Shown: positions 1 to 64,000 of the stretch, piece by piece | How the letters are laid out: every line of letters begins with the position of its first letter | Numbering within the stretch: position 1 is the stretch's first letter | NCBI GenBank assembly: GCA_025936825.1 | Contig: JAICSO010000007.1 | Span: forward strand, 1-64,000 | Reading direction: 5' to 3' | Length of the DNA stretch: 64,000 nt | DNA from: Terriglobales bacterium | GTDB lineage: Bacteria > Acidobacteriota > Terriglobia > Terriglobales > Acidobacteriaceae | The notes under the pieces: generated by a model | Databases searched by the model: none | What the model saw: only the letters and a program-made list of their open reading frames with translations | What the model was told of the DNA's origin: nothing | Translations under genes and position numbers: made by a program

Positions 1-116
1 CCGCCAACGAAGAAATCCGCGAGAATGGATTCACTAAACTTCTCCAGGGAAGCACTGTGGGGCTGGATCTCGAGCATCACTCTCGCGCTCCGGTCGGAGG
101 AGAAGTTTTTTCTTGA
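1..116 (+). CDS. C-terminal end of an unidentified protein (partial)
   Basis: The frame starting at base 3 is open from the window edge to a TGA at 114-116. It reads as a soluble tail beginning ANEEIRENGF and ending in GGEVFS. The other two plus frames are less protein-like, and one stops early. No domain can be recognised from about 37 residues. It could be a chance open frame at the edge, so confidence is low. Confidence 0.35.
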   Translation, partial: ANEEIRENGFTKLLQGSTVGLDLEHHSRAPVGGEVFS

Positions 117-177
117 CATCCCTTTTTATAGAACTCATTGAAGAGCAGGATTGAGTTGGTTGGAATGCCGACGAACA

Positions 178-444
178 CTACGATGCTCGTTTGTCAGGGA
201 GATGCAGTCGAGTGCGTTGCTTTTCTCTCATTTGTTCTGTCGAAACAATCTTGCGACCGAGGTCGCTGAGTTGAACGAGCTCCTGCTGGATTGCTTGTAA
301 TCGTTCCATCCTCTTTCCGTGAGCGACGTGAGCATGTGGTCCATTCAGGCGGTCACGCCGAAACTGCTCATTTGACTTCTGAATATCAGCGATCTCTTCG
401 CGGAGACGCCCGATTTTGTCCCGAAGAACCAATAGGTGATCCAT
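178..444 (-). CDS. Small charged coiled-coil protein, unknown function
   Basis: This 88-residue protein is rich in Lys, Arg, Glu and Gln. Leucine spacing over roughly residues 4-30 and 46-65 suggests two short helical or coiled-coil segments. There is no signal peptide or membrane segment. The ATG has no convincing ribosome binding site. I do not recognise a family. The plus-strand ORFs over the same bases look less protein-like. It may be a lineage-specific small protein. Confidence 0.4.
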   Translation of the reverse strand: MDHLLVLRDKIGRLREEIADIQKSNEQFRRDRLNGPHAHVAHGKRMERLQAIQQELVQLSDLGRKIVSTEQMREKQRTRLHLPDKRAS

Positions 445-640
445 GTCATCAGAATACCTTGTCTAGGCATGTTCCGAGTTGATCAACGCAATGGCGGACA
501 CGACCAGATTCGGAAGGCTGGTCAGCGCAGTTGGCGTAACATCGCCATATCACTCATTGACCTCGCCGGAAAACCCGTGAGATGGACCTGCAAGAGTTGG
601 GTTATCATGGCAGCCTGAAAAAACACGACGGGAGAGTTGT

Positions 641-865
641 ATGGGGAATCATGCCGTGACGCTCAGGGTAGCGCCGTTTGTACGCATCGAATGCAAGTTC
701 TGGCTTACCGATGATGGTTGGAGTGGTAGCTGCGAACAGCCATCCATAGCTGTTCAGGCTGGCACTTTTGAGCATGTAAAATCTGAAATGGAAATCGCTC
801 TCGGAAAATACATAGAGTCCCTCTTGCGGCAGCCTCAACACATCAACACCACAGAGGCCGCTTAA
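641..865 (+). CDS. HicB-like small protein (possible orphan antitoxin)
   Basis: This 74-residue protein has a layout resembling the HicB antitoxin fold. A W-x-G-x-C-x-x-P strand motif lies near residues 27-35, followed by a short 'v..GTfe.v...m..al..Y...L' helix segment. HicB proteins normally bind and neutralise a small HicA mRNA endonuclease and repress their own operon. No HicA-sized gene lies next to it, so it is either an orphan or only shares the fold. A GGAGAG stretch sits a few bases before the ATG and supports the start. The family call rests on motif shape only. Confidence 0.5.
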   Translation: MGNHAVTLRVAPFVRIECKFWLTDDGWSGSCEQPSIAVQAGTFEHVKSEMEIALGKYIESLLRQPQHINTTEAA

Positions 866-950
866 CTGGCGCTAAATCCCTATTACACTCATTTACCTCT
901 CGGAGGTACTCGGGGGAAACCGGCGATTTATGGTTGACCACGCACGTAAT

Positions 951-1229
951 TCAAATACCACCGGCGATCGACGGTACCAGTAGCACTTCGTCGCCATCTT
1001 TGAACGTGTAGCCCGCGCCGCCAAGGAAGCGGATGTCCTCTTCGTTCACGTAGACATTCAGGAAGCGGCGAATCTGGCCGTTCTCGTCGCGCAGATGTGC
1101 CGTCAGATCGGGGAATTTCGTACCGAGGTCGGTGAACAGTTCGTTCAGGTTGGCTGCCGAGCAGTTGACCTTGGCGGCGCCGCCAGTGTGGCGGCGAAGG
1201 GCGGAAGGAATTTGGACAGTGATGGTCAT
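951..1229 (-). CDS. MoaD/ThiS-family ubiquitin-like sulfur carrier with a GGI tail
   Basis: This 92-residue beta-grasp protein belongs to the MoaD/ThiS/CysO group. Family marks are the N-terminal ITVQIPSALRRHTGG strand, the central 'FPDLTAHLRDENGQIRRF' segment, the 'NVYVNEEDIRFL' strand, and the C-terminal 'DGDEVLLVPSIAGGI'. In these proteins the terminal GG is adenylated and turned into a thiocarboxylate that donates sulfide. Here one Ile follows the GG, so a protease would have to trim it first. The gene is the second of a minus-strand pair with the thrC-like gene, 131 bases downstream of it, and is separated from it by an inverted repeat array. The SAM riboswitch upstream of the pair suggests a methionine or cysteine sulfur role rather than molybdopterin or thiamine synthesis; this is inference. 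Confidence 0.85.
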   Translation of the reverse strand: MTITVQIPSALRRHTGGAAKVNCSAANLNELFTDLGTKFPDLTAHLRDENGQIRRFLNVYVNEEDIRFLGGAGYTFKDGDEVLLVPSIAGGI

Positions 1230-1260
1230 CTTTTAGTCGGGCGATCAGATCGTTTCAGAA

Positions 1261-1356
1261 TTGAATCATTGAATCATTGAGACATTGCATCATTGAAGAC
1301 TGTGTACTCGAGGTTTTTCAATGATTCAATGATCCGATGAATTCAATGATTCAATC
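1261..1356. repeat. Inverted word-repeat array (ATTGAATC type), copy 1
   Basis: The left arm repeats the word TTGAATCA/ATTGAATC several times. After a ~22-base centre, the right arm carries the complementary words (CAATGATT, GATTCAATGATCCGATGA). Each arm is a degenerate tandem array, so the pair can fold into a long hairpin with slippable register. It lies between the thrC-like gene and the sulfur-carrier gene. Related copies are at 12330-12407 and 62701-62790. The GATTCAATGATCCGATGA core is shared with the 62.7 kb copy. Confidence 0.85.
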
Positions 1357-1360
1357 GCGT

Positions 1361-2608
1361 TTATGCGCCTACAGCCACGGGAAGTTCGAATTCCCCTAAT
1401 AATCTCTCAAACTCTGCCAGCTTGGGTGCAATCGGCTGTTCCTGCTCGTACTCGTCTACGAGGACGTCGGTCGTCTTCAAGCCGTTACCGGTGATGCACA
1501 GAACCGTGGTCTCGTCGGGCAGAATGCGGTCGCTCTTGTAGAGCTTGCGCGCGCACCCAAGCGTCACACCGCCGGCGGTCTCGGTAAAGATGCCTTCCGT
1601 TTCAGCTAGCAGCTGAATCGAATCTACAATGTCTGGATCGGAAACGTCTTCTGACCAGCCGCCGCTGCCGGTGATTGTCTTAATCGCGTAGTGCCCGTCC
1701 GCCGGATTGCCGATCGCTAGCGATCGCGCGATCGTGTTCGGTTTCTGCGGATCAATATCCGCATTGCCCAGCTTCACGGCGGTCGAGATCGGCGAGCATC
1801 CGGTAGCCTGCGCGCCAAAGAACTTCACGTGCTTCGGTTCAACCACGCCGAGGTCGATCAACTCCTGAAACGCCTTCTTGATTTTCGTGATCAGCGATCC
1901 ACCAGCCATCGGGCAGACCACATTGTCCGGCAAGCGCCAGCCGAGTTGCTCTGCGATCTCGTAGCCAAAGGTCTTCGACCCTTCCGCGTAGTACGGGCGC
2001 AAATTTACGTTGACGAATCCCCACAGGTGCTCGTCGGCGATTTGCGAACACAGGCGGTTCACCTGGTCATAGCTGCCGGAGATGCGCACTAGTTTGGCGC
2101 CGAAGACCTGGGTACCTAGAATCTTTGCCGGCTCGAGGTCGGCGGGAATGAAAATCCAGCACTTGAATCCATTACGCGCAGCCTGGGCAGCCGTGGCATT
2201 CGCCAAGTTGCCCGTCGACGAGCAGGAAACGGTATCGAATCCAAATGACTTCGCATTTGCCAGCGCTACCGCAACCACGCGGTCCTTGAAGCTCAGCGTG
2301 GGCAGGCAGACGGCGTCATTCTTGATGTAGAGCTTCTTCGCTCCGATGCTGGAGGCGAGTCCATTGGCCTTGATCAGCGGCGTGAAGCCTACGGGCAGAG
2401 TCGGCTGGTAATGGTCAGGAAGGGGGAGGAGCGCCGAGTAGCGCCAAATGTTGGGAGGACCTTGAGCAATCTTCTCGCGCGTGAAGTCGGCGCGGATGGA
2501 GTCGTAATCGTAGAAGACTTCGAGCGGCGAGAAACAGTCTTCGCAGATCGACTTGGGCACGTTGCCCCAGCTCTTGTTGCACTCCCGACAGCGTAGTTCG
2601 TATCGCAT
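1361..2608 (-). CDS. thrC: Threonine synthase-like PLP enzyme under SAM riboswitch control
   Basis: This 415-residue fold-type II PLP enzyme is of the ThrC family with an N-terminal zinc ribbon (CxxC at residues 7-10 and 22-25). The Schiff-base lysine lies in LSFKDRV (about residue 108). The phosphate-binding and active-site loops SSTGNLANA and CPMAGGSL are present. Classic ThrC converts O-phosphohomoserine to threonine in the cytoplasm. The start chosen is the internal ATG giving MRYELRC, because the zinc ribbon begins there; an in-frame ATG 11 codons upstream is less likely. A SAM-I riboswitch and terminator precede the gene and a MoaD/ThiS-like gene follows it. This context is unusual for plain threonine synthesis and suggests a methionine-related reaction. 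Family assignment is firm; the exact reaction is open. Confidence 0.88.
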   Translation of the reverse strand: MRYELRCRECNKSWGNVPKSICEDCFSPLEVFYDYDSIRADFTREKIAQGPPNIWRYSALLPLPDHYQPTLPVGFTPLIKANGLASSIGAKKLYIKNDAVCLPTLSFKDRVVAVALANAKSFGFDTVSCSSTGNLANATAAQAARNGFKCWIFIPADLEPAKILGTQVFGAKLVRISGSYDQVNRLCSQIADEHLWGFVNVNLRPYYAEGSKTFGYEIAEQLGWRLPDNVVCPMAGGSLITKIKKAFQELIDLGVVEPKHVKFFGAQATGCSPISTAVKLGNADIDPQKPNTIARSLAIGNPADGHYAIKTITGSGGWSEDVSDPDIVDSIQLLAETEGIFTETAGGVTLGCARKLYKSDRILPDETTVLCITGNGLKTTDVLVDEYEQEQPIAPKLAEFERLLGEFELPVAVGA

Positions 2609-2641
2609 TGCCTTCCCGATCCGAGCGGCTCCCACGAACAT

Positions 2642-2700
2642 CTTCGCATCCTTCGCGTCCTTTGCGGTTAGAAGCCTTACCGCGAAGTTCGCAAAGCGTG
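2642..2700. repeat. Short inverted repeat of the CTTTGCGGTTA type
   Basis: The left arm reads TTCGCGTCCTTTGCGGTTA. The right arm, five bases later, carries TTACCGCGAAGTTCGCAAA, which is roughly complementary. The sequence sits in the leader between the riboswitch terminator and the thrC-like start codon. A related single arm appears near 5249-5275. It belongs to the same general class of intergenic palindromes as the other repeats in this window. Confidence 0.6.
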
Positions 2701-2714
2701 TAAGAAAATCAGCC

Positions 2715-2753
2715 TAAAAGACGAATCCTCTTTCCCCGGAATAGGAAAAGAGG
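2715..2753 (-). terminator. Intrinsic terminator of the SAM riboswitch expression platform
   Basis: On the minus strand a stem forms between CCTCTTTTCC and GGGGAAAGAGG with a short loop. It is followed by a moderately U-rich ATTCGTCTTTTA tract. It lies 33 bases after the aptamer and about 110 bases before the thrC-like start, as expected for transcription-attenuation control. The U-tract is imperfect. Confidence 0.7.
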
Positions 2754-2786
2754 CTCAGGAAGTGCTGAAAATTCGCGCACCCCGAA

Positions 2787-2901
2787 TCTCATGTTTCCCC
2801 GTCTTCCGGGTCGAGAGTTGGCACCTGACGGCCTAGATGTATGATCCGGGTCCGGTTGCCGTGGCGTCTTAGGGCTCGTCCCTCAGCCACTCTGCATGAA
2901 A
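2787..2901 (-). promoter_or_regulatory. SAM-I (S-box) riboswitch aptamer
   Basis: Read on the minus strand, the S-box landmarks occur in order. They are AGAGTGGCTGAGGGA, GCCCTAAGACGCCACGGCAACC, AGGTGCCAA, a CCCG-GAAGA-CGGG stem (P4), then GAAACATGAGA. P1 pairs TTTCATG with CATGAGA, P2 pairs GTGGC with GCCAC, and P3 pairs GGCAACC with GGTGCC. This is the canonical four-way S-adenosylmethionine aptamer, which turns genes off when SAM is abundant. It lies between a sigma-70-like promoter and a terminator hairpin ahead of the thrC-like gene. Confidence 0.93.
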
Positions 2902-2938
2902 TCCAAGGTCAGCCCCGAAGGGCAGACTGGTGAGTTAC

Positions 2939-2967
2939 ATGATACGAACCGGGGGCGGGATCGTCAA
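2939..2967 (-). promoter_or_regulatory. Sigma-70-type promoter of the riboswitch operon
   Basis: On the minus strand a TTGACG -35 hexamer and a TATCAT -10 hexamer are separated by exactly 17 bases. The predicted transcript would start about 30 bases before the SAM aptamer. Position and spacing fit well. Confidence 0.7.
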
Positions 2968-3073
2968 GGGCGAAGAGGTGATGGCGGCAATTGAGATTAT
3001 CGATCAAATGAGCCGTAAACCGCTGAATTGTCTGGGTGGTGTGTCGGACATTCCTGTCAGACAGAGCTGCTTT

Positions 3074-3832
3074 TCACAACCGGTTGATCAGCGACGCCAC
3101 GTACCCTGCCCCGAAGCCATTGTCGATGTTGACGACTGTGACGTTTGACGCGCAGGAGTTCATCATGCCGAGCAGGGCCGCCATCCCCTGGAACGCGGCG
3201 CCGTAGCCGACGCTGGTCGGAACCGCGATGACGGGTACGCCAACCAGGCCACCAACTACGCTGGGCAGAGCGCCTTCCATCCCGGCACACACCACGACAA
3301 CGCGTGACTTACTGATCGCCTCGCGATGCGCCAGCAGGCGGTGAATGCCGGCGACGCCGACGTCGTAAAGCCGGGCCACGTCATTCCCCATGAGTTCGGC
3401 CGTGACCACGGCTTCTTCTGCGACGGGAATGTCGCTGGTGCCCGCGGAAACCACGGTGATGAGTCCTTTGCCGTACTTCGCTTTGTCCTGCTCCAGGACG
3501 ATGGCTCGGGCCTCCTCCTTGTAGGTTGCGCGGCGAACCTTCTTTTTGACTGGCGCAAACTGCTCCCGAGTGGCGCGGGTGGCAAGCACGTTGGTCTTGT
3601 GCTGGGCCAGCTTGTCGAAAATTCCGGCCACCTGCGCCGGAGTTTTTCCCTGGCAGAAGATCACCTCCGGCATGCCCACGCGGATCGCGCGGTGATGATC
3701 AACCTTGGCGAATCCGAGATCCTCAAACGGAAGATGGCGCAGGCGCGAGACGGCGTCGTCGGGAGACAGTTCGCCGGAGCGGACTTGCTCGAACAACTTG
3801 CGGATGGAGTCGGCGTTCAAGGGAAAAAGCAT
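3074..3832 (-). CDS. larB: LarB: pyridinium-3,5-biscarboxylic acid mononucleotide synthase
   Basis: This 252-residue protein has a PurE-like C-terminal half. LarB carboxylates and hydrolyses nicotinic acid adenine dinucleotide in the first step of the nickel-pincer nucleotide cofactor used by lactate racemase and related LarA enzymes. Family signatures are the N-terminal [20 protein letters not shown], the [18 protein letters not shown] segment, the [19 protein letters not shown] glycine-rich loop and [12 protein letters not shown]. Length is typical. LarC, LarE and LarA, which complete and use the cofactor, are not in this window, so here it is an orphan. The ATG lacks a strong ribosome binding site. 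Confidence 0.93.
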
Positions 3833-3899
3833 ACGGGGTCACGCCTCCCCGGTGCAAATGAACGTTCTTGCGTGCTTTCTTCTGTGCCGTCCCTTTGGG

Positions 3900-3975
3900 A
3901 CTCGGGTCGTCGATGCCCCTATCCCAGCACTTACGTGCTGGGCTATTTTTGTTTCGTCGCTGCGCGACTGACGAA
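3900..3975. repeat. CCCAGCAC...GTGCTGGG hairpin repeat
   Basis: A perfect short palindrome, CCCAGCACTTACGTGCTGGG, is followed by CTATTTTTGTTTCGTCG, so it also looks like a rho-independent terminator on the plus strand. The same hairpin recurs in degenerate form in both units of the tandem duplication just downstream (4171-4190 and about 4473-4492). It has no obvious upstream plus-strand gene to terminate, because larB runs the other way. Confidence 0.6.
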
Positions 3976-4010
3976 TGAGTGCCACAGCGTGTTTAGTCCA
4001 TGGGCGACTT

Positions 4011-4614
4011 CTTCGCAACAACGAAACAATTCACCGCCGAGTACGCAGAGTACGCAGAGAAACTTCGCATGCCGTGCGTACCTTGCGATCTGCAATAAGG
4101 TACGGCCAGGCTCAATCAACCTGATCCAGCACGATTGTTTCGCCAGCCCGCTAGGGCGGAACGTAACTAGCCCAGCACGTCAGTGCTGGGACTGGCACAT
4201 TAACGACGGGGAGTCCGCATCGGCGGACGGCACGAAAACTCGATGCAATCATGTTTCAGAGCCGAAATGCACTGCAGTATGTGCAGAACACAGACACCTG
4301 AATCCACGCACCTTCTCAACAACAAAACAATTCACCGCCGAGAACTAGAGAAACTCAAACGATTCTTGCGTACCTTGTGATCTGCGGTCGGGTACGGTCA
4401 GACTCAATCGGAACGTGATTCAGGATGGTTTCCGTACGTGATACACAGCCCGCAAGGGCGGAACATAATTAGCAGAGCACGTAAGTGCTGGGAGAGGCAT
4501 CATTACGGCGGGGAGTCCGCTTCAGCGGACGGCACGAAAACTCGATGGGACCATCGTCTCTGAAAACGAAATTGCACTGCGCCAGGTGCAGAACGCAAGA
4601 CGTGAATCCACAAC
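4011..4614. repeat. Imperfect tandem duplication of a ~300 bp non-coding unit
   Basis: Two head-to-tail copies lie at about 4011-4312 and 4313-4614. Matching landmarks at 292-302 base offsets are ACAATTCACCGCCGAG, CGTACCTTG-GATCTGC, AGCACGT-AGTGCTGGG, GGGGAGTCCGC-CGGAC, GGCACGAAAACTCGATG and GTGCAGAAC. Each unit carries at least two hairpins (the CAGCAC palindrome and GTCCGC/GCGGAC). Substitutions and small indels separate the copies. No credible ORF runs through them. This may be a non-coding element or a decayed mobile sequence. Confidence 0.8.
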
Positions 4615-5104
4615 CCCAATTCAGGCGCGCGCCTCTATCAGATTTCCTCCCGCCTTTTCCATGCCTTTCCACAAGGAAGTCCCATCGTCCACAGGATTCG
4701 CACAGCGTCTTCGCAAATTCTCATTGCTGCCGAGAACGAAATGCGAGAAAGTTCCATCACTGCAAGCGTGAAGGTTGCGCTGCCAGTGATCGTGAAGATG
4801 GTTCTGCAGCAAGCGAACGGAACCAGCTCCCGGCAAGCCGTAAGGTTGGCAGGTGAGCGGACCAAGTAAATTGCTGAAGCGGTTCCCAAAGCGTGTAAGC
4901 GTTGCGGGCAACCCGGGCGTTGCGGCCTCCTCAGAAAACGGTCTCGCACAGCGGGACTGCGACCATCAGGCATGATCGACGTGAAAGCGCCTTGTGCGCC
5001 AACGCGTCACCTGTTGCCGAAGCCGAAGAGCGGAGATGCCGAAAGGCGAATCCACAAAAGCGGCACGAAGCGCGGGAAATGGCAGATGTAAAATTCACGC
5101 TTGC
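4615..5104. other. Gene-poor segment, nothing recognised
   Basis: Open frames exist on both strands but none has recognisable protein character, a ribosome binding site or family motifs. I looked for RNase P RNA, tmRNA, 6S and SRP RNA hallmarks and saw none. The segment ends at a strong plus-strand terminator hairpin (5105-5146), so an unannotated transcript is possible. Confidence 0.4.
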
Positions 5105-5146
5105 GAATGCGGTTCGGGTGGCTGGCCCGGACCGCATTCTTTTTTG
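5105..5146 (+). terminator. Strong rho-independent terminator without an assigned gene
   Basis: GAATGCGGT pairs with ACCGCATTC, enclosing an inner CGGG/CCCG stem, and is followed directly by a run of T. The form is textbook for the plus strand. No recognisable gene lies upstream on that strand, so it hints at a non-coding transcript from the preceding segment, or it is a free-standing palindrome. Confidence 0.7.
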
Positions 5147-5205
5147 GTCCTTGGTCCTTGGTCCTTGGTCCTTGGCCCTTGGCCCTTGGTCGTCGGTCGT
5201 CCTGC
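5145..5205. repeat. Short tandem word array (CTTGGTC/CTTGGCC type)
   Basis: The 7-base word CTTGGTC or CTTGGCC is repeated about six times in a row and decays into GTCGGTCGT. The style matches the word arrays at other intergenic sites, but here only one arm is clear; no long complementary arm follows. It lies upstream of the dnaB promoter. Confidence 0.8.
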
Positions 5206-5307
5206 GCTTCGTTCGACCCTAAGTAGTGCCGATCACTCGCGCTACTTCTTTGCGTCCTTTGCGCTCTTCCCGGTTAGTGTGTCGGTGTCCGCTGAGCTGA
5301 TGAGTTG

Positions 5308-5335
5308 TTGACCTTCGCTAATTCTTCGCTATACT
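5308..5335 (+). promoter_or_regulatory. Candidate promoter for dnaB
   Basis: TTGACC and TATACT are separated by 16 bases, placing transcription start near 5342, about 165 bases upstream of the dnaB GTG. There is no competing gene between them. Confidence 0.5.
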
Positions 5336-5507
5336 CCTGCTTAGCGGAGAGCCCGTGGAGCACACTGCAATCTCACGTCCGAAGAAAGTGAATTTGGGAT
5401 TGGTTTTCCGAAACTTGCACTCGCCATCCACAAGGCAATCCCGAGTACTATCGCGTTTGCGTTCGACTCTCCTTCTGAACACCAGCACAACCCGCCGAAG
5501 GGACTAA

Positions 5508-6881
5508 GTGGCGACAGCTGACTACATCTCCGCGCAGGCGCTTCCGGTCAATGTGGAAGCAGAACGCTCGATCCTGGGCGCGATCCTGCTCGACAACCTT
5601 GCCTACAGCCAGGCTGCGGAGCACCTGAAGCCGGAAGACTTCCTGCTCGACTCCCACCGCCGGATTTACTCGCGAATGATCGATCTGGCTGAGGCTTCCC
5701 ACTCCATCGACCTGATCACGTTGGCCGAGGAACTCAGCCGTCACTCGGAACTCGAGCCGATCGGCGGCGTGGCCTACATTTCCGGCCTTCTCGATGGCGT
5801 ACCTGACCGGCCGAGCATTGAGCACTACATCAAGATTGTCCGAGACAAGGCGCTGCTTCGGGGCCTGATCCACGCAGCCACCGCGGCCATTGCCCGCGCG
5901 TCTGAGCAGAGCGATCCTGCCGAAGACGTACTCAACGATGTTGAAGCACAAATCTTCCAGCTCTCGGAAAAACGCATCGGCCGCGGCTTCATGGGCGTGC
6001 AGGAGATCATCAAGGACTCCTTCGGCTCGATCGACGCCTTGCTGCAGCGCGGCCGCCGCATCACCGGACTTGAGACGCACTACAGCGATCTCGACGAAAT
6101 GACGAGCGGCCTGCAGAAATCCGATCTCATCATCATTGCCGCGCGCCCTTCGATGGGCAAAACGTCGTTCGCGATGAACATCGCCGAAAACGCCGCCATC
6201 GAAGACGGCAAAACGGTTGCCGTGTTCTCGCTGGAAATGTCGAAAGAGGCGCTGTTGCAGAGAATGCTCTGTTCGGTGGCGCGCGTCGACTCGCACAAAT
6301 TCCGCACGGGCTCGCTCTGGCAGGACGATATGCGCAAGATCGCCCATGCGGTCGAAAAGCTCAGCCAGGCGCCGATTTTCATCGACGACACGCCCGGCAT
6401 CACGCCTAGCGAAATGCGCGCCAAAGCACGGCGCCTCCTGCAGTCCAAAGGATCGCTGGACCTGATTCTTGTCGACTACCTGCAGCTCATGTCCGGCGGC
6501 GGAAAGCGATACGAAAACCGCACCCAGGAAGTCTCGGCGATTTCGCGATCATTAAAGGCTCTGGCTAAGGAACTGAGTGTGCCCGTTGTTGCGCTTTCCC
6601 AGCTCAGCCGTGCTCCGGAAAGCCGAGGCTCTGGTGATCATCGGCCGCAACTCGCCGACCTTCGCGAGTCGGGCTCCATCGAGCAGGATGCCGACGTGGT
6701 GGCCTTCATCTTTCGCGAGGAAGTCTACAAGCCAGACGATCCTGAACTCGACGGGATCGCCGAAATCATCATCCGCAAGCAGCGCAATGGCCCGACCGGC
6801 ACGGTGCGGATGGCGTTCATCAAGAGTTCCACCCGCTTCGAGTCACTGATGCAAGGCGGCGGCCCGGTGGACGAAGGTTAG
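5508..6881 (+). CDS. dnaB: Replicative DNA helicase DnaB
   Basis: This 457-residue hexameric 5'-3' helicase unwinds the chromosome fork and recruits primase. The N-terminal helical domain begins with LPVNVEAERSILGAILLD. The RecA-like domain has a Walker A AARPSMGKTS (about residues 210-219), the DnaB H2 region with LVDYLQLMSG, and the arginine-finger region 'LADLRESGSIEQDADVV'. Length is standard. The start is GTG, the first codon that gives the family N-terminus. It lies near the origin genes but is separated from dnaN by three small genes. Confidence 0.97.
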   Translation: MATADYISAQALPVNVEAERSILGAILLDNLAYSQAAEHLKPEDFLLDSHRRIYSRMIDLAEASHSIDLITLAEELSRHSELEPIGGVAYISGLLDGVPDRPSIEHYIKIVRDKALLRGLIHAATAAIARASEQSDPAEDVLNDVEAQIFQLSEKRIGRGFMGVQEIIKDSFGSIDALLQRGRRITGLETHYSDLDEMTSGLQKSDLIIIAARPSMGKTSFAMNIAENAAIEDGKTVAVFSLEMSKEALLQRMLCSVARVDSHKFRTGSLWQDDMRKIAHAVEKLSQAPIFIDDTPGITPSEMRAKARRLLQSKGSLDLILVDYLQLMSGGGKRYENRTQEVSAISRSLKALAKELSVPVVALSQLSRAPESRGSGDHRPQLADLRESGSIEQDADVVAFIFREEVYKPDDPELDGIAEIIIRKQRNGPTGTVRMAFIKSSTRFESLMQGGGPVDEG

Positions 6882-6887
6882 CCGAGA

Positions 6888-7001
6888 TTTCACCGCCGAG
6901 TACGCCGAGATGGCAGAGAGCACGATCCAAAAGAGCACCACCAGCCAAGAAGCATTCAATGTTTCTTCTCGCCGAATCTCTGCGTGCTCTGCGGTGAAAT
7001 G
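6888..7001. repeat. Inverted repeat of the CACCGCCGAGTACGC / CTCTGCGGTG type
   Basis: The left arm is TTTCACCGCCGAGTACGCCG then GAGATGGCAGAGAG. The right arm is TCTCTGCGTGCTCTGCGG then TGAAATGG. The arms are imperfectly complementary with a ~55-base centre. It follows the dnaB stop codon. One arm also appears inside the tandem duplication at about 4031-4063, and another copy lies at 17865-17956. Confidence 0.75.
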
Positions 7002-7144
7002 GCGTTAAAGCCTCAAAAGTGAGGGAACCTGAGGCGCCCATCCTGCGTATCTTTCTCTAGGCCCAGGTTCGTCCCGGTTGCGGACGATGTCGGCTTACGA
7101 GATATTCTTTGTTCGTGGGGATCTAACCTGCCCAGGAGGTCGCG

Positions 7145-7720
7145 ATGCGTACTTACAAACTTGCCGTTATTCCTATTGCCGCTCTCTTTGTCCTTGCGGC
7201 CTGCAGTGTGAACGTCAAGAAGAACGATGAAGGCGAGGACAAGAACGTCGACATCAAGACTCCCTTTGCCGAGATCCACGTCGACAAGGGCGCCGATGTT
7301 CGCGACACGGGCCTTCCGGTTTATGCCGGGGCAAAACCGAAGCAGAACACCGACAACGACGAGAAGAACGCCAATGCCAACGTCGACATCTCCGGATTCG
7401 GCTATGGCGTCAAGGTGGTTGCGGTTTCCTACAACAGCGACGACCCGCCGTCGAAGGTCATTGCCTACTACAAAGATCAGCTGAAGAAGTTCGGGACCGT
7501 CCTGGAGTGCCATACCTCCAACCGTAACTGGGGAGCAAACCGAAACTCGGGTCACGATTCCGACGAATTGACCTGCGATGCCAACGACAATGGCAAGACC
7601 ATCGAGCTCAAGGCCGGCAAGAAGAGCAACCAGCACATCGTTGCCATCGATCCCAAGGACAAGGGCAGCGAGTTCGCCTTGGTGTACGTTCGCCTTCGTG
7701 GGAAGGACGATACCATCTAG
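7145..7720 (+). CDS. Acidic secreted lipoprotein, unknown function
   Basis: This 191-residue protein has a signal peptide ending in the lipobox LAAC (cysteine about residue 20), so it is probably anchored to a membrane as a lipoprotein. The mature part is very rich in Asp, Asn and Lys. It has a central segment resembling 'lPvYpGAkp' and 'vsY.SdDpPskVvaYYkdqLkkfG', a pattern seen in secreted acidobacterial proteins of unknown role. The start is supported by an AGGAGGT ribosome binding site. It stands alone between dnaB and a convergent DUF2905 gene. Confidence 0.8.
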   Translation: MRTYKLAVIPIAALFVLAACSVNVKKNDEGEDKNVDIKTPFAEIHVDKGADVRDTGLPVYAGAKPKQNTDNDEKNANANVDISGFGYGVKVVAVSYNSDDPPSKVIAYYKDQLKKFGTVLECHTSNRNWGANRNSGHDSDELTCDANDNGKTIELKAGKKSNQHIVAIDPKDKGSEFALVYVRLRGKDDTI

Positions 7721-7746
7721 CCAGGTCAAAAGCCGCGGTTTCGCGA

Positions 7747-7971
7747 TCAGTGCCGGAATCTGCTGATCAGGTAAAGTACCAGGGACAACACCACGCTGAG
7801 CACAATGGACGTGGCCAATGGAAAGTAAAAGGTGGTGTTCTTCCCGCGATAGAGAATGTCTCCAGGCAGTCTACCGAGCGGAAGATTGGTCCGCCCCAGC
7901 AGCATAAAGAGCAATCCAGCCGCGGCGATCATGAGGCCGAAAACAACCAGTACTTTGCCAATGTCTGCCAC
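7747..7971 (-). CDS. DUF2905 small membrane protein
   Basis: This 74-residue protein has two transmembrane helices (about residues 5-26 and 48-70). They flank the family motif LGRLPGDILYRGKNTTFYFP. Its function is unknown. In many bacteria it is found near Holliday-junction or queuosine genes, but not here. Length and motif match the family closely. Confidence 0.9.
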   Translation of the reverse strand: MADIGKVLVVFGLMIAAAGLLFMLLGRTNLPLGRLPGDILYRGKNTTFYFPLATSIVLSVVLSLVLYLISRFRH

Positions 7972-7998
7972 GCTTACAGTTTAGAGTAATTCCGAGAC

Positions 7999-8012
7999 TA
8001 TAATTTCGTCCA
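7999..8012 (+). promoter_or_regulatory. -10 element adjacent to a start codon (possible leaderless mRNA)
   Basis: A perfect TATAAT ends seven bases before the ATG at 8012, so the predicted transcription start falls on or next to the start codon. No ribosome binding site precedes the ATG. The -35 region is weak (TTACAG with over-long spacing). Confidence 0.45.
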
Positions 8013-8416
8013 TGAAATGCTCGATCCTGCTGTGCCTTGTCCTTGCCTGCACTTATTCGCTCACTGCGCAGTCCTCCGATAAACCAGCGGTCGTTGACGG
8101 AGGCCTGGGACGCTGCTCTCTTGAAGTCACTGTAATCGGCCCCGACTCAAAACCGGTCTATGCAGCCAACGTGAGGGTGCACATCGCCTACGGATTTGGA
8201 GGATTTCATAAGCTGGATCTGGAAGTTGGAACCGACGCGGCGGGCAAGGCTAAATTCACGGGACTACCCTCGCGAGTACGCAGGCCTCCGCTGGAATTCG
8301 ATGCTACAAAGGATGACCTTTCTGGAACTCTCAACTACGATCCCGCGACAGAGTGCGTAGCCGCGCACAAGATCACGCTGCAAAAAGACGCGGCGTCACC
8401 ATCCAACCCCGAATAA
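8012..8416 (+). CDS. Secreted protein with a carboxypeptidase-regulatory-like beta-sandwich
   Basis: This 134-residue protein has a signal peptide cleaved after SLTAQ. The rest resembles a single prealbumin-like or carboxypeptidase-regulatory-like fold: CSLEVTVIGPDSKPVYAANV, then 'GTDAAGKAKFTGLP', then a C-terminal strand. Such domains are common in acidobacterial cell-surface and TonB-linked proteins. Two cysteines (about residues 35 and 117) could form a disulfide. It has no neighbour on the same strand. The specific function is unknown. Confidence 0.72.
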   Translation: MKCSILLCLVLACTYSLTAQSSDKPAVVDGGLGRCSLEVTVIGPDSKPVYAANVRVHIAYGFGGFHKLDLEVGTDAAGKAKFTGLPSRVRRPPLEFDATKDDLSGTLNYDPATECVAAHKITLQKDAASPSNPE

Positions 8417-8541
8417 TCTGATTTACCCAAGAGGGGGAGGGGAGCTTGTCAGTCCTGCCGGCGCGCTGGGTGCGCTGTGCGTGGAAAGATTGACTTCTCA
8501 GGTCAGAGATTCTGCGGTCTCATAGCCAGTGCGCCACGTCC

Positions 8542-9660
8542 TCAAATCCGCATCGGCATCACGATGTAGCGGTACTTGTAATCCTCGCCTTCGGCGGGAC
8601 GAAGTTGGCCGGCGGACTGGGCGTCCTTGAGCTCCAGGCGAACGTCGCCTGCCCCCGCGGCCTTGAGGAAGTCGGTGATGTACTGGGCGTTGAAGCCGAT
8701 GGTCAGCGGCTCGCCGTTGTAGTCGGTCTCAATCGAGTCTTCCGACTCGCCCGTCTCCGTGGACGACGCCGAAAGCTTCAGCTCGCCCTTTTCCAGCTTC
8801 AGACGGACCGCACGTGAGCGCTCATCGGCAAACTGCGCCACGCGCGAGATGGCTGCGCCCAAGTCTTCGCCGTGCAGGGCAATGCTCTTGCTGGTGTCCT
8901 TGGGAAGGACGGCTTCGTAGTTGGGGAATTGTCCGGTGAGCTGCCGCGAAGTCAATAGGCGCGGCCCAATGCGGAAGAAGAGCGTTGACTCGTCTTTCGC
9001 GAACTCGATGGTTTCGACATCGTCGGCTGCATCGACCAGCGAGCGGAGTTCATCCATCGCCTTCTTGGGGATGAGCGTCTTCATCTCGCCCGAAACGCCG
9101 TCAAATTTTTCGCCAGCACGTTCGACATGAGCCAGACGGTGTCCGTCGGTCGCCACCATGGTGATCGACTCGGGCTTCAGAACCATCAGCGCGCCGTTCA
9201 GCGTATAACGTGATTCTTCATTGGCGATCGCAAAACTGGTGCGGGCAATCATGCCGCGCAGAACCTGGGCAGGAATCTTCACGACACCTGCGGTCGGAAA
9301 CACTGGGAGGCTGGGGAAATTCGATCGCGCCATGCCGACCATCTTGGTATTCGACCGTCCGCAGCGAATGCTGACCCAGTGATTCTCCAGCAGTTTGATG
9401 GTGATGTCCGCGTCGGGCAGCAGTTTTACGTAGTCGTGCAGTTTGCGCGCAGGAATCGTGCACGAGCCTTCCTTCTTCACCTTGGCGCCGCACGAGGTCC
9501 GCAGGCTCAGGTCGAGGTCGGTCGCAGTCAGGGACAAGCGGTCGCCGGCGGCTTCGAACAGGTAATTGGAAAGAATGGGAATCGTGGTCTTGCGCTCGAC
9601 TACGCCCTGGGTCGCCGAAAGCTCCCGGAGCAATTCGAACTTGCTGACAGTGATTTCCAT
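8542..9660 (-). CDS. dnaN: DNA polymerase III beta subunit (sliding clamp)
   Basis: This protein of about 372 residues is the ring clamp that tethers DNA polymerase III to DNA. It begins MEITVSKFELLRELSATQGV, with IPILSNYLFEAAGDRL, typical of domain 1. Three clamp domains follow, ending in the family tail YRYIVMPMRI. I chose the internal ATG because homologues begin there. An in-frame ATG 14 codons upstream (9702) is the alternative and has a weak AGGGG upstream. The gene lies downstream of dnaA on the same strand, separated by about 365 bases. Confidence 0.95.
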   Translation of the reverse strand: MEITVSKFELLRELSATQGVVERKTTIPILSNYLFEAAGDRLSLTATDLDLSLRTSCGAKVKKEGSCTIPARKLHDYVKLLPDADITIKLLENHWVSIRCGRSNTKMVGMARSNFPSLPVFPTAGVVKIPAQVLRGMIARTSFAIANEESRYTLNGALMVLKPESITMVATDGHRLAHVERAGEKFDGVSGEMKTLIPKKAMDELRSLVDAADDVETIEFAKDESTLFFRIGPRLLTSRQLTGQFPNYEAVLPKDTSKSIALHGEDLGAAISRVAQFADERSRAVRLKLEKGELKLSASSTETGESEDSIETDYNGEPLTIGFNAQYITDFLKAAGAGDVRLELKDAQSAGQLRPAEGEDYKYRYIVMPMRI

Positions 9661-10025
9661 GGTGGTCGTTCCCGCAGCGGACGCGATCGCTTCAACCGGC
9701 ATAAACCAAAACCCCTGTCGGTCGACCTTCTGAGCTTAGCCCACCGACTATTAGGACTTCCCTATATTAAATTCAAAATCAATAAAAAACAGCAGAAGCA
9801 GTAGGCGGTTCGGAAAAGTGGAAATCAGGTCCAACTTGCTTGCTTGCCCCACTTGCCGCCCCAGAGTTCGTGTCCAAGATTAGTCCCGCATTCCGTGCAC
9901 GCCGCCGGAGATTCCGGCACCGATCTTGAATTCCGCCCCGCTCTCCCACACCTTCCACAATTCCTGCACAGTTATGCGTTCGCAAGACTGCGCTGAAAAC
10001 TGGAAAACGCGTCCCGAACCGCTGT
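9661..10025. other. dnaA-dnaN intergenic region
   Basis: No ORF with protein character is present. An AT-rich patch (about 9765-9795) lies next to dnaN. Near 9947-9980 a cluster of CACA-containing words (TTCCACAAT, CACAGTTATG) loosely resembles DnaA-box halves, but none is a canonical TTATCCACA. It could take part in the origin; the evidence is weak. Confidence 0.35.
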
Positions 10026-11426
10026 CTACCCGCCCAATTGCTCGGTGAGTTTATTCAGCAGCCTGTTCAAATCTTTGTCCTGTTTGCGCGTCTCTTCGAT
10101 CTTCTCGACCGAGTGCAGGACGGTGGTGTGGTGCTTGCCGCCAAACTGTCGCCCAATCTCCGGCAGCGATGCCTCGGTCATGTGCTTCGCCAAGTACATC
10201 GCAATTTGCCGCGGATAGACGATCGCGCGCGAGTTGTTCTTGGCCTTGATCTCAATGAGCCGCAGACCAAACTGCTCGGCCACAACTTTCTGGATCGACT
10301 CAATCGTGACCTTGCGCGCCTGCGAGTCAATGAAGTTCTTAAGCACCTGCTGCGCATACTGCAGTGAAATGTCGGCGCCGATTAGTGACGAGTGCGCCAC
10401 CAGGCGAATCAGTGCGCCTTCCAGTTCCCGCACGTTCGATCGGATGTTGGAAGCGATGAATAATGCAACATCCGTGGGAATCGTTACATGCTCCTGCTCG
10501 GCCTTCTTCTGCAGGATGGCAACCTTGGTCTCAAGGTCCGGTGGTTGGATGTCGGCGATCAGTCCCCACTCGAAGCGGCTGCGCAGGCGGTCTTCAATCT
10601 CCGCCAGCTCTTTCGGAGGACGGTCGCTGGCGATGACGATCTGCTTCATCGACTCGTGCAGCGCGTTGAAGGTGTGGAAGAACTCTTCCTGGGTGCGCTC
10701 TTTCTGCGCCAGGAACTGGATGTCGTCGATCAGCAGCACGTCGACATTGCGGAACTTGTCGCGAAACGACGTCATCTTGTCGTAGCGCAGCGAGTTGATC
10801 ATCTCGTTGGTGAACTTCTCGCTCGAGATGTACAGGATGGCCGCATGCGGTAGTGCGCGTTTAACCTCATGCCCAATGGCTTGCATGAGGTGCGTCTTGC
10901 CCATACCAACGCCGCCATACAGGAATAGCGGGTTGTAGGCCTTCGAGGGACGTTGCGAAACCGCTTGGCACGCCGCATGAGCGAACTGGTTGCCGCTGCC
11001 AATGACGAAAGCGTCGAAGGTATAGCGCGGATTCAGTTGCGCGGCGCCATCCCAATCAAAACGCGCTTGCGAGGAAGCAAATGTTGTCGATGAGACAGGA
11101 GTCGAAGTGATCGGAACCGGCGCCGAAAGCCCGCCATCATGACGGACCGGCGTCGCGGCCGGATCATCTTCCGGCGTGACGAACTGAATGTCCTGGTAAT
11201 CCATGTTCAGGCTGTCGAGGGCTTCCTGAATCAGGTCGCCGTATTTGTCCTGAACGTGGCGGAAGTCCGAAGTAGGGACCCGGACGTACATAATGCCGTT
11301 GCTGGAGTGCGAATAACGAGTCGGTTTGAGCCAGGTATCGTATGAGTGCCGGTTGATTTTCTTTTCAAGCGCGTCGAGAACGCGCAACCAAGGATTCGGA
11401 CTGAGTGTAGGAGTCGGAACGGACAT
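10026..11426 (-). CDS. dnaA: Chromosomal replication initiator DnaA
   Basis: This 466-residue AAA+ initiator binds DnaA boxes and melts the origin. Domain I begins PNPWLRVLDALEKKINRHSYDTWL. The low-complexity linker spans about residues 85-130. The Walker A GGVGMGKTHL is at residues 171-180 and the Walker B LLIDDIQFL at 231-239. The domain IV helix-turn-helix signature GRQFGGKHHTTVLHSVEKI is near residue 440. Length is standard. It reads away from rpmH, with the AT-rich gap between them. Confidence 0.98.
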   Translation of the reverse strand: MSVPTPTLSPNPWLRVLDALEKKINRHSYDTWLKPTRYSHSSNGIMYVRVPTSDFRHVQDKYGDLIQEALDSLNMDYQDIQFVTPEDDPAATPVRHDGGLSAPVPITSTPVSSTTFASSQARFDWDGAAQLNPRYTFDAFVIGSGNQFAHAACQAVSQRPSKAYNPLFLYGGVGMGKTHLMQAIGHEVKRALPHAAILYISSEKFTNEMINSLRYDKMTSFRDKFRNVDVLLIDDIQFLAQKERTQEEFFHTFNALHESMKQIVIASDRPPKELAEIEDRLRSRFEWGLIADIQPPDLETKVAILQKKAEQEHVTIPTDVALFIASNIRSNVRELEGALIRLVAHSSLIGADISLQYAQQVLKNFIDSQARKVTIESIQKVVAEQFGLRLIEIKAKNNSRAIVYPRQIAMYLAKHMTEASLPEIGRQFGGKHHTTVLHSVEKIEETRKQDKDLNRLLNKLTEQLGG

Positions 11427-11830
11427 AGAGTATTAAATTTTCTTGCGGGCCGTGGCTGGGACAGGCCCTTCTTAAACCTGGTCAGCAGTACTGAATTGCT
11501 CTAGTTGCCAGCAGAGAAGTAAAGTTCATGAGCTGGCGCGGACGTTGACAAAAATTGATTCGACAGAACGGCATACTAGCACAAAAAATTTCTGTTTGTG
11601 GAAATCTTTTCGGCAAAAATTTTTGCTTGAACAAAATCAAAACGTTGGAAGAAATTTCTGTCAAGCGCTGACGATGCAACTGCTACAAACCTTGTGCAAC
11701 GCGGTGTTCGCGCGTGTCCGACTCAGCGATTCACCTCAGCTCTTATCCCTCGCGGCTGATTATTTGCTTGACTAGCATCGTTGACTTGGCGTTGGGTTCG
11801 GCCTAACATCTTCGCCCTGACGGTGGCTTC
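11427..11830. other. Candidate replication-origin region (AT-rich gap between dnaA and rpmH)
   Basis: No gene is visible. The segment from about 11555 to 11670 is strikingly A/T-rich for this genome, with runs such as ACAAAAAATTTCTG and GGCAAAAATTTTTGC. A TTTGTGGAAA word at about 11596 is the complement of TTTCCACAAA, a plausible variant DnaA box. The flanking gene order (dnaA on one side, rpmH-rnpA-yidC on the other) is the classic bacterial origin setting. No array of canonical DnaA boxes was seen. Confidence 0.45.
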
Positions 11831-11835
11831 GTGAA

Positions 11836-12031
11836 CGCCGAAAAGTTTCGCGCTGCCATGTCATCGAGAAGCTCGGCGGTGGAAGCATAGGTGTCGTCTA
11901 CAAAGCCGAGGACGTGCGGCTGCACCGTCTTGTGGCGCTGAAGTCCCTTCCATCGAATCCCGCCTCAGCAGGCGCTCGTCCGATTCCAGCGTGAAGCGCA
12001 GGCCCGCGTCTGCTCCAATCGTCGGCTCGGG
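11836..12031 (+). pseudogene. Fossil of a serine/threonine protein kinase N-lobe
   Basis: From 11851 one plus frame reads [20 protein letters not shown] followed by [13 protein letters not shown]. This is the glycine-rich ATP loop and the catalytic-lysine strand of Hanks-type kinases. In another frame shortly after comes [12 protein letters not shown], matching the next kinase segment, and then a stop. No start codon, complete domain or remaining kinase is present. It is therefore a frameshifted, truncated remnant between the origin gap and rpmH. Confidence 0.8.
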
Positions 12032-12143
12032 CGATAGCGGCTCTGCGCCGCAGTAAGTGCCCAGGTTTACCGTTACTCCGCTGTCATTTATACTTTTCCT
12101 TCACTCATTCGCAGTTGTCGAAGACAGGAGCGCAGGATTTTTC

Positions 12144-12299
12144 ATGCCCAAACGTACATTCCAGCCGAACCGTCGCCGCCGCTCGAAGGTCCACGGCTTT
12201 CGCACCCGTATGAAGACCAAGAGCGGACGCGCCGTCATTTCTCGGCGCCGCGCCAAGGGTCGCAAGAGAGTTTCCGTTAAGCCAGGATTCCGCGAGTAG
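12144..12299 (+). CDS. rpmH: 50S ribosomal protein L34
   Basis: This 51-residue, highly basic protein begins [19 protein letters not shown] and has the family core [18 protein letters not shown]. It is slightly longer than the usual 44-46 residues at the C-terminus, ending [11 protein letters not shown]. The open frame extends upstream, but the ATG at 12144 gives the conserved start and has an AGGA ribosome binding site. It heads the rpmH-rnpA-yidD-yidC-jag cluster. Confidence 0.97.
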
Positions 12300-12329
12300 A
12301 GCAATACCTTAAGCCACCGTTTCACGAAA

Positions 12330-12407
12330 TTGAATCATTGAATCATCGGCAAAACGGTGCGTACCGCGCTGCAATGATTCAATAACTAAATGACTCAATG
12401 ATTCAAT
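12330..12407. repeat. Inverted word-repeat array (ATTGAATC type), copy 2
   Basis: The left arm AAATTGAATCATTGAATCAT and the right arm GCAATGATTCAATAACTAAA plus TGACTCAATGATTCAATC surround a ~30-base centre. It sits between rpmH and rnpA, and its right arm contains the ATG proposed as the rnpA start. It is related to the arrays at 1261-1356 and 62701-62790. Confidence 0.82.
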
Positions 12408-12796
12408 CTCCGGGCCAGCGGTTTCCGAAGACGCATCGGCTCTTGCGTCACGCGGATTTTGAGCGAGTGTATAAGCAGGGGCGCCGCCACTTCGCTGCGC
12501 ATATGACGGTGTTTTACCTGGCGCGTGTTGGCGAGGCGGCAGATGGCAGCGTGGGTTCACGCGTGGGGTTCACGGTGAGTAAGGCGCTGGGCGGAGCCGT
12601 TCAGCGGAATCGCATGAAACGGCGCTTGCGGGAAGCCGTGCGATTGCAAGGGGTTCCGGCGGGATTGAACACAGACGTCGTCATCAACCCCAAGCGCACG
12701 TTACTGACAGCCGAGTTTGTTGACCTTCGGAACGAAATTGCCAAGGCATTCGTAGTAATTGAAAAGACGTTGCAGCATAAGAAAGAGAAGCGTTGA
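12398..12796 (+). CDS. rnpA: Ribonuclease P protein component
   Basis: This 132-residue basic protein assists the RNase P RNA in tRNA 5' maturation. Family marks are [20 protein letters not shown], the [23 protein letters not shown]-binding segment with its RNR motif, and a C-terminal helix. The ATG used lies inside a word-repeat array, so the natural start could be a later codon, but no better one precedes the conserved F-P-K segment. It overlaps yidD by four bases, implying coupled translation. Confidence 0.95.
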
Positions 12797-13092
12797 GACT
12801 GAGCCGCATCCCAGCCGAAATCCTGATCGCGCTTCTGCGCGGCTATAAGCGCGTGCTCTCACCTCTGTTTCTTCCGTCCTGCCGATACACGCCCACCTGC
12901 TCCGAATACGCGTTGGAAGCAGTAGATCGCCATGGTGCGGTGCGCGGATCGGTACTGGCGGTTGGGCGCTTATTGCGGTGTCACCCCTTCGTGCACGGTG
13001 GGTACGATCCCGTTCCCGGGATCAAGACTTTAGACAGCTGCGGAGCTCCGCTCCGCCGGACAGCCGAGGGCGTCTGTCCCCACGCGAGTTAA
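12793..13092 (+). CDS. yidD: Membrane protein insertion efficiency factor YidD
   Basis: This 99-residue protein has an N-terminal amphipathic helix and the invariant motif [17 protein letters not shown], followed by [13 protein letters not shown]. YidD helps YidC insert membrane proteins. It starts at a TTG overlapping the rnpA stop and ends three bases before yidC, inside an operon. The C-terminal ~25 residues after the conserved PGI are variable. Confidence 0.93.
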
Positions 13093-13095
13093 TCC

Positions 13096-14868
13096 ATGCC
13101 TGAATACAAGAGCCCACAATCCGAACCCGGCATGGATAAGAACATCCTGCTGATTTTTTTGCTGATGGCGATTGCCATCTTCGGGGCGCAGCTGTACATG
13201 CGCAAATACGAGCCGCAAGCACCGCAGCAGCAGAAGAGCACTGCGCAACCTACGCAGCAGCCGATTCAGCCGGGCGCACCGTCTACACAGCCCGCCGCCG
13301 CTGAAATCGCTCAACCAGCGAAGGCCATCAAAGGGAAGTCCGTAACTGCGCAAGCTCCCACCAACGTCCAGGCCACCTCCGAATCCGAAACTGTCATTGA
13401 GAACGATCTCTACCGCATTACCTTCACGAATCGCGGCGCACAGGTGAAGTCATGGATCTTAAAAAAGTTCAAAAACGATAACGGCGAGCCGCTCGACCTG
13501 GTAAATTCGAATGCGGCCGCGAAGTACGGATATCCGTTGTCGTTGTGGACCTATGACGAGAACGTCCGCAACACGCTGAACTCCGCGCTTTACGTACCGA
13601 GCACAACTGCCACGCTGCAGGCCCCGGCACAAATTCAGTTTGATTTCTCAAATGATTGGCTGACGGTTCGCAAAACTTTCCATTTTGACCACAGTTACGT
13701 GATCGGTGTTGAGACTTCGGTGTTTTCGAACGGCAATCCGGTCCATGCCTTCCCGGCGTGGCCTTCGGGTTTCGGCGATGAGATGAGCTTGTCCGGCTAC
13801 GCGTCGGCTGAACTGGAGTATCAGGTCAACGACAACACCGAGAGAGTCAGCGTCAAAAAAATCTCGGGCGGCAACACACTTCAAGGCCGCTACAACTGGA
13901 TCGGCGCCAGCAGCCAGTATTTCGGAGCGGCTTTCATTCCTGACTCTGCGGACAACGTGGTTGCGGTGACGCTGAACAATTCGATCGACATCGTTACCGA
14001 TTCCAGCAAACCGAACGAGACCAAGCCTGTAGATGTCCCGGGAATTGCTGTCGGTCGCCCAGGCAATACGACGGAACGATTGTTTGCCGGACCGAAAGCG
14101 CTCGCCGTGCTCGAGTCGGTTTCGGTGCCCACCATCAGCGGGGCCGCCAAAGACCTGCGCTCGATGATCAACTTCGGTTGGTTCGGGCCGATCGCCCGGC
14201 CGCTGTTCTTGTGGCTGCGTTGGACGAACCAGTACATCCACAACTGGGGATGGTCGATCGTTCTCCAGACCATCATCATTACCATCGCCTTAGTTCCGCT
14301 GCGGTATTACCAATTAAAGTCGGCGCTGAAGATGCAGCGCGTGCAGCCGCAGATGAAGGCGATCCAGGAGAAGTACAAGAAGTACAGCATGCGCGATCCG
14401 CGCAAGCAGGAGATGAACAAGGAAATCGGCGAGCTGTACAAACGCGAGGGCGTCAATCCGGTGGGGGGATGCTTGCCCATGCTCATGCAGCTGCCTTTCC
14501 TGTATGCCTACTATCGAATGTTGAGTACGGCCATCGATCTGCGCCAGGCGCACTGGCTATGGATTCATGACCTCTCCTCCGCGGATCCCTGGTATCTACT
14601 GCCCATCGTTATGGCAGTCAGCATGTTCGTGCTGCAGAAAATGACGCCTCAGGGCGGGATTGACCCATCGCAGCAGAAGATGATGAACATCATGATGCCG
14701 GTGATGATGGGAGTGTTCTTCTTCAAGCTGCCGGCAGGATTGAACTTGTATTATGCGTTGAGCAACGTGATCATGATCGGTCAAACGTGGATCATGAACC
14801 GCACCGAACTCGGCCGCGAGATGCGCGAGATGGCGGCCAAGAGGGCGAGGAAGAAAGGCAGCTCTTAG
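13096..14868 (+). CDS. yidC: Membrane protein insertase YidC
   Basis: This 590-residue inner-membrane insertase has an N-terminal signal-anchor helix (residues ~15-33), a Pro/Gln-rich linker, and the large periplasmic beta-sandwich domain (~80-340). The conserved five-helix core follows, including MQRVQPQMKAIQEKYKK and NPVGGCLPMLMQLPFLYA. The C-terminus is basic (KRARKKGSS). This is the Gram-negative architecture. The TAG stop lies within a TTAGCTC word array. jag follows on the same strand. Confidence 0.97.
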   Translation: MPEYKSPQSEPGMDKNILLIFLLMAIAIFGAQLYMRKYEPQAPQQQKSTAQPTQQPIQPGAPSTQPAAAEIAQPAKAIKGKSVTAQAPTNVQATSESETVIENDLYRITFTNRGAQVKSWILKKFKNDNGEPLDLVNSNAAAKYGYPLSLWTYDENVRNTLNSALYVPSTTATLQAPAQIQFDFSNDWLTVRKTFHFDHSYVIGVETSVFSNGNPVHAFPAWPSGFGDEMSLSGYASAELEYQVNDNTERVSVKKISGGNTLQGRYNWIGASSQYFGAAFIPDSADNVVAVTLNNSIDIVTDSSKPNETKPVDVPGIAVGRPGNTTERLFAGPKALAVLESVSVPTISGAAKDLRSMINFGWFGPIARPLFLWLRWTNQYIHNWGWSIVLQTIIITIALVPLRYYQLKSALKMQRVQPQMKAIQEKYKKYSMRDPRKQEMNKEIGELYKREGVNPVGGCLPMLMQLPFLYAYYRMLSTAIDLRQAHWLWIHDLSSADPWYLLPIVMAVSMFVLQKMTPQGGIDPSQQKMMNIMMPVMMGVFFFKLPAGLNLYYALSNVIMIGQTWIMNRTELGREMREMAAKRARKKGSS

Positions 14869-14946
14869 CTATTAGCTCTTAGCCTTTAGCTCAACCCACG
14901 AAGCGTTGAGACTTGGCTAAAAGCTAAGAGCTAAAAGCTAAAGGCT
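14861..14946. repeat. Inverted word-repeat array (TTAGCTC type)
   Basis: The left arm repeats CTCTTAGCTATTAGCTCTTA and similar. The right arm carries GGCTAAAAGCTAAGAGCTAA and AAGCTAAAGGCT. The arms are complementary with a ~25-base centre. The array contains the yidC stop codon, and the next gene's ATG follows within a few bases. A decayed relative lies after the tRNA-Ser gene (27622-27745). Confidence 0.88.
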
Positions 14947-14948
14947 CT

Positions 14949-15467
14949 ATGGATAAAATTCAGGCAGCAAACCAACTGAACACGTTCCTTGGTCCCGTTG
15001 TGAAGTACGCGGGGTTCAAGCTCAAATATCGGATCACGGTTGATCCGCCGATCGGCGATGACCGCGATTGGGAGCGGCCGGAAATTCTCGTCGAATTCGC
15101 CGGGCCCGATGCTCAGCTTCTGCTGGAGCGTGGCGGCGAATTGTTGCGGGCGATGGAACTTCTTGCAATGGAAATGCTCCACCTGCAGGGTGACGAGCAC
15201 GAAAAGATCAGCTTCGACTGCATGGGACATCGCAAGGCACGACTGGAAGAGCTGCGGCTCTCGGCTCGTGTGGCTGCGGACAAGGTCCGCCAGAGCGGTT
15301 CCCCTTATACCTTCGCGCCAATGTCTTCTCGCGAGCGCCGCATTTTGCATTTGGCATTGCGGGATGAGCACGATCTCCACACTGAGAGCACCGGCGAAGG
15401 CCTTCGCCGGTCGGTGGTCTTGTATCCCAAGGATTACGCCCCGCCGCGTCCACGCGCCAGACGATAG
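14949..15467 (+). CDS. jag: Jag/KhpB-like R3H-domain RNA-binding protein
   Basis: This 172-residue protein is encoded immediately after yidC, the usual place for jag (KhpB). The C-terminal R3H domain is visible in SSRERRILHLALRDEHDLHT followed by ESTGEGLRRSVVLYP. The middle part resembles a divergent KH domain. The N-terminal Jag-N domain of Firmicutes proteins is absent. R3H/KH proteins bind single-stranded RNA and in other bacteria link to sRNA regulation and cell-division control. A basic tail (PPRPRARR) ends the protein. Confidence 0.88.
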   Translation: MDKIQAANQLNTFLGPVVKYAGFKLKYRITVDPPIGDDRDWERPEILVEFAGPDAQLLLERGGELLRAMELLAMEMLHLQGDEHEKISFDCMGHRKARLEELRLSARVAADKVRQSGSPYTFAPMSSRERRILHLALRDEHDLHTESTGEGLRRSVVLYPKDYAPPRPRARR

Positions 15468-15542
15468 TCCGCTACCGTCGGTTCATCGCCCTTAGAAGTT
15501 TTGACAAATATGGCTGACCGGCTAGATTGGCTTGCCGCCCGG

Positions 15543-16025
15543 TTATTGCGGCGAGTCGGCGTCACGGGGAAATGAGCGAAATTCTACCTGTCTCGTCTGA
15601 GTGGTTGTGTTCTTGCCATCGGGTGAACCAGTGTTCTTTGTCAAAGTCCCGCGAACGACAAAGTAGGCTTCGTCCTGCGGCTTTTTGCCCGGCCCACGAT
15701 CAAAAACCCCTTCAAACCTGTAAGTCACGCCGTGCACAGTCTCGGTAGTGAAACTCACCTGCTTACCATTCGAAGTTCCTGACTTGATGAATTGATCGAG
15801 GAAGGCCCCTTTGTCGTTGTCGGAATCTCCATAACGGGAGATAAAGCCGCTCACATTACCCTTGTCTTCGAGGGTGATCTGGATGAACTCGCCCTCTTTC
15901 ACGAACGAGTACATGCCGGAATAATCCGGAATGGCAACGGTTGTGGGCTGAGTTGGCGTTTGTGCACAAGTCAACGAGGCGCAGCAGCAAATCAAGAAGA
16001 CCACAAGGATGAAAGGCAACCGCAT
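15543..16025 (-). CDS. Secreted protein of unknown function
   Basis: With the ATG at 16025 the protein is about 160 residues and begins MRLPFILVVFLICCCASLTC, a signal peptide and possible lipobox. The remainder is predicted all-beta: YSGMYSFVKEGEFIQITLED, then GNVSGFISRYGD, then a 'GxxYRFEGVFDRGPGK' stretch. No known catalytic motif is visible. The open frame extends 50 codons further upstream, but that part has no secretory character. It is convergent with jag and stands alone. Confidence 0.75.
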   Translation of the reverse strand: MRLPFILVVFLICCCASLTCAQTPTQPTTVAIPDYSGMYSFVKEGEFIQITLEDKGNVSGFISRYGDSDNDKGAFLDQFIKSGTSNGKQVSFTTETVHGVTYRFEGVFDRGPGKKPQDEAYFVVRGTLTKNTGSPDGKNTTTQTRQVEFRSFPRDADSPQ

Positions 16026-16211
16026 AGGACGAGAGTACAACATTCTGAATTGGATAGAGCGGTCCTTCCGTTGAAGCTGGCTCTTGTCCTCTTCACCACA
16101 TTCCTGTGCCGGCCTCGTTAGATCCGCACATCCGCAGCCGGTCCGTCCGGTCATATGTTTGTGAAATATATCCATCCCCGCTTGTTTCCTGTGTAAAACG
16201 AGCTTCTTTCC

Positions 16212-16240
16212 TTGACAAATCCGTAGTAGCTGCTTACAGT
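16212..16240 (+). promoter_or_regulatory. Sigma-70-type promoter
   Basis: TTGACA and TACAGT are separated by exactly 17 bases. The predicted start near 16247 is about 40 bases upstream of the small gene at 16288. Confidence 0.65.
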
Positions 16241-16287
16241 TCGGTCAACTGCTTTCGTAGAAATTTGTCTTCCACAAGGTGCCAAGT

Positions 16288-16548
16288 ATGAAGAATGTTT
16301 ATGAGGTTCTGAGGCAGAAGGAACTGGAGCTTGCGCGTCTGGAAAAAGAGGTTGAAGCGCTGCGAGTTGCCGCTCCGCTGCTTTCCGATGAGAAGGAGAC
16401 TGCCAGTGACACAGCGATGGTCAAGCCGACGCTGACCGCTGCAGCACCCGTCGCCCAACAGCCGATTCGCATTCCGCAGCCGGCCGTAAATCAGGCGCCC
16501 ACCGCGCGCGCCGCAGGCTGGGAAGACAGCGCCAAGCGCTGGCCGTAA
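16288..16548 (+). CDS. Small coiled-coil protein of the 'EALRVAAPLL...KRWP' family
   Basis: This 86-residue protein begins MKNVYEVLRQKELELARLEK, with a heptad pattern that suggests a short coiled coil, then EVEALRVAAPLLSDE. A Pro/Ala-rich middle follows, and the last residues are KRWP. A second gene in this window (27179-27367) shares the same beginning and the same terminal tetrapeptide, so they are paralogues. AAGGTG before the ATG supports this start over a GTG three codons upstream. The gene has its own promoter and terminator, so it is monocistronic. Function unknown; cytoplasmic by appearance. Confidence 0.8.
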   Translation: MKNVYEVLRQKELELARLEKEVEALRVAAPLLSDEKETASDTAMVKPTLTAAAPVAQQPIRIPQPAVNQAPTARAAGWEDSAKRWP

Positions 16549-16570
16549 ACTGATTTCCATTCATTTTCTC

Positions 16571-16604
16571 CGCCCCGGGTTCCAGCCCGGGGCGTTCTGT
16601 TTTT
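16571..16604 (+). terminator. Strong rho-independent terminator
   Basis: CGCCCCGGG pairs perfectly with CCCGGGGCG across a six-base loop and is followed by TTCTGTTTTT. It ends the small-protein transcript at 16548. Confidence 0.9.
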
Positions 16605-16635
16605 GCGATAATGTGGACGCCCGTGGAGGTGCCGC

Positions 16636-17844
16636 ATGGCTGTCCGTTCTTCTATCGCACTCCTGGTTTTAGGCGCCGCCACTCTGTGCCCGGCCCAGTC
16701 TCCTGCCGCGAGCGACTACTCCTTCACGATCTCCGGAACGCAAACCTGGACAGACACAGGTGTCGATCTCGCAGCCGGGGACGTCGTCTCGCTAACAGCG
16801 GAGGCGAAAACCGGTTCAGAGTGCGATCCCAAGGGAAGTTCGGCAACACAGAGCAGCGACAACCTGCCACTAGCGTCAGCAGCCAGCGGAGCATTGATCG
16901 CGAAGACAACAGACCAGGGCAGCCCTACGCTCGTCGGTACCAGCGGCGAGGTTCGCTCTCCTGAAGGCGGACGTTTGTTTCTGGGTGTGAACGAGACTTC
17001 AGCTACCAATTGTGTTTTCACAGTCAAAGCATCCGTTGCGCACGCGCAAAATGTGGCGGGCTCAACCGGCGTCCAGACCGGCATGCGCGACAAGCTCTCC
17101 TCTGCCGCGCAAGTGTTCATGAAAGCTCAATTCGGCGGAAAAGAGAGTCAAAGTGAGTCGAACAGTGCGGTTGGAGGAAACGCAGCCGTGCCCGGCAATG
17201 CGGCGCCGAGTACCACGGGCGGCCTGAAACTTCCTTCGGTCATCCTCGATACCGATCTGCGCAAGAACATTGATAGCGTCCCCCGCCGTGTGCATGATGC
17301 CAAAGGCAACATGGGTGACATGATCAATTTCGTCGTGGTCGGCAGTCAGGATAAAGTGCAGGCGGCGCTTTCCGGTGCCGACTGGCACGTGGCGGACCTG
17401 GACAGCAAAGAAGCCGGGCTCAAGGCCATCATGAACACCTATCAGAAAAAGGACTATCTCGAGATGCCGATGAGCCACCTCTATCTATGGGACCGGATGC
17501 AGGACTTCGGCTACGAACAGGCGCAGGCGTTTTCGGTTGTGGCAACGCGGCACCACTTCCGTATCTGGAAGGCGCCTTTTACCTACAACAACGAGACTGT
17601 GTGGGTCGGTGCGGCCACGCACGACACCGGTTTTGAGAAAGACATTCGCACCGGCAAGCTCACGCATAAGATCGATCCCAATGTGGATGACGAGCGGGAA
17701 AATCTCGCAACCGGCCTGCAGAAATCAGGCAAGACTAAGAGCATGACTTACTACCTGCCACCTAATCCCGTGCAGGATGCAAAGAACGCGAGCGGCGGCA
17801 GTTACCACTCGGATGGGCGGCTTCTCGTCGTGTTTTTGAATTGA
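16636..17844 (+). CDS. Secreted LssY_C-domain protein with a lectin-like N-terminal domain
   Basis: This 402-residue protein has a signal peptide (to about residue 21). The N-terminal beta domain begins YSFTISGTQTWTDTGVDLAA and resembles PA-IL-type galactose-binding lectins. A Gly/Ala/Asn-rich linker covers ~170-200. From about residue 225 comes the LssY C-terminal domain: GDMINFVVVGSQDKVQAAL, LYLWDRMQDFGYEQA and WVGAATHDTGFE. LssY_C is often fused to membrane PAP2 phosphatases; here it is a free secreted domain of unknown activity. The next gene on the same strand is a secreted phosphoesterase. Confidence 0.85.
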   Translation: MAVRSSIALLVLGAATLCPAQSPAASDYSFTISGTQTWTDTGVDLAAGDVVSLTAEAKTGSECDPKGSSATQSSDNLPLASAASGALIAKTTDQGSPTLVGTSGEVRSPEGGRLFLGVNETSATNCVFTVKASVAHAQNVAGSTGVQTGMRDKLSSAAQVFMKAQFGGKESQSESNSAVGGNAAVPGNAAPSTTGGLKLPSVILDTDLRKNIDSVPRRVHDAKGNMGDMINFVVVGSQDKVQAALSGADWHVADLDSKEAGLKAIMNTYQKKDYLEMPMSHLYLWDRMQDFGYEQAQAFSVVATRHHFRIWKAPFTYNNETVWVGAATHDTGFEKDIRTGKLTHKIDPNVDDERENLATGLQKSGKTKSMTYYLPPNPVQDAKNASGGSYHSDGRLLVVFLN

Positions 17845-17864
17845 CCAAGATCTAAATCATATTT

Positions 17865-17956
17865 AGCGCAGAGCTCGCAGGGTCCGCTGAGAAACCCAGC
17901 CTCGATATTTTGTTTTCTATTTTCTCTGCGAACTCTGCGTACTCGGTGTTGAAATG
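17865..17956. repeat. Inverted repeat of the CGCAGAG / CTCTGCG type
   Basis: The left arm GCGCAGAGCTCGCAGGGTCC and the right arm TCTCTGCGAACTCTGCGTAC plus TCGGTG are imperfectly complementary around a ~45-base T-rich centre. It is the same family as 6888-7001. It lies in the leader of the phosphoesterase gene. Confidence 0.7.
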
Positions 17957-18058
17957 CGTTGCACTCACGAATTTAACTTCCATTCAAAACCCGTTTCATT
18001 CTGTCTTCACACGCGATCCGTAAGCTGCGCATTGAGATCACAAACCCTGGAGGGCTCA

Positions 18059-20149
18059 ATGCACAGTCTCTTGCGGGCCGGTGTGAAGAATGCTGGAGTA
18101 GCTGCAGCGCTTTTCTCTACCGTGCTCAACCCGATCGCTCCCCTGACCGCGAGCGCAGAAAACCCCAGTTCCAAACCCGTCTCCCCGATTCAGCATGTGA
18201 TCGTAATCGTCGGCGAGAACCGCTCGTTTGACCACCTGTTCGCCACCTACGTTCCCAAAGAGGGCGAATCCGTAAACAACCTCCTGTCGGAAGGAATCGT
18301 GAATGCAGACGGTACTCCCGGAGCTAACTATTCGAAGGCCTTGCAGTTCCGCGCCAACATCACCGGCGCGACCACGTTTCAACTGAGCCCGACAATGGGA
18401 AAGGTTCCTTATGTCAAGTTGCCGGCACCGCTAAATGGCGGGCCAACTGATCCCTGCACCAGCAATGGTGTTTGCACACTTGCCGATGCCAAGTCATCGG
18501 AAGACGGGCTGCCCGAGAATCCACCCACGTACTACGAATCAATGCTGCAAGGTGGCACAGGGCTGACCGGAAAAGTCCCCGACACCCGGATTAGCGGAGT
18601 GCACAACGCCCCACCGTATACGACCCTTGCGCCGGGCCCGTTTCAACTTACAAACTCGAGCACTTTCCCCTATATCTCCTACGCTGCAAGCCCGGTTCAC
18701 CGCTTTTATCAAATGTGGCAGCAGGAAGACTGCAGTGCAACTCATGCCACCGCGAAGAACCCGAGCGGTTGCTTGGCTGACCTCTTCACGTGGACGGAAG
18801 TGACCGTCGGCTCGAACAACAACGGAAAGGCACAGCCCGCCAACTTCAGCACTGAATATGCACCCGATAAGGTGACCACGGGTGAGGGCGCAACCGCGAT
18901 GGGCTTTTACAACATGCAACGCGGGGATGCGCCATACACCAAGTTCCTGGCGGATCACTACGCCATGAGCGACAACTATCACCAGCCGGGAATGGGCGGC
19001 ACGGGCTTGGACGAAATCCTCCTATTCTTTGGCGACGCTATCTGGTTTAAGGACCAGAACGGCAATACGGTTCCTCCGAATCCGAATGATGCAAACCAGG
19101 GCATGACGTTCCAGGGTGGCCCGGTCAATGAAATCGAAAATCCAAATCCTGTGCATGGAACCAACAACTGGTGGATACAGGATGGCTACGGCGGTTTCGG
19201 CAACAATGATTCTTCTACTGGCGTTTATGGCGGCGGCAGCTACAGCAACTGCTCCGATCCCTCTCAACCCGGCGTGGGTCCCCTCCTGAGCTATCTGGAG
19301 TCGGTCCACATCAAGCCCAACTGCGATCCGGGTCACTACTACCTGCTCAACAATTACAACCCAGGCTACTTTGGCGACGGCACGAACGCGTACACCGACA
19401 CCAACCCACACAACACGCCTTTCACGATCCCTCCAACTTCGCAGCGGAGCATCGCGGATGTTCTGTTGGAGCACAACGTCTCCTGGAAGAGCTATAACGA
19501 CCAGTGGGATGCCTACTTAAACGACAAGTACCAGCAGAACTTTGGCACAGTCGGCGCGCTCAGTGATCAGTACTGCAACATCTGCAACGGCTTCCAATAT
19601 CAGACGCAGATCATGACCAACGACGCAGTCCGTACCAGCCATATTTTCGACACCGATCAGCTTTACCAGGACATCCAGAGCGGCAATTTGCCGGCGGTGT
19701 CATTCGTGAAGCCCAGCGGCTGGGTGGACGGACACCCGGCTTCTTCGAAGTGGGATCTGTACGAAGGATTTGTCAAAAAGATCGTCGACATGGTGCAATC
19801 GAAGCCGGCTCTTTGGGCCAGCACCGCAATCTTCGTAACCGCGGATGAAGGCGGGGGGTACTACGACTCTGGATATGTCCAGCCGCTCGATTTCTTCGGC
19901 GACGGCACGCGCATTCCCCTGATTGTGGTTTCGCCTTGGACCAAGCCCGGGCACATTTCCCATCGCTATTCCGACCACGTCTCGATTCTGAAATTCATCG
20001 AGCACAACTGGGGTCTGCCGACCATCTCAGGGCGGAGCCGCGACAACGATCCCAACCCAATTAGCACTGCTGAGAACGCCTACGTCCCGACGAACAGCCC
20101 GGCACTTGACGACCTGTTCGATCTGTTCAATTTCTCGCAAAAGAAATAG
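18059..20149 (+). CDS. Secreted phosphoesterase of the phospholipase C / acid phosphatase family
   Basis: This protein of about 696 residues begins at an ATG with a GGAGG ribosome binding site. The open frame upstream is not secretory in character. The signal peptide is followed by the PF04185-type start IQHVIVIVGENRSFDHLFAT, which carries the metal and catalytic residues. The closing signature is ADEGGGYYDSGYVQPLDFF, with IPLIVVSPW and 'YSDHVSILKFIEHNW'. Such enzymes cleave phosphate monoesters or phospholipids outside the cytoplasm. The substrate cannot be told from sequence alone. Confidence 0.9.
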   Translation: MHSLLRAGVKNAGVAAALFSTVLNPIAPLTASAENPSSKPVSPIQHVIVIVGENRSFDHLFATYVPKEGESVNNLLSEGIVNADGTPGANYSKALQFRANITGATTFQLSPTMGKVPYVKLPAPLNGGPTDPCTSNGVCTLADAKSSEDGLPENPPTYYESMLQGGTGLTGKVPDTRISGVHNAPPYTTLAPGPFQLTNSSTFPYISYAASPVHRFYQMWQQEDCSATHATAKNPSGCLADLFTWTEVTVGSNNNGKAQPANFSTEYAPDKVTTGEGATAMGFYNMQRGDAPYTKFLADHYAMSDNYHQPGMGGTGLDEILLFFGDAIWFKDQNGNTVPPNPNDANQGMTFQGGPVNEIENPNPVHGTNNWWIQDGYGGFGNNDSSTGVYGGGSYSNCSDPSQPGVGPLLSYLESVHIKPNCDPGHYYLLNNYNPGYFGDGTNAYTDTNPHNTPFTIPPTSQRSIADVLLEHNVSWKSYNDQWDAYLNDKYQQNFGTVGALSDQYCNICNGFQYQTQIMTNDAVRTSHIFDTDQLYQDIQSGNLPAVSFVKPSGWVDGHPASSKWDLYEGFVKKIVDMVQSKPALWASTAIFVTADEGGGYYDSGYVQPLDFFGDGTRIPLIVVSPWTKPGHISHRYSDHVSILKFIEHNWGLPTISGRSRDNDPNPISTAENAYVPTNSPALDDLFDLFNFSQKK

Positions 20150-20203
20150 CGGTTTGTAGAGGGGCGGGCGTCTCGTCCGTGTAGTCAACCACTTGCTGTA
20201 CCC

Positions 20204-20239
20204 AAGGCGGCAGCCGTCAACCAGCGGCTCCGCCTTTTT
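20204..20239 (+). terminator. Rho-independent terminator after the phosphoesterase gene
   Basis: AAGGCGG-C-AGCCG pairs with CGGCT-CCGCCTT and is followed by TTT. The stem is interrupted once. It lies 55 bases after the stop codon and ahead of sucA. Confidence 0.75.
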
Positions 20240-20330
20240 ATTGTGCTATCCCTATCTACAGGCGTTATTTCGCGGTTACTTCCGAATCGCGCGCTAATCC
20301 CGCCGCATCCTTTATCCTATAGATGTAGAT

Positions 20331-22832
20331 ATGGCCAGCCGACAGTCGAAGCCTGCAACTTCAAGCACAACAGCATTAGCCGAAAACGGAAATGGCGAGC
20401 GCGAACGTGTGTTCGATGCCTTCCGCCAGTGGGGATACCTGGAGGGCGACCTCGATCCGCTCGGGTTCCTCCAACCGGTGCCCCATCCCGACCTGCAGAT
20501 CGAAGGTGAATACGCGGAAGAGGCGCGCCGGGTTTATTGCGGTACCATCGGCGCCGAGTTTATGCACATCCCCGATCCCGCGTGCCGGCGCTGGATTCAA
20601 GACCAGTTGGAGGGCTCGCCGGCCCCTGTCGACCAGCAACGCGCTTTGGACCTCCTGACGCGAGGAGAACTTTTTGAACTGGTGCTACAGCACAGATACC
20701 TGGGTACCAAACGATTCTCGCTGGAGGGTGTGACAGCGCTCCTCCCGTTGGTGGATGAAATTCTGAATGGAGCCGGCAAGCACGGTGCGGTGGAATTGGT
20801 GTTTGGCATGAGTCATCGTGGACGATTGAATGCAATCGTCCACGTGGCCAAGCGCCAGCCGGAAGAAGTTTTCGCTGGTTTCGAAGATGTCGATCCTCGG
20901 AGCGTTCTTGGCGGCGGAGACGTCAAGTACCACATGGGTGCGACCGGCGAGTACGTTACGCGCGACGGGGCGAAGATTCACATTCACCTGGTTTCGAATC
21001 CCAGCCACCTTGAGGCAGTTGATCCGGTTACGGTGGGCCGTACTCGCGCCAAACAGGATCGCACTGGCGAAGGTGGAAGTGAAAAATTCTTGCCTTTGCT
21101 CGTGCATGGTGACGGTGCATTCGCGGGACAAGGTGTGTTTGCCGAAACCCTGAACCTGGCCGACATTCCCGCGTATAGTGTGGGTGGCACGCTGCATGTA
21201 ATCGTTAATAACCTGATTGGATTTACGACGGTATCGCAGGAGTTGCACTCGTCCCGCTTTGCGGCCCAGTTGGCTCGGCGGCAGAGTATTCCAATCTTCC
21301 ACGTGAATGCGGAAGACGTAGATGCTGTCGTTCGTGTTGGGCGGATCGCGCTAGAGTACCGCTACAAGTTCCGCGGCGATGTCGTCATCGACATGATTGG
21401 TTACCGCCGTCACGGCCACAGTGAGGTGGATGATCCCACCATCACGCAGCCGCTGCTTTACAAAGCTATCCAGGAGCATCCGCGACTCTGGGAGATCTAT
21501 GCAGAGGATATCGGCGTCGAGGACGCAAAAGCGAAAGCGGATGCCATCAAAGCCGAATTTGAGGCTGCGCAGAAGCACGCAGGACACATCCGCAAGAAGC
21601 CGCTTATGCGCGATTTGCCGCGCTACTGGGACAGATACGTCGGCGGGCGTTACAAGTCGCAGTACGACGTTGAAACAGCGGTAGCACCCGAAGAGATCGC
21701 GTTATTAACGCAACAGCTCACGACCTATCCGCCTGACTTCCATATTCATCCCAAGGTGAAGAAGCTTCTTGAACAGCGCGCGGAGATGGGTCACGGCAAA
21801 CGTGCGCTCGATTACGGAATGGCCGAAGCGCTGGCGTTTGCGAGCCTGGTGAAAGCTGGAACTCCGGTGCGGTTGAGCGGCCAGGATTGCCGGCGTGGCA
21901 CGTTCAATCAGCGCCATTCGGTGTTGCTCGATATCGAGACGGAGCAGGAATACGTCCCGCTCGAGCACATTTCCGAAGGCCAGGCGCACTGCCGGATTTA
22001 CAACTCAACATTGTCCGAAGCCGGCGTGCTTGGTTTCGAGTACGGCTACAGCCGAGACTTTCCCGAAACGCTCGTCTTGTGGGAAGCGCAATTCGGAGAT
22101 TTTGCAAATGTCGCGCAGGCGATCGTAGACCAATTTGTTGTGGCCGGCGAGGCGAAGTGGAATCTCTTGTCCGGTCTCGTCATGCTCTTACCACACGGCT
22201 ACGAAGGCCAGGGGCCGGAGCACTCCAGCGCGCGCATCGAGCGCTTCCTGCAACTTGCGGCTATGGACAATTTCCAGATCTGCCAGCCTTCCACAGCGGC
22301 GCAGTATTTTCATTTGCTGCGCAGGCAGGCACTGCGCTCCTGGCGCAAGCCGCTGGTGGTGTTCACACCGAAAAGCATGCTGCGGCACCCCGACGCGTCT
22401 TCTCCGATTGCGGAGTTGTCGACATCATCGTTTCAACGAGTTCGGCACGACCCAGACGTCACGGATGCGCGACGCATTCTTCTGTGCAGCGGCAAAATTG
22501 GTCACGAGTTGCGCACCGAGCGCAAGAAAAAGCAGATCACGGATATCGCGATTACGTTTGTCGACCAGATGTATCCGTTCCCTGAAGCCGAACTCGTCGC
22601 CGAGTTTCAACGCCATGCAAACGCCCGCGACATCGTATGGGTGCAGGAAGAGCCGGCGAACATGGGTGCGCTGAACTACATGCTTCCACGCTTGCGGCAC
22701 ATCGCTGGCGACCGGCCCGTGCTCTCGGTGAAGCGTTCAGCGAGTCCCAGTCCGGCGACCGGTTCTGCAAAAGCCCACGATGTTGAGCAGAAGGCATTGC
22801 TCGCTCTAGCATTAACCACCAATGGCCATTGA
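20331..22832 (+). CDS. sucA: 2-oxoglutarate dehydrogenase E1 component
   Basis: This 833-residue thiamine-diphosphate enzyme is the decarboxylating subunit of the TCA-cycle 2-oxoglutarate dehydrogenase complex. Seen are ELVFGMSHRGRLNAIVHVAK, the TPP-binding stretch 'HGDGAFAGQGVFAETLNL', VIVNNLIGFTT, and the C-terminal transketolase-like part with LPHGYEGQGPEHSSARIERF. It is shorter than the ~930-residue enterobacterial form, mainly at the N-terminus. sucB and lpd are not adjacent. The last 11 bases overlap the next gene, so the two may be translationally coupled. Confidence 0.96.
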   Translation: MASRQSKPATSSTTALAENGNGERERVFDAFRQWGYLEGDLDPLGFLQPVPHPDLQIEGEYAEEARRVYCGTIGAEFMHIPDPACRRWIQDQLEGSPAPVDQQRALDLLTRGELFELVLQHRYLGTKRFSLEGVTALLPLVDEILNGAGKHGAVELVFGMSHRGRLNAIVHVAKRQPEEVFAGFEDVDPRSVLGGGDVKYHMGATGEYVTRDGAKIHIHLVSNPSHLEAVDPVTVGRTRAKQDRTGEGGSEKFLPLLVHGDGAFAGQGVFAETLNLADIPAYSVGGTLHVIVNNLIGFTTVSQELHSSRFAAQLARRQSIPIFHVNAEDVDAVVRVGRIALEYRYKFRGDVVIDMIGYRRHGHSEVDDPTITQPLLYKAIQEHPRLWEIYAEDIGVEDAKAKADAIKAEFEAAQKHAGHIRKKPLMRDLPRYWDRYVGGRYKSQYDVETAVAPEEIALLTQQLTTYPPDFHIHPKVKKLLEQRAEMGHGKRALDYGMAEALAFASLVKAGTPVRLSGQDCRRGTFNQRHSVLLDIETEQEYVPLEHISEGQAHCRIYNSTLSEAGVLGFEYGYSRDFPETLVLWEAQFGDFANVAQAIVDQFVVAGEAKWNLLSGLVMLLPHGYEGQGPEHSSARIERFLQLAAMDNFQICQPSTAAQYFHLLRRQALRSWRKPLVVFTPKSMLRHPDASSPIAELSTSSFQRVRHDPDVTDARRILLCSGKIGHELRTERKKKQITDIAITFVDQMYPFPEAELVAEFQRHANARDIVWVQEEPANMGALNYMLPRLRHIAGDRPVLSVKRSASPSPATGSAKAHDVEQKALLALALTTNGH

Positions 22833-23439
22833 GACGCAGATCAGACTCGATGGGCCGCCGGCCATCTCCGCGCCGAATCGCCGCAGATACTGGAGAATCT
22901 TTGCGCTCACCTACCTTTCGTTTCTGATCATGATCGCCGTCGTGGTCGGGACGGTCGGCTACTCGCTTCGCGAACACGTACAGCATGCATTGCGGGGCGA
23001 GATTACGCGCAATCTGACCCAAAAAGCGCAAATGCTAGCGAACCGCATCAATGCTGACCACGCGCACGGAATTGACGTGATCACTTCGCAAGAGGGTCAA
23101 GCCGCGGGCGCACGCGCCACAGTGATCGATACCAATGGCAACGCTATTGCGGATTCGGAAGTCCCGGTTTCTTCTCTGCGAACTGAAGGACGAGAACCTG
23201 AGTTTACTGCGGCGTTAAAAGGCTCGACAGGAGTCGAGATACGCAGCCTCAATGGAGTGCAGGTGCTCTTTGTCGCCGTGCCGGTCTCGGGTGGCGCGGT
23301 GAGGCTCGCCTATCCATTGGCTGACGTTGAGACTGGCGCATCCGAAGTGACTGAGAGACTCTTAATTGGGTGCTTGATCGCAGCTTTGGCAGGCGCGGGC
23401 CTCGCCTTGCTCATTTCACGGATAGTACTTTCAAATTAG
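22822..23439 (+). CDS. Membrane sensor-like protein lacking an output domain
   Basis: This 205-residue protein has one transmembrane helix at about residues 26-47, an extracytoplasmic region of ~130 residues, and a second helix at about 179-201. It stops four residues after the second helix. The layout and the segment ATVIDTNGNAIADSEVP resemble the sensor half of PhoR/WalK-type histidine kinases, but no HAMP, dimerisation or ATPase part follows and none is found downstream. It is either a truncated kinase or a standalone sensor. Its ATG overlaps the sucA 3' end by 11 bases. Confidence 0.75.
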   Translation: MAIETQIRLDGPPAISAPNRRRYWRIFALTYLSFLIMIAVVVGTVGYSLREHVQHALRGEITRNLTQKAQMLANRINADHAHGIDVITSQEGQAAGARATVIDTNGNAIADSEVPVSSLRTEGREPEFTAALKGSTGVEIRSLNGVQVLFVAVPVSGGAVRLAYPLADVETGASEVTERLLIGCLIAALAGAGLALLISRIVLSN

Positions 23440-23594
23440 TTCCACATCTGATACGCAGCCTCCCGAGTACTTGTTGGTGCCCAGCCGCGCGAGTAAGATT
23501 CAGTGTTCCTATTTTGCCTACCCGGAAAGCTCCCTTGTAACTCCCCGTGTCCTCATTCGCAGGAGCGACGGTTAGGTATTCGATGGAGGATGGA

Positions 23595-25379
23595 ATGTCT
23601 TTACGATCCGGCAAACTGCTGCTTATTGCGCTTTGGATATCTTGTGCCGTCCTTTTCATGACCTCGGCAGCGTCAGCGCAAGATGATTCGACTCCCAAAT
23701 ACGACATATTTTTAGGTTATCAATGGGTGCATCCGGGAATCACCATAACCACTCCGGGTCCCACTCCAACAAATCCGTTGACGCAAAAAGTTCCTGATAT
23801 GGCCCAGGGCGGAGGGGCAAGCATTACATACAATTTCAGGCGCTACCTCGGGCTGGAAGGCGACGTCGGGGTAAGTGTGGGCTCGAACAATAGCCTCACC
23901 ACCGTATCGGCCGGCCCCCGAATTATGTTTCGCATGCAGGACGCCGCGCTGTTTCTCCATGGAATGGTCGGCCTCAATCGGCTGAACGTGAATGGGCTTA
24001 CCGCAAGTGACCGGGCGGGTGGCATCCTGGGCGGCGGGTTCGACTTGAACCTCTTCCGCTCACTCTCGTGGCGCGTGTTTGAAGCCGACTGGATGCCGAC
24101 GTGGCACCATTACGTTCAATCTGGGACGTTGCCCGCCCAGACTCCTTTCATGAATGCTGTACGTCTGCGTACGGGTGTGGTGTTCAACTTCGGAGGTGGC
24201 GAAGCTCAACCGGTAAGCGCGACAGCGGCGGTTCAGCCCAGTGAAGCCATGGTTGGCGAACCGCTCACGGCAACGGCGACAGCAAGCAACTTCAATCCGA
24301 AGCATGAGCTGACCTACGAATGGTCCAGCACGTGCGGCAAGATCAGCGGCAATGGCACCACTGCCAGCATCGATACGCACGACACTCCTGGTGGAAATTG
24401 CACCGCCACCGTGAAGGTCACCGATCCGAAAGCAAGAAAAAATAATTTGGCGACGGCTTCGAGCAACTTCACCGTGAAGGAACCGCCGAAAAATCCGCCC
24501 ACCATGGCGTGCACGGCATCGCCCACCAGCGTACAGGCTGGAACCAGCGTGACTGTGAGTTGCACCTGCAGCAGTCCCGATAATGTTCCGGTTACGGTCA
24601 GCAATTACTCGGCTACCGGTGGATCAATCACCGGGAGCGGCAACACAGCAACCTTGAATACAACTGGCGCCAGTCCTGGCAAAATTACGGTGAACGCCAG
24701 CTGCAGCGATCAGCGTGGGCTGAACACACCCGCAACGACAGAAGTGGCTGTTGAGAATCCTCCTCCTCCGCCACCGCCGCAGGTTTCGCCGGAGGTGAAG
24801 GCGCTGGAAGCACGGCTTGCACTGCACAGCGTCTACTTCCCGACCGCACAACCGACGAAAGCGAATCCGAGCGGAGGCTTGGTGAAGAGCCAGCAGGCTA
24901 CGCTGACCACCTTGGCAGCAGACTTCAAGAAGTATCTGGAGTCGAAGCCGGACGCCAAGCTAGTTCTCGAAGGCCACGCCGATGTGCGAGGTGCGGCTGA
25001 CTACAATCAAGCGTTGTCCGAGCGCCGCGTTGACCGCACCAAGAGCTTCCTCATCGAACAGGGAGTTCCGGCCGGCAACATCGAGACGAAGGCGTTTGGA
25101 GCACAACAGCAACTGACCGCCGATCAGGTGAAAGCCTCCGTCGATCAAAACCCAGAACTGACGCCGGGCGAGAAGGCGCGAATCCTTAAGAATGAGAGGA
25201 CGATCATCCTGGCCAGCAACCGCCGTGTTGACGTGACCCTCAGCACCACGGGACAAGAATCAGTTCGCCAGTTCCCGTTCAACGCTGCGGATTCACTGAC
25301 GCTGATTGGCGGCCGCGAGAAGGCGGTTGGGACGAAGGCAATCATGAAGAAGAAGCCGCCAATGAAGAAAAAGCGGTAA
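23595..25379 (+). CDS. OmpA-family outer-membrane protein with Ig-like repeats
   Basis: This protein of about 594 residues has an ATG preceded by GGAGG. After the signal peptide, an N-terminal barrel-like domain starts YDIFLGYQWVHPGI and ends VRLRTGVVFNFGGG. Two Ig-like or PKD-like domains follow (about 205-300 and 305-400), with paired Cys. A proline hinge (PPPPPPP) leads to an OmpA C-terminal peptidoglycan-binding domain: LVLEGHADVRGAADYNQALS then ERRVDRTKSFL. The tail is lysine-rich. It probably links outer membrane and cell wall. A terminator follows. Confidence 0.88.
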   Translation: MSLRSGKLLLIALWISCAVLFMTSAASAQDDSTPKYDIFLGYQWVHPGITITTPGPTPTNPLTQKVPDMAQGGGASITYNFRRYLGLEGDVGVSVGSNNSLTTVSAGPRIMFRMQDAALFLHGMVGLNRLNVNGLTASDRAGGILGGGFDLNLFRSLSWRVFEADWMPTWHHYVQSGTLPAQTPFMNAVRLRTGVVFNFGGGEAQPVSATAAVQPSEAMVGEPLTATATASNFNPKHELTYEWSSTCGKISGNGTTASIDTHDTPGGNCTATVKVTDPKARKNNLATASSNFTVKEPPKNPPTMACTASPTSVQAGTSVTVSCTCSSPDNVPVTVSNYSATGGSITGSGNTATLNTTGASPGKITVNASCSDQRGLNTPATTEVAVENPPPPPPPQVSPEVKALEARLALHSVYFPTAQPTKANPSGGLVKSQQATLTTLAADFKKYLESKPDAKLVLEGHADVRGAADYNQALSERRVDRTKSFLIEQGVPAGNIETKAFGAQQQLTADQVKASVDQNPELTPGEKARILKNERTIILASNRRVDVTLSTTGQESVRQFPFNAADSLTLIGGREKAVGTKAIMKKKPPMKKKR

Positions 25380-25401
25380 GTTCGTGCTTTGCAGGACTGA
25401 G

Positions 25402-25426
25402 AAGCCGGAGCGCAAGCTCCGGCTTT
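25402..25426 (+). terminator. Rho-independent terminator
   Basis: AAGCCGGAGC pairs with GCTCCGGCTT across a GCAA tetraloop and ends in TTTT. It terminates the OmpA-type gene. The stem is symmetrical, so it may also act on the convergent gene at 25442. Confidence 0.88.
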
Positions 25427-25441
25427 TGTATGAAACAAGCC

Positions 25442-25807
25442 CTAGCGTTTCTTCACCTTTAGCAGGTCGGATATTCTGTCGTACTTCTTTTTGGGAATGA
25501 TATGCCGAGTCACAAGGTCCTCCGGAGTATCGTATGGTCTTCCAGCAGTAATCCGGTCCGCGTCTGCAGGAGTGATGCCCGGCAGAGTCAGCAGCTGTTC
25601 CCTCGTCGCAGTATTTACGTCTAAGGTTTTGTACTGACTCCAGCCCTCATGCACTCCAGAAGCAATGGCTTTCGCATCTCGCTTCAGTTCCGCGGTAGCG
25701 TGAGCGGTCTTCTCTTTGAGATCTTGCGGATTCTGGTGCGTGCAAGCGACGCAGAACACCAGCGTGAACAGAAGCAGCGAAGCACGCTGGAACATACCAA
25801 CACTCAT
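25442..25807 (-). CDS. Small lipoprotein with a helix-hairpin-helix domain
   Basis: With the ATG at 25807 (GAGGAA ribosome binding site) the protein is 121 residues. The signal peptide ends in the lipobox VFCVAC. A helical, charged middle part precedes the C-terminal helix-hairpin-helix similar to ComEA: LDVNTATREQLLTLPGITPA followed by DADRITAGRPYDTPEDL. HhH folds bind DNA backbones non-specifically. A lipoprotein with one suggests either DNA contact outside the cytoplasm or a structural use of the fold. It is convergent with the OmpA-type gene. Confidence 0.82.
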   Translation of the reverse strand: MSVGMFQRASLLLFTLVFCVACTHQNPQDLKEKTAHATAELKRDAKAIASGVHEGWSQYKTLDVNTATREQLLTLPGITPADADRITAGRPYDTPEDLVTRHIIPKKKYDRISDLLKVKKR

Positions 25808-26146
25808 TAGCGAATTCCTCGACATTTGGATGTAGAAAGTCGGGAACGAGCACGAGACGTGAGTAGCTCGACTGAGCATGTGCGGTCAATTTGGCGTGGG
25901 AACGAACAAACGGCTTCGCTATCAACTCATCTAAGCCAGTTAGAGCGGGGATCGTGGCAAGGCTTTAGCTCACTGCTACTGTCATTTGTGCCTGCCCATC
26001 GCTCTTCGGTGGTCAGGCTGCGAGATTGACTGGCAACAGGAAACTTGCAGCCTCTCCTATTTACGAAACCGGTAAATTTGCTCGTCGGGTTGCGATTAGT
26101 TCGTCAATTCAGTTCTGGGCCGATCGTCCGTGGCCAGGAGGTCAGC
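25808..26146. other. Intergenic region, nothing recognised
   Basis: The two flanking genes diverge from this 339-base gap, so both promoters should lie here. I see no clear hexamer pair, repeat or RNA element. Only the ribosome binding sites at the two ends are evident. Confidence 0.4.
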
Positions 26147-26491
26147 ATGATCCAGTTCGTATGCGATAACTGTTCAGCAGTCAAACAGCCCGGTGAGGTC
26201 TGGATTGCAGGGCAAGCAGCAGAGGTTGTGGGCGCAGTGTCGGCTAGACGCGAAGTCACCATTCAGTCCGCATGGAACCGCACAACAGCGTTACACCCAC
26301 TCTCGGTTCATTTCTGCTCGATTCAGTGCAAAGACGACTACATGACGCGCCTATTTGCTCCCGAAGCTCCCGTCCAACAAGTCGTCCTCGAGCAAACCGC
26401 GCCTTCGGACGTAGTTGTAGAGCGGGTGGTTCCGCAGCCGAGAACTTTAATCACTAAGACCCGCAAACGGACATCTAAACGGGTCGCCTAG
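26147..26491 (+). CDS. Small protein with a putative zinc-binding Cys pair motif
   Basis: This 114-residue protein starts at an ATG with a perfect AGGAGGT ribosome binding site; the upstream open frame is ignored. It begins MIQFVCDNCSAVKQPGEVW. A second Cys pair occurs in HFCSIQCKDDYMTRLF at about residues 62-77. Two CxxC/CxxxC knuckles 55 residues apart could bind one metal. The C-terminal tail is basic (TKTRKRTSKRVA). I do not recognise a named family. A single-domain nucleic-acid-binding or adaptor role is conceivable but not shown. Confidence 0.72.
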   Translation: MIQFVCDNCSAVKQPGEVWIAGQAAEVVGAVSARREVTIQSAWNRTTALHPLSVHFCSIQCKDDYMTRLFAPEAPVQQVVLEQTAPSDVVVERVVPQPRTLITKTRKRTSKRVA

Positions 26492-26609
26492 TAAACTCTC
26501 GAGCTACGATCAACCAAGCATTTATCGTCAGGGCAACGACGTTCACACAGCTCTGCGTTCGCTGCAGTTGCTTCAACAACGATTTGGCACAATAGCAGCG
26601 CTCTTCCCG

Positions 26610-27089
26610 TCAGGCCGCTTGCCGGGCTGCTTCGATAGCCTCAACGTCGATCTTCTTCATGGTCATCATCGCATCGAAGGCCCGCTTGGCTTCATTGCCG
26701 CCGGCGGCTAGAGCATCGGTGAGGGCGCGCGGGGTGATCTGCCAGGAGAGGCCCCATCGGTCCTTGCACCAACCGCATGCGCTTTCCGCACCGCCATTGC
26801 CAATGATCGCGTTCCAGTAGCGGTCGGTCTCTTCCTGGTTGTCGGTCGCGATCTGGAAGGAAAAGGCCTCGGTGTGCCTGAACGCCGGGCCGCCGTTAAG
26901 GCCGAGGCAAGGAATGCCGACAACCGTGAACTCAACCGTCAGCACATCGCCTTCCTTGCCACTCGGATAGTCACCAGGAGCTTTGTGAACCGCGGTCACT
27001 TTACTGTCTGGGAAAGTAGCGGCGTAGAAGCGTGCCGCATCAAGTGCGTCCTTGTCGAACCAGAGGCAAATCGTGTTTTTTGGCTTCAT
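26610..27089 (-). CDS. VOC-superfamily protein of the PhnB / 3-demethylubiquinone-like group
   Basis: This 159-residue protein is a glyoxalase-fold member. It starts MKPKNTICLWFDKDALDAAR with FYAATFPDSKVTAV. The PhnB-type core GDVLTVEFTVVGIPCLGLNG and the motif GWCKDRWGLSWQITPRAL are clear. These annotations often carry the misleading name 3-demethylubiquinone-9 methyltransferase; the real substrate is unknown. Length is typical. It is probably cytoplasmic and monocistronic. Confidence 0.88.
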   Translation of the reverse strand: MKPKNTICLWFDKDALDAARFYAATFPDSKVTAVHKAPGDYPSGKEGDVLTVEFTVVGIPCLGLNGGPAFRHTEAFSFQIATDNQEETDRYWNAIIGNGGAESACGWCKDRWGLSWQITPRALTDALAAGGNEAKRAFDAMMTMKKIDVEAIEAARQAA

Positions 27090-27178
27090 GTTCTCTACCG
27101 TATAAAGTTCTAGCGGATTTTGGTCCGGATAACAGCTTCAGGTTTCAGGTTTTAGGCGATCTATGCGTTACACGTCCG

Positions 27179-27367
27179 CTACGGCCAGCGCTTTCTCAGA
27201 AATTTCGGCTCACTTTCGGCACGCTCAGGTTCCATCTTTGGCGGATCCATCGGCTGGGCAGACTCCTCAGTCAGCAACGGAGCGACGATGCGCAACGCTT
27301 CCAATTCTCGGTTGATTTGAGCGAGAGCAGCTTCCTTCTCGCGCAGGACTTCATTGATGTCTCTCAT
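27179..27367 (-). CDS. Small coiled-coil protein, paralogue of the 16.3 kb gene
   Basis: With the ATG at 27367 the protein is 62 residues and begins MRDINEVLREKEAALAQINR then ELEALRIVAPLLTEE, closely matching the protein at 16288-16548. It ends in the same KRWP. The Pro/Ala-rich middle of the paralogue is shortened here. The open frame continues upstream, but that part is not shared, so the ATG is preferred. Function is unknown. The conserved coiled-coil head and fixed tail suggest a protein-binding role. Confidence 0.78.
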   Translation of the reverse strand: MRDINEVLREKEAALAQINRELEALRIVAPLLTEESAQPMDPPKMEPERAESEPKFLRKRWP

Positions 27368-27528
27368 AATTGGCTCAAGTAGTGTTTCGCAAATATTAGT
27401 GGACTGGGCGTCGACGCGAAATACAGGAAACTTCGTAGGGTCACTGGGTTTGAAGCAGCTTGGCCGGCACTCGTGAAGCATGTAGCCAGCCGGACGAGAT
27501 TACGGAAGTGATAATCTTGAGAAGCCGC

Positions 27529-27618
27529 GGAGGGATGCGTGAGCGGTTGAAACGGGTGGTCTTGAAAACCACTGTACGGGAAACCGTACCGGGGGTTCGA
27601 ATCCCTCTCCCTCCGCCA
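27529..27618 (+). tRNA. tRNA-Ser (anticodon UGA)
   Basis: A 90-base class II tRNA. The acceptor stem GGAGGGA pairs with TCCCTCC, with discriminator G and an encoded CCA. The anticodon arm GTGGT-CTTGAAA-ACCAC gives anticodon TGA. A long variable arm (GTACGGG-AAA-CCGTAC) and the T arm GGGGGTTCGAATCCC are present. The long variable arm and anticodon both fit serine (UCA codons). Confidence 0.97.
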
Positions 27619-27621
27619 GGA

Positions 27622-27745
27622 AAAGCTCTTAGCTTTTAGCTGTTAGCTTCTAGCCAAATCCGACAGCTTCAATCTTCGGATTTGGGCCCTAGGAATTGAG
27701 GGGCTAGAGGCCAACGCTCAAGCTGACAGCCAACAACCACAAGCC
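27622..27745. repeat. Degenerate word-repeat array (TTAGCTT type)
   Basis: The left side repeats AGCTCTTAGCTTTTAGCTGT then TAGCTTCTAGCC. After ~50 bases, a weaker complementary side carries GGCTAGAGGCCAACGCTCAA then GCTGACAGCC. It is the same word type as the array between yidC and jag, but its right arm has decayed. It lies between the tRNA and ispF. Confidence 0.68.
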
Positions 27746-27753
27746 AAACCTCA

Positions 27754-28293
27754 ATGCCGCCTAAAACAAAACCAGCAGCTGCATCCACCTTCCGCATCGG
27801 CTACGGATGGGACTCGCACGAGTTCAAGGCCGGAGTTCCGCTGAAGATCGGCGGCATTGCGCTCGATCATCCGAAGGGCCTTGGCGGACATTCCGACGGC
27901 GATGTTCTGCTACATGCGATCACCGACGCGCTACTGGGCGCCGTAGCTGCACCGGATATCGGAACGCTGTTCTCGCCTTCCGATCCGCAGTGGAAGGGCG
28001 CCGACTCTGCAGTGTTTCTCGAGGAAGCGCTACGACGAATGAAAGATGCAGGCTATGAGATTGCCAATGTTGATTCCACATTGATCCTCGCAGAGCCGAA
28101 AATCGGCCCGCATGCCGGACGAATTCGCCAGCACCTTTCCAAGTTGCTAGGGATCGACAGCGGGCAAATCGGGATCAAAGCTAAGACACCTGAAGGGATG
28201 GGGACCGATAATGCTGCCATTGCGCACGCTGCGGTCCTGCTGCAAAAGTCGTCATCGGGTGAACATCGTTCTCAGAAAAAAAGAGACCGATAA
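27754..28293 (+). CDS. ispF: 2-C-methyl-D-erythritol 2,4-cyclodiphosphate synthase
   Basis: This 179-residue trimeric zinc enzyme of the non-mevalonate isoprenoid pathway cyclises CDP-methylerythritol phosphate with release of CMP. Metal ligands lie in GYGWDSHEF (Asp20, His22) and GHSDGDVLLHAITDALLGA (His54). The C-terminal KAKTPEGMG loop binds the cytidine part. The N-terminal ten residues and the basic tail (GEHRSQKKRDR) extend the usual ~157-residue length. ispD is not adjacent. The gene is alone on its strand between the tRNA and an exported protein. Confidence 0.96.
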   Translation: MPPKTKPAAASTFRIGYGWDSHEFKAGVPLKIGGIALDHPKGLGGHSDGDVLLHAITDALLGAVAAPDIGTLFSPSDPQWKGADSAVFLEEALRRMKDAGYEIANVDSTLILAEPKIGPHAGRIRQHLSKLLGIDSGQIGIKAKTPEGMGTDNAAIAHAAVLLQKSSSGEHRSQKKRDR

Positions 28294-28452
28294 CCTTTGT
28301 AGATAATCCATTCTGCTAACGTCGGTTTTTTCTGATCGTCTAACTCCCATCGCTGAGGTCTCGTGGAACCAGCGTCCCTAGGTTCACGTATTAAAGCGAG
28401 GTAGACGCGCGGAAAGATCTGCGCTTGTCGCCACCAAAGAAGAGAAGGGGAA

Positions 28453-28587
28453 GGGACTGGCTCACGCACGGTTTGGCGGCCAGGTGAGCACAGTCCCTGC
28501 GCGGAACGAGTGCGTCTTTATGGGCGAACTCGCCTGCAAACCCCGGAAGCATTTTATGCCTCGGCAGGTAAAAAGTAACTCCGAGGC
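28453..28587 (+). promoter_or_regulatory. Structured leader upstream of an exported protein (candidate RNA element)
   Basis: A long hairpin pairs GGGACTG-GCTCAC with GTGAGC-A-CAGTCCC (28453-28497). Downstream, GCCTGC (28532) can pair with GCAGG (28564), or GCCTCGG (28558) can pair with CCGAGGC (28581). These two pairings share bases and exclude each other. The ribosome binding site AAGGAGG follows about 40 bases later. The switch-like arrangement resembles a riboswitch or attenuator, but no known class was recognised. Confidence 0.45.
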
Positions 28588-28636
28588 TAGGCGGCCGCCA
28601 CAGCAGTTCCCGGTCCCCGGGAATAAGGAGGATGTG

Positions 28637-29038
28637 GTGAAAGCTTCTGTCAGTTACACACGAGTTCTTCAGGGTCTGGTGCTTGCTTGTGCAGTTCTCT
28701 TTGCAGCCAGCGCATTTGCGGTCAACAAGGCGTCGTTCGATCTTCAGCATCCCACCAAAATTGCCGGGCAGGAACTTCCAGCCGGCTCGTACAAGGTGCA
28801 GTGGGAAGGGACGGGCAATGACGTGCAACTCACGATCCTGCGCGGAAGCAAGCAGGTCGCAACCACCACCGCACACGTGGTCGACATCAAGGTCAAATCT
28901 CCGGATACGAGCGCTCTGGTCAATGTGAATCCCGATGGCAGCCGGTCGCTGTCGCAGATTCGGTTCCGCGGAAAGACGTTCGCACTTGATCTCGGCGCAG
29001 ACGGCGCGGGCGCCGGATCCGGCGGCGCAGGTAAATAA
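28637..29038 (+). CDS. Exported protein of unknown function
   Basis: This protein of about 133 residues starts at a GTG five bases after AAGGAGG. The signal peptide (VLQGLVLACAVLFAASAFA) is cleaved near residue 27. The mature part is beta-rich, with the pattern PTKIAGQELPAGSYKVQWEG and later TTTAHVVDIKVKSP. It ends in a Gly/Ala-rich tail GADGAGAGSGGAGK. This 'KIAGxxLPAGxYxVxW' type is familiar from secreted acidobacterial proteins but has no assigned function. A long structured leader precedes it. Confidence 0.75.
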   Translation: MKASVSYTRVLQGLVLACAVLFAASAFAVNKASFDLQHPTKIAGQELPAGSYKVQWEGTGNDVQLTILRGSKQVATTTAHVVDIKVKSPDTSALVNVNPDGSRSLSQIRFRGKTFALDLGADGAGAGSGGAGK

Positions 29039-29096
29039 GCTTCGTGTAATCCCGGACGAAGGCATCGCCCGTTGCCGCTGATAAAATAGTGAGGCA

Positions 29097-32000
29097 ATGG
29101 TCCTGTCCTTCGTCCGCGATTTTTTTGCGGACGTAGAAAAGCTGCCCGGTTTTGCGCGTGTTACCTCCCACCTGAGAGCGAACGCGGGTCGCATTCGTGT
29201 TACTGGACTCACCCCGCCGGCAAAAGCCTTGCTGCTCGCCCAACTGCAAAAGAGTGCTGGCCGACCGCTCATCGTTATTGTTCGTAACAACGAAGAGGCC
29301 GATGCTTTTCTTCCCGTCGTGCGCGCCTTCGGTGAACTGATCGGAGGCGCCTCTCAGGACGCCGTCGTATCGCTCCCTACGCGGGACATTCTGCCTTTTC
29401 AGAATCTTTCACCTCACCCCGAAATCCAGGAGCAACGTGCAATCGCGCTCTGGCGAATCGCTACCGGAGCGGCAGAAATCATCCTGGTTCCCGCTTTGGC
29501 GGCGGCAACACGACTGCGACCTGCAGAATTCTATTCGGGCCTCGGACGCGTGGTTCGGCGCGAAGAGACGCTCGACACCACGGACCTGTTAGGCCATCTC
29601 AACTCGGTTGGCTACAACTCGACCGATGTCGTCGAAATGCCGGGTGAGTATGCATTGCGCGGCGGGATTCTTGATGTCTATTCGCCTGAAGCCGAGCGGC
29701 CAGTGCGCCTGGAGCTTTTCGGAGACGAAGTCGAGTCGATTCGCAAGTTCGATCCAGCCACGCAGCGTTCTTCATCGCCCGTGGATGAGATCGTTTTACT
29801 GCCGCTCTCGGAAGCTCCGGTCACGGAAGAGTTGCTGGGCGCGATCAGCGCTCGGCTGTCGGGGCGCCGCGTTACTGGTTCTGAAGAAATTGTCGAGGAG
29901 GTTGCGCGCGCAGGTGGCGTAACCGTGTTTCCCGGTTGGGAATTCTATGCGCCGGTGGCGGGCCAGACCGGAACGGTTTTCGATCTCCTGCCGAACGCTG
30001 CGGTCGTCGCCGATGAACCTGAGTCGCTGCGGAATGAGATCGACTCTGTGTGGGAGAAGATTGTCGAGGCCCACGAGCGCAGCGGGATTGGCAATCTCGT
30101 GCGTCCAGAGGAACTGTACACCTCTGCAGATGACTGGCAGGACATCGTGCAGAAGCTGTCGGGCGCCGACTTCGAACACCTCGGTCTGACGCGCTCTGAC
30201 GGACAGGAAACAATTGAGTTTCACACCCAGCCGAGCCCGCGCTTCCACGGCTCGATTCCCACCATGCTCGAGGAGGTCAAGAAACTCATCGCCGAAAATC
30301 GGAGGGTGTTGATCGCTACGCCGAATACCGGCGAACTCGAGCGTCTGGCCGATTTCTTCGCCGAATCAGCCGTTCCTTTCCGCTTGGGCAGCCGAACACG
30401 CGGAGGCGAGAGTTATGCGGATGAGACAGCATACTTCGCAGGTGATGTGTTGGCAGCAACAATCGTGAAGGCGTATATCCCGGATGGCCTCATTCTCCCC
30501 GACGCCTCCCTTGCGGTTTTCGGCACACGCGACCTCTTTGACGAATCTGACTCGGTTGTATCCCGCCCGCAACGCCAGAAGTCCAAGACATCCGCATTCC
30601 TCTCCGATTTTCGCGACCTGCAGGTTGGGGACTACGTTGTCCATGTCGAACACGGAATCGGACAATATCAGGGACTCAAAGAGATCAATCAAGGCGATGG
30701 CAATGCCGAGTTCATGCTGCTCGAGTATGCGGAGGCGGCGAAGCTTTACGTTCCGCTGACTCGCCTTGATCTCGTGCAGAAGTACCGCTCAGCGGAGGGC
30801 GCCAAGCCCGTCCTGAATCACCTGGGCACGGCGACATGGTCCAAAACCAAAGCGCGCGTGCGCAAAGCGATGCAGGACATGACCGAGGAACTGCTGAAGC
30901 TGTACGCGCAGCGCAAGGCAGCCCAGGGGCATGCGTTCCCTGTGGACAACCAGTGGATGCGCGAGTTCGAGGACGCATTCGAATACAGCGAAACCGAAGA
31001 CCAGGCGCAAGCCATCACCGATCTCAAGCGGGACATGGAGTCGACGCTCCCGATGGACCGCCTGTTGTGCGGGGACGTCGGGTATGGCAAGACTGAAGTC
31101 GCGATGCGCGCAGCGTTCAAAGCTATCAATGACAACAAGCAGGTCGCGGTCCTGGCGCCCACCACTGTGCTCGCGTTCCAGCATTTCGAAACTTTCAAGC
31201 AGCGGTTTGCGGCGTTTCCGGTGACCATCGAAATGGTGAGCCGCTTCCGCTCACCGAAACAACAAAAGGAAATTCTGCAGCGGGTAGAGGCCGGGAAAGT
31301 CGACATCCTGATCGGCACACATCGGTTGCTGTCGAAAGATGTGAAGTTCGCTGATCTCGGCTTGCTGGTCGTGGACGAAGAACAGCGGTTTGGGGTGCGT
31401 CACAAAGAACGTCTAAAGCAGATGCGGAAAGAAGTCGACGTACTGACCATGTCAGCGACGCCCATACCGCGTACGTTGCACATGTCTCTGGTCGGGCTGC
31501 GCGACATGAGCATCATCGAAACTCCGCCAAAAGATCGCATTGCGATTCAGACCGTGGTCGCAAGCTGGGACGAGAAGCTGGTGCGGTCGTCCATTGAACA
31601 GGAACTGGAGCGCGGCGGGCAAGTTTATTTTGTCCACAACCGAGTCGATACCATTTGGGAGATCGCCGCCAAGTTGCAGGAACTCGTTCCGCGAGCACGC
31701 ATCATCGTCGGCCACGGGCAGATGTCGGAAGGAGAGCTCGAAAAGGTGATGCTGAAATTCATGCATCATGAGGCCGACATCCTGGTGGCTACGACAATTA
31801 TTGAGAACGGACTTGATATCCCGCTCTGCAACACCATCCTCATCAATCGGGCCGAGCGGTTCGGATTGTCTGAGCTGTATCAGCTGCGCGGGCGCGTGGG
31901 CCGTTCGAATCGCCGCGCCTATGCGTATCTGCTGATTCCTGCCGAGATCGAACTTACTCCCATCGCGCGGCGGCGCCTGGCGGCTCTAAAAGAATTCTCC

Positions 32001-32627
32001 GATCTTGGTGCGGGGTTCAAAATTGCTGCCCTCGATCTGGAACTGCGTGGGGCCGGGAACTTGCTCGGAGGCGAGCAGAGTGGCCACATTGAAGCCGTTG
32101 GCTTCGATCTCTACACGCAGATGCTCGAGCAGGCCGTGCGCGAGATGAAAGGCGAAGCGGAGCCGCAGGCGTCAGCGCAACTCAATCTTGGCCTGAACAT
32201 TCGCATCCCGGCGGAATACGTCACCGAAGAAAACCAGCGGTTAAGGATGTATAAGCGGATTGCGGGCGTGGAAACTGAGCGCCAGTTGTCAGATGTTGCC
32301 GCCGAGGTGCGCGATCGCTACGGTGATCCGCCCACGGCCGTGCAACAGTTGCTGCGCTATGCGGCGCTCCGCATGAAAGCGATTGAAGCGGGCGTGGTCA
32401 GCATTGAACGTAAACGAGACCTCGTGAGCATAAAGTTCCGCCAGGACGCGCCCATCGATCCTGTGAAGCTGGCAAGCTTCGTTTCTACCCACCGCGGTTC
32501 CCAATTTCTTCCCGACGGCACGTTGAAGTTTATGGCCCGCAATGCAGGTGCTCAGGAATTGCTGGACCAACTGGATCGCCTTCTGCAAACCCTCGCCGAT
32601 CAGAAGACCTCGCCTTCGGTCGCTTAG
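29097..32627 (+). CDS. mfd: Transcription-repair coupling factor Mfd
   Basis: This 1176-residue ATP-dependent translocase displaces RNA polymerase stalled at DNA lesions and recruits UvrA. The N-terminal UvrB-like module contains [20 protein letters not shown]. The RNA-polymerase-interacting CarD-like domain contains '[17 protein letters not shown]'. The RecG-like helicase has Walker [16 protein letters not shown] (~660) and the [12 protein letters not shown] box (~760). Helicase motif VI reads [18 protein letters not shown]. The C-terminal UvrA-masking domain completes it. Length is standard. It is monocistronic. Confidence 0.97.
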
Positions 32628-32900
32628 GGCTTCGCGCTCACAACGATATTCTTCGTTTACCCATGAAGTTCATAGAATTTTTGAATTGGACATCCTCTTC
32701 AGTGCCTGGCAAATTACAGACAGATATTCGCTGCCAAGAAGCGGCCTCATTTAGCTAGATCCCGCCCCGTTGCCGATGTCCGGCCCTGTTGTCCTGGTGA
32801 TCGCAAAACAAAACATCCGAGGCCCACAACAATTACGGCTTTCGTTCACGCCGCACGTTCACCAAATGAATTCGACAGACTTTGAACGGAGGAGAATACC

Positions 32901-33335
32901 ATGGACGACATCACAAAGATGCCAACAAGGGTAACCCTAAGAACCATTGCCGAGCACGTTGGGCTCACACCAGGGACCATTTCGGCTGTGCTGAATAATA
33001 CGAGAGCAGCGGATAGGATTCCGCAACACACACGCGACCGCGTGATTACTGCGGCGCGCGAGCTAAATTATTCCCCGAATCCGCTGGCCCGCGCATTGCG
33101 CACAGGTAAGTCTGCGGTGCATACCGGACATGGCGTCGGGAGCATGCGAGGAGCGCTGGTCATCATGGATAGCAGCCAATTCGAGCGGGCCCTGAACGCG
33201 ATTCAACAGGCAGGGTTGCGAGTACCTGACGATGTGTCAGTTGTGGATTTGCTCGATGCGCCAGCGGCCTGGGAGCACCCAAGCTTTGCGTCGGCCCCTG
33301 GATATCCGGGGTATCAGCGCATCGAAGCGTCGTGA
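32901..33335 (+). CDS. Shortened LacI-type DNA-binding protein
   Basis: This 144-residue protein has a full LacI-type helix-turn-helix and hinge: TLRTIAEHVGLTPGTISAVL, then ARELNYSPNPLARALRTGK. Normal LacI proteins have a further ~270-residue sugar-binding domain. Here only a ~45-residue stretch (RGALVIMDSSQFERALNAIQ, GLRVPDDVSVVD) is left, resembling the late 'ALxALxxxGLRVPxDVSVVGFDD' part. Most of the effector core therefore appears deleted in frame. GGAGGAG precedes the ATG. A terminator follows. It may still bind DNA, but without the usual inducer pocket. Confidence 0.8.
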   Translation: MDDITKMPTRVTLRTIAEHVGLTPGTISAVLNNTRAADRIPQHTRDRVITAARELNYSPNPLARALRTGKSAVHTGHGVGSMRGALVIMDSSQFERALNAIQQAGLRVPDDVSVVDLLDAPAAWEHPSFASAPGYPGYQRIEAS

Positions 33336-33356
33336 CCGAGCACACAATAGCAAGAG

Positions 33357-33387
33357 AAAAGAGGCGCGGATAATCCGCGCCTCTTTT
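33357..33387. terminator. Bidirectional rho-independent terminator
   Basis: AAAAGAGGCGCGGA and TCCGCGCCTCTTTT form a perfect 14-base-pair stem around TAA. It has A/T runs on both sides and lies between two convergent genes. Confidence 0.93.
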
Positions 33388-33406
33388 GCCATGGTCCGGT
33401 TTTGGT

Positions 33407-33751
33407 TTAAGCAGCTTTCTTTTCTGCCCGGAAGCGCGCCCATCGCGCTTTCTGAGCAGCTGCAATTCTGCGGCGCGCATCTGCCGACAGAACCCGCACG
33501 ACGCGCGGTCTGCCTGCGGACTTGCCGGTAGCTTGCCGCACTTTCGCCCAGCGAGCACGTTGGGCTGCGGCCATGCGCCGTCGAGCCAAGGCCGAAACAA
33601 CTCGTCCTGCGCGTGAGGAAGTACGAGCATGCGAGTTATTTCCGCCTAGACCTTCGAGCATAGAAATTGCAGAATCCAACTGCTGTAACTGCTGCTGTGT
33701 GCGGCCTCGCTCATCACGAAGCTGCTGTAACACATGATCTAGATTTGCCAT
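33407..33751 (-). CDS. Small basic protein with two RxxAAAQxARWAxxR motifs
   Basis: This 114-residue protein has an ATG preceded by GGGGGG. The N-terminal ~45 residues form a Gln-rich helix (DHVLQQLRDERGRTQQQLQQ). The C-terminal half contains two copies of one motif, RRRMAAAQRARWAKVR and RRRIAAAQKARWARFR, separated by ~20 residues. The motif recalls short DNA-contact helices of the NUMOD3 type, but that is a resemblance only. The high Arg/Lys content suggests nucleic-acid binding. It is convergent with the LacI-type gene. Confidence 0.78.
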   Translation of the reverse strand: MANLDHVLQQLRDERGRTQQQLQQLDSAISMLEGLGGNNSHARTSSRAGRVVSALARRRMAAAQRARWAKVRQATGKSAGRPRVVRVLSADARRRIAAAQKARWARFRAEKKAA

Positions 33752-34010
33752 AAAATCCCCCCTGTTAGAACAGCTTGATGATTCTAGTCGAAAGCAAAAG
33801 GTTTTGTAAGTTAGGTGACACAAATATTAGAGAAAGGGACTATCCAGAAAACGCAAGATTGGTTGTAAGATGCGATATTTAAACGGCACTCATCTACATC
33901 TTTCGAGTCAGAATAACGTTACTGTATAAGTCGCGGGAAGCTTTGAAAGGAAATGGCCACCTACTATTTGGACCGAATCGCCATCAAGCGTCATTCATTG
34001 TGCGCTGGAG

Positions 34011-34388
34011 TCATTCTGGAGAAGCATCAATCCGCCAACCTTTCATGCAGTGAAGGACAGCGTTACGCAAACCGGCACGATCATCCTTTTGAATAAAAAC
34101 GGTTCCTTCAGGGATTGGCAGTCGGGGCGCGGAAGCACCCGATAGGAAAATGATCCCCAAATCGGCGCGCACGCCGGTGGCGAGGCTCGCAAGCTCGTGT
34201 CCGGACACCGACATCAGTTGATCGGTCACCAGGCAGCCGACACGGCCACCTACAATGGCGGCCATCGCTTCATCCACCGACCCAGTTTGAATCACCTCAA
34301 AGCCGAGTCGAGACAAATCTCGCCCAAACAACGCGCGATCAGCGGGATTGTCATCCACCAGCAACACCGATTTAGAGTAACGCGGCAT
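34011..34388 (-). CDS. Receiver-domain response regulator (single domain)
   Basis: This 125-residue CheY-like receiver has the acidic pair VDD (residues 11-13), the phosphoacceptor Asp in LVTDQLMS (residue 56), the switch Ser in FLSGAS and the conserved Lys in FIQKDD. It has no output domain. It is the third gene of a minus-strand histidine kinase-receiver-receiver operon, eight bases after the preceding receiver. It probably relays or competes for phosphate from the kinase. Confidence 0.9.
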   Translation of the reverse strand: MPRYSKSVLLVDDNPADRALFGRDLSRLGFEVIQTGSVDEAMAAIVGGRVGCLVTDQLMSVSGHELASLATGVRADLGIIFLSGASAPRLPIPEGTVFIQKDDRAGLRNAVLHCMKGWRIDASPE

Positions 34389-34395
34389 CGTTCAA

Positions 34396-34845
34396 TTACT
34401 GTCTTGAGGCAACCTGAGGATTCTGGTTGTTATAGAACCAGTAGGTTTTCAGCACCGTCATCATGCTGAGCAGTGCATCCGTGGTTTCGGGTTTTACGAG
34501 ATAAGAATTCACCCCGTATTGGTAGGCGCGCTGAATATCGACTGAATGATGCGAGGAACTCAGCATGATTACCGGAACGCGCGAGATATCGGACTTTTGC
34601 TCGCGGATCCATTGCAGAACTTCCAGCCCGGAGCGACGCGGCAGCTTTAAATCCATCAGGATTAACCACGGCAGGGACGCGCCAGACTTCGAGGTCTCGG
34701 CCGAGAGATAGGCCACCGCCTCATCCCCGTCCTTGAGATGCACGACCTGGGCAGGTATCCCCACCTTTTGGATAGACCGTTGAATTAGAACTGCATCAGC
34801 GGGATCGTCTTCCACCAGTAGCAGCATCGGTTCATTCTCTTTCAT
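34396..34845 (-). CDS. Receiver-domain response regulator, Rcp1-like
   Basis: This 149-residue receiver begins EPMLLLVEDDPADAVLIQRS. The phosphoacceptor lies in LILMDLKLPRRSGLEVL (residue 65) and the Lys in SYLVKPET. The 'PxxxGLEVLxWIR' and 'HxxDIxRAYxxGxNSYLVKP' pattern is that of Rcp1-type regulators that partner phytochrome-like kinases. It starts immediately after the kinase stop codon, so the genes are co-transcribed and probably coupled. It has no DNA-binding part. Confidence 0.92.
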   Translation of the reverse strand: MKENEPMLLLVEDDPADAVLIQRSIQKVGIPAQVVHLKDGDEAVAYLSAETSKSGASLPWLILMDLKLPRRSGLEVLQWIREQKSDISRVPVIMLSSSHHSVDIQRAYQYGVNSYLVKPETTDALLSMMTVLKTYWFYNNQNPQVASRQ

Positions 34846-36363
34846 TTACGACTGACTCGCTTGGGGTAACTCCACCCAGAAAGTGCTTCCCACACCAGCT
34901 TTCGACTCAACACCACAACGTCCGCCCATCCGCTCGCTGCCTCGTTTCACAATTGCCAAGCCAATTCCGGTTCCCGGATATTGTTCGATGCCATGAAGAC
35001 GCTCAAAAACCTTAAACAGCCTGGCAAGATGGTCAGGTCGGATGCCAATTCCGTTATCAATAACGGAAATTCTGACCAGTCCGTCGGAACTATGAAGCGC
35101 TGTGATTCTTACTTCCGGGGGAACTCCCGGTTGCTGGAATTTGATTGCATTCGAAATCAGATTCACAAATATCTGCGCCAGAGTCGGTTCGTGTCCCATG
35201 ACAGCAATGGACTCCGGCACCTCTGGCACCACGTTCTGCCCAGAGAAGTTCTCTTGAATAACTCTGTGAAGCAACGGAAGAAGGGGAATTCTGGTGGCAG
35301 GAAGTTCAATTCTGCCTAGCCTCCCGTACTCCAGCAAATCACGCACCAGGCGATTCATACGCGTGGAGGCTTTTATGATCTGCTGCAGATATTCGTCGGC
35401 GCCGGGTTCCAGCTTCTGCCCATAGTCTTCACGCAACGCACTCGCAAAGCCTTCGATTGCTCGCAAGGGGGCGCGCAAGTCGTGAGAAACAGAGTAGCTG
35501 AAGGCTTCCAACTCGGCATTCGCGCGTTCACGCTCAGCAACCTGGATTTCAAGTTCCTCGGTATGGCGCTCCAGCTCATCCATCAGCTTCTTGCGGTCCG
35601 TAATGTCGCGTGTGACTTTCGAGAAACCAACTAGGCGAGCATCTCCATCGAGAATGGGAGTAACCACAATGCTCGACCAGAAGCGGGTGCCGTCCTTACG
35701 GACGCGCCAGCCCTCCCCCTCGAAATGACCCGTTTCCCGAGCCGTTTTGAGAACTCGTTCCGGCATGCCGGCTTCCGCATCCTCAGGTGTGTAGAACGTT
35801 GAGAAGTGCCGGCCCACTATCTCTTCCGCCGTGTAGCCTTTGATCCGCTGCGCACCGGAATTCCAGCTGGTGACGTATCCCTCTGCGTCCAAGGAAAAGA
35901 TGGAATAGTCGTGAACGCTGTCCACCAGCAGCCGATAACGTTGCTCGGCAGCGCGACGTTCGGTCAGATCGCGGGTTATTTTCCCAAAACCCAGCAGCTT
36001 TCCATGTTCGTCAGTGATACGGGTAATCACGACATTCGCCCAGAAGCGGCTGCCATCCTTGCGAATGCGCCAACCTTCATCTTCGAAGCGGCCGACCTGC
36101 GCAGCGACTTTCAATTCGTAGTCCGGCTTGCGGTCTGCGATTTCTTTCTGGGGGTAGAAAACAGAGAAGTGCTGCCCGATGATTTCGTCCGCCGTATATA
36201 GCTTTAGCCGTTCCGCTCCGGGATTCCACGACGCAACTACGCCCGTCGGATCAAGAAGAAAGATGGCGTAGTCGCGCACCGACTCCACCATGATGCGAAA
36301 AACGCGTTCGTGCTGCAGCTCGGGACTGGACGCATTGGTAGCGGTGGAGACGCGAGTAGCCAT
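34846..36363 (-). CDS. PAS-PAS sensor histidine kinase (soluble)
   Basis: This protein of about 505 residues starts at the ATG at 36363; a TTG at 36429 is an alternative. Two PAS domains in tandem share the strand WRIRKDGSRFWANVVITRI / WRVRKDGTRFWSSIVVTPI. A coiled linker precedes the HisKA box FSYSVSHDLRAPLRAIEGFA. The ATPase domain has NLISNAIKFQQPG, DNGIGIRPDHLARLF and GTGIGLAIVKRGSERMGG. There are no membrane helices, so the signal is intracellular. The group resembles phytochrome-related kinases that pair with Rcp1-like receivers, which fits the next gene. No chromophore domain is present. Confidence 0.93.
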   Translation of the reverse strand: MATRVSTATNASSPELQHERVFRIMVESVRDYAIFLLDPTGVVASWNPGAERLKLYTADEIIGQHFSVFYPQKEIADRKPDYELKVAAQVGRFEDEGWRIRKDGSRFWANVVITRITDEHGKLLGFGKITRDLTERRAAEQRYRLLVDSVHDYSIFSLDAEGYVTSWNSGAQRIKGYTAEEIVGRHFSTFYTPEDAEAGMPERVLKTARETGHFEGEGWRVRKDGTRFWSSIVVTPILDGDARLVGFSKVTRDITDRKKLMDELERHTEELEIQVAERERANAELEAFSYSVSHDLRAPLRAIEGFASALREDYGQKLEPGADEYLQQIIKASTRMNRLVRDLLEYGRLGRIELPATRIPLLPLLHRVIQENFSGQNVVPEVPESIAVMGHEPTLAQIFVNLISNAIKFQQPGVPPEVRITALHSSDGLVRISVIDNGIGIRPDHLARLFKVFERLHGIEQYPGTGIGLAIVKRGSERMGGRCGVESKAGVGSTFWVELPQASQS

Positions 36364-36525
36364 ATGTTTGCCCGAAGGGGTAGTCCGAACCGCAGAAGTC
36401 AGGCGGGTCTCATCCGCATCGGAGGACAAAACGAAGTGGTGCTTGCCCTGCCAAACCCCAACTAACAGGGTCTCGTGATTTCCATCGCATGTCGATACAG
36501 GCTTTCCTGTAGTCGCAGGTTGCCG

Positions 36526-38181
36526 TCAGGCCAGTTGCAAGGTTAATTTCGCGACAGAAGCCGCCGGAAACCGGAACACTGCCGAGCCGTTGTCGACACG
36601 CACCTGCGAGGGTTTAGGAACTACGGACTGCCGCTGCTCAAAGGTGTTGCGAGCGTGAATGTCGGATCCGGTAAGAACCGAGGCTTCGCCTGAACTGATC
36701 CGAGCCCCGCGGACGGCAATCTGCGCTTCAAGAGCATCTTTCACGCTCGGGTTCACCGCGGTGACGACTAACTGCTTGTCATGTAACGAAGCGGAGCCCT
36801 GGAGGCCCCAGAAGGATGCCGGATTGCCGTCTCGATCGTAGTGGATGGAAGGCGCCGAGAAATCCGCGCGTACAGCTTGCCCGCTCTGATGTGCGGCATA
36901 GAGCGCGAATGTGTACCCGACTGGAGTAACGCAGAAACGGTCCTCGTGGGCGAGATAGAGGCTGTTTAGGCAATTAATCAGCTGCGCGCAGCATCCGATA
37001 CCGACTTTGTCGGGATGACGGTTGAAGGTGTCGAGGGTCATGCCGCTGAAAACCGCGTCGCGCAACGTTGGTAGTTGCTCGAGCTGATCTCCCGGGGTAA
37101 GTTCGGATCCGGGTTTGTACCAGGGTCCCCATTCGTCCACAACGAGTTTGATGTGGTGCTCGGGATCAAATTCCCCCATGGCCAGCCAGTGGCCTTTGAT
37201 CAGCGACTCCATAACATCACCCTGCCGTAGCAGTTCATACCAATCGATGGCGTCGAAGTTGACGGCATCGCCTTTGCCTTTCTCCCAGTCGTTGGTTTTT
37301 CCGCGGCTGAGGTTCCAGGCGTAATAATGCAAGGCAAGACCGTAAATGTTGTTGACTTCCCCTTTGCCCTTGCGAACGATCTCTTCCAGGAAGCCGCGGG
37401 TCCAATCCCAGCGATCGTCATTGGGGCCGGAAGCCACGAATGACAAATCTTTGGCATTTGGATACGAAGGCACCCAAGCGGTGAAGCGGCGATACTCTAC
37501 TGCGTACTCCTGCGGAGTGAAATTGCCGCCACATCCCCATGACTCGTTGCCAACTCCCCAGTAACGAACGTTGAATGGATCTTTATAGCCTGCGGCACTG
37601 CGCTCGTCGGCGAGGCTTGTACTCCCCGCAGGCGAGTTGCAGTACTCGACCCAGCGATAGAACTGTTCCGCTGAAAGGCTGCGCAGATTTGCCGCCAAGT
37701 AAGGCTGCGCGCCAATCAATTGGCAAAAATGCGCAAATTCATTGGTGCCGAAGCGGTTGGGATCATATCGGTGCGCGTCGGGAGCGGAAGCGGCCTCGCC
37801 TCCATTCCAAAAATTCGTGCGTCGAGGGCGTTTGTCCACCGGCCCGATGCCATCGCGCCAGTCATAGCTGTCGGCAAAGCAACCTCCGGGGAAGCGAACG
37901 ACGGGTGCTTTGATCTTCCGCATTTCGTCGACGAGCTCTTTGCGTATGCCGCCAATATTCGGAACCTTTGAGTTCTCGCCAACCCAGATCCCGTCGTAAA
38001 TCACGCCACTGAGGTTTTCGGCAAAATGGCCGTAGATATTCGGCGAGATGGTACCGAGGCGTTCCTCCAGGAGAACCTCAATCCGTGCGTCGGCGGATTG
38101 CGAAAACGCCAGCTTAGGTGAATACGCCCAAACACAACCCGCTGCGGCGGCTGTGCCCCGCAAGAATTCTCTGCGCTTCAT
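36526..38181 (-). CDS. Exported GH51 alpha-L-arabinofuranosidase
   Basis: This protein of about 551 residues has an ATG four bases after GGGGG. The N-terminus MKRREFLRGTAAAAGCVW is a twin-arginine-type signal. The catalytic TIM barrel shows VRFPGGCFADSYDWRDGIGP, the acid/base Glu in WGVGNESWGCGG and the nucleophile Glu in VVDEWGPWY. The enzyme releases terminal arabinofuranosyl residues from plant arabinans and arabinoxylans. It diverges from the GH27 gene on the other strand, and together they form a plant-polysaccharide locus. Confidence 0.93.
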   Translation of the reverse strand: MKRREFLRGTAAAAGCVWAYSPKLAFSQSADARIEVLLEERLGTISPNIYGHFAENLSGVIYDGIWVGENSKVPNIGGIRKELVDEMRKIKAPVVRFPGGCFADSYDWRDGIGPVDKRPRRTNFWNGGEAASAPDAHRYDPNRFGTNEFAHFCQLIGAQPYLAANLRSLSAEQFYRWVEYCNSPAGSTSLADERSAAGYKDPFNVRYWGVGNESWGCGGNFTPQEYAVEYRRFTAWVPSYPNAKDLSFVASGPNDDRWDWTRGFLEEIVRKGKGEVNNIYGLALHYYAWNLSRGKTNDWEKGKGDAVNFDAIDWYELLRQGDVMESLIKGHWLAMGEFDPEHHIKLVVDEWGPWYKPGSELTPGDQLEQLPTLRDAVFSGMTLDTFNRHPDKVGIGCCAQLINCLNSLYLAHEDRFCVTPVGYTFALYAAHQSGQAVRADFSAPSIHYDRDGNPASFWGLQGSASLHDKQLVVTAVNPSVKDALEAQIAVRGARISSGEASVLTGSDIHARNTFEQRQSVVPKPSQVRVDNGSAVFRFPAASVAKLTLQLA

Positions 38182-38317
38182 AGTTCCCCCTGATTCGAAC
38201 TCTTTAAGTCTCCGGACAACTGCGAGACTTTTTATAAGCACTTCATCGCTAAAGTTCAAGCTTTTGTTACCATGCTTGCGCGAGAGGGCACGCATTTCTT
38301 TTCACCAAAGGACGTCG

Positions 38318-39718
38318 ATGCAGAACTCGTATCGCTTACAAAGCATTGTTTGCTGCGCATCAATGGCTATGGCGCTGTGCAATGCAGGAGCTCAGAACAA
38401 GAACACCGCTGTGGATTCGGCACGGCAGGATTCGAAAACTCTTGCCGACACTCCGCCAATGGGTTGGAACAGCTGGGACGGTTACGGTACCACCCTCGAC
38501 GAAAAGGAATTCCGCCTAAACGCCGAATGGTTCGGGAAACACCTCAAGCCTTACGGATGGAAGTATGTGACCGTCGACATGGAGTGGTTCGTCACCAATC
38601 CCACTCCGGAAGGAAATTCGAAGGCGTACAAGTATTCCATGGATGAGAATGGCCGCTATGTGCCCCCGGCAAGCCGGTTCCCATCAGCCGCAAATGGGAA
38701 GGGATTCAAGCCTATGGCGGACTTCACGCATTCGCTGGGCTTAAAATTTGGCATTCATATTCTGCAAGGAATTCCTCGCGAAGCGGTGGAGAAGAACTTG
38801 CCGATTGAGGGTTCACCGTTTCATGCCGCCGATGGGGCAAACAGATCTGGCACGTGCGCATGGAATTCCGATAACTATGATCTTGAGGCGTCGAAACCCG
38901 CCGCTCAGGCCTATTACGACTCGATCACGCGCCTGTATGCGAGCTGGGGCGTGGATTTCATCAAGGTCGATTGCATCGCCAGCCGCCCGTATAAAGGCGA
39001 CGAGATCCGGATGCTGAGCACAGCACTCAGGAAGACGGGGCGACCCATCGTGCTCAGCCTCTCCCCTGGCGCAGCGCCGCTCGACAAAGTTGAGGAGATG
39101 CGGAAGTACGCGCAGATGTGGCGGATTTCCGATGACATTTGGGACATCTGGCACAGCAATACTCCTTACCCGCAGGGTCTCGGCGATCAGTTTGCGAATG
39201 TGGCCAAGTGGGCGGGACTGGCTCAACCGGGACACTGGCCGGACGCCGACATGCTTCCGTTTGGATATCTTGGTCCGGCGCCTGGCTGGGGCAAACCTCG
39301 CGAGACCCGCCTCTCTCACGATGAACAACGCACATTCATGACGTTATGGTGTATCTTCCGATCTCCGCTGATGGTTGGCGGGAGGCTTCCATCGGCAGAT
39401 GCGTGGACCACTTCGCTGCTCACCAATCCTGAGGTTCTGGCAGTCGATCAGCACTCGAGTGACAGCCGTCCAGTGATCTCGACGGACAAGGTTGTCATCT
39501 GGCGCGCCAAGTCGGATCGTGGGTATTACATTGCGGCGTTTAATATCAGCCCTGAACCTCAAAAGGTCAGCTACAAGTGGAAGGAACTCGGCCTCGATCG
39601 CGATCGTTTCGACCTTCGTGATCTCTGGGAACATAAAGAACTCGGGCGCGCGGATTCCCTTACCGTCGAGTTGCCGTCACATGCAAGTGTGCTGTACTCG
39701 GCAATTGCCGCAAAGTAG
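38318..39718 (+). CDS. Secreted GH27-type alpha-galactosidase
   Basis: This 466-residue protein has an ATG six bases after AAGGA. The open frame upstream overlaps the GH51 gene and is ignored. A signal peptide (to NAGAQ) is followed by the GH27 opening LADTPPMGWNSWDGYGTTLD. The nucleophile Asp lies in WGVDFIKVDCIAS and the acid/base Asp in WRISDDIWDIW. A C-terminal beta domain follows. It hydrolyses alpha-galactosides such as those of galactomannan and raffinose-type sugars. It is the first of three plus-strand genes, five bases before the dehydrogenase. Confidence 0.92.
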   Translation: MQNSYRLQSIVCCASMAMALCNAGAQNKNTAVDSARQDSKTLADTPPMGWNSWDGYGTTLDEKEFRLNAEWFGKHLKPYGWKYVTVDMEWFVTNPTPEGNSKAYKYSMDENGRYVPPASRFPSAANGKGFKPMADFTHSLGLKFGIHILQGIPREAVEKNLPIEGSPFHAADGANRSGTCAWNSDNYDLEASKPAAQAYYDSITRLYASWGVDFIKVDCIASRPYKGDEIRMLSTALRKTGRPIVLSLSPGAAPLDKVEEMRKYAQMWRISDDIWDIWHSNTPYPQGLGDQFANVAKWAGLAQPGHWPDADMLPFGYLGPAPGWGKPRETRLSHDEQRTFMTLWCIFRSPLMVGGRLPSADAWTTSLLTNPEVLAVDQHSSDSRPVISTDKVVIWRAKSDRGYYIAAFNISPEPQKVSYKWKELGLDRDRFDLRDLWEHKELGRADSLTVELPSHASVLYSAIAAK

Positions 39719-39723
39719 GACTG

Positions 39724-40737
39724 ATGAAAGCGGTATTCATTCGACAACCAGGAGACGCTGGTATAGGTCAGGTTCCGACACCGGAGAATTCCGGCGAGCA
39801 CTTAATGCTACAGGTGCGCATGGTGGGACTCTGCGGAAGCGACCTGAATTCATTTCGTGGCAAGAATCCGCTGGTGTCATTTCCGCGAATTCCGGGACAC
39901 GAGGTGGCCGCCACTATTGTCTCGGGCAGCCAGACTGATTCGCGCCTGGCGACTGGCGTCAACGTCACCATGTCTCCGTATACGAGTTGCGGCAAGTGCG
40001 CTTCGTGCCGGCGTGGGCGGCCGAACGCGTGTCAGTTCAATCAGACGCTCGGCGTACAGCGTGATGGAGCGCTGACCGAATTCATCTCGATGCCTGCCGA
40101 GAAACTCTATCCCTCGAAACTGACTCTGAAAGAGCTCTGCCTGGTTGAGCCGCTGACTGTGGGTTTTCACGCCGTGGCTCGTGGGCGCGTAACCAGCACA
40201 GATACCGTTGCAGTTTTCGGTTGCGGCGGGGTCGGACTCGGCGCGATCGCCGGATCGCACTACGCCGGCGCGCGTACCATCGCGGTCGATCTCGATGACA
40301 CAAAACTGGAGATTGCAAGAAAAGCTGGCGCTAGCGTACTGATCAACTCCACACGGGAAAATGTTCGAGAGAAGTTGCGCGATCTCACGAATGGCTTGGG
40401 GCCGGATGCTGTGATTGAGGCCGTGGGAAATCCGCAGACCTTTCGCATGGCCGTCGAAGAGGTCGCGTTCACAGGCAGGGTTGTGTACATCGGCTACGCC
40501 AAAGAACCCGTAAGTTACGAAACGCGCCTGTTTGTACAGAAAGAACTCGATATCCTCGGGTCGCGTAACGCGTTACCGGAAGATTTTCGAAAGGTAATCG
40601 CCATGCTGGAGGCCGGCGCTTTCCCCGTCGATGCAGCAGTGAGTGCTATCGTGCCCCTCGAGCAAGCCCCAGACGCGCTGCGCGAGTGGAGCGAGCACCC
40701 GACCAGATTCAGCAAGATCATCGTGAACGTGAGTTAG
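39724..40737 (+). CDS. Zinc-dependent medium-chain alcohol/polyol dehydrogenase
   Basis: This 337-residue member of the sorbitol dehydrogenase, L-galactonate and RspB-like group has the catalytic zinc site GLCGSDL and PGHEVAA. The structural zinc loop is SCGKCASCRRGRPNAC and the NAD-binding glycine motif FGCGGVGLGAIAG. It oxidises a secondary hydroxyl of a sugar, sugar acid or polyol. Sitting between an alpha-galactosidase and a FucP-type transporter, it probably acts on a hexose or deoxyhexose derivative. The exact substrate cannot be read from sequence. Confidence 0.87.
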   Translation: MKAVFIRQPGDAGIGQVPTPENSGEHLMLQVRMVGLCGSDLNSFRGKNPLVSFPRIPGHEVAATIVSGSQTDSRLATGVNVTMSPYTSCGKCASCRRGRPNACQFNQTLGVQRDGALTEFISMPAEKLYPSKLTLKELCLVEPLTVGFHAVARGRVTSTDTVAVFGCGGVGLGAIAGSHYAGARTIAVDLDDTKLEIARKAGASVLINSTRENVREKLRDLTNGLGPDAVIEAVGNPQTFRMAVEEVAFTGRVVYIGYAKEPVSYETRLFVQKELDILGSRNALPEDFRKVIAMLEAGAFPVDAAVSAIVPLEQAPDALREWSEHPTRFSKIIVNVS

Positions 40738-40772
40738 TGGGTTGCACCATCAAGATTGAGGAGAGTCCCAGA

Positions 40773-42095
40773 ATGCAGGTCTCAAGTTCGGAGAAGCCGA
40801 GCGCGGTCAAACCTCGGCATCATTTGTTCCCGGTTGGCCAACTTCTGCCGTTCATCCTCGTGACGGCGCTGTTTTTTCTCTGGGGAATTCCCAACAACTT
40901 GAACGACGTGCTCATCCGCCAGTTCATGAAGTCGTTTGCGATCAATCGACTTCAAGCTGGCCTCGTACAGTCCGCGTTCTACCTCGGCTATTTTGTGCTC
41001 GCGATGCCGGCCGCGCTCATCATGCGGCGTTCGGGATACAAAACGGGTTTTGTCACCGGACTTTTTTTATATGCAGCAGGTTGTTTTCTGTTCTGGCCTG
41101 CTGCCATCGCAGGTAGATACGGCTTCTTCCTCCTTGCACTGTTCGTCATTGCTAGCGGGTTATCTTTTTTAGAGACAGCGTCAAATCCGTTCATCGCACA
41201 ACTTGGCGATCCGGATACTTCGGAACAGCGGCTGAACTTTTCGCAGGCCTTTAACCCTATCGGCTCCATCACCGGAGCACTGATCGGGACCGCGTTTATT
41301 TTTTCCGGGATCGAACTGAGCCCGGAACAAATCGCGGCACAAAAATCCGCCGGAATCTACAACGCCTATCTCCAGGCCGAGCGGCTGCGAGTGATTAAGC
41401 CATATGTCGTTCTCGGCATCGTTTGCGTGATCTGGGCGCTGATTATCCTGCGCACCAAGTTTCCTGCCATCCAAAGTGAGCATGAAGAGAGCTCGGAGGG
41501 CCACGGACATTTCTCCGAGCTATTCAAGTACCGGCACTTCCTGCTCGCGGTTGTGGCTCAATTCCTATATGTCGGCGCGCAGGTTGGGACCTGGAGCTAC
41601 TTCATTCAATACGTGCAGGAGTATGCCCACGAGCCCGAGAAAGTGGCCGGATATTTCCTGACAGGAACCCTGGCGGCATTCGGAGTCGGGCGATTTTTCT
41701 CCGCGTATCTAATGCGCAGTGTTTCGCCCAGTAAGCTCATGGGACTATACAGCATCGTAAATGTCGTTCTGCTAGGCATCGGCGTGCTGCGGCCAGGCTG
41801 GTTCGGCGTGTGGTGCGTGTTTTTGACGAGCTTCTTCATGTCTCTAATGTTCCCAACAATTTTTGCACTGGGCCTGAAGGGGCTCGGCCCTAATACGAAG
41901 CTCGGGGGCTCGCTACTGGTGATGGCAATCGTTGGCGGCGCAGTGCTGACACCAGCGATGGGATGGCTATCGGAGCGATTCCACCACGTCGCTCCCGCCT
42001 ATGCTGTCCCTCTGGTCGCCTATGTCTTTATCGCGTTCTACGCTTTTCTCGGGGCGAAGCAGAAGGAATCAAAGCCGGTCCCCAAGGCAATTTAG
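40773..42095 (+). CDS. FucP-family sugar:proton symporter
   Basis: This protein of about 440 residues is a twelve-helix MFS transporter. Diagnostic FucP-type segments are FFLWGIPNNLNDVLIRQFMK, LVQSAFYLGYFVLAMPAALI and SFLETASNPFIAQLGDP, with NFSQAFNPIGSITGAL. The ATG at 40773 follows GAGGAG. Family members import L-fucose, galactose, glucose or related sugars with protons. It is the last gene of the GH27-dehydrogenase-transporter operon, so it probably imports a sugar released outside the cell. Confidence 0.9.
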   Translation: MQVSSSEKPSAVKPRHHLFPVGQLLPFILVTALFFLWGIPNNLNDVLIRQFMKSFAINRLQAGLVQSAFYLGYFVLAMPAALIMRRSGYKTGFVTGLFLYAAGCFLFWPAAIAGRYGFFLLALFVIASGLSFLETASNPFIAQLGDPDTSEQRLNFSQAFNPIGSITGALIGTAFIFSGIELSPEQIAAQKSAGIYNAYLQAERLRVIKPYVVLGIVCVIWALIILRTKFPAIQSEHEESSEGHGHFSELFKYRHFLLAVVAQFLYVGAQVGTWSYFIQYVQEYAHEPEKVAGYFLTGTLAAFGVGRFFSAYLMRSVSPSKLMGLYSIVNVVLLGIGVLRPGWFGVWCVFLTSFFMSLMFPTIFALGLKGLGPNTKLGGSLLVMAIVGGAVLTPAMGWLSERFHHVAPAYAVPLVAYVFIAFYAFLGAKQKESKPVPKAI

Positions 42096-42128
42096 CGGCC
42101 GACCGCATTCTTCCACGGCTTGGCAGCA

Positions 42129-43082
42129 CTATTGGGGAACCGGAGCTGCCGCCAGATGCTCCATCGTCTTGTGCAGCGAGGCTTCGTCTTCCACGTTGAC
42201 CGTCTTCTTTGTGCGGTCGATCTGGCGCATGAGGCCGCTGAGAATCTTGCCAGGACCAACTTCCACTAGGGTCTGCACGCCTCGACTGATCAGCACCTGC
42301 ACGCACTCGCTCCATTTGACTGCACCGGTAACCTGCCGGATCAGGGCTTCCCGCGAACTGACTGCGTCTTCCACAGGCTTGGCGTAAACGTTCGCAATTA
42401 CGGGAACTGCAGGCGCGGAGAAGTTCAAAGCGTTCAGATCTACGGCCAGCCGATCCTGTGCCGGCTTCATCAGCGAACAATGGAATGGTGCGCTGACGGG
42501 AAGGATTTTGGCGCGTTTGGCCCCGCGCTCGTCGGCAAGTTTCACTACGCGCTCGATTGCAGCAGCATGGCCGGAGATTACGATCTGATCGGGCGAATTG
42601 ATGTTGGCGGGCTCGCAGACTTCGCCCTGCGCCGCGTCGGCACAAAGGCTCACGACCGCGTCAATACTCATACCGATGATGGCCGCCATCGCTCCGGTGC
42701 CTACTGGCACGGCTTCCTGCATGTATTTGCCGCGATTGTGAACGGCGCGAACCGCATCGGCGAAGCTGAGTGTGCCCGCGGCTACGTGGGCCGAATATTC
42801 GCCAAGGCTGTGTCCAGCAACCAAGGCTGGCTTGATTCCTTTTTCATTCAGTACCCGCCATGCTGCCACCGAGACGGTAAGAATGGCAGGCTGAGTGTTC
42901 TCAGTTAGCCGGAGCTGGTCTTCGGGCCCTTCGAAGCAGAGGTGCGAAAGCTTCACGCCGAGGGCGGCATCGGCTTCTTCAAAAGTTTGCTTGGCGATGG
43001 GATGGTGCTCGGCAAGGTTCTTGCCCATGCCGACCGCCTGAGACCCCTGGCCGGGGAACAGAAACGCCAACTGTTCAGCCAT
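42129..43082 (-). CDS. fabD: Malonyl-CoA:ACP transacylase FabD
   Basis: This 317-residue enzyme loads malonyl groups onto acyl carrier protein for fatty-acid synthesis. The family opening AFLFPGQGSQAVGMGK is present, the catalytic Ser is in VAGHSLGEYSA, and the His in SAPFHCSLMKPA. Length is typical. It normally lies next to plsX or fabH. Here an oppositely oriented hydrolase gene separates it from plsX, so it needs its own promoter. Confidence 0.96.
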   Translation of the reverse strand: MAEQLAFLFPGQGSQAVGMGKNLAEHHPIAKQTFEEADAALGVKLSHLCFEGPEDQLRLTENTQPAILTVSVAAWRVLNEKGIKPALVAGHSLGEYSAHVAAGTLSFADAVRAVHNRGKYMQEAVPVGTGAMAAIIGMSIDAVVSLCADAAQGEVCEPANINSPDQIVISGHAAAIERVVKLADERGAKRAKILPVSAPFHCSLMKPAQDRLAVDLNALNFSAPAVPVIANVYAKPVEDAVSSREALIRQVTGAVKWSECVQVLISRGVQTLVEVGPGKILSGLMRQIDRTKKTVNVEDEASLHKTMEHLAAAPVPQ

Positions 43083-43097
43083 GCTAAACGAATCTCC

Positions 43098-43126
43098 TTG
43101 ACTATAGCTCTAGGCTATGGTATAAT
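43098..43126 (+). promoter_or_regulatory. Near-consensus sigma-70 promoter
   Basis: TTGACT and a perfect TATAAT are separated by 17 bases. Transcription would begin near 43133, about 37 bases before the dienelactone hydrolase gene. It is the closest match to consensus among the promoters I noticed here. Confidence 0.85.
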
Positions 43127-43169
43127 ACTAAAGGCACTTCGTTTCAGATTCCCTTAAGGAGCTCCCCCA

Positions 43170-43928
43170 ATGTGTTTCGACCCAGACTCTGCGCCACCAA
43201 TCTATACTCAGCCGCGAACGCCAGCGGCCGGACAGCGTCTTGTGCTCACCTCGTTCGACGGTGCAGCCTTTTCAGCGTTTCTTGCGAAACCTGAGAATCC
43301 ATCGGGAACCGGTGTGCTGGTTCTGCCCGACAACCGCGGACTGTACAACTTTTATGAGCAACTAGCTTTGCGAATCGCGGAGCAAGGGCAGATGGCGCTT
43401 GCCATCGACTACTTCGGCCGCACCGCCGGTACTGCCGACCGCGACGCAAGCTTCCCCTTCATGCAGCACATGATGCAACTCCAACGAGAGAGCCTCGACC
43501 ATGATATCGAAACCGGGGCCAAGTTCCTCCGGACCGACGCTGGCGGAGCCTGCCAACAAACGTTTGCGCTGGGTTTTTGCTTTGGCGGCCGCCAGGCATT
43601 CTTCGCGTCAGATCCCCGGTTCGGCTTCACGGGCACGATCGGATTTTATGGCGCACCTTCGGTTTATCCAAATGGAGCGCTTGGCCCGACCCAACGAGCG
43701 AAGGAATTGCGCGCGCCGATACTCGGTATCTTTGGCGGTGCCGACCATGGCATTCCGCCCTCCGATGTCGAGGCATTTGATCTCGCGTTACGTGCGGCAG
43801 GCGTGCCGCATGAATTTGTGACTTATCCGAACACACCGCACAGCTTCTTCGATATCAAATACAGCGAGTATCAACACGAGTGCGCGGACGCCTGGAAAAA
43901 AGTGTGCGATTTTATCAATTTGCGCTGA
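43170..43928 (+). CDS. Dienelactone hydrolase family protein
   Basis: This 252-residue alpha/beta hydrolase has a Cys nucleophile in GFCFGG. The Asp is in FGGADHGIPP and the His in NTPHSFFD, completing the dienelactone-hydrolase triad. The segment GVLVLPDNRGLYNFYEQLAL fits the family. The substrate is probably a lactone or ester; clc-type catabolic genes are absent. It is transcribed from a strong promoter and lies inverted between fabD and plsX. Its stop is only six bases from the plsX stop. Confidence 0.9.
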   Translation: MCFDPDSAPPIYTQPRTPAAGQRLVLTSFDGAAFSAFLAKPENPSGTGVLVLPDNRGLYNFYEQLALRIAEQGQMALAIDYFGRTAGTADRDASFPFMQHMMQLQRESLDHDIETGAKFLRTDAGGACQQTFALGFCFGGRQAFFASDPRFGFTGTIGFYGAPSVYPNGALGPTQRAKELRAPILGIFGGADHGIPPSDVEAFDLALRAAGVPHEFVTYPNTPHSFFDIKYSEYQHECADAWKKVCDFINLR

Positions 43929-43934
43929 GTTCGG

Positions 43935-44957
43935 TCATTGCGCAACCGATTTGGAGTGCAGCGCTGCGAACTCCCGCTCAATCGACAGCGGGATCTCCCG
44001 CTGCACAAATTCCGCGGCGACGCGAATCGCGTTCTTGATCGCATTGGTATTCGAAGAGCCGTGGGTTATAAAGCACGCGCCTTTTACGCCCAGCAGCGGT
44101 GCGCCTCCGTATTCGGTGTGATCGAGGCGTTTCTTGAAATCGGCGAATGCGCTGCGAGAGAGCAGCGCGCCCACCTGGCTGGTGATGGTCGCAGCCAAGC
44201 TTTCCTTCAGCACCTGGCGCACGAGGTGCGCGACGCCTTCGGAAGTTTTTAGCGCAACATTGCCGACAAAGCCGTCGGAGACGATCACGTCAACGTCTCC
44301 CTTATAGAGATCTCGGCCTTCGACGTTGCCGACAAAATCAATCGGAAGCTGTTTCAGCAGATCGTAGGATTCCCGCGTAAGTTCGTTTCCTTTGCCTTCT
44401 TCTTCCCCGATAGACAGTAGGCCTACGCGCGGCTTCGCGACGCCGAACATGCTGCGGAAGTAGATATCGCCCATCACGGCGAACTGCTCGAGATTGTGCG
44501 GCTTGCAATCGACGTTGGCGCCGACGTCGAGCAGAGCGCAGACGGAACCAATCGCTGTAGGAATGATCGCGACTAGCGCTGGACGATCAACTCCAGGTAG
44601 GCCGCCGAGAACCATTTTCGCTGTTGCCATGGCAGCGCCGGTATTTCCCGCGGTAATGAATGCCGACGCCAGACCCTCGCGAACCAAGCGCAGTCCCACG
44701 CGCATGGACGAGTCGCGCTTGGCACGCACCGCCTGCACAGCCTTGTCGTCCATGGTGATGAACTCGCTGGCGTGGGCGATAGAAATTGGAAGGGAGCCGG
44801 CCGCGGAGTGGCGAGACAGTTCGGCCCGGAGCGTTTCCTCCGGGCCAACTAATGTGACGGAAATACCAAAGCGCCGCGCCGCCTGGATCGCGCCTTCGAT
44901 CTCAGGCCTGGGGGCGCGATCAGAACCCATTGCGTCCAGGGCTACGACGCCAGGCAT
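43935..44957 (-). CDS. plsX: Phosphate acyltransferase PlsX
   Basis: This 340-residue enzyme makes acyl-phosphate from acyl-ACP, the first step of phospholipid synthesis with PlsY. Seen are [20 protein letters not shown], the [19 protein letters not shown] loop, [18 protein letters not shown] and the C-terminal '[20 protein letters not shown]'. It follows rpmF by 12 bases on the same strand, the classic yceD-rpmF-plsX order. Length is standard. Confidence 0.97.
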
Positions 44958-44969
44958 ATCTTAGGAAAG

Positions 44970-45155
44970 CTACTCGGCTTCCTTGACTTCGAGAACTTCA
45001 CGTCCCTTGTAGTAGCCGCACTTCGGGCAGGCGCGGTGTGGCAGCTTGCGTTCGTGGCAATTGGGGCACTCGGAGAGCGTGACGCCGGTGATGGCGTCGT
45101 GTGCGCGCCGCGTTGCTGTGCGGCGCTTCGAGTGCCGCCGTTTTGGATTGGGCAT
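44970..45155 (-). CDS. rpmF: 50S ribosomal protein L32
   Basis: This 61-residue protein starts MPNPKRRHSKRRTATRRAHD and carries the zinc-binding pattern CPNC...CPKC, so it is the zinc-containing form of L32. The tail KGREVLEVKEAE is acidic. It is the middle gene of yceD-rpmF-plsX. A word-repeat inverted array separates it from yceD. Confidence 0.97.
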   Translation of the reverse strand: MPNPKRRHSKRRTATRRAHDAITGVTLSECPNCHERKLPHRACPKCGYYKGREVLEVKEAE

Positions 45156-45175
45156 GGAATCCTTCCTTAAGCAAG

Positions 45176-45256
45176 CCGTCAGCCCTCAGCCATCAGTCCT
45201 CAGTTAAAACCAACTTGGTTTTGCTGAGGACTGATGGCTGACGGCTGAGGGCTGAT
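45176..45256. repeat. Near-perfect inverted word-repeat array (TCAGCCC/TCAGTCC type)
   Basis: The left arm GCCGTCAGCCCTCAGCCATC plus AGTCCTCAG is complementary over almost its full length to the right arm CTGAGGACTGATGGCTGACG plus GCTGAGGGCTGAT. The words are slightly shuffled. A second, inner palindrome AAAACCAACTTGGTTTT fills the centre. It sits between the yceD stop codon and rpmF, inside an operon. Confidence 0.92.
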
Positions 45257-45808
45257 CTAGTGTTGCAACTTCTCTCTGATATCTTTCAACGCCGACCAGC
45301 GCGGATCTTCCGGCGCCTCGGCGCAATTGCATTGTTCCTGATTCAGATTGCGCCCGCAATGTGGGCACAACCCTTTGCAGTCCTCGCGGCAAATCGCCTT
45401 CAACGGCAACGCCAGCAGGACCTGCTCCCGCAGAACATCCTCGAGGAGCAACCCTTCCCCTTGATAATACCCGACCTCGGCCTCGGCTGCGGTCACCGAG
45501 AGCTCCTCTTTGCCGGCGTCGGAACCCTGCGGCCGGTATAGCAGCTCAAAGTTCTTTGCCACATCACGATGAATCGGTTCCAGGCAACGGGCGCAAGCCA
45601 GTTCAATTCGCGCCGAGAAATCTCCCACGAGCCGTATGTCATTGATAACCTGGTGCTTACCGTGATGTTCCTGGACAAGCTGCGCCCGTCCCTTGCTGTC
45701 CAGATTGCCTTCCTGCCGGAAGTCCGCACCGAAGTCTATAGTTCCGGGCGCAAAATGCTCGTTAAAGTCCACTGGATGGACTTGCAATTCCCTGATTTCG
45801 ATGAGCAT
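45257..45808 (-). CDS. yceD: YceD (DUF177) family protein
   Basis: This 183-residue protein is encoded directly before rpmF, the typical location. YceD influences 23S rRNA accumulation in E. coli and plants. Family marks are the middle 'ARIELACARCLEPIHRDV' and the C-terminal acidic segment. Here the C-terminus adds a Cys-rich CREDCKGLCPHCGRNLNQEQ stretch that probably binds zinc. That part is common in Gram-positive and acidobacterial versions and absent in E. coli. Confidence 0.9.
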   Translation of the reverse strand: MLIEIRELQVHPVDFNEHFAPGTIDFGADFRQEGNLDSKGRAQLVQEHHGKHQVINDIRLVGDFSARIELACARCLEPIHRDVAKNFELLYRPQGSDAGKEELSVTAAEAEVGYYQGEGLLLEDVLREQVLLALPLKAICREDCKGLCPHCGRNLNQEQCNCAEAPEDPRWSALKDIREKLQH

Positions 45809-45949
45809 TTCAGGATCTCCGCGCCCCCACTTTTCGCAGGCCGCGGCAGCACATACTGAGGCGTAAGTACTCCGGGGAGCTACGCTTAGGATAAAAGTTG
45901 GTGAGCCGGGGTGTCAAGGAAGAGGCGGGCCCTGTGGTAGCATGGCGCC

Positions 45950-46351
45950 GTGCCAACGCTGAACAGCATCGCTCCATTCTTCGTAGTCGACGATCTTGAA
46001 GCGAGTCTGGATTTTTATCGTCATAAGCTAGGATTTGACGTCACTCACAGAGGCGGCGGAGACGGCCAGGATGATAAAGACTTTTGGGGAATCGTCCAGC
46101 GCGACGGCGTCATGATCATGTTGAAGGCGATTGCCCCAGAGATCCACCCGCAGCCAAATTCTTCCAGGCATGAGTGGGCCCGCTGGGACGCTTATGTGCA
46201 TACGCCCGATCCGGACTCACTGTATGAGGAATTCATAGCAACAGCGGTTCCCGTGCACCGGCCTCTGGAAGATACTGGGGATGGTCTGCGCGCATTCGAG
46301 ATAAAAGACAACAGCGGTTATGTGCTTTGTTTCGGACGACCGCGCTCATAG
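45950..46351 (+). CDS. VOC-superfamily (glyoxalase/bleomycin-resistance-like) protein
   Basis: This 133-residue protein has a single vicinal-oxygen-chelate fold: FFVVDDLEASLDFYRHKLGF at the start and AFEIKDNSGYVLCFGRP at the end. The metal ligands of true glyoxalases are only partly apparent. The start is GTG. The substrate is unknown. It precedes the membrane glycosyltransferase gene by 11 bases and may be co-transcribed with it. Confidence 0.87.
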   Translation: MPTLNSIAPFFVVDDLEASLDFYRHKLGFDVTHRGGGDGQDDKDFWGIVQRDGVMIMLKAIAPEIHPQPNSSRHEWARWDAYVHTPDPDSLYEEFIATAVPVHRPLEDTGDGLRAFEIKDNSGYVLCFGRPRS

Positions 46352-46362
46352 CAGCCAAGTAA

Positions 46363-48042
46363 TTGTTCGACCAACTCACACCCTTGAAGAAACCCGAGGC
46401 ATATCTCGCTCCGTCCACGGCTGCGACTACTTTCTCCGCTAAGTTGGAGTCTTCTCTTCGTGACCACGCGACCCTCTGGATGTATGGATTGCTCGGCTTA
46501 GGGTTCGTGACTCGGTTGTTCCGCGCCAGCACGACTTACCTTAACCCCGATGAAGCCATGCACTTCATGGCGGCAAACCGGCCGACCTGGGCCCAAGCCG
46601 AGGCAAGCATGGCCAGCCTTTTTCATCCGCCGTTGCTGATCCTCATTTTGCGCATCTGGCGACACCTCGGCACGTCCGAACTCATGCTGCGCACGCCTTC
46701 GATCCTCGCGGGCCTCGCTTTCTGTTGGTTCGGCTTTAAGTGGATGCGAATGCTCCTGCCGCAATCAATTGCTTGGATTGGATATCTGTTTCTGTTGTTT
46801 CTCCCATCATCGATCGATCTTTCGACCGAGATCCGGCAATATGCGTTGCTGCTCGCGTTAGGGACGGGATCAGCGTATTTCCTGGAGCGGGCATTTCGCG
46901 AACATTCACCGAAACTACTTCTGGTGTCCTGCATCTTCCTTCTGTTTGCAATTTTGTCGCACTATTCGTCATTTCTGCTTGCTGCGGCTCTCGGGGGCTA
47001 TGCAATCATCCGGATCCGCGCGGAAAAGCCAAGCTGGACTTTCATTTCTGCATGGGTTGTCACGCAGCTCCTGGCGTTCGCACTCTGCTGCGCTTTCTAC
47101 TTTTTTCATATTTCGCATCTGCGGCAGTACTACCCTAACTTGAACGCGACCCACGGCTGGATGGAGAACGACTATCTCGGGAACTCGTATTTTGACCCGG
47201 CGAAGTCGAATCCACTGGTATTCGCCGCCGCACGAACCGGCGGAGTCTTTCAGTACGCGATGGGACAAGGCGCAGTTGGAGATCTCGCGTTCGTTCTGGC
47301 ACTTGTTGCCGCAGTTGTGATTCTGCGTCGCCCAAATGTGGCCGCGATTCCTCGCGGGCCGCTGATTGCACTGCTAGCGTTGCCCTTCGCGGTAAACTGC
47401 GCCGCGGCATTTGGACGCTTTTATCCTTACGGAGGCACCCGTCACTCCGCTTTTCTGCTTCCGTTTGCGTTTGCGGCAACCTCGATTGGCATTGCTTTTG
47501 TTTGCAGGTTCCGGGCGGTCGCAGGCGCGGCCCTAGCATTGTCTGCCGTGTTCGTTTGCAGTATTTTTCCGACTCGCGCCAAGTCTTACATTCCTCCGGC
47601 AAGCGAAAAGCGAGAGACGATGGCCCAGGCGATGTCCTTTACGCAACAAAAAATCGCGCCGGGCGACATCATCTTCTCGGACCTGCAAACCGGGTTGCTG
47701 CTGCAGTACTATCTGTGCGAAGCCCGTCCGGTGATGCCCGCCCAAGCCCAGAATTTTGTCAGTTTCAATTGCGGTGGACGACAGGTCATTGCAGCTCGAA
47801 TATTTGCATTTACGCCTGGAACTTTTGTCGAGCAGTGGAACAGGTTTGTTCAGTCCTACGGGCTGTCGCCAGAACAACGGGTTTGGGTGACGCAAATGGG
47901 ATGGTCGCGCGTGTTGGCAAGCGATATCAAACTCGCTTCAGGCTCTCCGATAAACTCTGTTTCGTTCGGCAACAAAATCCAGTTCTTCCCGCTAGACGCA
48001 GGGCAGAAAATGGCTGATTCGGCTGCGCTGCCTGCATCATGA
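46363..48042 (+). CDS. Integral-membrane glycosyltransferase (PMT/ArnT-like, GT-C fold)
   Basis: This 559-residue protein has about ten to eleven hydrophobic helices. The early extracytoplasmic loop carries the acidic motif LNPDEAMHF, matching the DE motif of GT-C enzymes that use lipid-linked sugars. A soluble C-terminal domain follows the last helix (~residue 400 on). The start is a TTG without a clear ribosome binding site, so the true start may be later. Its ATGA overlap with panC implies co-transcription. The acceptor (lipid, glycan or protein) is unknown. Confidence 0.82.
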   Translation: MFDQLTPLKKPEAYLAPSTAATTFSAKLESSLRDHATLWMYGLLGLGFVTRLFRASTTYLNPDEAMHFMAANRPTWAQAEASMASLFHPPLLILILRIWRHLGTSELMLRTPSILAGLAFCWFGFKWMRMLLPQSIAWIGYLFLLFLPSSIDLSTEIRQYALLLALGTGSAYFLERAFREHSPKLLLVSCIFLLFAILSHYSSFLLAAALGGYAIIRIRAEKPSWTFISAWVVTQLLAFALCCAFYFFHISHLRQYYPNLNATHGWMENDYLGNSYFDPAKSNPLVFAAARTGGVFQYAMGQGAVGDLAFVLALVAAVVILRRPNVAAIPRGPLIALLALPFAVNCAAAFGRFYPYGGTRHSAFLLPFAFAATSIGIAFVCRFRAVAGAALALSAVFVCSIFPTRAKSYIPPASEKRETMAQAMSFTQQKIAPGDIIFSDLQTGLLLQYYLCEARPVMPAQAQNFVSFNCGGRQVIAARIFAFTPGTFVEQWNRFVQSYGLSPEQRVWVTQMGWSRVLASDIKLASGSPINSVSFGNKIQFFPLDAGQKMADSAALPAS

Positions 48043-48884
48043 AGACTATTAATACAACTCGGGAAATGAGGTCGGCCGCGCGAGACTTGCGAAGCCAGCG
48101 CGCGCGGCTTGGCCTGGTTCCCACGATGGGGGCCCTGCATGAAGGGCATCTGTCTCTTGTACGCGCAGCGAAAGCGAAGTCCGACGTCGTGGCGGTTTCA
48201 ATCTTCGTCAATCCAACCCAGTTTGGACCTAGCGAGGATTTCGCCCGCTATCCGCGCAACCTCGAAAAGGACTGCGAGTTGCTGGAGCGGGAAGGTGTCG
48301 AATTTGTTTTCGCGCCGACGGTGGAGGAGGTGTATCCGAGGGGTGCGGTCACGTGGGTGACGGTTGAGGGATTGAGCGATCGTCTGTGTGGGAAGTCCCG
48401 ACCGGGCCATTTTCGTGGCGTAGCAACGGTTGTCGCGAAGTTGTTCAACATCGTCGAGCCGGATGTCGCGTTCTTCGGACAAAAAGACGCGGCCCAGGTT
48501 GCGGTGATCAAGCGTATGGTTCGCGATCTTAATATGGCCGTACAAATAGAGGTCTGCCCGATCGTTCGTGAACCCGATGGGCTGGCGCTCAGTTCGAGGA
48601 ACGCGTATCTAAGTCCCGATGAACGCAAGATGGCGCTGGTGCTGCACGCGTCGCTGCAGCGCGCGCAGAAGCTGTTTAATGAGGGCGAGCGCAACGCGGC
48701 AAAGCTCGCTGCCGAAGCAAAGAAAGCTTTTGTATGGCAACCCGCAGTGAAGCTTGATTATCTCGACATCGTCGATCCCGACGGCTTGGAACCGTTAGAA
48801 ACTCTAGACCAAAAATCATTGGTGGCCGTCGCCGCGTTCGTGGGAAACACGCGTCTGATCGACAATATCCTTCTGGAACCCTGA
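48039..48884 (+). CDS. panC: Pantothenate synthetase
   Basis: This 281-residue enzyme condenses pantoate and beta-alanine with ATP to give pantothenate, the coenzyme A precursor. The nucleotide-binding motif is VPTMGALHEGHLSLV. The KSRPGHFRGVATVVAKLFN segment and the KMSKS-like region with ALSSRN are present. It overlaps the glycosyltransferase by four bases (ATGA) and is followed two bases later by maf. panB is not nearby. Confidence 0.97.
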   Translation: MKTINTTREMRSAARDLRSQRARLGLVPTMGALHEGHLSLVRAAKAKSDVVAVSIFVNPTQFGPSEDFARYPRNLEKDCELLEREGVEFVFAPTVEEVYPRGAVTWVTVEGLSDRLCGKSRPGHFRGVATVVAKLFNIVEPDVAFFGQKDAAQVAVIKRMVRDLNMAVQIEVCPIVREPDGLALSSRNAYLSPDERKMALVLHASLQRAQKLFNEGERNAAKLAAEAKKAFVWQPAVKLDYLDIVDPDGLEPLETLDQKSLVAVAAFVGNTRLIDNILLEP

Positions 48885-48886
48885 CT

Positions 48887-49492
48887 TTGCCCAATTGCAA
48901 ACCCATTGTGCTGGCATCTGCTTCGCCTCGCAGGCAAGAACTGCTCAAGAATGCTGGGATCGATTTCGTGGTGCGCCCTTCCGACATTCCTGAGGTCCCG
49001 TTTGCGGACGAAACGCCACGAGAGTTCGGTGAGCGGATGGCGCGCGAGAAAGGAAAAGCTGTGTACTCCGTCGTGTTGGGCTCGCCTGACGACCACGGGC
49101 CTAGGACCCACGACCTAATAGTGCTCGCAGCGGATACGGTGGTCGCGGTCGGGAGAGAGATTCTCGGCAAACCTGAGAATGCGCAGGATGCTAAGCGGAT
49201 GCTGAGCCTGCTGAGCAACGAAGTGCATGAGGTCATCACTGCGGTGTGTCTTCTCGGCGAAGGATTTGAGGATGTCCGCTCTGAAAGCACAGCAGTGCAC
49301 TTCAATTCCATGACCGAGACTGAAATTGCCGATTACGTCGCGTCCGGAGAACCGATGGACAAAGCCGGCGCATATGCGATCCAGGGACGGGCGTCACGCT
49401 GGATATCCAAAATCGAAGGCGACTACTGCAACGTGGTGGGATTGCCAGTTGATCTGGTGTGGCGAATGCTCCGCGAACACGACGTCCTCTGA
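48887..49492 (+). CDS. maf: Maf-family nucleotide pyrophosphatase
   Basis: This 201-residue protein hydrolyses non-canonical or modified nucleoside triphosphates and is linked to septum control in some bacteria. It begins with the Maf signature IVLASASPRRQELLKNAGID and has the catalytic Asp region IVLAADTVV and the C-terminal 'DKAGAYAIQGRASRWI'. The start is TTG, two bases after panC. Length is typical. Confidence 0.94.
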   Translation: MPNCKPIVLASASPRRQELLKNAGIDFVVRPSDIPEVPFADETPREFGERMAREKGKAVYSVVLGSPDDHGPRTHDLIVLAADTVVAVGREILGKPENAQDAKRMLSLLSNEVHEVITAVCLLGEGFEDVRSESTAVHFNSMTETEIADYVASGEPMDKAGAYAIQGRASRWISKIEGDYCNVVGLPVDLVWRMLREHDVL

Positions 49493-49630
49493 CTTAAACC
49501 AGAGGTATCCTTTGTCGCGGGTGAGCACAGATAAGGATCGGTCAAGTTCGAGATGTTTGGGCAGAAAGAGGTAAGCAGGGTTTCCATCTATTCGCGTTCA
49601 TCGCGAGGATGAAGCTGCTGCTCCGGACGA

Positions 49631-49813
49631 TTACGACTTCTTCGTCGGGTTATTGGGATCGTTAGGGTCGCCGTCTTTCATCGCGGACTTGAAATTGCGA
49701 ATGCCTTCGCCAAGCCCCTTGCCGAGACCGGCCAACTTGCTGGGGCCAAACACAAGGAGAGCAATACCCAAAATCAGCAACAGATGCAGCGGCGAAAATA
49801 ATCCTTCTCCCAT
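49631..49813 (-). CDS. tatA: Twin-arginine translocase subunit TatA/TatE
   Basis: This 60-residue protein starts at an ATG four bases after GGAGG; an upstream in-frame ATG gives a non-family extension. It shows the TatA layout: a short hydrophobic helix LHLLLILGIALLVFG, the hinge PSKLAGLGKGLGEGIRNFKS, and an acidic tail. TatA forms the pore-like assembly that exports folded proteins. The exported GH51 enzyme with a twin-arginine signal in this window is a plausible client. tatB and tatC are not adjacent. Confidence 0.93.
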   Translation of the reverse strand: MGEGLFSPLHLLLILGIALLVFGPSKLAGLGKGLGEGIRNFKSAMKDGDPNDPNNPTKKS

Positions 49814-49910
49814 GGGGCCTCCGAAGTCGGACAAGAATGTCCGACCCATACTGCAATTCTAGGTTAGCGCCAAACGCGAGTCAAAGATGCTCGATAAGCG
49901 GCATTGCTGC

Positions 49911-50612
49911 TCAGCGGTTCCCCAGAGCAGCATCCGCAAGTTCCGCCAAGCTGGTCACTTCCAGATCCGGATCGCCAATCGCCCGGCGTACCGCGCCCAC
50001 TCCGGGCCGATGCGAGGGACGGTTCACCCAAACGGTTGAAATTCCAAGCGATTTTGCCGGGACCACATCGTGGTAATTGCTTTGTCCTGCGTGAAGCCAC
50101 TCGTGGGTACTGATGCCGAGTCTTTCTTGTGCGAGGCGGAAGATAGTGGGCGATGGCTTATAGGCGTGAGCCTGGAACGCGGTGATCACGTGATTGAAAT
50201 CGGTATCAAGCTGGCGAGCGCTCGTGGCGAAGAGATCGTCGTCGATATTTGAGATGATCGCCAGCTTGAACTTTGAATGAAGCTGGCGAAGTGCGTCGAC
50301 CGTGTCGGGAAAAGGCCGCCATGAACTCACAGAATCAGGTAACAAACCTTGTTCGGAAGAGGTAGCTTCGAATCCAAATCGCTTGCCGATGCCGGCAACC
50401 ACTGCGCTTAAGACTTCCCGGTACGGTTTGTATTCGCCGGCTTCTGCTTCGGCTTCAAGTTCGCCGTAGAGCTGCACTAGATCCGCATCTGGGACCTCGA
50501 TGGAATGCTTCCGCAAAACGGGCCGCAGAGCACCGAGAATGCCAGTTTCCCAGTCGATGAGAGTGCCGTAGCAATCGAAGGAGATGAACTTGAAGCGGGA
50601 GAAGTCCAACAT
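49911..50612 (-). CDS. HAD-superfamily hydrolase, haloacid dehalogenase type II
   Basis: This 233-residue protein has the HAD nucleophile motif FISFDCYGTLIDWETG at the N-terminus, the Ser motif in LAIISNIDDD, and the Lys in AHAYKPSPTIF. It ends with a type II dehalogenase or phosphatase-like core. It removes halide or phosphate from small acids; the substrate is unknown. The ATG directly abuts the T-run of the terminator from the gene upstream, leaving almost no room for a leader. Confidence 0.9.
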   Translation of the reverse strand: MLDFSRFKFISFDCYGTLIDWETGILGALRPVLRKHSIEVPDADLVQLYGELEAEAEAGEYKPYREVLSAVVAGIGKRFGFEATSSEQGLLPDSVSSWRPFPDTVDALRQLHSKFKLAIISNIDDDLFATSARQLDTDFNHVITAFQAHAYKPSPTIFRLAQERLGISTHEWLHAGQSNYHDVVPAKSLGISTVWVNRPSHRPGVGAVRRAIGDPDLEVTSLAELADAALGNR

Positions 50613-50649
50613 AAAAGGCCATCAGCCCACTTGAGTGTAGCTGATGGCC
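50613..50649 (-). terminator. Rho-independent terminator touching the next start codon
   Basis: On the minus strand GGCCATCAGC pairs with GCTGATGGCC, followed by TTTT and then ATG of the HAD gene. It terminates the glycine-zipper lipoprotein transcript. The U-run runs into the downstream start codon. Confidence 0.85.
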
Positions 50650-50706
50650 AAAATTGTCGTTCTCGATCGTCCTTATTCGTCAGCCTTGGACGCCCCGCGA
50701 TGAGTC

Positions 50707-51408
50707 CTACCGCCGGATTTTTAGTGGCGCCTTCAGCGTAAACGGGACGGCCGACTCTGCGGGCAACTCGATCTCTTTGTTTCCCGTGAACGCCGTTCCT
50801 GCGGTGCCTGCGCCCGCGCCGGCTGCGGCGCCGATCGCTGCACCTTTGCCCCCGCCGGCGAGACCACCGATCAGAGCGCCCAGGCCCGCACCGCCACCCG
50901 CCATAACCGCGGTGCGCTTGCCCTTGCCTTTGAGGGTCTGAGTGAATGTCGCGGTCTGAACCGGCATCTCTTCGCCGTCAATCGTCACTGAATTCAGGCG
51001 CAACTGCAGCAACGCGCCACCGGCAAAGCGGCCAAGCGGCTTGGCGTCCACAACCTCCCCGGAAACCTTGGCGCCCGCGGGAATCACAGTTTCACCTTCC
51101 ACTACCACCGCCTTGGCGAGACTGCCGCCAAAGCTCTGGCCAGCCTGGCTGAGCTTTGAACCGACCGCATCAGAGAGACGCACGGTCAGAACTTTGCCGG
51201 AGGGCACCGTCACAGCCGTGGGTGCCCGCCGTTCGGCACTCTGCGAACCCGTGCCCGACCCATTTTGCTCGTCCGTGCCGCCCTGCTGGGCTGCACTGCT
51301 ATCCGGATTTTGGGTGGAGTTGTCGCCGTTGGTCGAACCCGGTTTATTGCAGCCGATCCCCAATGCAAGCAGCGACGTTAATGCAAATACAAGAATGCGC
51401 GATTTCAT
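50707..51408 (-). CDS. Lipoprotein with a glycine-zipper membrane segment
   Basis: This 233-residue protein has a signal peptide with lipobox LGIGC (cysteine ~residue 20) and a low-complexity Ser/Gln/Gly linker. A beta domain begins [20 protein letters not shown] and continues to about residue 165. A glycine-zipper follows, [20 protein letters not shown] then [12 protein letters not shown]. It ends with [11 protein letters not shown]. Such zippers form oligomeric membrane-associated helices. The specific role is unknown; the location is probably the outer membrane. Confidence 0.83.
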
Positions 51409-51518
51409 GGTTTCTCCCCTGAATAGAAGATTATCCGGAAGTGGTACTCAGAAGAGCAACTCACGACAGTACAGGTGCGTTGGTGGTAAACGGGCAACGC
51501 AGGCTGTGAGTTTGTGTT

Positions 51519-52622
51519 CTAGCCTTTGTGGTCCTCGAATGGAAGAGAACCATTCGAAGAGATCGCTGCAGCTTCGGGCTGGGGTTCGGCGGTAGCAGGT
51601 TGCGCTGTGGGGTCTGCCGCGCTTGCTGCGGCTGCGGCTGCAGCGACTGGTTCCTCTTTCTTAAGAAACTTAGCCGAGTTCAATAGCGTCCGCCCGAGTG
51701 AGGCGTTGTAGCTGGTCCAACTGGATTCGTTTTCGGCCTCGCGTTCGAAGTGCGCGCGCATGCTTTCCATCTTGGAGTCGAGATCGTCGAGATAATGCAA
51801 CATGAGCGCTTCGGGGAACATGGGCAGCTTGGGCGAGCCAAACTCATATTGCCCGTGATGGCTGATGATCAGGTGCTCAATCAATATTTTCATCTCATCG
51901 GGAAAGTTCGGGAGTGCTGCAAGTTTTTTCTGCAGCATCTCCAGTTCGATGATCATGTGCCCCAGCAGTTGACCGCGGCTGGTGTAGGAAAATGAGCGGT
52001 TGTAGGTCAGTTCGTGGATCTTTCCGATGTCGTGAAGAAAAGCGCCCGTGAGCAGCAGGTCGCGATTGATCTGCGGATAGTTTCGGCAGACCAAATCGCA
52101 GGATCGGAACAGCGAAACCACGTGATCGAGAAGGCCGCCGATGTAGGCGTGATGGAGACTCTTGGCGGCGGGCGCATTTTTGTAGGCTTCCGCAAGCTTG
52201 GGATCCGCCATGAATAATTGCACCAGGGTTCGCAGGTTCGAATCTTTAAAGGTTGCTACAAACTCGCCCACCGTGCGCCACAACTCTTCGACATCTTTGG
52301 TGGTCTTGGGAAGGTAATCGCCAAAATCTATTTCGGAGTCGCCCAGCTTACGAAGTTTGTGAATGGTGAGCTGAAAACGGTTCTTGTATTTGTTCAGCAA
52401 GCCTTTGATCTTCAGGAAGTCTTCCTGCTCGAAGGCGTCGAGGGCATCCTCGACGTTGTCCCACATTTTGGCCTCGATTTGGCCGCAGCGATCACCGAGG
52501 GTGAGCGCGAGGTACGGCTCTCCCGTCTTCTTCGGCTTTACCTGCTTACTGATAACGACGAAGCTGGAGACGACGACTTTGTTCTCGAAGCGTGGACAGT
52601 CGGAGAGGAAGAACTCTTTCAT
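51519..52622 (-). CDS. YhaM-like 3'-5' exoribonuclease (OB fold plus HD domain)
   Basis: This 367-residue protein has an N-terminal OB-fold nucleic-acid-binding domain (YLALTLGDRCGQIEAKMWDN) and an HD metal-dependent hydrolase domain: SLHHAYIGGLLDHVV, FLHDIGKIHEL and LIISHHGQYEFGSPK. This is the YhaM architecture, which trims RNA 3' ends and single-stranded DNA. The C-terminal ~45 residues are Ala/Pro-rich and disordered. It is followed on the same strand by a SurA-type gene lying upstream at 53765. Confidence 0.9.
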   Translation of the reverse strand: MKEFFLSDCPRFENKVVVSSFVVISKQVKPKKTGEPYLALTLGDRCGQIEAKMWDNVEDALDAFEQEDFLKIKGLLNKYKNRFQLTIHKLRKLGDSEIDFGDYLPKTTKDVEELWRTVGEFVATFKDSNLRTLVQLFMADPKLAEAYKNAPAAKSLHHAYIGGLLDHVVSLFRSCDLVCRNYPQINRDLLLTGAFLHDIGKIHELTYNRSFSYTSRGQLLGHMIIELEMLQKKLAALPNFPDEMKILIEHLIISHHGQYEFGSPKLPMFPEALMLHYLDDLDSKMESMRAHFEREAENESSWTSYNASLGRTLLNSAKFLKKEEPVAAAAAAASAADPTAQPATAEPQPEAAAISSNGSLPFEDHKG

Positions 52623-52685
52623 GGTGGCCCAGGGCGCGTTGTTGCTTCTACTCGCGTAAAAGCATCAACTCCCGCCCAGATTACC

Positions 52686-53765
52686 CTAAAAAACGCCCAG
52701 CTTCTTTCTCTTTTTCAGTTCTTTGGCGTTGCCTTCCTTGGCGGCGGTGGTAACGACGGGCTTGGTCTGATTGCTGCTGGCGCCGGTATCCACGTATCCG
52801 GGCTTAATGTCAATGTAGGCTTCTTCGCGCAGCTTCTTCAGATAATCTCTCATGGCCGGCTGCATTTTCTGCATGTAAACAGCGTCGCGTACCCGGTCTT
52901 CAACCTCCGAAAATGCAGGTGTGCCGGCCTGAAGGTGATCCGTCACCTTGAGAATCACGAAACCCTGGCGAGTGCGAATCACGTCGGAAATATCACCCTT
53001 CTTCATTGCGAAAGTGGTGTCCTCCAGCTGTTTGGCCAGCTTGCCGCGTGCGAATCCGCCAAGGTCGCCACCCTGGGCCGCCGATGGATCTTGAGATTCT
53101 TTTTTGGCCAGATCTTCGAAACTGGCGCCTGCACGAATCTGTTTCAAGATGTCTTCCGCTTTTGCTTTGGCAGCGGCGATTTTGGTTTCATCGTTGCCGG
53201 CGTCGTCCGTCGAGATCAGGATTTCGCTCAGCCGGATCTCTTCGCCATGGGCCATGTCCGCTTTATGCTTCTCGTAAAACCGGCGGATATCCTCATTGCT
53301 CACATTGATATGCGGGCTCACTTCGTGCTGGATCACCTGCTGCGTAATGATGTCGGTTTTCAGATTCTGCTTAAAATCTTCAAAGGACATCCCCTGCGCC
53401 GCCGCGGCCTTCTCGAGATCTTCCATCGTCGCCAGCTTCATCTGCTTACGGATATCGTCCAGGCGCTTGACCACTTCGGTTTCGGCGGTAATGCCGAGTT
53501 CCTTGCCCTTCTCGAGCAAGAGCTGGCGATCAATCAGGCCGCGAAGCACGTCCTTTGTACCCTGAGAACAATCCTGGTCAGGTCGCTGGTTTTCCTGGCG
53601 GTCACAATCATCTTTCAGCAACTGCTGCTCACGCTGATATTGAGTCCGCGTGATGATGGAGTTATTGACGCGGGCTACGATTTCTTCGACCACGGTATCC
53701 CCAAAAAGGACCACCGGGAAAAGCACAAAGGCTGCGATCGAGCAGGAGATCAAACGCTTGTACAT
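52686..53765 (-). CDS. SurA-type periplasmic peptidyl-prolyl isomerase
   Basis: This 359-residue protein has a signal peptide (to about residue 22). The SurA N-terminal chaperone domain reads VEEIVARVNNSIITRTQYQR, and 'LIDRQLLLEKGKELGI' follows. One parvulin domain spans ~175-290, with IRLSEILIST, GGDLGGFARGKLAKQLEDTT and RTRQGFVILKVTDH. E. coli SurA has two parvulin domains, so this is the single-domain type. It assists outer-membrane protein folding. The basic tail ends KKRKKLGVF. It is upstream of the YhaM-like gene in one unit. Confidence 0.92.
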   Translation of the reverse strand: MYKRLISCSIAAFVLFPVVLFGDTVVEEIVARVNNSIITRTQYQREQQLLKDDCDRQENQRPDQDCSQGTKDVLRGLIDRQLLLEKGKELGITAETEVVKRLDDIRKQMKLATMEDLEKAAAAQGMSFEDFKQNLKTDIITQQVIQHEVSPHINVSNEDIRRFYEKHKADMAHGEEIRLSEILISTDDAGNDETKIAAAKAKAEDILKQIRAGASFEDLAKKESQDPSAAQGGDLGGFARGKLAKQLEDTTFAMKKGDISDVIRTRQGFVILKVTDHLQAGTPAFSEVEDRVRDAVYMQKMQPAMRDYLKKLREEAYIDIKPGYVDTGASSNQTKPVVTTAAKEGNAKELKKRKKLGVF

Positions 53766-53895
53766 AGGGAACCTGGGATTCTGGTATCAGTTGCCACCAG
53801 GAGGCAGAGAAGAGCCTTTGCCGCTGGCTTTTCCCACTCACTGGATTAGATGCTTCGAATTGTAAATGGTGGGCAGTGCGCCTGGCCAGCAGAGC

Positions 53896-54645
53896 TCAGT
53901 TTGTTCGGGCGAGGGAGACCGTCGTAACGTCGTCGTGGGTGGGAGCAGTACCCATAAACTGTTGTACGCGCGACAGAAGCCCTAAACAGGTCTCACGGGC
54001 ACTCTGAAACCCGAGTTCCTGCATATATTTTTTGACGCCTTCGAGACCGAACTCATCCCCTCGGCGGCGCGCCTCGACAACACCTCGGGAGATTAACAAA
54101 ACGAGATGGCCAGGCCCAAGCGCAACCATACCCGGCTCGGGGACCGCGTGGGAAAACAAGCCCAACGGCAGCGCTGTCGCCCCCAGTTCCGCAATGTGGC
54201 CCCCGTCGCGCATTAAGCCTGGGGTGTGGCCGGCGTTTACGTAGGCAAGGGTCTTCAGATGCTCGTTATAGCAAGCGATAAACGCTGAACATTGATGGAC
54301 TCCGCCCGCAGCTTTTATTATCTCCCGATTCAGTCGAATCCAAAGCTCAGTCATGGCTTCCATCTCATTGCTCGCAGGATCGCTGAGCAGTTCCGCGGAG
54401 AGGTTCCGCAGCTCCTTCTGCATAGCGACCATGATCGGACGCGCCTGCTCCAACTTCCCCGCAACGTCAAACAAGCCGAACAGGAGCCGCTCCCCGTTGC
54501 ATCGGCTGAAGTCATAAAAATCACCGCTACGCCGCTGTCCGTAATAGACCGCCCCAAGTTCACCATCGCGAACCTGTGGAATCTCGGCATGGACAGGGTC
54601 TTCCCAAGGCAGAATTTTTTCAGGATTGGCGGCGGTCTGCTTCAT
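53896..54645 (-). CDS. SpoIIE/RsbU-type PP2C phosphatase domain protein with an altered metal site
   Basis: This protein of about 249 residues starts at the internal ATG giving MKQTAANPEK. It consists of one PPM/SpoIIE phosphatase domain. Seen are RSGDFYDF, LFGLFDVAGK, AYVNAGHTPGLMRDGG, GATALPLGLF and the final HDDVTTVSLA. The usual metal-binding TDG motif ('LLYTDGVTEA') is replaced by LLISRGVVEA, so one aspartate ligand is Arg. No sensor domain is attached. It may act on an anti-anti-sigma factor if still active; no partner is encoded nearby. Confidence 0.85.
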   Translation of the reverse strand: MKQTAANPEKILPWEDPVHAEIPQVRDGELGAVYYGQRRSGDFYDFSRCNGERLLFGLFDVAGKLEQARPIMVAMQKELRNLSAELLSDPASNEMEAMTELWIRLNREIIKAAGGVHQCSAFIACYNEHLKTLAYVNAGHTPGLMRDGGHIAELGATALPLGLFSHAVPEPGMVALGPGHLVLLISRGVVEARRRGDEFGLEGVKKYMQELGFQSARETCLGLLSRVQQFMGTAPTHDDVTTVSLARTN

Positions 54646-54740
54646 GGCCAGCAGGATGAACTTAGCACTGATTACCCACCAAGCCAATAAAGATCAGCTT
54701 CGGGCTGACACTAGAAGGCCGGTTTTGGCATTAACTGCTT

Positions 54741-56147
54741 CTAATTCCCCGAGTGGCGCAATTCGGCGCGCATGTCGCTTTCCAAACTGCCGTAGTCGGT
54801 GTGCAGCACCGAGCGCAACGAGCTTTCCGGAGAATCCCCGGCTCCGATTCGCTGCAGAATCCGGACTACATCCGGCATTCCGTAATGGCCGTAAAGGTAA
54901 CCGGCAGCGAAGAGGGACTCGTCGTACGCAAGGGCCGCCTCCTGAGTGCTGAGCGAGGAAAAGCTGTGCTCCAGCATGTTCAGCGGAATATCCCTTTCTG
55001 CCTGGAACAGCTGCGCAAGTTGGGCGGTGCGGCCACCCAGAAGGCGTGGCTCCAGCATTTGTGCAATGCCTTCATTCAGCCACGCAGGACAACGATGTGC
55101 AGTTATGTCGCCGATGAAACTGTGAGTAAGCTCGTGCTTCAAAACGCGCGCCAGTTGCGGAGTGATTGAATCTACGCCGCGCAACGGAATCCGCAGCTCG
55201 CCGTCGTTCAGCGCACCCATCCACGACGGCGCTCGCGTTACATCAAAGAATGCCTGGCTGGTATAGAGGACGACGCGAATGCTTGAACGCGGTTCGTTTC
55301 CAAACGTATGGGCGAGATCTTGATATTCCGATTCCAATGTGGAGAGCAGTTGGTCGCGAAAAGCATCCGAACTCTGGCTCCCTTCAAACCGGAGTACAAA
55401 GTGACCGGACTCGCGCTCGCTATAGTTGGATTCGGCGGAGACATCGCGTTGTGCCTTGGCAAGTAATTGCGAGACGGTAGCGTCCGGACGGTAAGACAGA
55501 GATTTCTTCCAGCTCTGAATCGCGTCCTGCAAACGTCCCGCCGCATATTCCGCATACCCGAGAGTGGCGAACGCGTCAGGCGAGTCTGGGGCTACTTCGG
55601 TCGCGCGCTTTGCGTAAGAAATCGCATCAAGAGCGCTGCCGGTCCGTAACAGGACTGCCGCATAGTACGTCAGCACGGCGGGATTGTCGGGTTGGAACCG
55701 GAGCGCGGTCTGGAAGTCGCGTTTGGACTCAACGAAACGGCCCCCTTCAAATCCCGATTTCCCGGCAAGGTAATACGCAATTGCACTAAGTTCGGGATTA
55801 TGGCGCGCCTCGATGGCCGCCAGTGCGCCGCGGTCGACTTCATGGTTATGCACCACCTGGTCAAGCAGATCCTGTTCGCCACTAACCTGTACTTCGGGAG
55901 TGAATGTCGGAACAGTTATGGCCTGACCCGACGGCACGCTGGTTGGGTCGACTTCTATGCTGGCGACTTTACTCTTCGGGATCGTGAAGCTATTGTCCCC
56001 AACCTGATATTGAACGGTGCTGGAATCTTCTTTCGCCTCATCGGCGTAGATCACATCTCCATTCTTCAGATGGATTACTTCCCCCGACGCCAACAGAGAC
56101 GCTGAGGCGGCCAATAGAACATACGCCGGGATGACAAATACACGCAC
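54741..56147 (-). CDS. Secreted TPR protein with an MA-like (gluzincin) metallopeptidase domain
   Basis: This 468-residue protein starts at a GTG. The signal peptide is followed by a short beta module (VIHLKNGDVIYADEAKED). A TPR block spans ~95-240 (AYYLAGKSGFEGGRFVESKR, 'ALRFQPDNPAVLTYYAAVLL'). The C-terminal peptidase domain has the zinc motif VLKHELTHSFIGD and the third ligand in PAWLNEGIAQM. It probably acts outside the cytoplasm. Its start overlaps the open frame of the divergent M1 peptidase, so one or both starts must lie further in. Confidence 0.87.
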   Translation of the reverse strand: MRVFVIPAYVLLAASASLLASGEVIHLKNGDVIYADEAKEDSSTVQYQVGDNSFTIPKSKVASIEVDPTSVPSGQAITVPTFTPEVQVSGEQDLLDQVVHNHEVDRGALAAIEARHNPELSAIAYYLAGKSGFEGGRFVESKRDFQTALRFQPDNPAVLTYYAAVLLRTGSALDAISYAKRATEVAPDSPDAFATLGYAEYAAGRLQDAIQSWKKSLSYRPDATVSQLLAKAQRDVSAESNYSERESGHFVLRFEGSQSSDAFRDQLLSTLESEYQDLAHTFGNEPRSSIRVVLYTSQAFFDVTRAPSWMGALNDGELRIPLRGVDSITPQLARVLKHELTHSFIGDITAHRCPAWLNEGIAQMLEPRLLGGRTAQLAQLFQAERDIPLNMLEHSFSSLSTQEAALAYDESLFAAGYLYGHYGMPDVVRILQRIGAGDSPESSLRSVLHTDYGSLESDMRAELRHSGN

Positions 56148-56184
56148 TCAGGCGCATTCTAGAGGCAAGACAGGCTGTGTCGAA

Positions 56185-58665
56185 GTGACCGACGTAACAG
56201 TCAGATCGCGGTGGTTGGGGCTTGTACTGCTGGTGATCAGCGTTGTCGCCTGCGCGCAAACGCCTGCGCCCAATCCCGGACGCGAAGAATCGCTCTATCT
56301 AAGATTGCGGGCAGTGGGCTTGGACGCTTCCCGCGTTTACAAGATCCGCAACGCGGCGCTTGACCGGGGTGCGGTTCATATCTCATTAGACGACGGCACG
56401 ATCGCATTCACCGAACAAGCGGATGGACATATTACAGGCGCCCTGTTCCAAGGGGACGGAGACCTGTTGTTGATTCCCCCAAACTCTGTGGAACGCGCAT
56501 CCATGGCCCTATTCACCGGCGCCGCGATTCTGGAAGAACGTTTTTCGATCGCTTACCTGCGTTTCAATGATGACGTTTACACCGAATTAAAAGACAGATT
56601 GCGTCCTCCCGAAGATGCGACGAACTTCGTAGATCAGTTCAATAAGCTTGCCATCACGCTGGCTCAAGAAGACGGCTTGCGCCTGCTCCTTAGCTTCAGC
56701 AACTCGCCTGAGTACGCTGCGTCGGCAGCCGGGGATCACTTGTTGCATGCCTACATTCAGGGCAACAAGCTCGGCCCGTTTGAGGTGCGCTACGACTCCT
56801 TGCTTCCCGAATCGGTATCCGTTGGAGCGCACAAGAGCGTTCCTCGAGGTGATTTCTACAATGTGTGGGCGTCTTTTGCCGACAAAAAAATCCCGCAGGC
56901 AGAAACCGATCCTGACACGGGCCTATCTACGCTTCGGGATTTTGAGATCACGCAATACACGATCAAGACCGATGTAAAGCCACCGACCGAAATCAGCGCC
57001 ACAGCCGTTTTGTCGATCAATCCCCGCCGAAGCGGAAGTCGAATCCTGCTATTTGAGCTTTCACGCCTTTTGCAGGTGCAGAGCATAGAGGCTAATGGCA
57101 ACTCAGTCGAATTCATTCACAATCAGGCGGTCGAGGGTTCACAACTGGCGCGGCGCGGCAATGATGCGCTGGCGGTTTTCCTGCCCCTGCCGATGAAGAC
57201 CGGGCAGTCGATCCAGTTGAAAATCAGCTACTCCGGTTCTGTATTATCGGAGGCCGCAAATGGATTGCTATATGTCGGCGAGCGCGGCACTTGGTATCCC
57301 AATGCTGGATTTGCGATGGCCACCTTCGACATGGAGTTTCGGTATCCGGAGGGCTGGACCCTGGTGGCAGTCGGGCATCGCGCCAACTTGAAAACAGACA
57401 ATACAGAACAGGTCGCGCACTGGATCACGGAACGGAAAGTTCCGGTGGCTGGATTCAATCTCGGGAAATATTCACGCACCGTGACTCGGGCCGCCGGCGT
57501 CGATGTAGAAACGTATGCCACCGGCAATGTTGAGAAGGGTTTTGCAGTTGCCCAAACGGCCCCTTTGCCGGTCCCCGATCTGCTAAGGCGCCCGCAAGGG
57601 ATGCCGGCCGCACCCATGCCGTTGGCGCCTCAGCCCGCAATACCGAAGCCCTCACGCAACTTGGAATTCGTGAGCAAATCCGCCGATGAAGCTTTGGACT
57701 ATTACGCTGACCATTTTGGCCCTTATCCGTACGGCGGGCTAATGCTGACTCAATTCCCGGGAACCGTCAGTCAGGGCTGGCCCGGGTTGGTGTTTCTTTC
57801 AAGCTACTCGTTTCTAACTCCGCCGGAACTCGAGCAAGTGCAACACGATCCCGTAGACCGCCTGGGAACCGAGATCATCATTCCACACGAGATTGCCCAT
57901 CAATGGTGGGGAGATCTGGTCACATGGAACGGCTATCGCGACCAATGGATCATGGAAGCGCTAGCCAACTACAGCGCGTTGATGCTTCTGGAATCGAAAA
58001 ATCCCGTTGCCTTTCATCGACTCATGCAGCGCTACCGTGACGATCTGCTCGAGAAGTCGGACGATGATTCAGTGCTGATGGACGCGGGTCCGGTCACGTT
58101 TGGGCAGCGGCTGTCGTCTTCCAAGTTTCCCGACGCATATCAGGCCATTAGTTACGGTCGCGGAACATGGATTTTTCACATGCTTCGCACCATGCTGGAC
58201 GACGCCGCGCCGGCGCAGTCCACAAAGGGAACAGACCAGCCATTCCTTCGGGCCCTGCGTACTCTACGCAAAGACTACGAAGGAAAAGCGATCACTACCT
58301 CGCAGCTGCTGTCCGTATTCGAAGCCCAGTTGCCCAAGCCGCTCTGGTATGAAGGCAAGAAGTCGCTGGAGTGGTTTTACGACTCGTGGCTCAGCGGTAC
58401 AGCAGTGCCTCGCTTTGAACTGCACGACGTGAAAATCGGCGGGAACAAGGCTATGCCACTAGTCAGCGGCACGATCGTTCAGAAGGACGCGCCCGATACC
58501 CTGGTTACAGCTGTTCCTCTCTACGCAGTTGTCGGAACTAGGACCGTATTGTTGCGGCGTGTATTTGCCGACGGAAGCGAGACTCCGTTCCGGCTTACCG
58601 TCCCAGTGGGGACGCGCAAAATCCTCATCGATCCTGAACAGACGCTACTCTCACGAGCGAAATAG
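56185..58665 (+). CDS. Exported M1-family aminopeptidase-like protein
   Basis: This protein of about 826 residues has an N-terminal signal segment (RWLGLVLLVISVVACAQ). A family-specific domain spans roughly the first 250 residues. The M1 beta saddle includes LYVGERGTWYPNAGFAMAT. The catalytic zinc motif is IIPHEIAHQWWGD, with the third ligand in WIMEALANYSAL. The exopeptidase GAMEN motif is not evident: FPGTVSQGWPGLVFLSSYSF occupies its place. It may therefore not be a true aminopeptidase. Start: an ATG at 56131 overlaps the divergent gene, so the GTG at 56185 is preferred. Confidence 0.88.
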   Translation: MTDVTVRSRWLGLVLLVISVVACAQTPAPNPGREESLYLRLRAVGLDASRVYKIRNAALDRGAVHISLDDGTIAFTEQADGHITGALFQGDGDLLLIPPNSVERASMALFTGAAILEERFSIAYLRFNDDVYTELKDRLRPPEDATNFVDQFNKLAITLAQEDGLRLLLSFSNSPEYAASAAGDHLLHAYIQGNKLGPFEVRYDSLLPESVSVGAHKSVPRGDFYNVWASFADKKIPQAETDPDTGLSTLRDFEITQYTIKTDVKPPTEISATAVLSINPRRSGSRILLFELSRLLQVQSIEANGNSVEFIHNQAVEGSQLARRGNDALAVFLPLPMKTGQSIQLKISYSGSVLSEAANGLLYVGERGTWYPNAGFAMATFDMEFRYPEGWTLVAVGHRANLKTDNTEQVAHWITERKVPVAGFNLGKYSRTVTRAAGVDVETYATGNVEKGFAVAQTAPLPVPDLLRRPQGMPAAPMPLAPQPAIPKPSRNLEFVSKSADEALDYYADHFGPYPYGGLMLTQFPGTVSQGWPGLVFLSSYSFLTPPELEQVQHDPVDRLGTEIIIPHEIAHQWWGDLVTWNGYRDQWIMEALANYSALMLLESKNPVAFHRLMQRYRDDLLEKSDDDSVLMDAGPVTFGQRLSSSKFPDAYQAISYGRGTWIFHMLRTMLDDAAPAQSTKGTDQPFLRALRTLRKDYEGKAITTSQLLSVFEAQLPKPLWYEGKKSLEWFYDSWLSGTAVPRFELHDVKIGGNKAMPLVSGTIVQKDAPDTLVTAVPLYAVVGTRTVLLRRVFADGSETPFRLTVPVGTRKILIDPEQTLLSRAK

Positions 58666-58720
58666 GTCATCGCTCCGCCCTCTTGGTGGCCGCCAGTTGG
58701 GTCGCGGTACACTAACCTGC

Positions 58721-59548
58721 GTGCCGGCAGATTCACCCGTCAAGAATGGATCGAAAATCGTACGCTTCGGCGTCTTTGAAGCAGACTTGCAGGCGCGCGA
58801 GTTGCGCAAGTCGGGCCGCCGGCTGCGAGTTCAGGAACAGCCTTTTTCTGTTTTGGTTGCACTGATCGCACGTCACGGCGCGATCGTGACCCGGGAAGAG
58901 TTGCGCGCAGAACTATGGCCCGCCGACACCTTCGTCGACTTTGACCACAGCTTGAACACCGCCGTCAACAAGTTGCGAGAGGTGCTGGGCGATTCGGCAA
59001 CCGAACCGCGTTTTATTGAAACCGTCGCACGTCGCGGATACAGATTCGTTGCTGAATTACAGCCGGAACAAGCGCCAGCGGCAGTTCCGTCGAATGGAAC
59101 TCACGCACCGGTCGCTCCTGAACATGACCTGCCTCGGGCGCATCGGGGACTCACGCGCACGCTCTTCGGCCTAATTCAGATGATGTATCTCGCCTTCTAC
59201 ATCGCGGCACTGTTTCACTGGGAAGACGTATATAGAATCAGCTGGCCGAATATCGGCATGCCCATTGTGTTCATTGCCGTGCTTGTGACAGCGGCGGTGG
59301 GAATTCCGCTGCGCTGTTATTTAGTTTCGGGTGTAGCGTTCGACTATTCGCGCCTGGGTGATAAATTCCAGCGAATCTTCCTTGGGTTTCTGGTCCTAGA
59401 TCAGCTTTGGGCCATCGCGCCATTCATGCTGCTAAATCAAATCGGCTTTGGACCCGCGCTGGGCGCAACCGCCGCCCTTCTTTATGTCCCCTTTGCTGAG
59501 AGGACGCTCATCCGCATGGCATATCCAGCAGCGGTGGCAATCATCTGA
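58721..59548 (+). CDS. Membrane-bound winged-helix (OmpR/CadC-type) regulator
   Basis: This protein of about 275 residues starts at a GTG. The N-terminal ~105 residues are a Trans_reg_C winged helix: VRFGVFEADLQARELRKSGR, 'FDHSLNTAVNKLREVLGD' and FIETVARRGYRFVAEL. After a Pro/Ala linker come about four hydrophobic helices (from FGLIQMMYLAFYIAALF to the C-terminus) instead of the usual TPR or WD40 output. It is therefore a one-component regulator fixed to the membrane by a polytopic domain. Signal and targets are unknown. Confidence 0.85.
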   Translation: MPADSPVKNGSKIVRFGVFEADLQARELRKSGRRLRVQEQPFSVLVALIARHGAIVTREELRAELWPADTFVDFDHSLNTAVNKLREVLGDSATEPRFIETVARRGYRFVAELQPEQAPAAVPSNGTHAPVAPEHDLPRAHRGLTRTLFGLIQMMYLAFYIAALFHWEDVYRISWPNIGMPIVFIAVLVTAAVGIPLRCYLVSGVAFDYSRLGDKFQRIFLGFLVLDQLWAIAPFMLLNQIGFGPALGATAALLYVPFAERTLIRMAYPAAVAII

Positions 59549-59637
59549 GGCAGTCGTTGTGATTTTTCCCGAAGTCTCCACAGGCAGAGTTTAATCCGCG
59601 TTCATCCGCCCGAATCCGTGGAGATGAAGTTCCTCCG

Positions 59638-60744
59638 TTACTGCAAGTCGGCTTGGTTGCGGTCGGGATTGTAGTAGAAGGTGAACCGCAATCCGAGATA
59701 CTGTCCTGCGAATTCTTTTGGTAGGGGCGGAAAGGGATTCGAAGCGGTGATTCCGCCGTAAGCCGCTCGGTCGAGAGCCACGTCCCCGGAACTTCCACCG
59801 GGGATGTATCGCATGCCCGCGATTTGTCCGTTCTTCAAAATCACGAACTCAATTGAAACCTTGCCCTTCTTCAAAATCGGCGGCATCGCCGACTCGGGTA
59901 TCACCGCGTACCAGTTCTGCCGGACGTCATGCAGCACGCGCTGCATATACGGGCCAAAGTCGACGCCCATTGTGTCGCTGGTGATCTCGTAAGGGCCTAC
60001 TCGTGCCGTGGGCTGCCGTTGACCGAGACCCAGATTACCCTCGTCGCCGGTCCCGTATCTGCTGCGACTGCTGGCAGCTTGCTGTGCGGCCTGATTGATG
60101 GCCTGCTCAGCCGACATTGGCCGCTGCTCAAAAGGAGACCTTTGCTGCGGCTGTTGAGTCTGGGGTACCTGCAGCTTAGCCGTGGTTGTGGGCTCGGCGG
60201 GTTTTGGCTGCGGAGCCTGTTGTGGAGGCTGCGCCTGCGCTGCCGCGGGAGGCTGTTGCGGTTGCGGCGGCGGACTTGGTCGACCCGCCTTCATTGCATC
60301 AAGCAATTTCTTTAGCTGCTGCTGGTCGACCTTCGGAGAGCGCGATTCGGCTATGCGCGTCTTGTCCGACAAGACATTCGTTTTCGGCGGCTTAGTGATT
60401 TTCTGGGCGTCGGGCGGCAGTTCCAGGAAGGTGAGATCTTTCTTGTCCGGAGAGTTCGCCACAATCATCACCGTGCGATGCGGCAAGAATTTCGCCAGCC
60501 GGTTCGAATTGGCAAACAACAAGATCAGAACGAAGTGCGCGACCAGCGACATCCAGAACGCCTCGCGCTTGCGCGAGCGCGCCAGTTCGTCCCGCGCCTG
60601 GATGAGCAGCGTCGGGAAATCGTGCATCTCCCGGTACGCCGATTCCCACGTAACTGCGTCAAAAAGATCGCCTTGCTCGGGAAGATTCTTCGCGGGAGGC
60701 GCAGGCGGCGGGGCTTCCTGCAACGGGATTTGCGTCAACGACAT
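59638..60744 (-). CDS. TonB-family protein
   Basis: This 368-residue protein has a cytoplasmic N-terminal part, a single transmembrane helix (FWMSLVAHFVLILLFA, about residues 63-78) and a Pro/Gln-rich periplasm-spanning linker (PPPQPQQPPAAAQAQPP). The C-terminal TonB-like domain reads KKGKVSIEFVILKNGQIAGM, then 'SSGDVALDRAAYGGI' and FPPLPKEFAG. It transmits proton-motive energy to outer-membrane receptors. exbB and exbD are not next to it. The cytoplasmic extension before the helix (~60 residues) is longer than in E. coli TonB. Confidence 0.88.
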   Translation of the reverse strand: MSLTQIPLQEAPPPAPPAKNLPEQGDLFDAVTWESAYREMHDFPTLLIQARDELARSRKREAFWMSLVAHFVLILLFANSNRLAKFLPHRTVMIVANSPDKKDLTFLELPPDAQKITKPPKTNVLSDKTRIAESRSPKVDQQQLKKLLDAMKAGRPSPPPQPQQPPAAAQAQPPQQAPQPKPAEPTTTAKLQVPQTQQPQQRSPFEQRPMSAEQAINQAAQQAASSRSRYGTGDEGNLGLGQRQPTARVGPYEITSDTMGVDFGPYMQRVLHDVRQNWYAVIPESAMPPILKKGKVSIEFVILKNGQIAGMRYIPGGSSGDVALDRAAYGGITASNPFPPLPKEFAGQYLGLRFTFYYNPDRNQADLQ

Positions 60745-60949
60745 CGGGAGCTATGAGATAGGATGCGGCTTGAATAACATTCTCTCACTTTTTTCACAGT
60801 GATTAGAAGTCTTTCCATCCAGCTACTTACGGCGAAAGTAACCCCTTGAGCGTAACGCGGTTAGGTGCCTCGGGCAGTCAAGAAGTGTAAAGACAGTAGA
60901 CTGGCTGCATTCTTGAGTGTGAGCGCAGATCCGAACGTTTGCCACAATG

Positions 60950-61954
60950 TCAGCCAGAAGCTGGCAAGCCGAATTTGTCGGCGTGAGCGGCGATCTGGTC
61001 CAGGATCTCCAGTGCCACCGCCAAGGCGCGACGCCCCTCTTTCAGACCCACTGGAGGATCCCGCCGGGTTCGGACGGCGTCAAGGAAGGCGCGGATTTCC
61101 GCGCGAAGTGGTTCCTCGGGAACGATTGCCGGTTTTGAGATCTTGATGTTGGGATTAGGAGATGGTGCGCCGGCGCCATCTCCGACACTGAAGACGAGCA
61201 CATCCTGGCGGCCGTAGTCGATCGAGATGTACTGGCGCGGCTGGAAAAAGCGGAGCTTGCGCACACGCTCGGTGGAAACCCGGCTTGCCGTGAAATTCGC
61301 TATGCAGCCACTTTCAAACTCGACTCGGGCATTCGCAATGTCAACCTTGTTGGAGAGGATCGGCAGCCCGGCAGCACGAATCTCTTTGATTGGGGACTTT
61401 ACGAACGCCAGCACCGCATCAAGATCGTGAATCATCAAGTCGAGCACCACGTCAACATCCAGCGAACGCGGCGTGAACACGCTCAGCCGGTGAACTTCAA
61501 AAAACATCGGCTTGGTGATCAGCGGAAGCGTTGCCTGCACCGCAGGGTTGAAGCGTTCGAGATGCCCGACCTGCGCAATTCGTTTCTCGCGTTCAGCCAG
61601 ATCGATCAGCTCATCAGCTTCTGCCAAGGTCGAAGTAAGCGGCTTCTCGATGAGAACGTCCACTCCCGCTCGCATCAGTTGGAGAGCAACGGCGGCATGA
61701 TCAAGCGTAGGGACAGCGATGGACGCGGCGTCCACTCCTCCGGAAGAGAGCAGTTCTTCGGCCGAAGAGTACGCCTGGCACCCGAATTCGCGTGCTAGAG
61801 AATCAGCCCGTGAGCGATCAACGTCGACCACCCCCGCAATTTTGACGCGCTCGCCAGCTTTCGCGAGCTCGTGATAGACGCGCGCATGATTGCGGCCAAA
61901 CGCACCGCAACCAATCACGGCAACAGAAAGAGTTCGATCCGGGCCGCTGCTCAT
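60950..61954 (-). CDS. Gfo/Idh/MocA-family NAD(P)-dependent sugar dehydrogenase (possible GnnA)
   Basis: This 334-residue protein has the N-terminal Rossmann motif VAVIGCGAFGRNHARVYHEL and the family signature VLIEKPLTSTLAEADELIDL. The catalytic His is probably in DLMIHDLDAVL. The rest is the standard alpha/beta substrate domain. It follows lpxA, lpxI and a dinB-like gene on the same strand. In bacteria that make amide-linked lipid A, a Gfo/Idh enzyme (GnnA, UDP-GlcNAc 3-dehydrogenase) is encoded with lpx genes, so this is a reasonable hypothesis. The partner aminotransferase GnnB is not in the window. Confidence 0.87.
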   Translation of the reverse strand: MSSGPDRTLSVAVIGCGAFGRNHARVYHELAKAGERVKIAGVVDVDRSRADSLAREFGCQAYSSAEELLSSGGVDAASIAVPTLDHAAVALQLMRAGVDVLIEKPLTSTLAEADELIDLAEREKRIAQVGHLERFNPAVQATLPLITKPMFFEVHRLSVFTPRSLDVDVVLDLMIHDLDAVLAFVKSPIKEIRAAGLPILSNKVDIANARVEFESGCIANFTASRVSTERVRKLRFFQPRQYISIDYGRQDVLVFSVGDGAGAPSPNPNIKISKPAIVPEEPLRAEIRAFLDAVRTRRDPPVGLKEGRRALAVALEILDQIAAHADKFGLPASG

Positions 61955-62046
61955 CGTGAGCCGCAGGATATCAGGAATAAACGCTGAAAATTGTGACTTC
62001 TGATCTGATGCCGGTCCGGCTACTACTGTGTCGCAGCGCAGGCGGC

Positions 62047-62198
62047 GGTTCGTATCAGGGCATGCCGAAGCAAGTTCTAAAAGAGGGCTTTAGCCCCTGA
62101 GGCACTGTTTTGTGAGAAAGATTGGATACGCGGCTAAAGCCGCCGTCCTTCTAATTACGCGTTTGCGGCACGTCTGAAGACGTGTCCTGATACAAACC
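62047..62198. repeat. MITE-like palindromic element with terminal inverted repeats
   Basis: A 152-base element begins GGTTCGTATCAGG and ends CCTGATACAAACC, which are inverted copies with one mismatch. Inside are three perfect small hairpins: AGGGCTTTAGCCCCT-type (about 62093-62108), GCGGCTAAAGCCGC (about 62131-62144) and CACGTCTGAAGACGTG (about 62168-62183). It has no ORF. The structure suggests a non-autonomous mobile or REP-type unit between the dinB-like and Gfo/Idh genes. Confidence 0.75.
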
Positions 62199-62224
62199 CT
62201 ATGATCTTGCGACCGAAGCTCTCT

Positions 62225-62686
62225 CTAGTTCCGTGCCCGCTTCAGGATTGCGATCTGTCCCGCATGATAGGCGGCGTGCTGCACAGCGCCGTACAGCATG
62301 AAACGGACATCGTAGTCCTTGCCCGGGACGCGGTCGGTCAGCCGCGACTCCGAAAGGCCGGAAACCAGCCTGATGAGTTGCGCATGATTTTGCCGCAGTA
62401 TCGCGACCGCGCTCATCCATGACTGCTCGGTCGTGCTGTCGAGGTGTCCGAAGTTCTGCGCATCGCTAAGTGTGGCAGTCTGGCCCTGCAGACGCTTCGC
62501 AACCACCTGCTCCCAGCCGGCCAGGTGCACCACCAGTTCCCAGATGCAATGAGCTTTTCCGATTGGACGTTCCAGCGCAGTTTTGGCGTCGACGCCTTCA
62601 AGAACTTCCATGAGCGCAGGGCCGTGCCAGGGCTCACCCTCAAAAGCGAGCTTGAGTTGGTCAACAACAAAAGAGATTTCGGACAT
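62225..62686 (-). CDS. DinB/YfiT-like four-helix-bundle protein
   Basis: This 153-residue protein has the DinB-like metal-binding fold, with His residues in IWELVVHLAGWEQVVAKR and the C-terminal YGAVQHAAYHAGQIAILK. These give the three-His site typical of the family. Members include thiol transferases, but most are uncharacterised. It lies inside the lipid A gene run between lpxI and the Gfo/Idh gene, flanked by a word-repeat array and a MITE-like element, and so may be a later arrival there. Confidence 0.9.
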   Translation of the reverse strand: MSEISFVVDQLKLAFEGEPWHGPALMEVLEGVDAKTALERPIGKAHCIWELVVHLAGWEQVVAKRLQGQTATLSDAQNFGHLDSTTEQSWMSAVAILRQNHAQLIRLVSGLSESRLTDRVPGKDYDVRFMLYGAVQHAAYHAGQIAILKRARN

Positions 62687-62700
62687 TCCGTCGCCCCTAT

Positions 62701-62790
62701 TAAGTCATTGGATCATTGAAGTCAATGAACACCACGAGCGCACACGTTCTGAAATGATTCAATGATCCGATGACTCAGTGATTCAATTCT
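62701..62790. repeat. Inverted word-repeat array (ATTGAATC type), copy 3
   Basis: The left arm TAAGTCATTGGATCATTGAA plus GTCAATGA is complementary to the right arm AAATGATTCAATGATCCGAT plus GACTCAGTGATTCAATTC. The centre is ~25 bases. The GATTCAATGATCCGATGA core is identical to the one at 1321-1340. It lies between the dinB-like gene and lpxI. Confidence 0.85.
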
Positions 62791-62805
62791 ACGAGATCGG
62801 GCTGT

Positions 62806-63678
62806 TCACTCCGCAACGATCGCGACTCTCGCCTCATCCGCCGCCACGATCACTTTGTCGCCGTCCATCAGCAGGCACTTTCCAGCATCCAGCGCCAGGC
62901 AGGTGGCGCCGGCATTACGCATGACTTCAATCGTCTTCACCCCGACCACGGGGACGTCGAATCTCATGTCCTGCTTCGGTTTGGCGATCTTTACAACGGT
63001 GAGGCTGCGATCGAGTGTGGCGGGGGCGCCCTCGCCCGCGGAAGTTTGGTTGTTCAGAGGCTCGCTCGAATCCACCGAGGCCATGATGTGCCCGGCGCGC
63101 TCGATGGTCGCATCGGTTCCTTCCATCGCTTCAACCGCAACACACGCGCTCTCGGCGATCACGACGGTCTGGCCGATATCGTAGTGGCCAAGTGCCTGGG
63201 CAACGCCGCGACCGTACGCGATGTTCTTGCGCTCTTGCTCGGATGGTGCACGCTTGGTCAGCACGCCAGATTTGACGAGGAGCGGTTCGAGAAGAGAGGT
63301 AGAGTTCTCCAGCGTGATGCCTTCGTCGGACAGAACCTTCGCGACCGCTCCGAGCAAAGAATCCGTGTTGCGGGTTGTCAGCGATAGCAGCAGTTTCGCC
63401 AAGCGCCAGTCGGGACGAATGCTGGAAAAAATCTGCCTGTGCTTCACTTGCCCAGCCATTACCGCGCGGGTCACACCTTCTTTTTGGAACGTCTCAATCA
63501 GCTTGGAGAGTTCGCCAAGTGAGAGCCAATGAACAGCCGCGGCGCCGTGCGATTCGATTTCGGGGGATGTCTCTTCCTTGATCGCCGCCACGACGACCTC
63601 ATATCCGTGCGCCCGCGCCGCATCGAGCACGAGGAAGGGAAAGCGTCCGTTACCGGCAATGAGACCAAGTTTGGGCAT
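62806..63678 (-). CDS. lpxI: UDP-2,3-diacylglucosamine pyrophosphatase LpxI
   Basis: This 290-residue enzyme cleaves UDP-2,3-diacylglucosamine to lipid X in lipid A synthesis, replacing LpxH. The family opening KLGLIAGNGRFPFLVLDAA and the later GQTVVIAESACVAVEAMEGT, GVKTIEVMRNAGATCLALDA and ADEARVAIV segments are clear. Length is typical. It follows lpxA on the same strand, separated only by a word-repeat array, so the two belong to one lipid A operon. Confidence 0.94.
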   Translation of the reverse strand: MPKLGLIAGNGRFPFLVLDAARAHGYEVVVAAIKEETSPEIESHGAAAVHWLSLGELSKLIETFQKEGVTRAVMAGQVKHRQIFSSIRPDWRLAKLLLSLTTRNTDSLLGAVAKVLSDEGITLENSTSLLEPLLVKSGVLTKRAPSEQERKNIAYGRGVAQALGHYDIGQTVVIAESACVAVEAMEGTDATIERAGHIMASVDSSEPLNNQTSAGEGAPATLDRSLTVVKIAKPKQDMRFDVPVVGVKTIEVMRNAGATCLALDAGKCLLMDGDKVIVAADEARVAIVAE

Positions 63679-63680
63679 AA

Positions 63681-63790
63681 GGCTAGTGATTAGTGGCTAG
63701 TGGCCAGTTCATTTCAGGTAAATTGCGGGTTCCGCAGTTTTTCTGGCCACTGACAACTGGCCACCAGCCACTAGCCACTAGCCACTACTT
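63681..63790. repeat. Inverted word-repeat array (TAGTGGC type)
   Basis: The left arm GGCTAGTGATTAGTGGCTAG plus TGGCCAG is complementary to the right arm CTGGCCACCAGCCACTAGCC plus ACTAGCCACTA. The centre of about 50 bases holds a further CTGGCCACTGACAACTGG stretch. The lpxA stop codon lies inside the right arm. The lpxI ATG lies just before the left arm. Confidence 0.9.
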
Positions 63791-64000
63791 AATCACTCCC
63801 CGCTCGCTGGACTCCACAAATTTGATCAGCATATCGACATCCTCGCCACGATCCGGTTCCGAACGAAGCTGCTCCAGAGCTTGCGACGTGTTCAGCTTTG
63901 ACGCCAGCAGTAGCTTGTACGCGTGATGAATTTTTCGGATGCGCTCCTTGGTGAATCCGTGGCGCTCAAGGCCAACCGAGTTTAATCCGTAGGCGTGTGT
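63785..64000 (-). CDS. lpxA: LpxA C-terminal end (UDP-N-acetylglucosamine acyltransferase), partial
   Basis: The minus frame is open from the window edge to TAG at 63785-63787, giving about 71 residues. It reads HAYGLNSVGLERHGFTKERI, then a helical tail with KIHHAYKLLLASKLNTSQAL. This matches the C-terminal helical domain of LpxA, which acylates UDP-GlcNAc in the first lipid A step. The left-handed beta-helix part lies outside the window. It heads the run lpxA, lpxI, dinB-like, Gfo/Idh. Confidence 0.88.
   Translation of the reverse strand, partial: THAYGLNSVGLERHGFTKERIRKIHHAYKLLLASKLNTSQALEQLRSEPDRGEDVDMLIKFVESSERGVIK

Follow-up and report, generated by a model that had tools for sequence, protein, structure and literature searches.

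A ThrC-like enzyme and a sulfur carrier gene behind a SAM riboswitch: a probable MetM/MetO operon for homocysteine synthesis in an acidobacterium

Why would a gene of the threonine synthase type stand behind a SAM riboswitch and next to a gene for a small sulfur carrier? This arrangement is found in the first 64,000 nucleotides of contig JAICSO010000007.1 of the Terriglobales bacterium assembly GCA_025936825.1 (hereafter, the window). A sequence-only reading had proposed that the ThrC homologue and the carrier make homocysteine from O-phosphohomoserine, and had added that no ThrC-type enzyme was known in such a role. The latter remark is out of date: as PMC12172450 relates, Hasebe and colleagues (2024, AEM 90:e01247-24) had identified in Streptomyces a ThrC-like homocysteine synthase, MetM, with O-phosphohomoserine as its substrate. 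The same source places S. albulus MetM under a SAM riboswitch and mentions MetM homologues in cyanobacteria. The proposal itself is supported by analogy with that enzyme, and we suggest that the locus is very probably an acidobacterial MetM/MetO operon making homocysteine. The route of this type is already published for Streptomyces; the pair in the window is a further member and not a new pathway, and what it adds is detail for this phylum. When we searched the literature for the names MetM and MetO, PMC12172450 alone was returned.

The locus runs along the minus strand, where the promoter-like sequence TTGACG-17-TATCAT (2939-2967) is followed by a SAM-I (S-box) aptamer (2786-2902), a terminator-like stem-loop between the aptamer and the gene (2727-2753), the metM-like gene (1361-2641), and the metO-like gene (951-1229). 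The aptamer is complete, as had been claimed: its match to RF00162 spans positions 1-108 of 108 and scores 69.6 bits, well over the gathering threshold of 44.4. The leader (2640-2905) folds more strongly than its shuffles (z -3.17), and this fold also contains the terminator-like stem-loop, which has an 11-pair stem and a T-rich tail. The promoter and the terminator of the earlier reading are present as sites, but only as consensus matches: the promoter-like site agrees at 10 of 12 positions, which is no proof of function, and the scan found three promoter-like and four terminator-like sites against shuffle means of 1.0 and 1.7, respectively. An array of 8-nt repeats with inverted repeats (1260-1355, strand unassigned) lies in the 131-bp gap between metM and metO, so that the probable co-transcription of the two genes rests on gene order and on the short gaps in relatives. 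Clusters similar to this array also occur at 12334-12402 and 62704-62766.

The metM-like gene encodes 426 amino acids and scored 261.8 bits with the threonine synthase model TIGR00260 (cut-off 167.1). Since the plain thrC of the same genome scored 283 bits, this model does not separate the two. PALP (PF00291) was the sole Pfam match at E up to 0.001, and the cysK model gave 33.7 bits against its cut-off of 350.95, with threonine synthases as the best models, which places the enzyme outside the cysteine synthase family. Cysteines 18, 21, 33, and 36 were invariant in a 15-row alignment, and all four were also found in six of 11 ThrC rows (the fourth in eight). The claim of a ThrC-like gene with a zinc ribbon thus held for the gene and the four cysteines; the ribbon itself is what we take the N-terminal CxxC pairs to form. 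Because homologues begin near residue 12, the true start of metM may be the ATG at 2608. The predicted structure (mean pLDDT 85.4) found its best fold matches among threonine synthases, including the Arabidopsis enzyme 2c2b_A (Z 40.4, 2.5 Å over 379 residues), although the fold search is silent on function. A sequence search of solved structures gave five ThrC sequences only, and no solved MetM structure was found there.

In a quick tree of these sequences, a branch with SH-aLRT 100 separated 80 metM-like rows from 11 ThrC rows. The ThrC branches were long and were flagged by the tool, and since the 80 rows had been picked by similarity, the split is partly built in and shows coherence, not function. 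Thirty-two positions were at least 90% conserved in 98 core rows and present in at most one of the 11 ThrC rows, two of them falling where five ThrC rows have gaps. Among the 32 are L116 and V122, which flank K119, and the residues L116, V122, R215, Y218, and T355 were unlike the 11 ThrC rows in 91-98 of the 98 core rows. A named Streptomyces MetM was absent from the best 80 loci of our genome_contigs scan and was not found in the plasmid collection (E limits 1e-30 and 1e-60; best 25 of 64 records in one search). Since the S. albulus sequence was absent from the tree and the comparison, the window enzyme's membership in one clade with it is indirect, with the MetM-like protein of Nonomuraea gerenzanensis (54.1% identity over 93%) and the cyanobacterial proteins as stand-ins.

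The carrier gene encodes 92 amino acids and matched the ThiS family with 44.3 bits, which bears out the MoaD/ThiS-like carrier seen earlier on this strand. Its product ends SIAGG-I, one residue past the Gly-Gly. The nearest solved chains are 3dwg_C (labelled cfp10A), which we take to be CysO of M. tuberculosis, and 4n6e_B (labelled ThiS/MoaD family), presumably also a CysO protein. In the operon described by Hasebe et al. in 2024, metO is said to lie downstream of metM and to act as a thiocarboxylate.

We then compared the pair with known systems. Krishnamoorthy and Begley in 2011 reportedly described a thiocarboxylate route to methionine in Wolinella, in which a JAMM protein trims the carrier and the partner is a Cys/Met-family enzyme acting on O-acetylhomoserine, with a PLP fold said to differ from the ThrC type. 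The model of that family, PF01053, did not match the PLP enzyme of the window, which is thus not a partner of the Wolinella type. In Mycobacterium, Mec is a JAMM-type protease. The CysM/CysO/Mec/MoeZ system offers likenesses in the thiocarboxylate carrier, the E1 with a rhodanese domain, the Mec protease, and the phosphorylated amino-acid substrate (PMC3227635), but the PLP partner in the window is ThrC-like and not CysM-like, and the genome holds a separate CysM/CysO-like set. The ThrC proteins (6cgq, 2zsj, 1uim, 2d1f, and 2c2b) share the fold, with 31-35% identity to the bacterial chains, whereas the window enzyme belongs to a distinct clade and has changed residues near the PLP lysine, a SAM riboswitch, and a carrier partner. 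The closest likeness is with Streptomyces MetM/MetO, for which PMC12172450 reports a ThrC-like enzyme, a SAM riboswitch upstream (S. albulus), and a metO-type carrier; the window likewise has the adjoining carrier gene and the riboswitch upstream. The pair differs in being acidobacterial, in the residue after the Gly-Gly of its carrier, and in a second S-box elsewhere in the genome, ahead of a cysteine desulfurase. The earlier reading had remarked on neither the extra residue nor the second S-box.

The host genome (6.54 Mb, 141 contigs, 99.67% complete), whose nearest named relatives belong to the Acidobacteriota, contains two genes over the thrC cut-off, that of the window and one on contig C140 adjoining homoserine kinase (thrB). 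The second, plain thrC for which a search had been advised is thus present, and the window enzyme is distinct from the housekeeping ThrC. The canonical acyl-homoserine route is missing: the genome profile search gave no PF04204 match for MetA, and TIGR01392 matched weakly only (118.8 and 90.3 bits). We set MetX aside as a route in this genome, since neither match exceeds 118.8 bits and the ORF starts resemble signal peptides by eye. Three strong Cys/Met PLP enzymes were found, namely a cystathionine beta-lyase on C113 (over two cut-offs for that enzyme), a gamma-lyase/synthase-like enzyme on C34 downstream of a CysK gene that is itself over cut-off, and an enzyme on C140 near the plain thrC. 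The cystathionine beta-lyase and the two other Cys/Met enzymes leave room for transsulfuration. ThiS-family sequences occur at four places in the genome. Contig C140 further encodes a CysM-like protein, a JAMM protein, a carrier whose last residues are GGRC, and an E1 of the MoeB type that has a rhodanese-like end. A single further S-box exists in the genome; it is upstream of the gene for a NifS-like cysteine desulfurase, and a stem stands ahead of this gene. We rejected this as a trait of the genus, because the five S-boxes in seven other genomes of the genus, five of which are less than 90% complete, all stand at metM.

In order to see how the locus is distributed, we surveyed 99 Acidobacteriota genomes, and the matches were bimodal: 25 genomes have a homologue at 47-100% identity (at least 417 bits), and the other listed matches reach at most 37% (at most 236 bits). 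An S-box occurs in 38 of the 99 genomes. It stands upstream of the metM-like gene on the same strand in 15 of the 25, in 14 of them within 400 nt, which exceeds chance; no low-identity ThrC was found within 90 kb of an S-box when the tables for the 99 genomes were read by eye. In the fifteenth case, genome G018, two genes stand between the S-box and metM, first one for a ThiF-family E1 and then one for a protein of the cysteine desulfurase family (over cut-off), and metO comes directly after metM. An adjoining carrier was recognised in 12 of the 25 and none in the other 13, whose neighbours by family models include homoserine dehydrogenase (L057 and L060), homoserine kinase (L059), and semialdehyde dehydrogenase (L052). 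The conservation in this phylum that was to be looked for is thus present, in part of its genomes.

The same survey showed how the gene relates to other homocysteine routes. Strong MetX, for which we drew the line at 215 bits or more because no genome and no control passes the curated 500-bit cut-off, occurs in 23 of the 99 genomes (two partial), and MetA in six. MetX-like matches of 133-175 bits occur in further genomes, including G091, one of the 25. Only one of the 25, G069, has a strong MetX, and it has neither S-box nor carrier. Strong MetX or MetA was found in none of the 19 genomes with an S-box or carrier, against 29 of the 80 others (Fisher p 0.0013, relatedness ignored); the corresponding p values, also with relatedness ignored, were 0.0066 for MetX, 0.0008 for MetX or MetA, and 0.022 within the family. 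In the family of the window's organism, eight genomes with metM have no strong MetX, and two genomes without metM have it. This complementarity suggests that in Acidobacteriota one homocysteine route stands in for another.

Beyond this phylum, a similarity-ranked genome_contigs scan, of which the best 80 loci were listed, gave loci from Acidobacteriota, Cyanobacteriota, Nitrospirota, Nitrospinota, Armatimonadota, Omnitrophota, and others. A carrier lies within 300 nt of metM or overlaps it in 70 of these 80 loci, lies within 1.6 kb in three, and was not found in seven. The S-box is present in 27, directly so in 25, and the Nonomuraea gerenzanensis locus has both S-box and carrier. Plain ThrC is near metM-metO in five loci (L121 was checked, 327 bits with TIGR00260), ThrB follows S-box-metM in L114-L117 (L114 was checked and is over the thrB cut-off), and homologues of E1, JAMM, and CysM adjoin metM in other phyla among the 80.

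These results bear on three other readings of the locus. The enzyme could be a second threonine synthase (or synthase/deaminase) under SAM control, with the carrier serving another sulfur pathway, as the TIGR00260 score over cut-off and the fold match to 2c2b_A would allow. PMC12172450 adds a relevant relative, the ThrC of Microcystis, which is 51.6% identical to S. albulus MetM and is encoded beside a metO-like carrier gene in a locus reported there as having no SAM riboswitch. In vitro this enzyme both formed threonine and deaminated it, and in cells it was not fully MetM-like. A basal subclade of eight tree rows also has no adjoining carriers, and three of its members stand beside hom or thrB, but the S-box is found in three of the eight as well. 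Against a threonine synthase speak the plain thrC beside thrB in the same genome, the recurrence of carrier and SAM riboswitch with the metM-like clade across phyla, the complementarity with MetX/MetA, and the residues that differ from the ThrC rows near the PLP lysine and elsewhere, and we regard this reading as quite unlikely. By analogy with the Microcystis enzyme, a mixed role, in which the MetM-like enzyme makes threonine as well, is possible.

Somewhat less improbable, though still unlikely in our judgment, is that MetM/MetO is accessory and that most homocysteine arises through a plant-like cystathionine gamma-synthase acting on O-phosphohomoserine, followed by cystathionine beta-lyase. 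The strong Cys/Met homologues on C140, C34, and C113 would provide for this. However, MetA and a strong MetX are missing, a CysK gene precedes that of the C34 enzyme, both S-boxes of the genome stand at metM and the desulfurase and not at the Cys/Met genes, and it is only an assumption that the C140 enzyme can use O-phosphohomoserine. That the carrier mainly feeds CysM for cysteine synthesis, its place beside metM being incidental, we consider highly improbable: its nearest solved chains are the presumed CysO proteins, and both a CysM-like gene and JAMM occur in the genome, but another CysO-like carrier, 37% identical to that of the window, lies near CysM, JAMM, and E1, and the carrier follows metM in 70 of the best 80 loci.

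For a homocysteine-forming MetM/MetO operon we infer the following sequence of events. At low SAM, the S-box would let RNA polymerase pass the terminator, so that metM and metO are made. MetO would be translated with one residue after Gly-Gly and then trimmed by a JAMM peptidase, presumably the one in the cysM-JAMM-cysO-E1 cluster of the genome. After activation of the C-terminal Gly by a MoeB/MoeZ-type E1, a cysteine desulfurase would supply the sulfur for the MetO thiocarboxylate, and MetM would use this to displace the phosphate of O-phosphohomoserine, yielding homocysteine and then methionine. Since TIGR00260 scores the metM-like gene over its cut-off, annotation will probably label genes of this kind as threonine synthase and miss the methionine route of their owners; they can be told from ThrC by the riboswitch, the carrier, and a small set of residues (L116, V122, and T355).

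Of most specialist interest are the carriers with tails and the operon of G018, which is self-contained. Among 73 carriers with a readable Gly-Gly in the best 80 loci, this motif is terminal in 33, whereas 1-4 residues follow it in 28, 5-20 in eight, and more than 20 in four. Because the reading frames were assigned mechanically, a few of the long tails may be misreadings. Judged by record titles, 29 of the 33 tail-less carriers are cyanobacterial, and a manual count gave a tail in 39 of the 43 non-cyanobacterial ones. Within the Acidobacteriota set, seven of 12 carriers are tailed and five tail-less, and a strong JAMM match was found in all seven genomes of the former and three of the five of the latter, numbers too few for a conclusion; G018, whose carrier is tail-less, has no JAMM match and G025 a weak one. 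We tentatively propose, as an idea somewhat short of an even chance, that MetO outside cyanobacteria is mostly a pro-protein, constant to Gly-Gly and then with a tail of 1 to about 80 residues, that a JAMM peptidase gates sulfur loading, that tail-less lineages are able to drop the peptidase, and that in some acidobacteria SAM controls the sulfur-loading machinery too (E1 and cysteine desulfurase in G018, the desulfurase in the window's genome). Through the tailed carriers, a connection of JAMM peptidases with the supply of methionine becomes testable. Three long tails (L123, L153, and L170) are NIL domains by Pfam, two of which (L153 and L170) were confirmed by family models, and such a fusion could provide a ligand check ahead of carrier release. 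Separate NIL and TusA genes also stand beside metM in some of the 80 loci.

The genome from which the window derives contains, at locus L027 (5160-6571, minus strand), a second S-box (SAM-I riboswitch), which precedes a NifS-like cysteine desulfurase gene, and an S-box at this gene was not seen in seven other genomes of the genus. The same genome also carries further carrier genes besides metO, the ThiS-family carrier gene beside the ThrC-like metM. One lies in a cluster with a cysM-like gene, a JAMM gene and a MoeB-type E1 gene (L024, 5726-10642), and its product ends in GGRC. Another ThiS-like carrier (L033, 1495-1710, minus strand) has, like the metO product, a residue past its glycines (GGGS).

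When we examined metM loci of other genomes, a NIL domain was found joined after the Gly-Gly of the carrier in L123 (6627-7142), L153 (5297-5812) and L170 (5257-5772). In another acidobacterium, G018, an S-box, a ThiF-family E1 gene, a cysteine desulfurase family gene, metM and metO follow one another (L182, 560-4611). The metO carrier of G018 is tail-less, and Prok-JAB gave no match in that genome. The 11.85-Mb Nonomuraea record NZ_LT559118.1 is entered in PLSDB as a plasmid; judged by its size, it looks like a chromosome.

In the window, larB (nickel pincer cofactor biosynthesis; 3074-3832, minus strand) lies directly upstream of the S-box riboswitch on the shared strand, and an Acido-Lenti-1 RNA was detected at 3923-3969 (plus strand, 49.6 bits). 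The gap between metM and metO holds an array of 8-nt repeats of the ATTGAATC type (1260-1355), whose units form inverted repeats. Clusters resembling this array are located at 12334-12402 and 62704-62766, and a scan of the window with a 15-base repeat pattern gave 9 matches against 0.12 expected.
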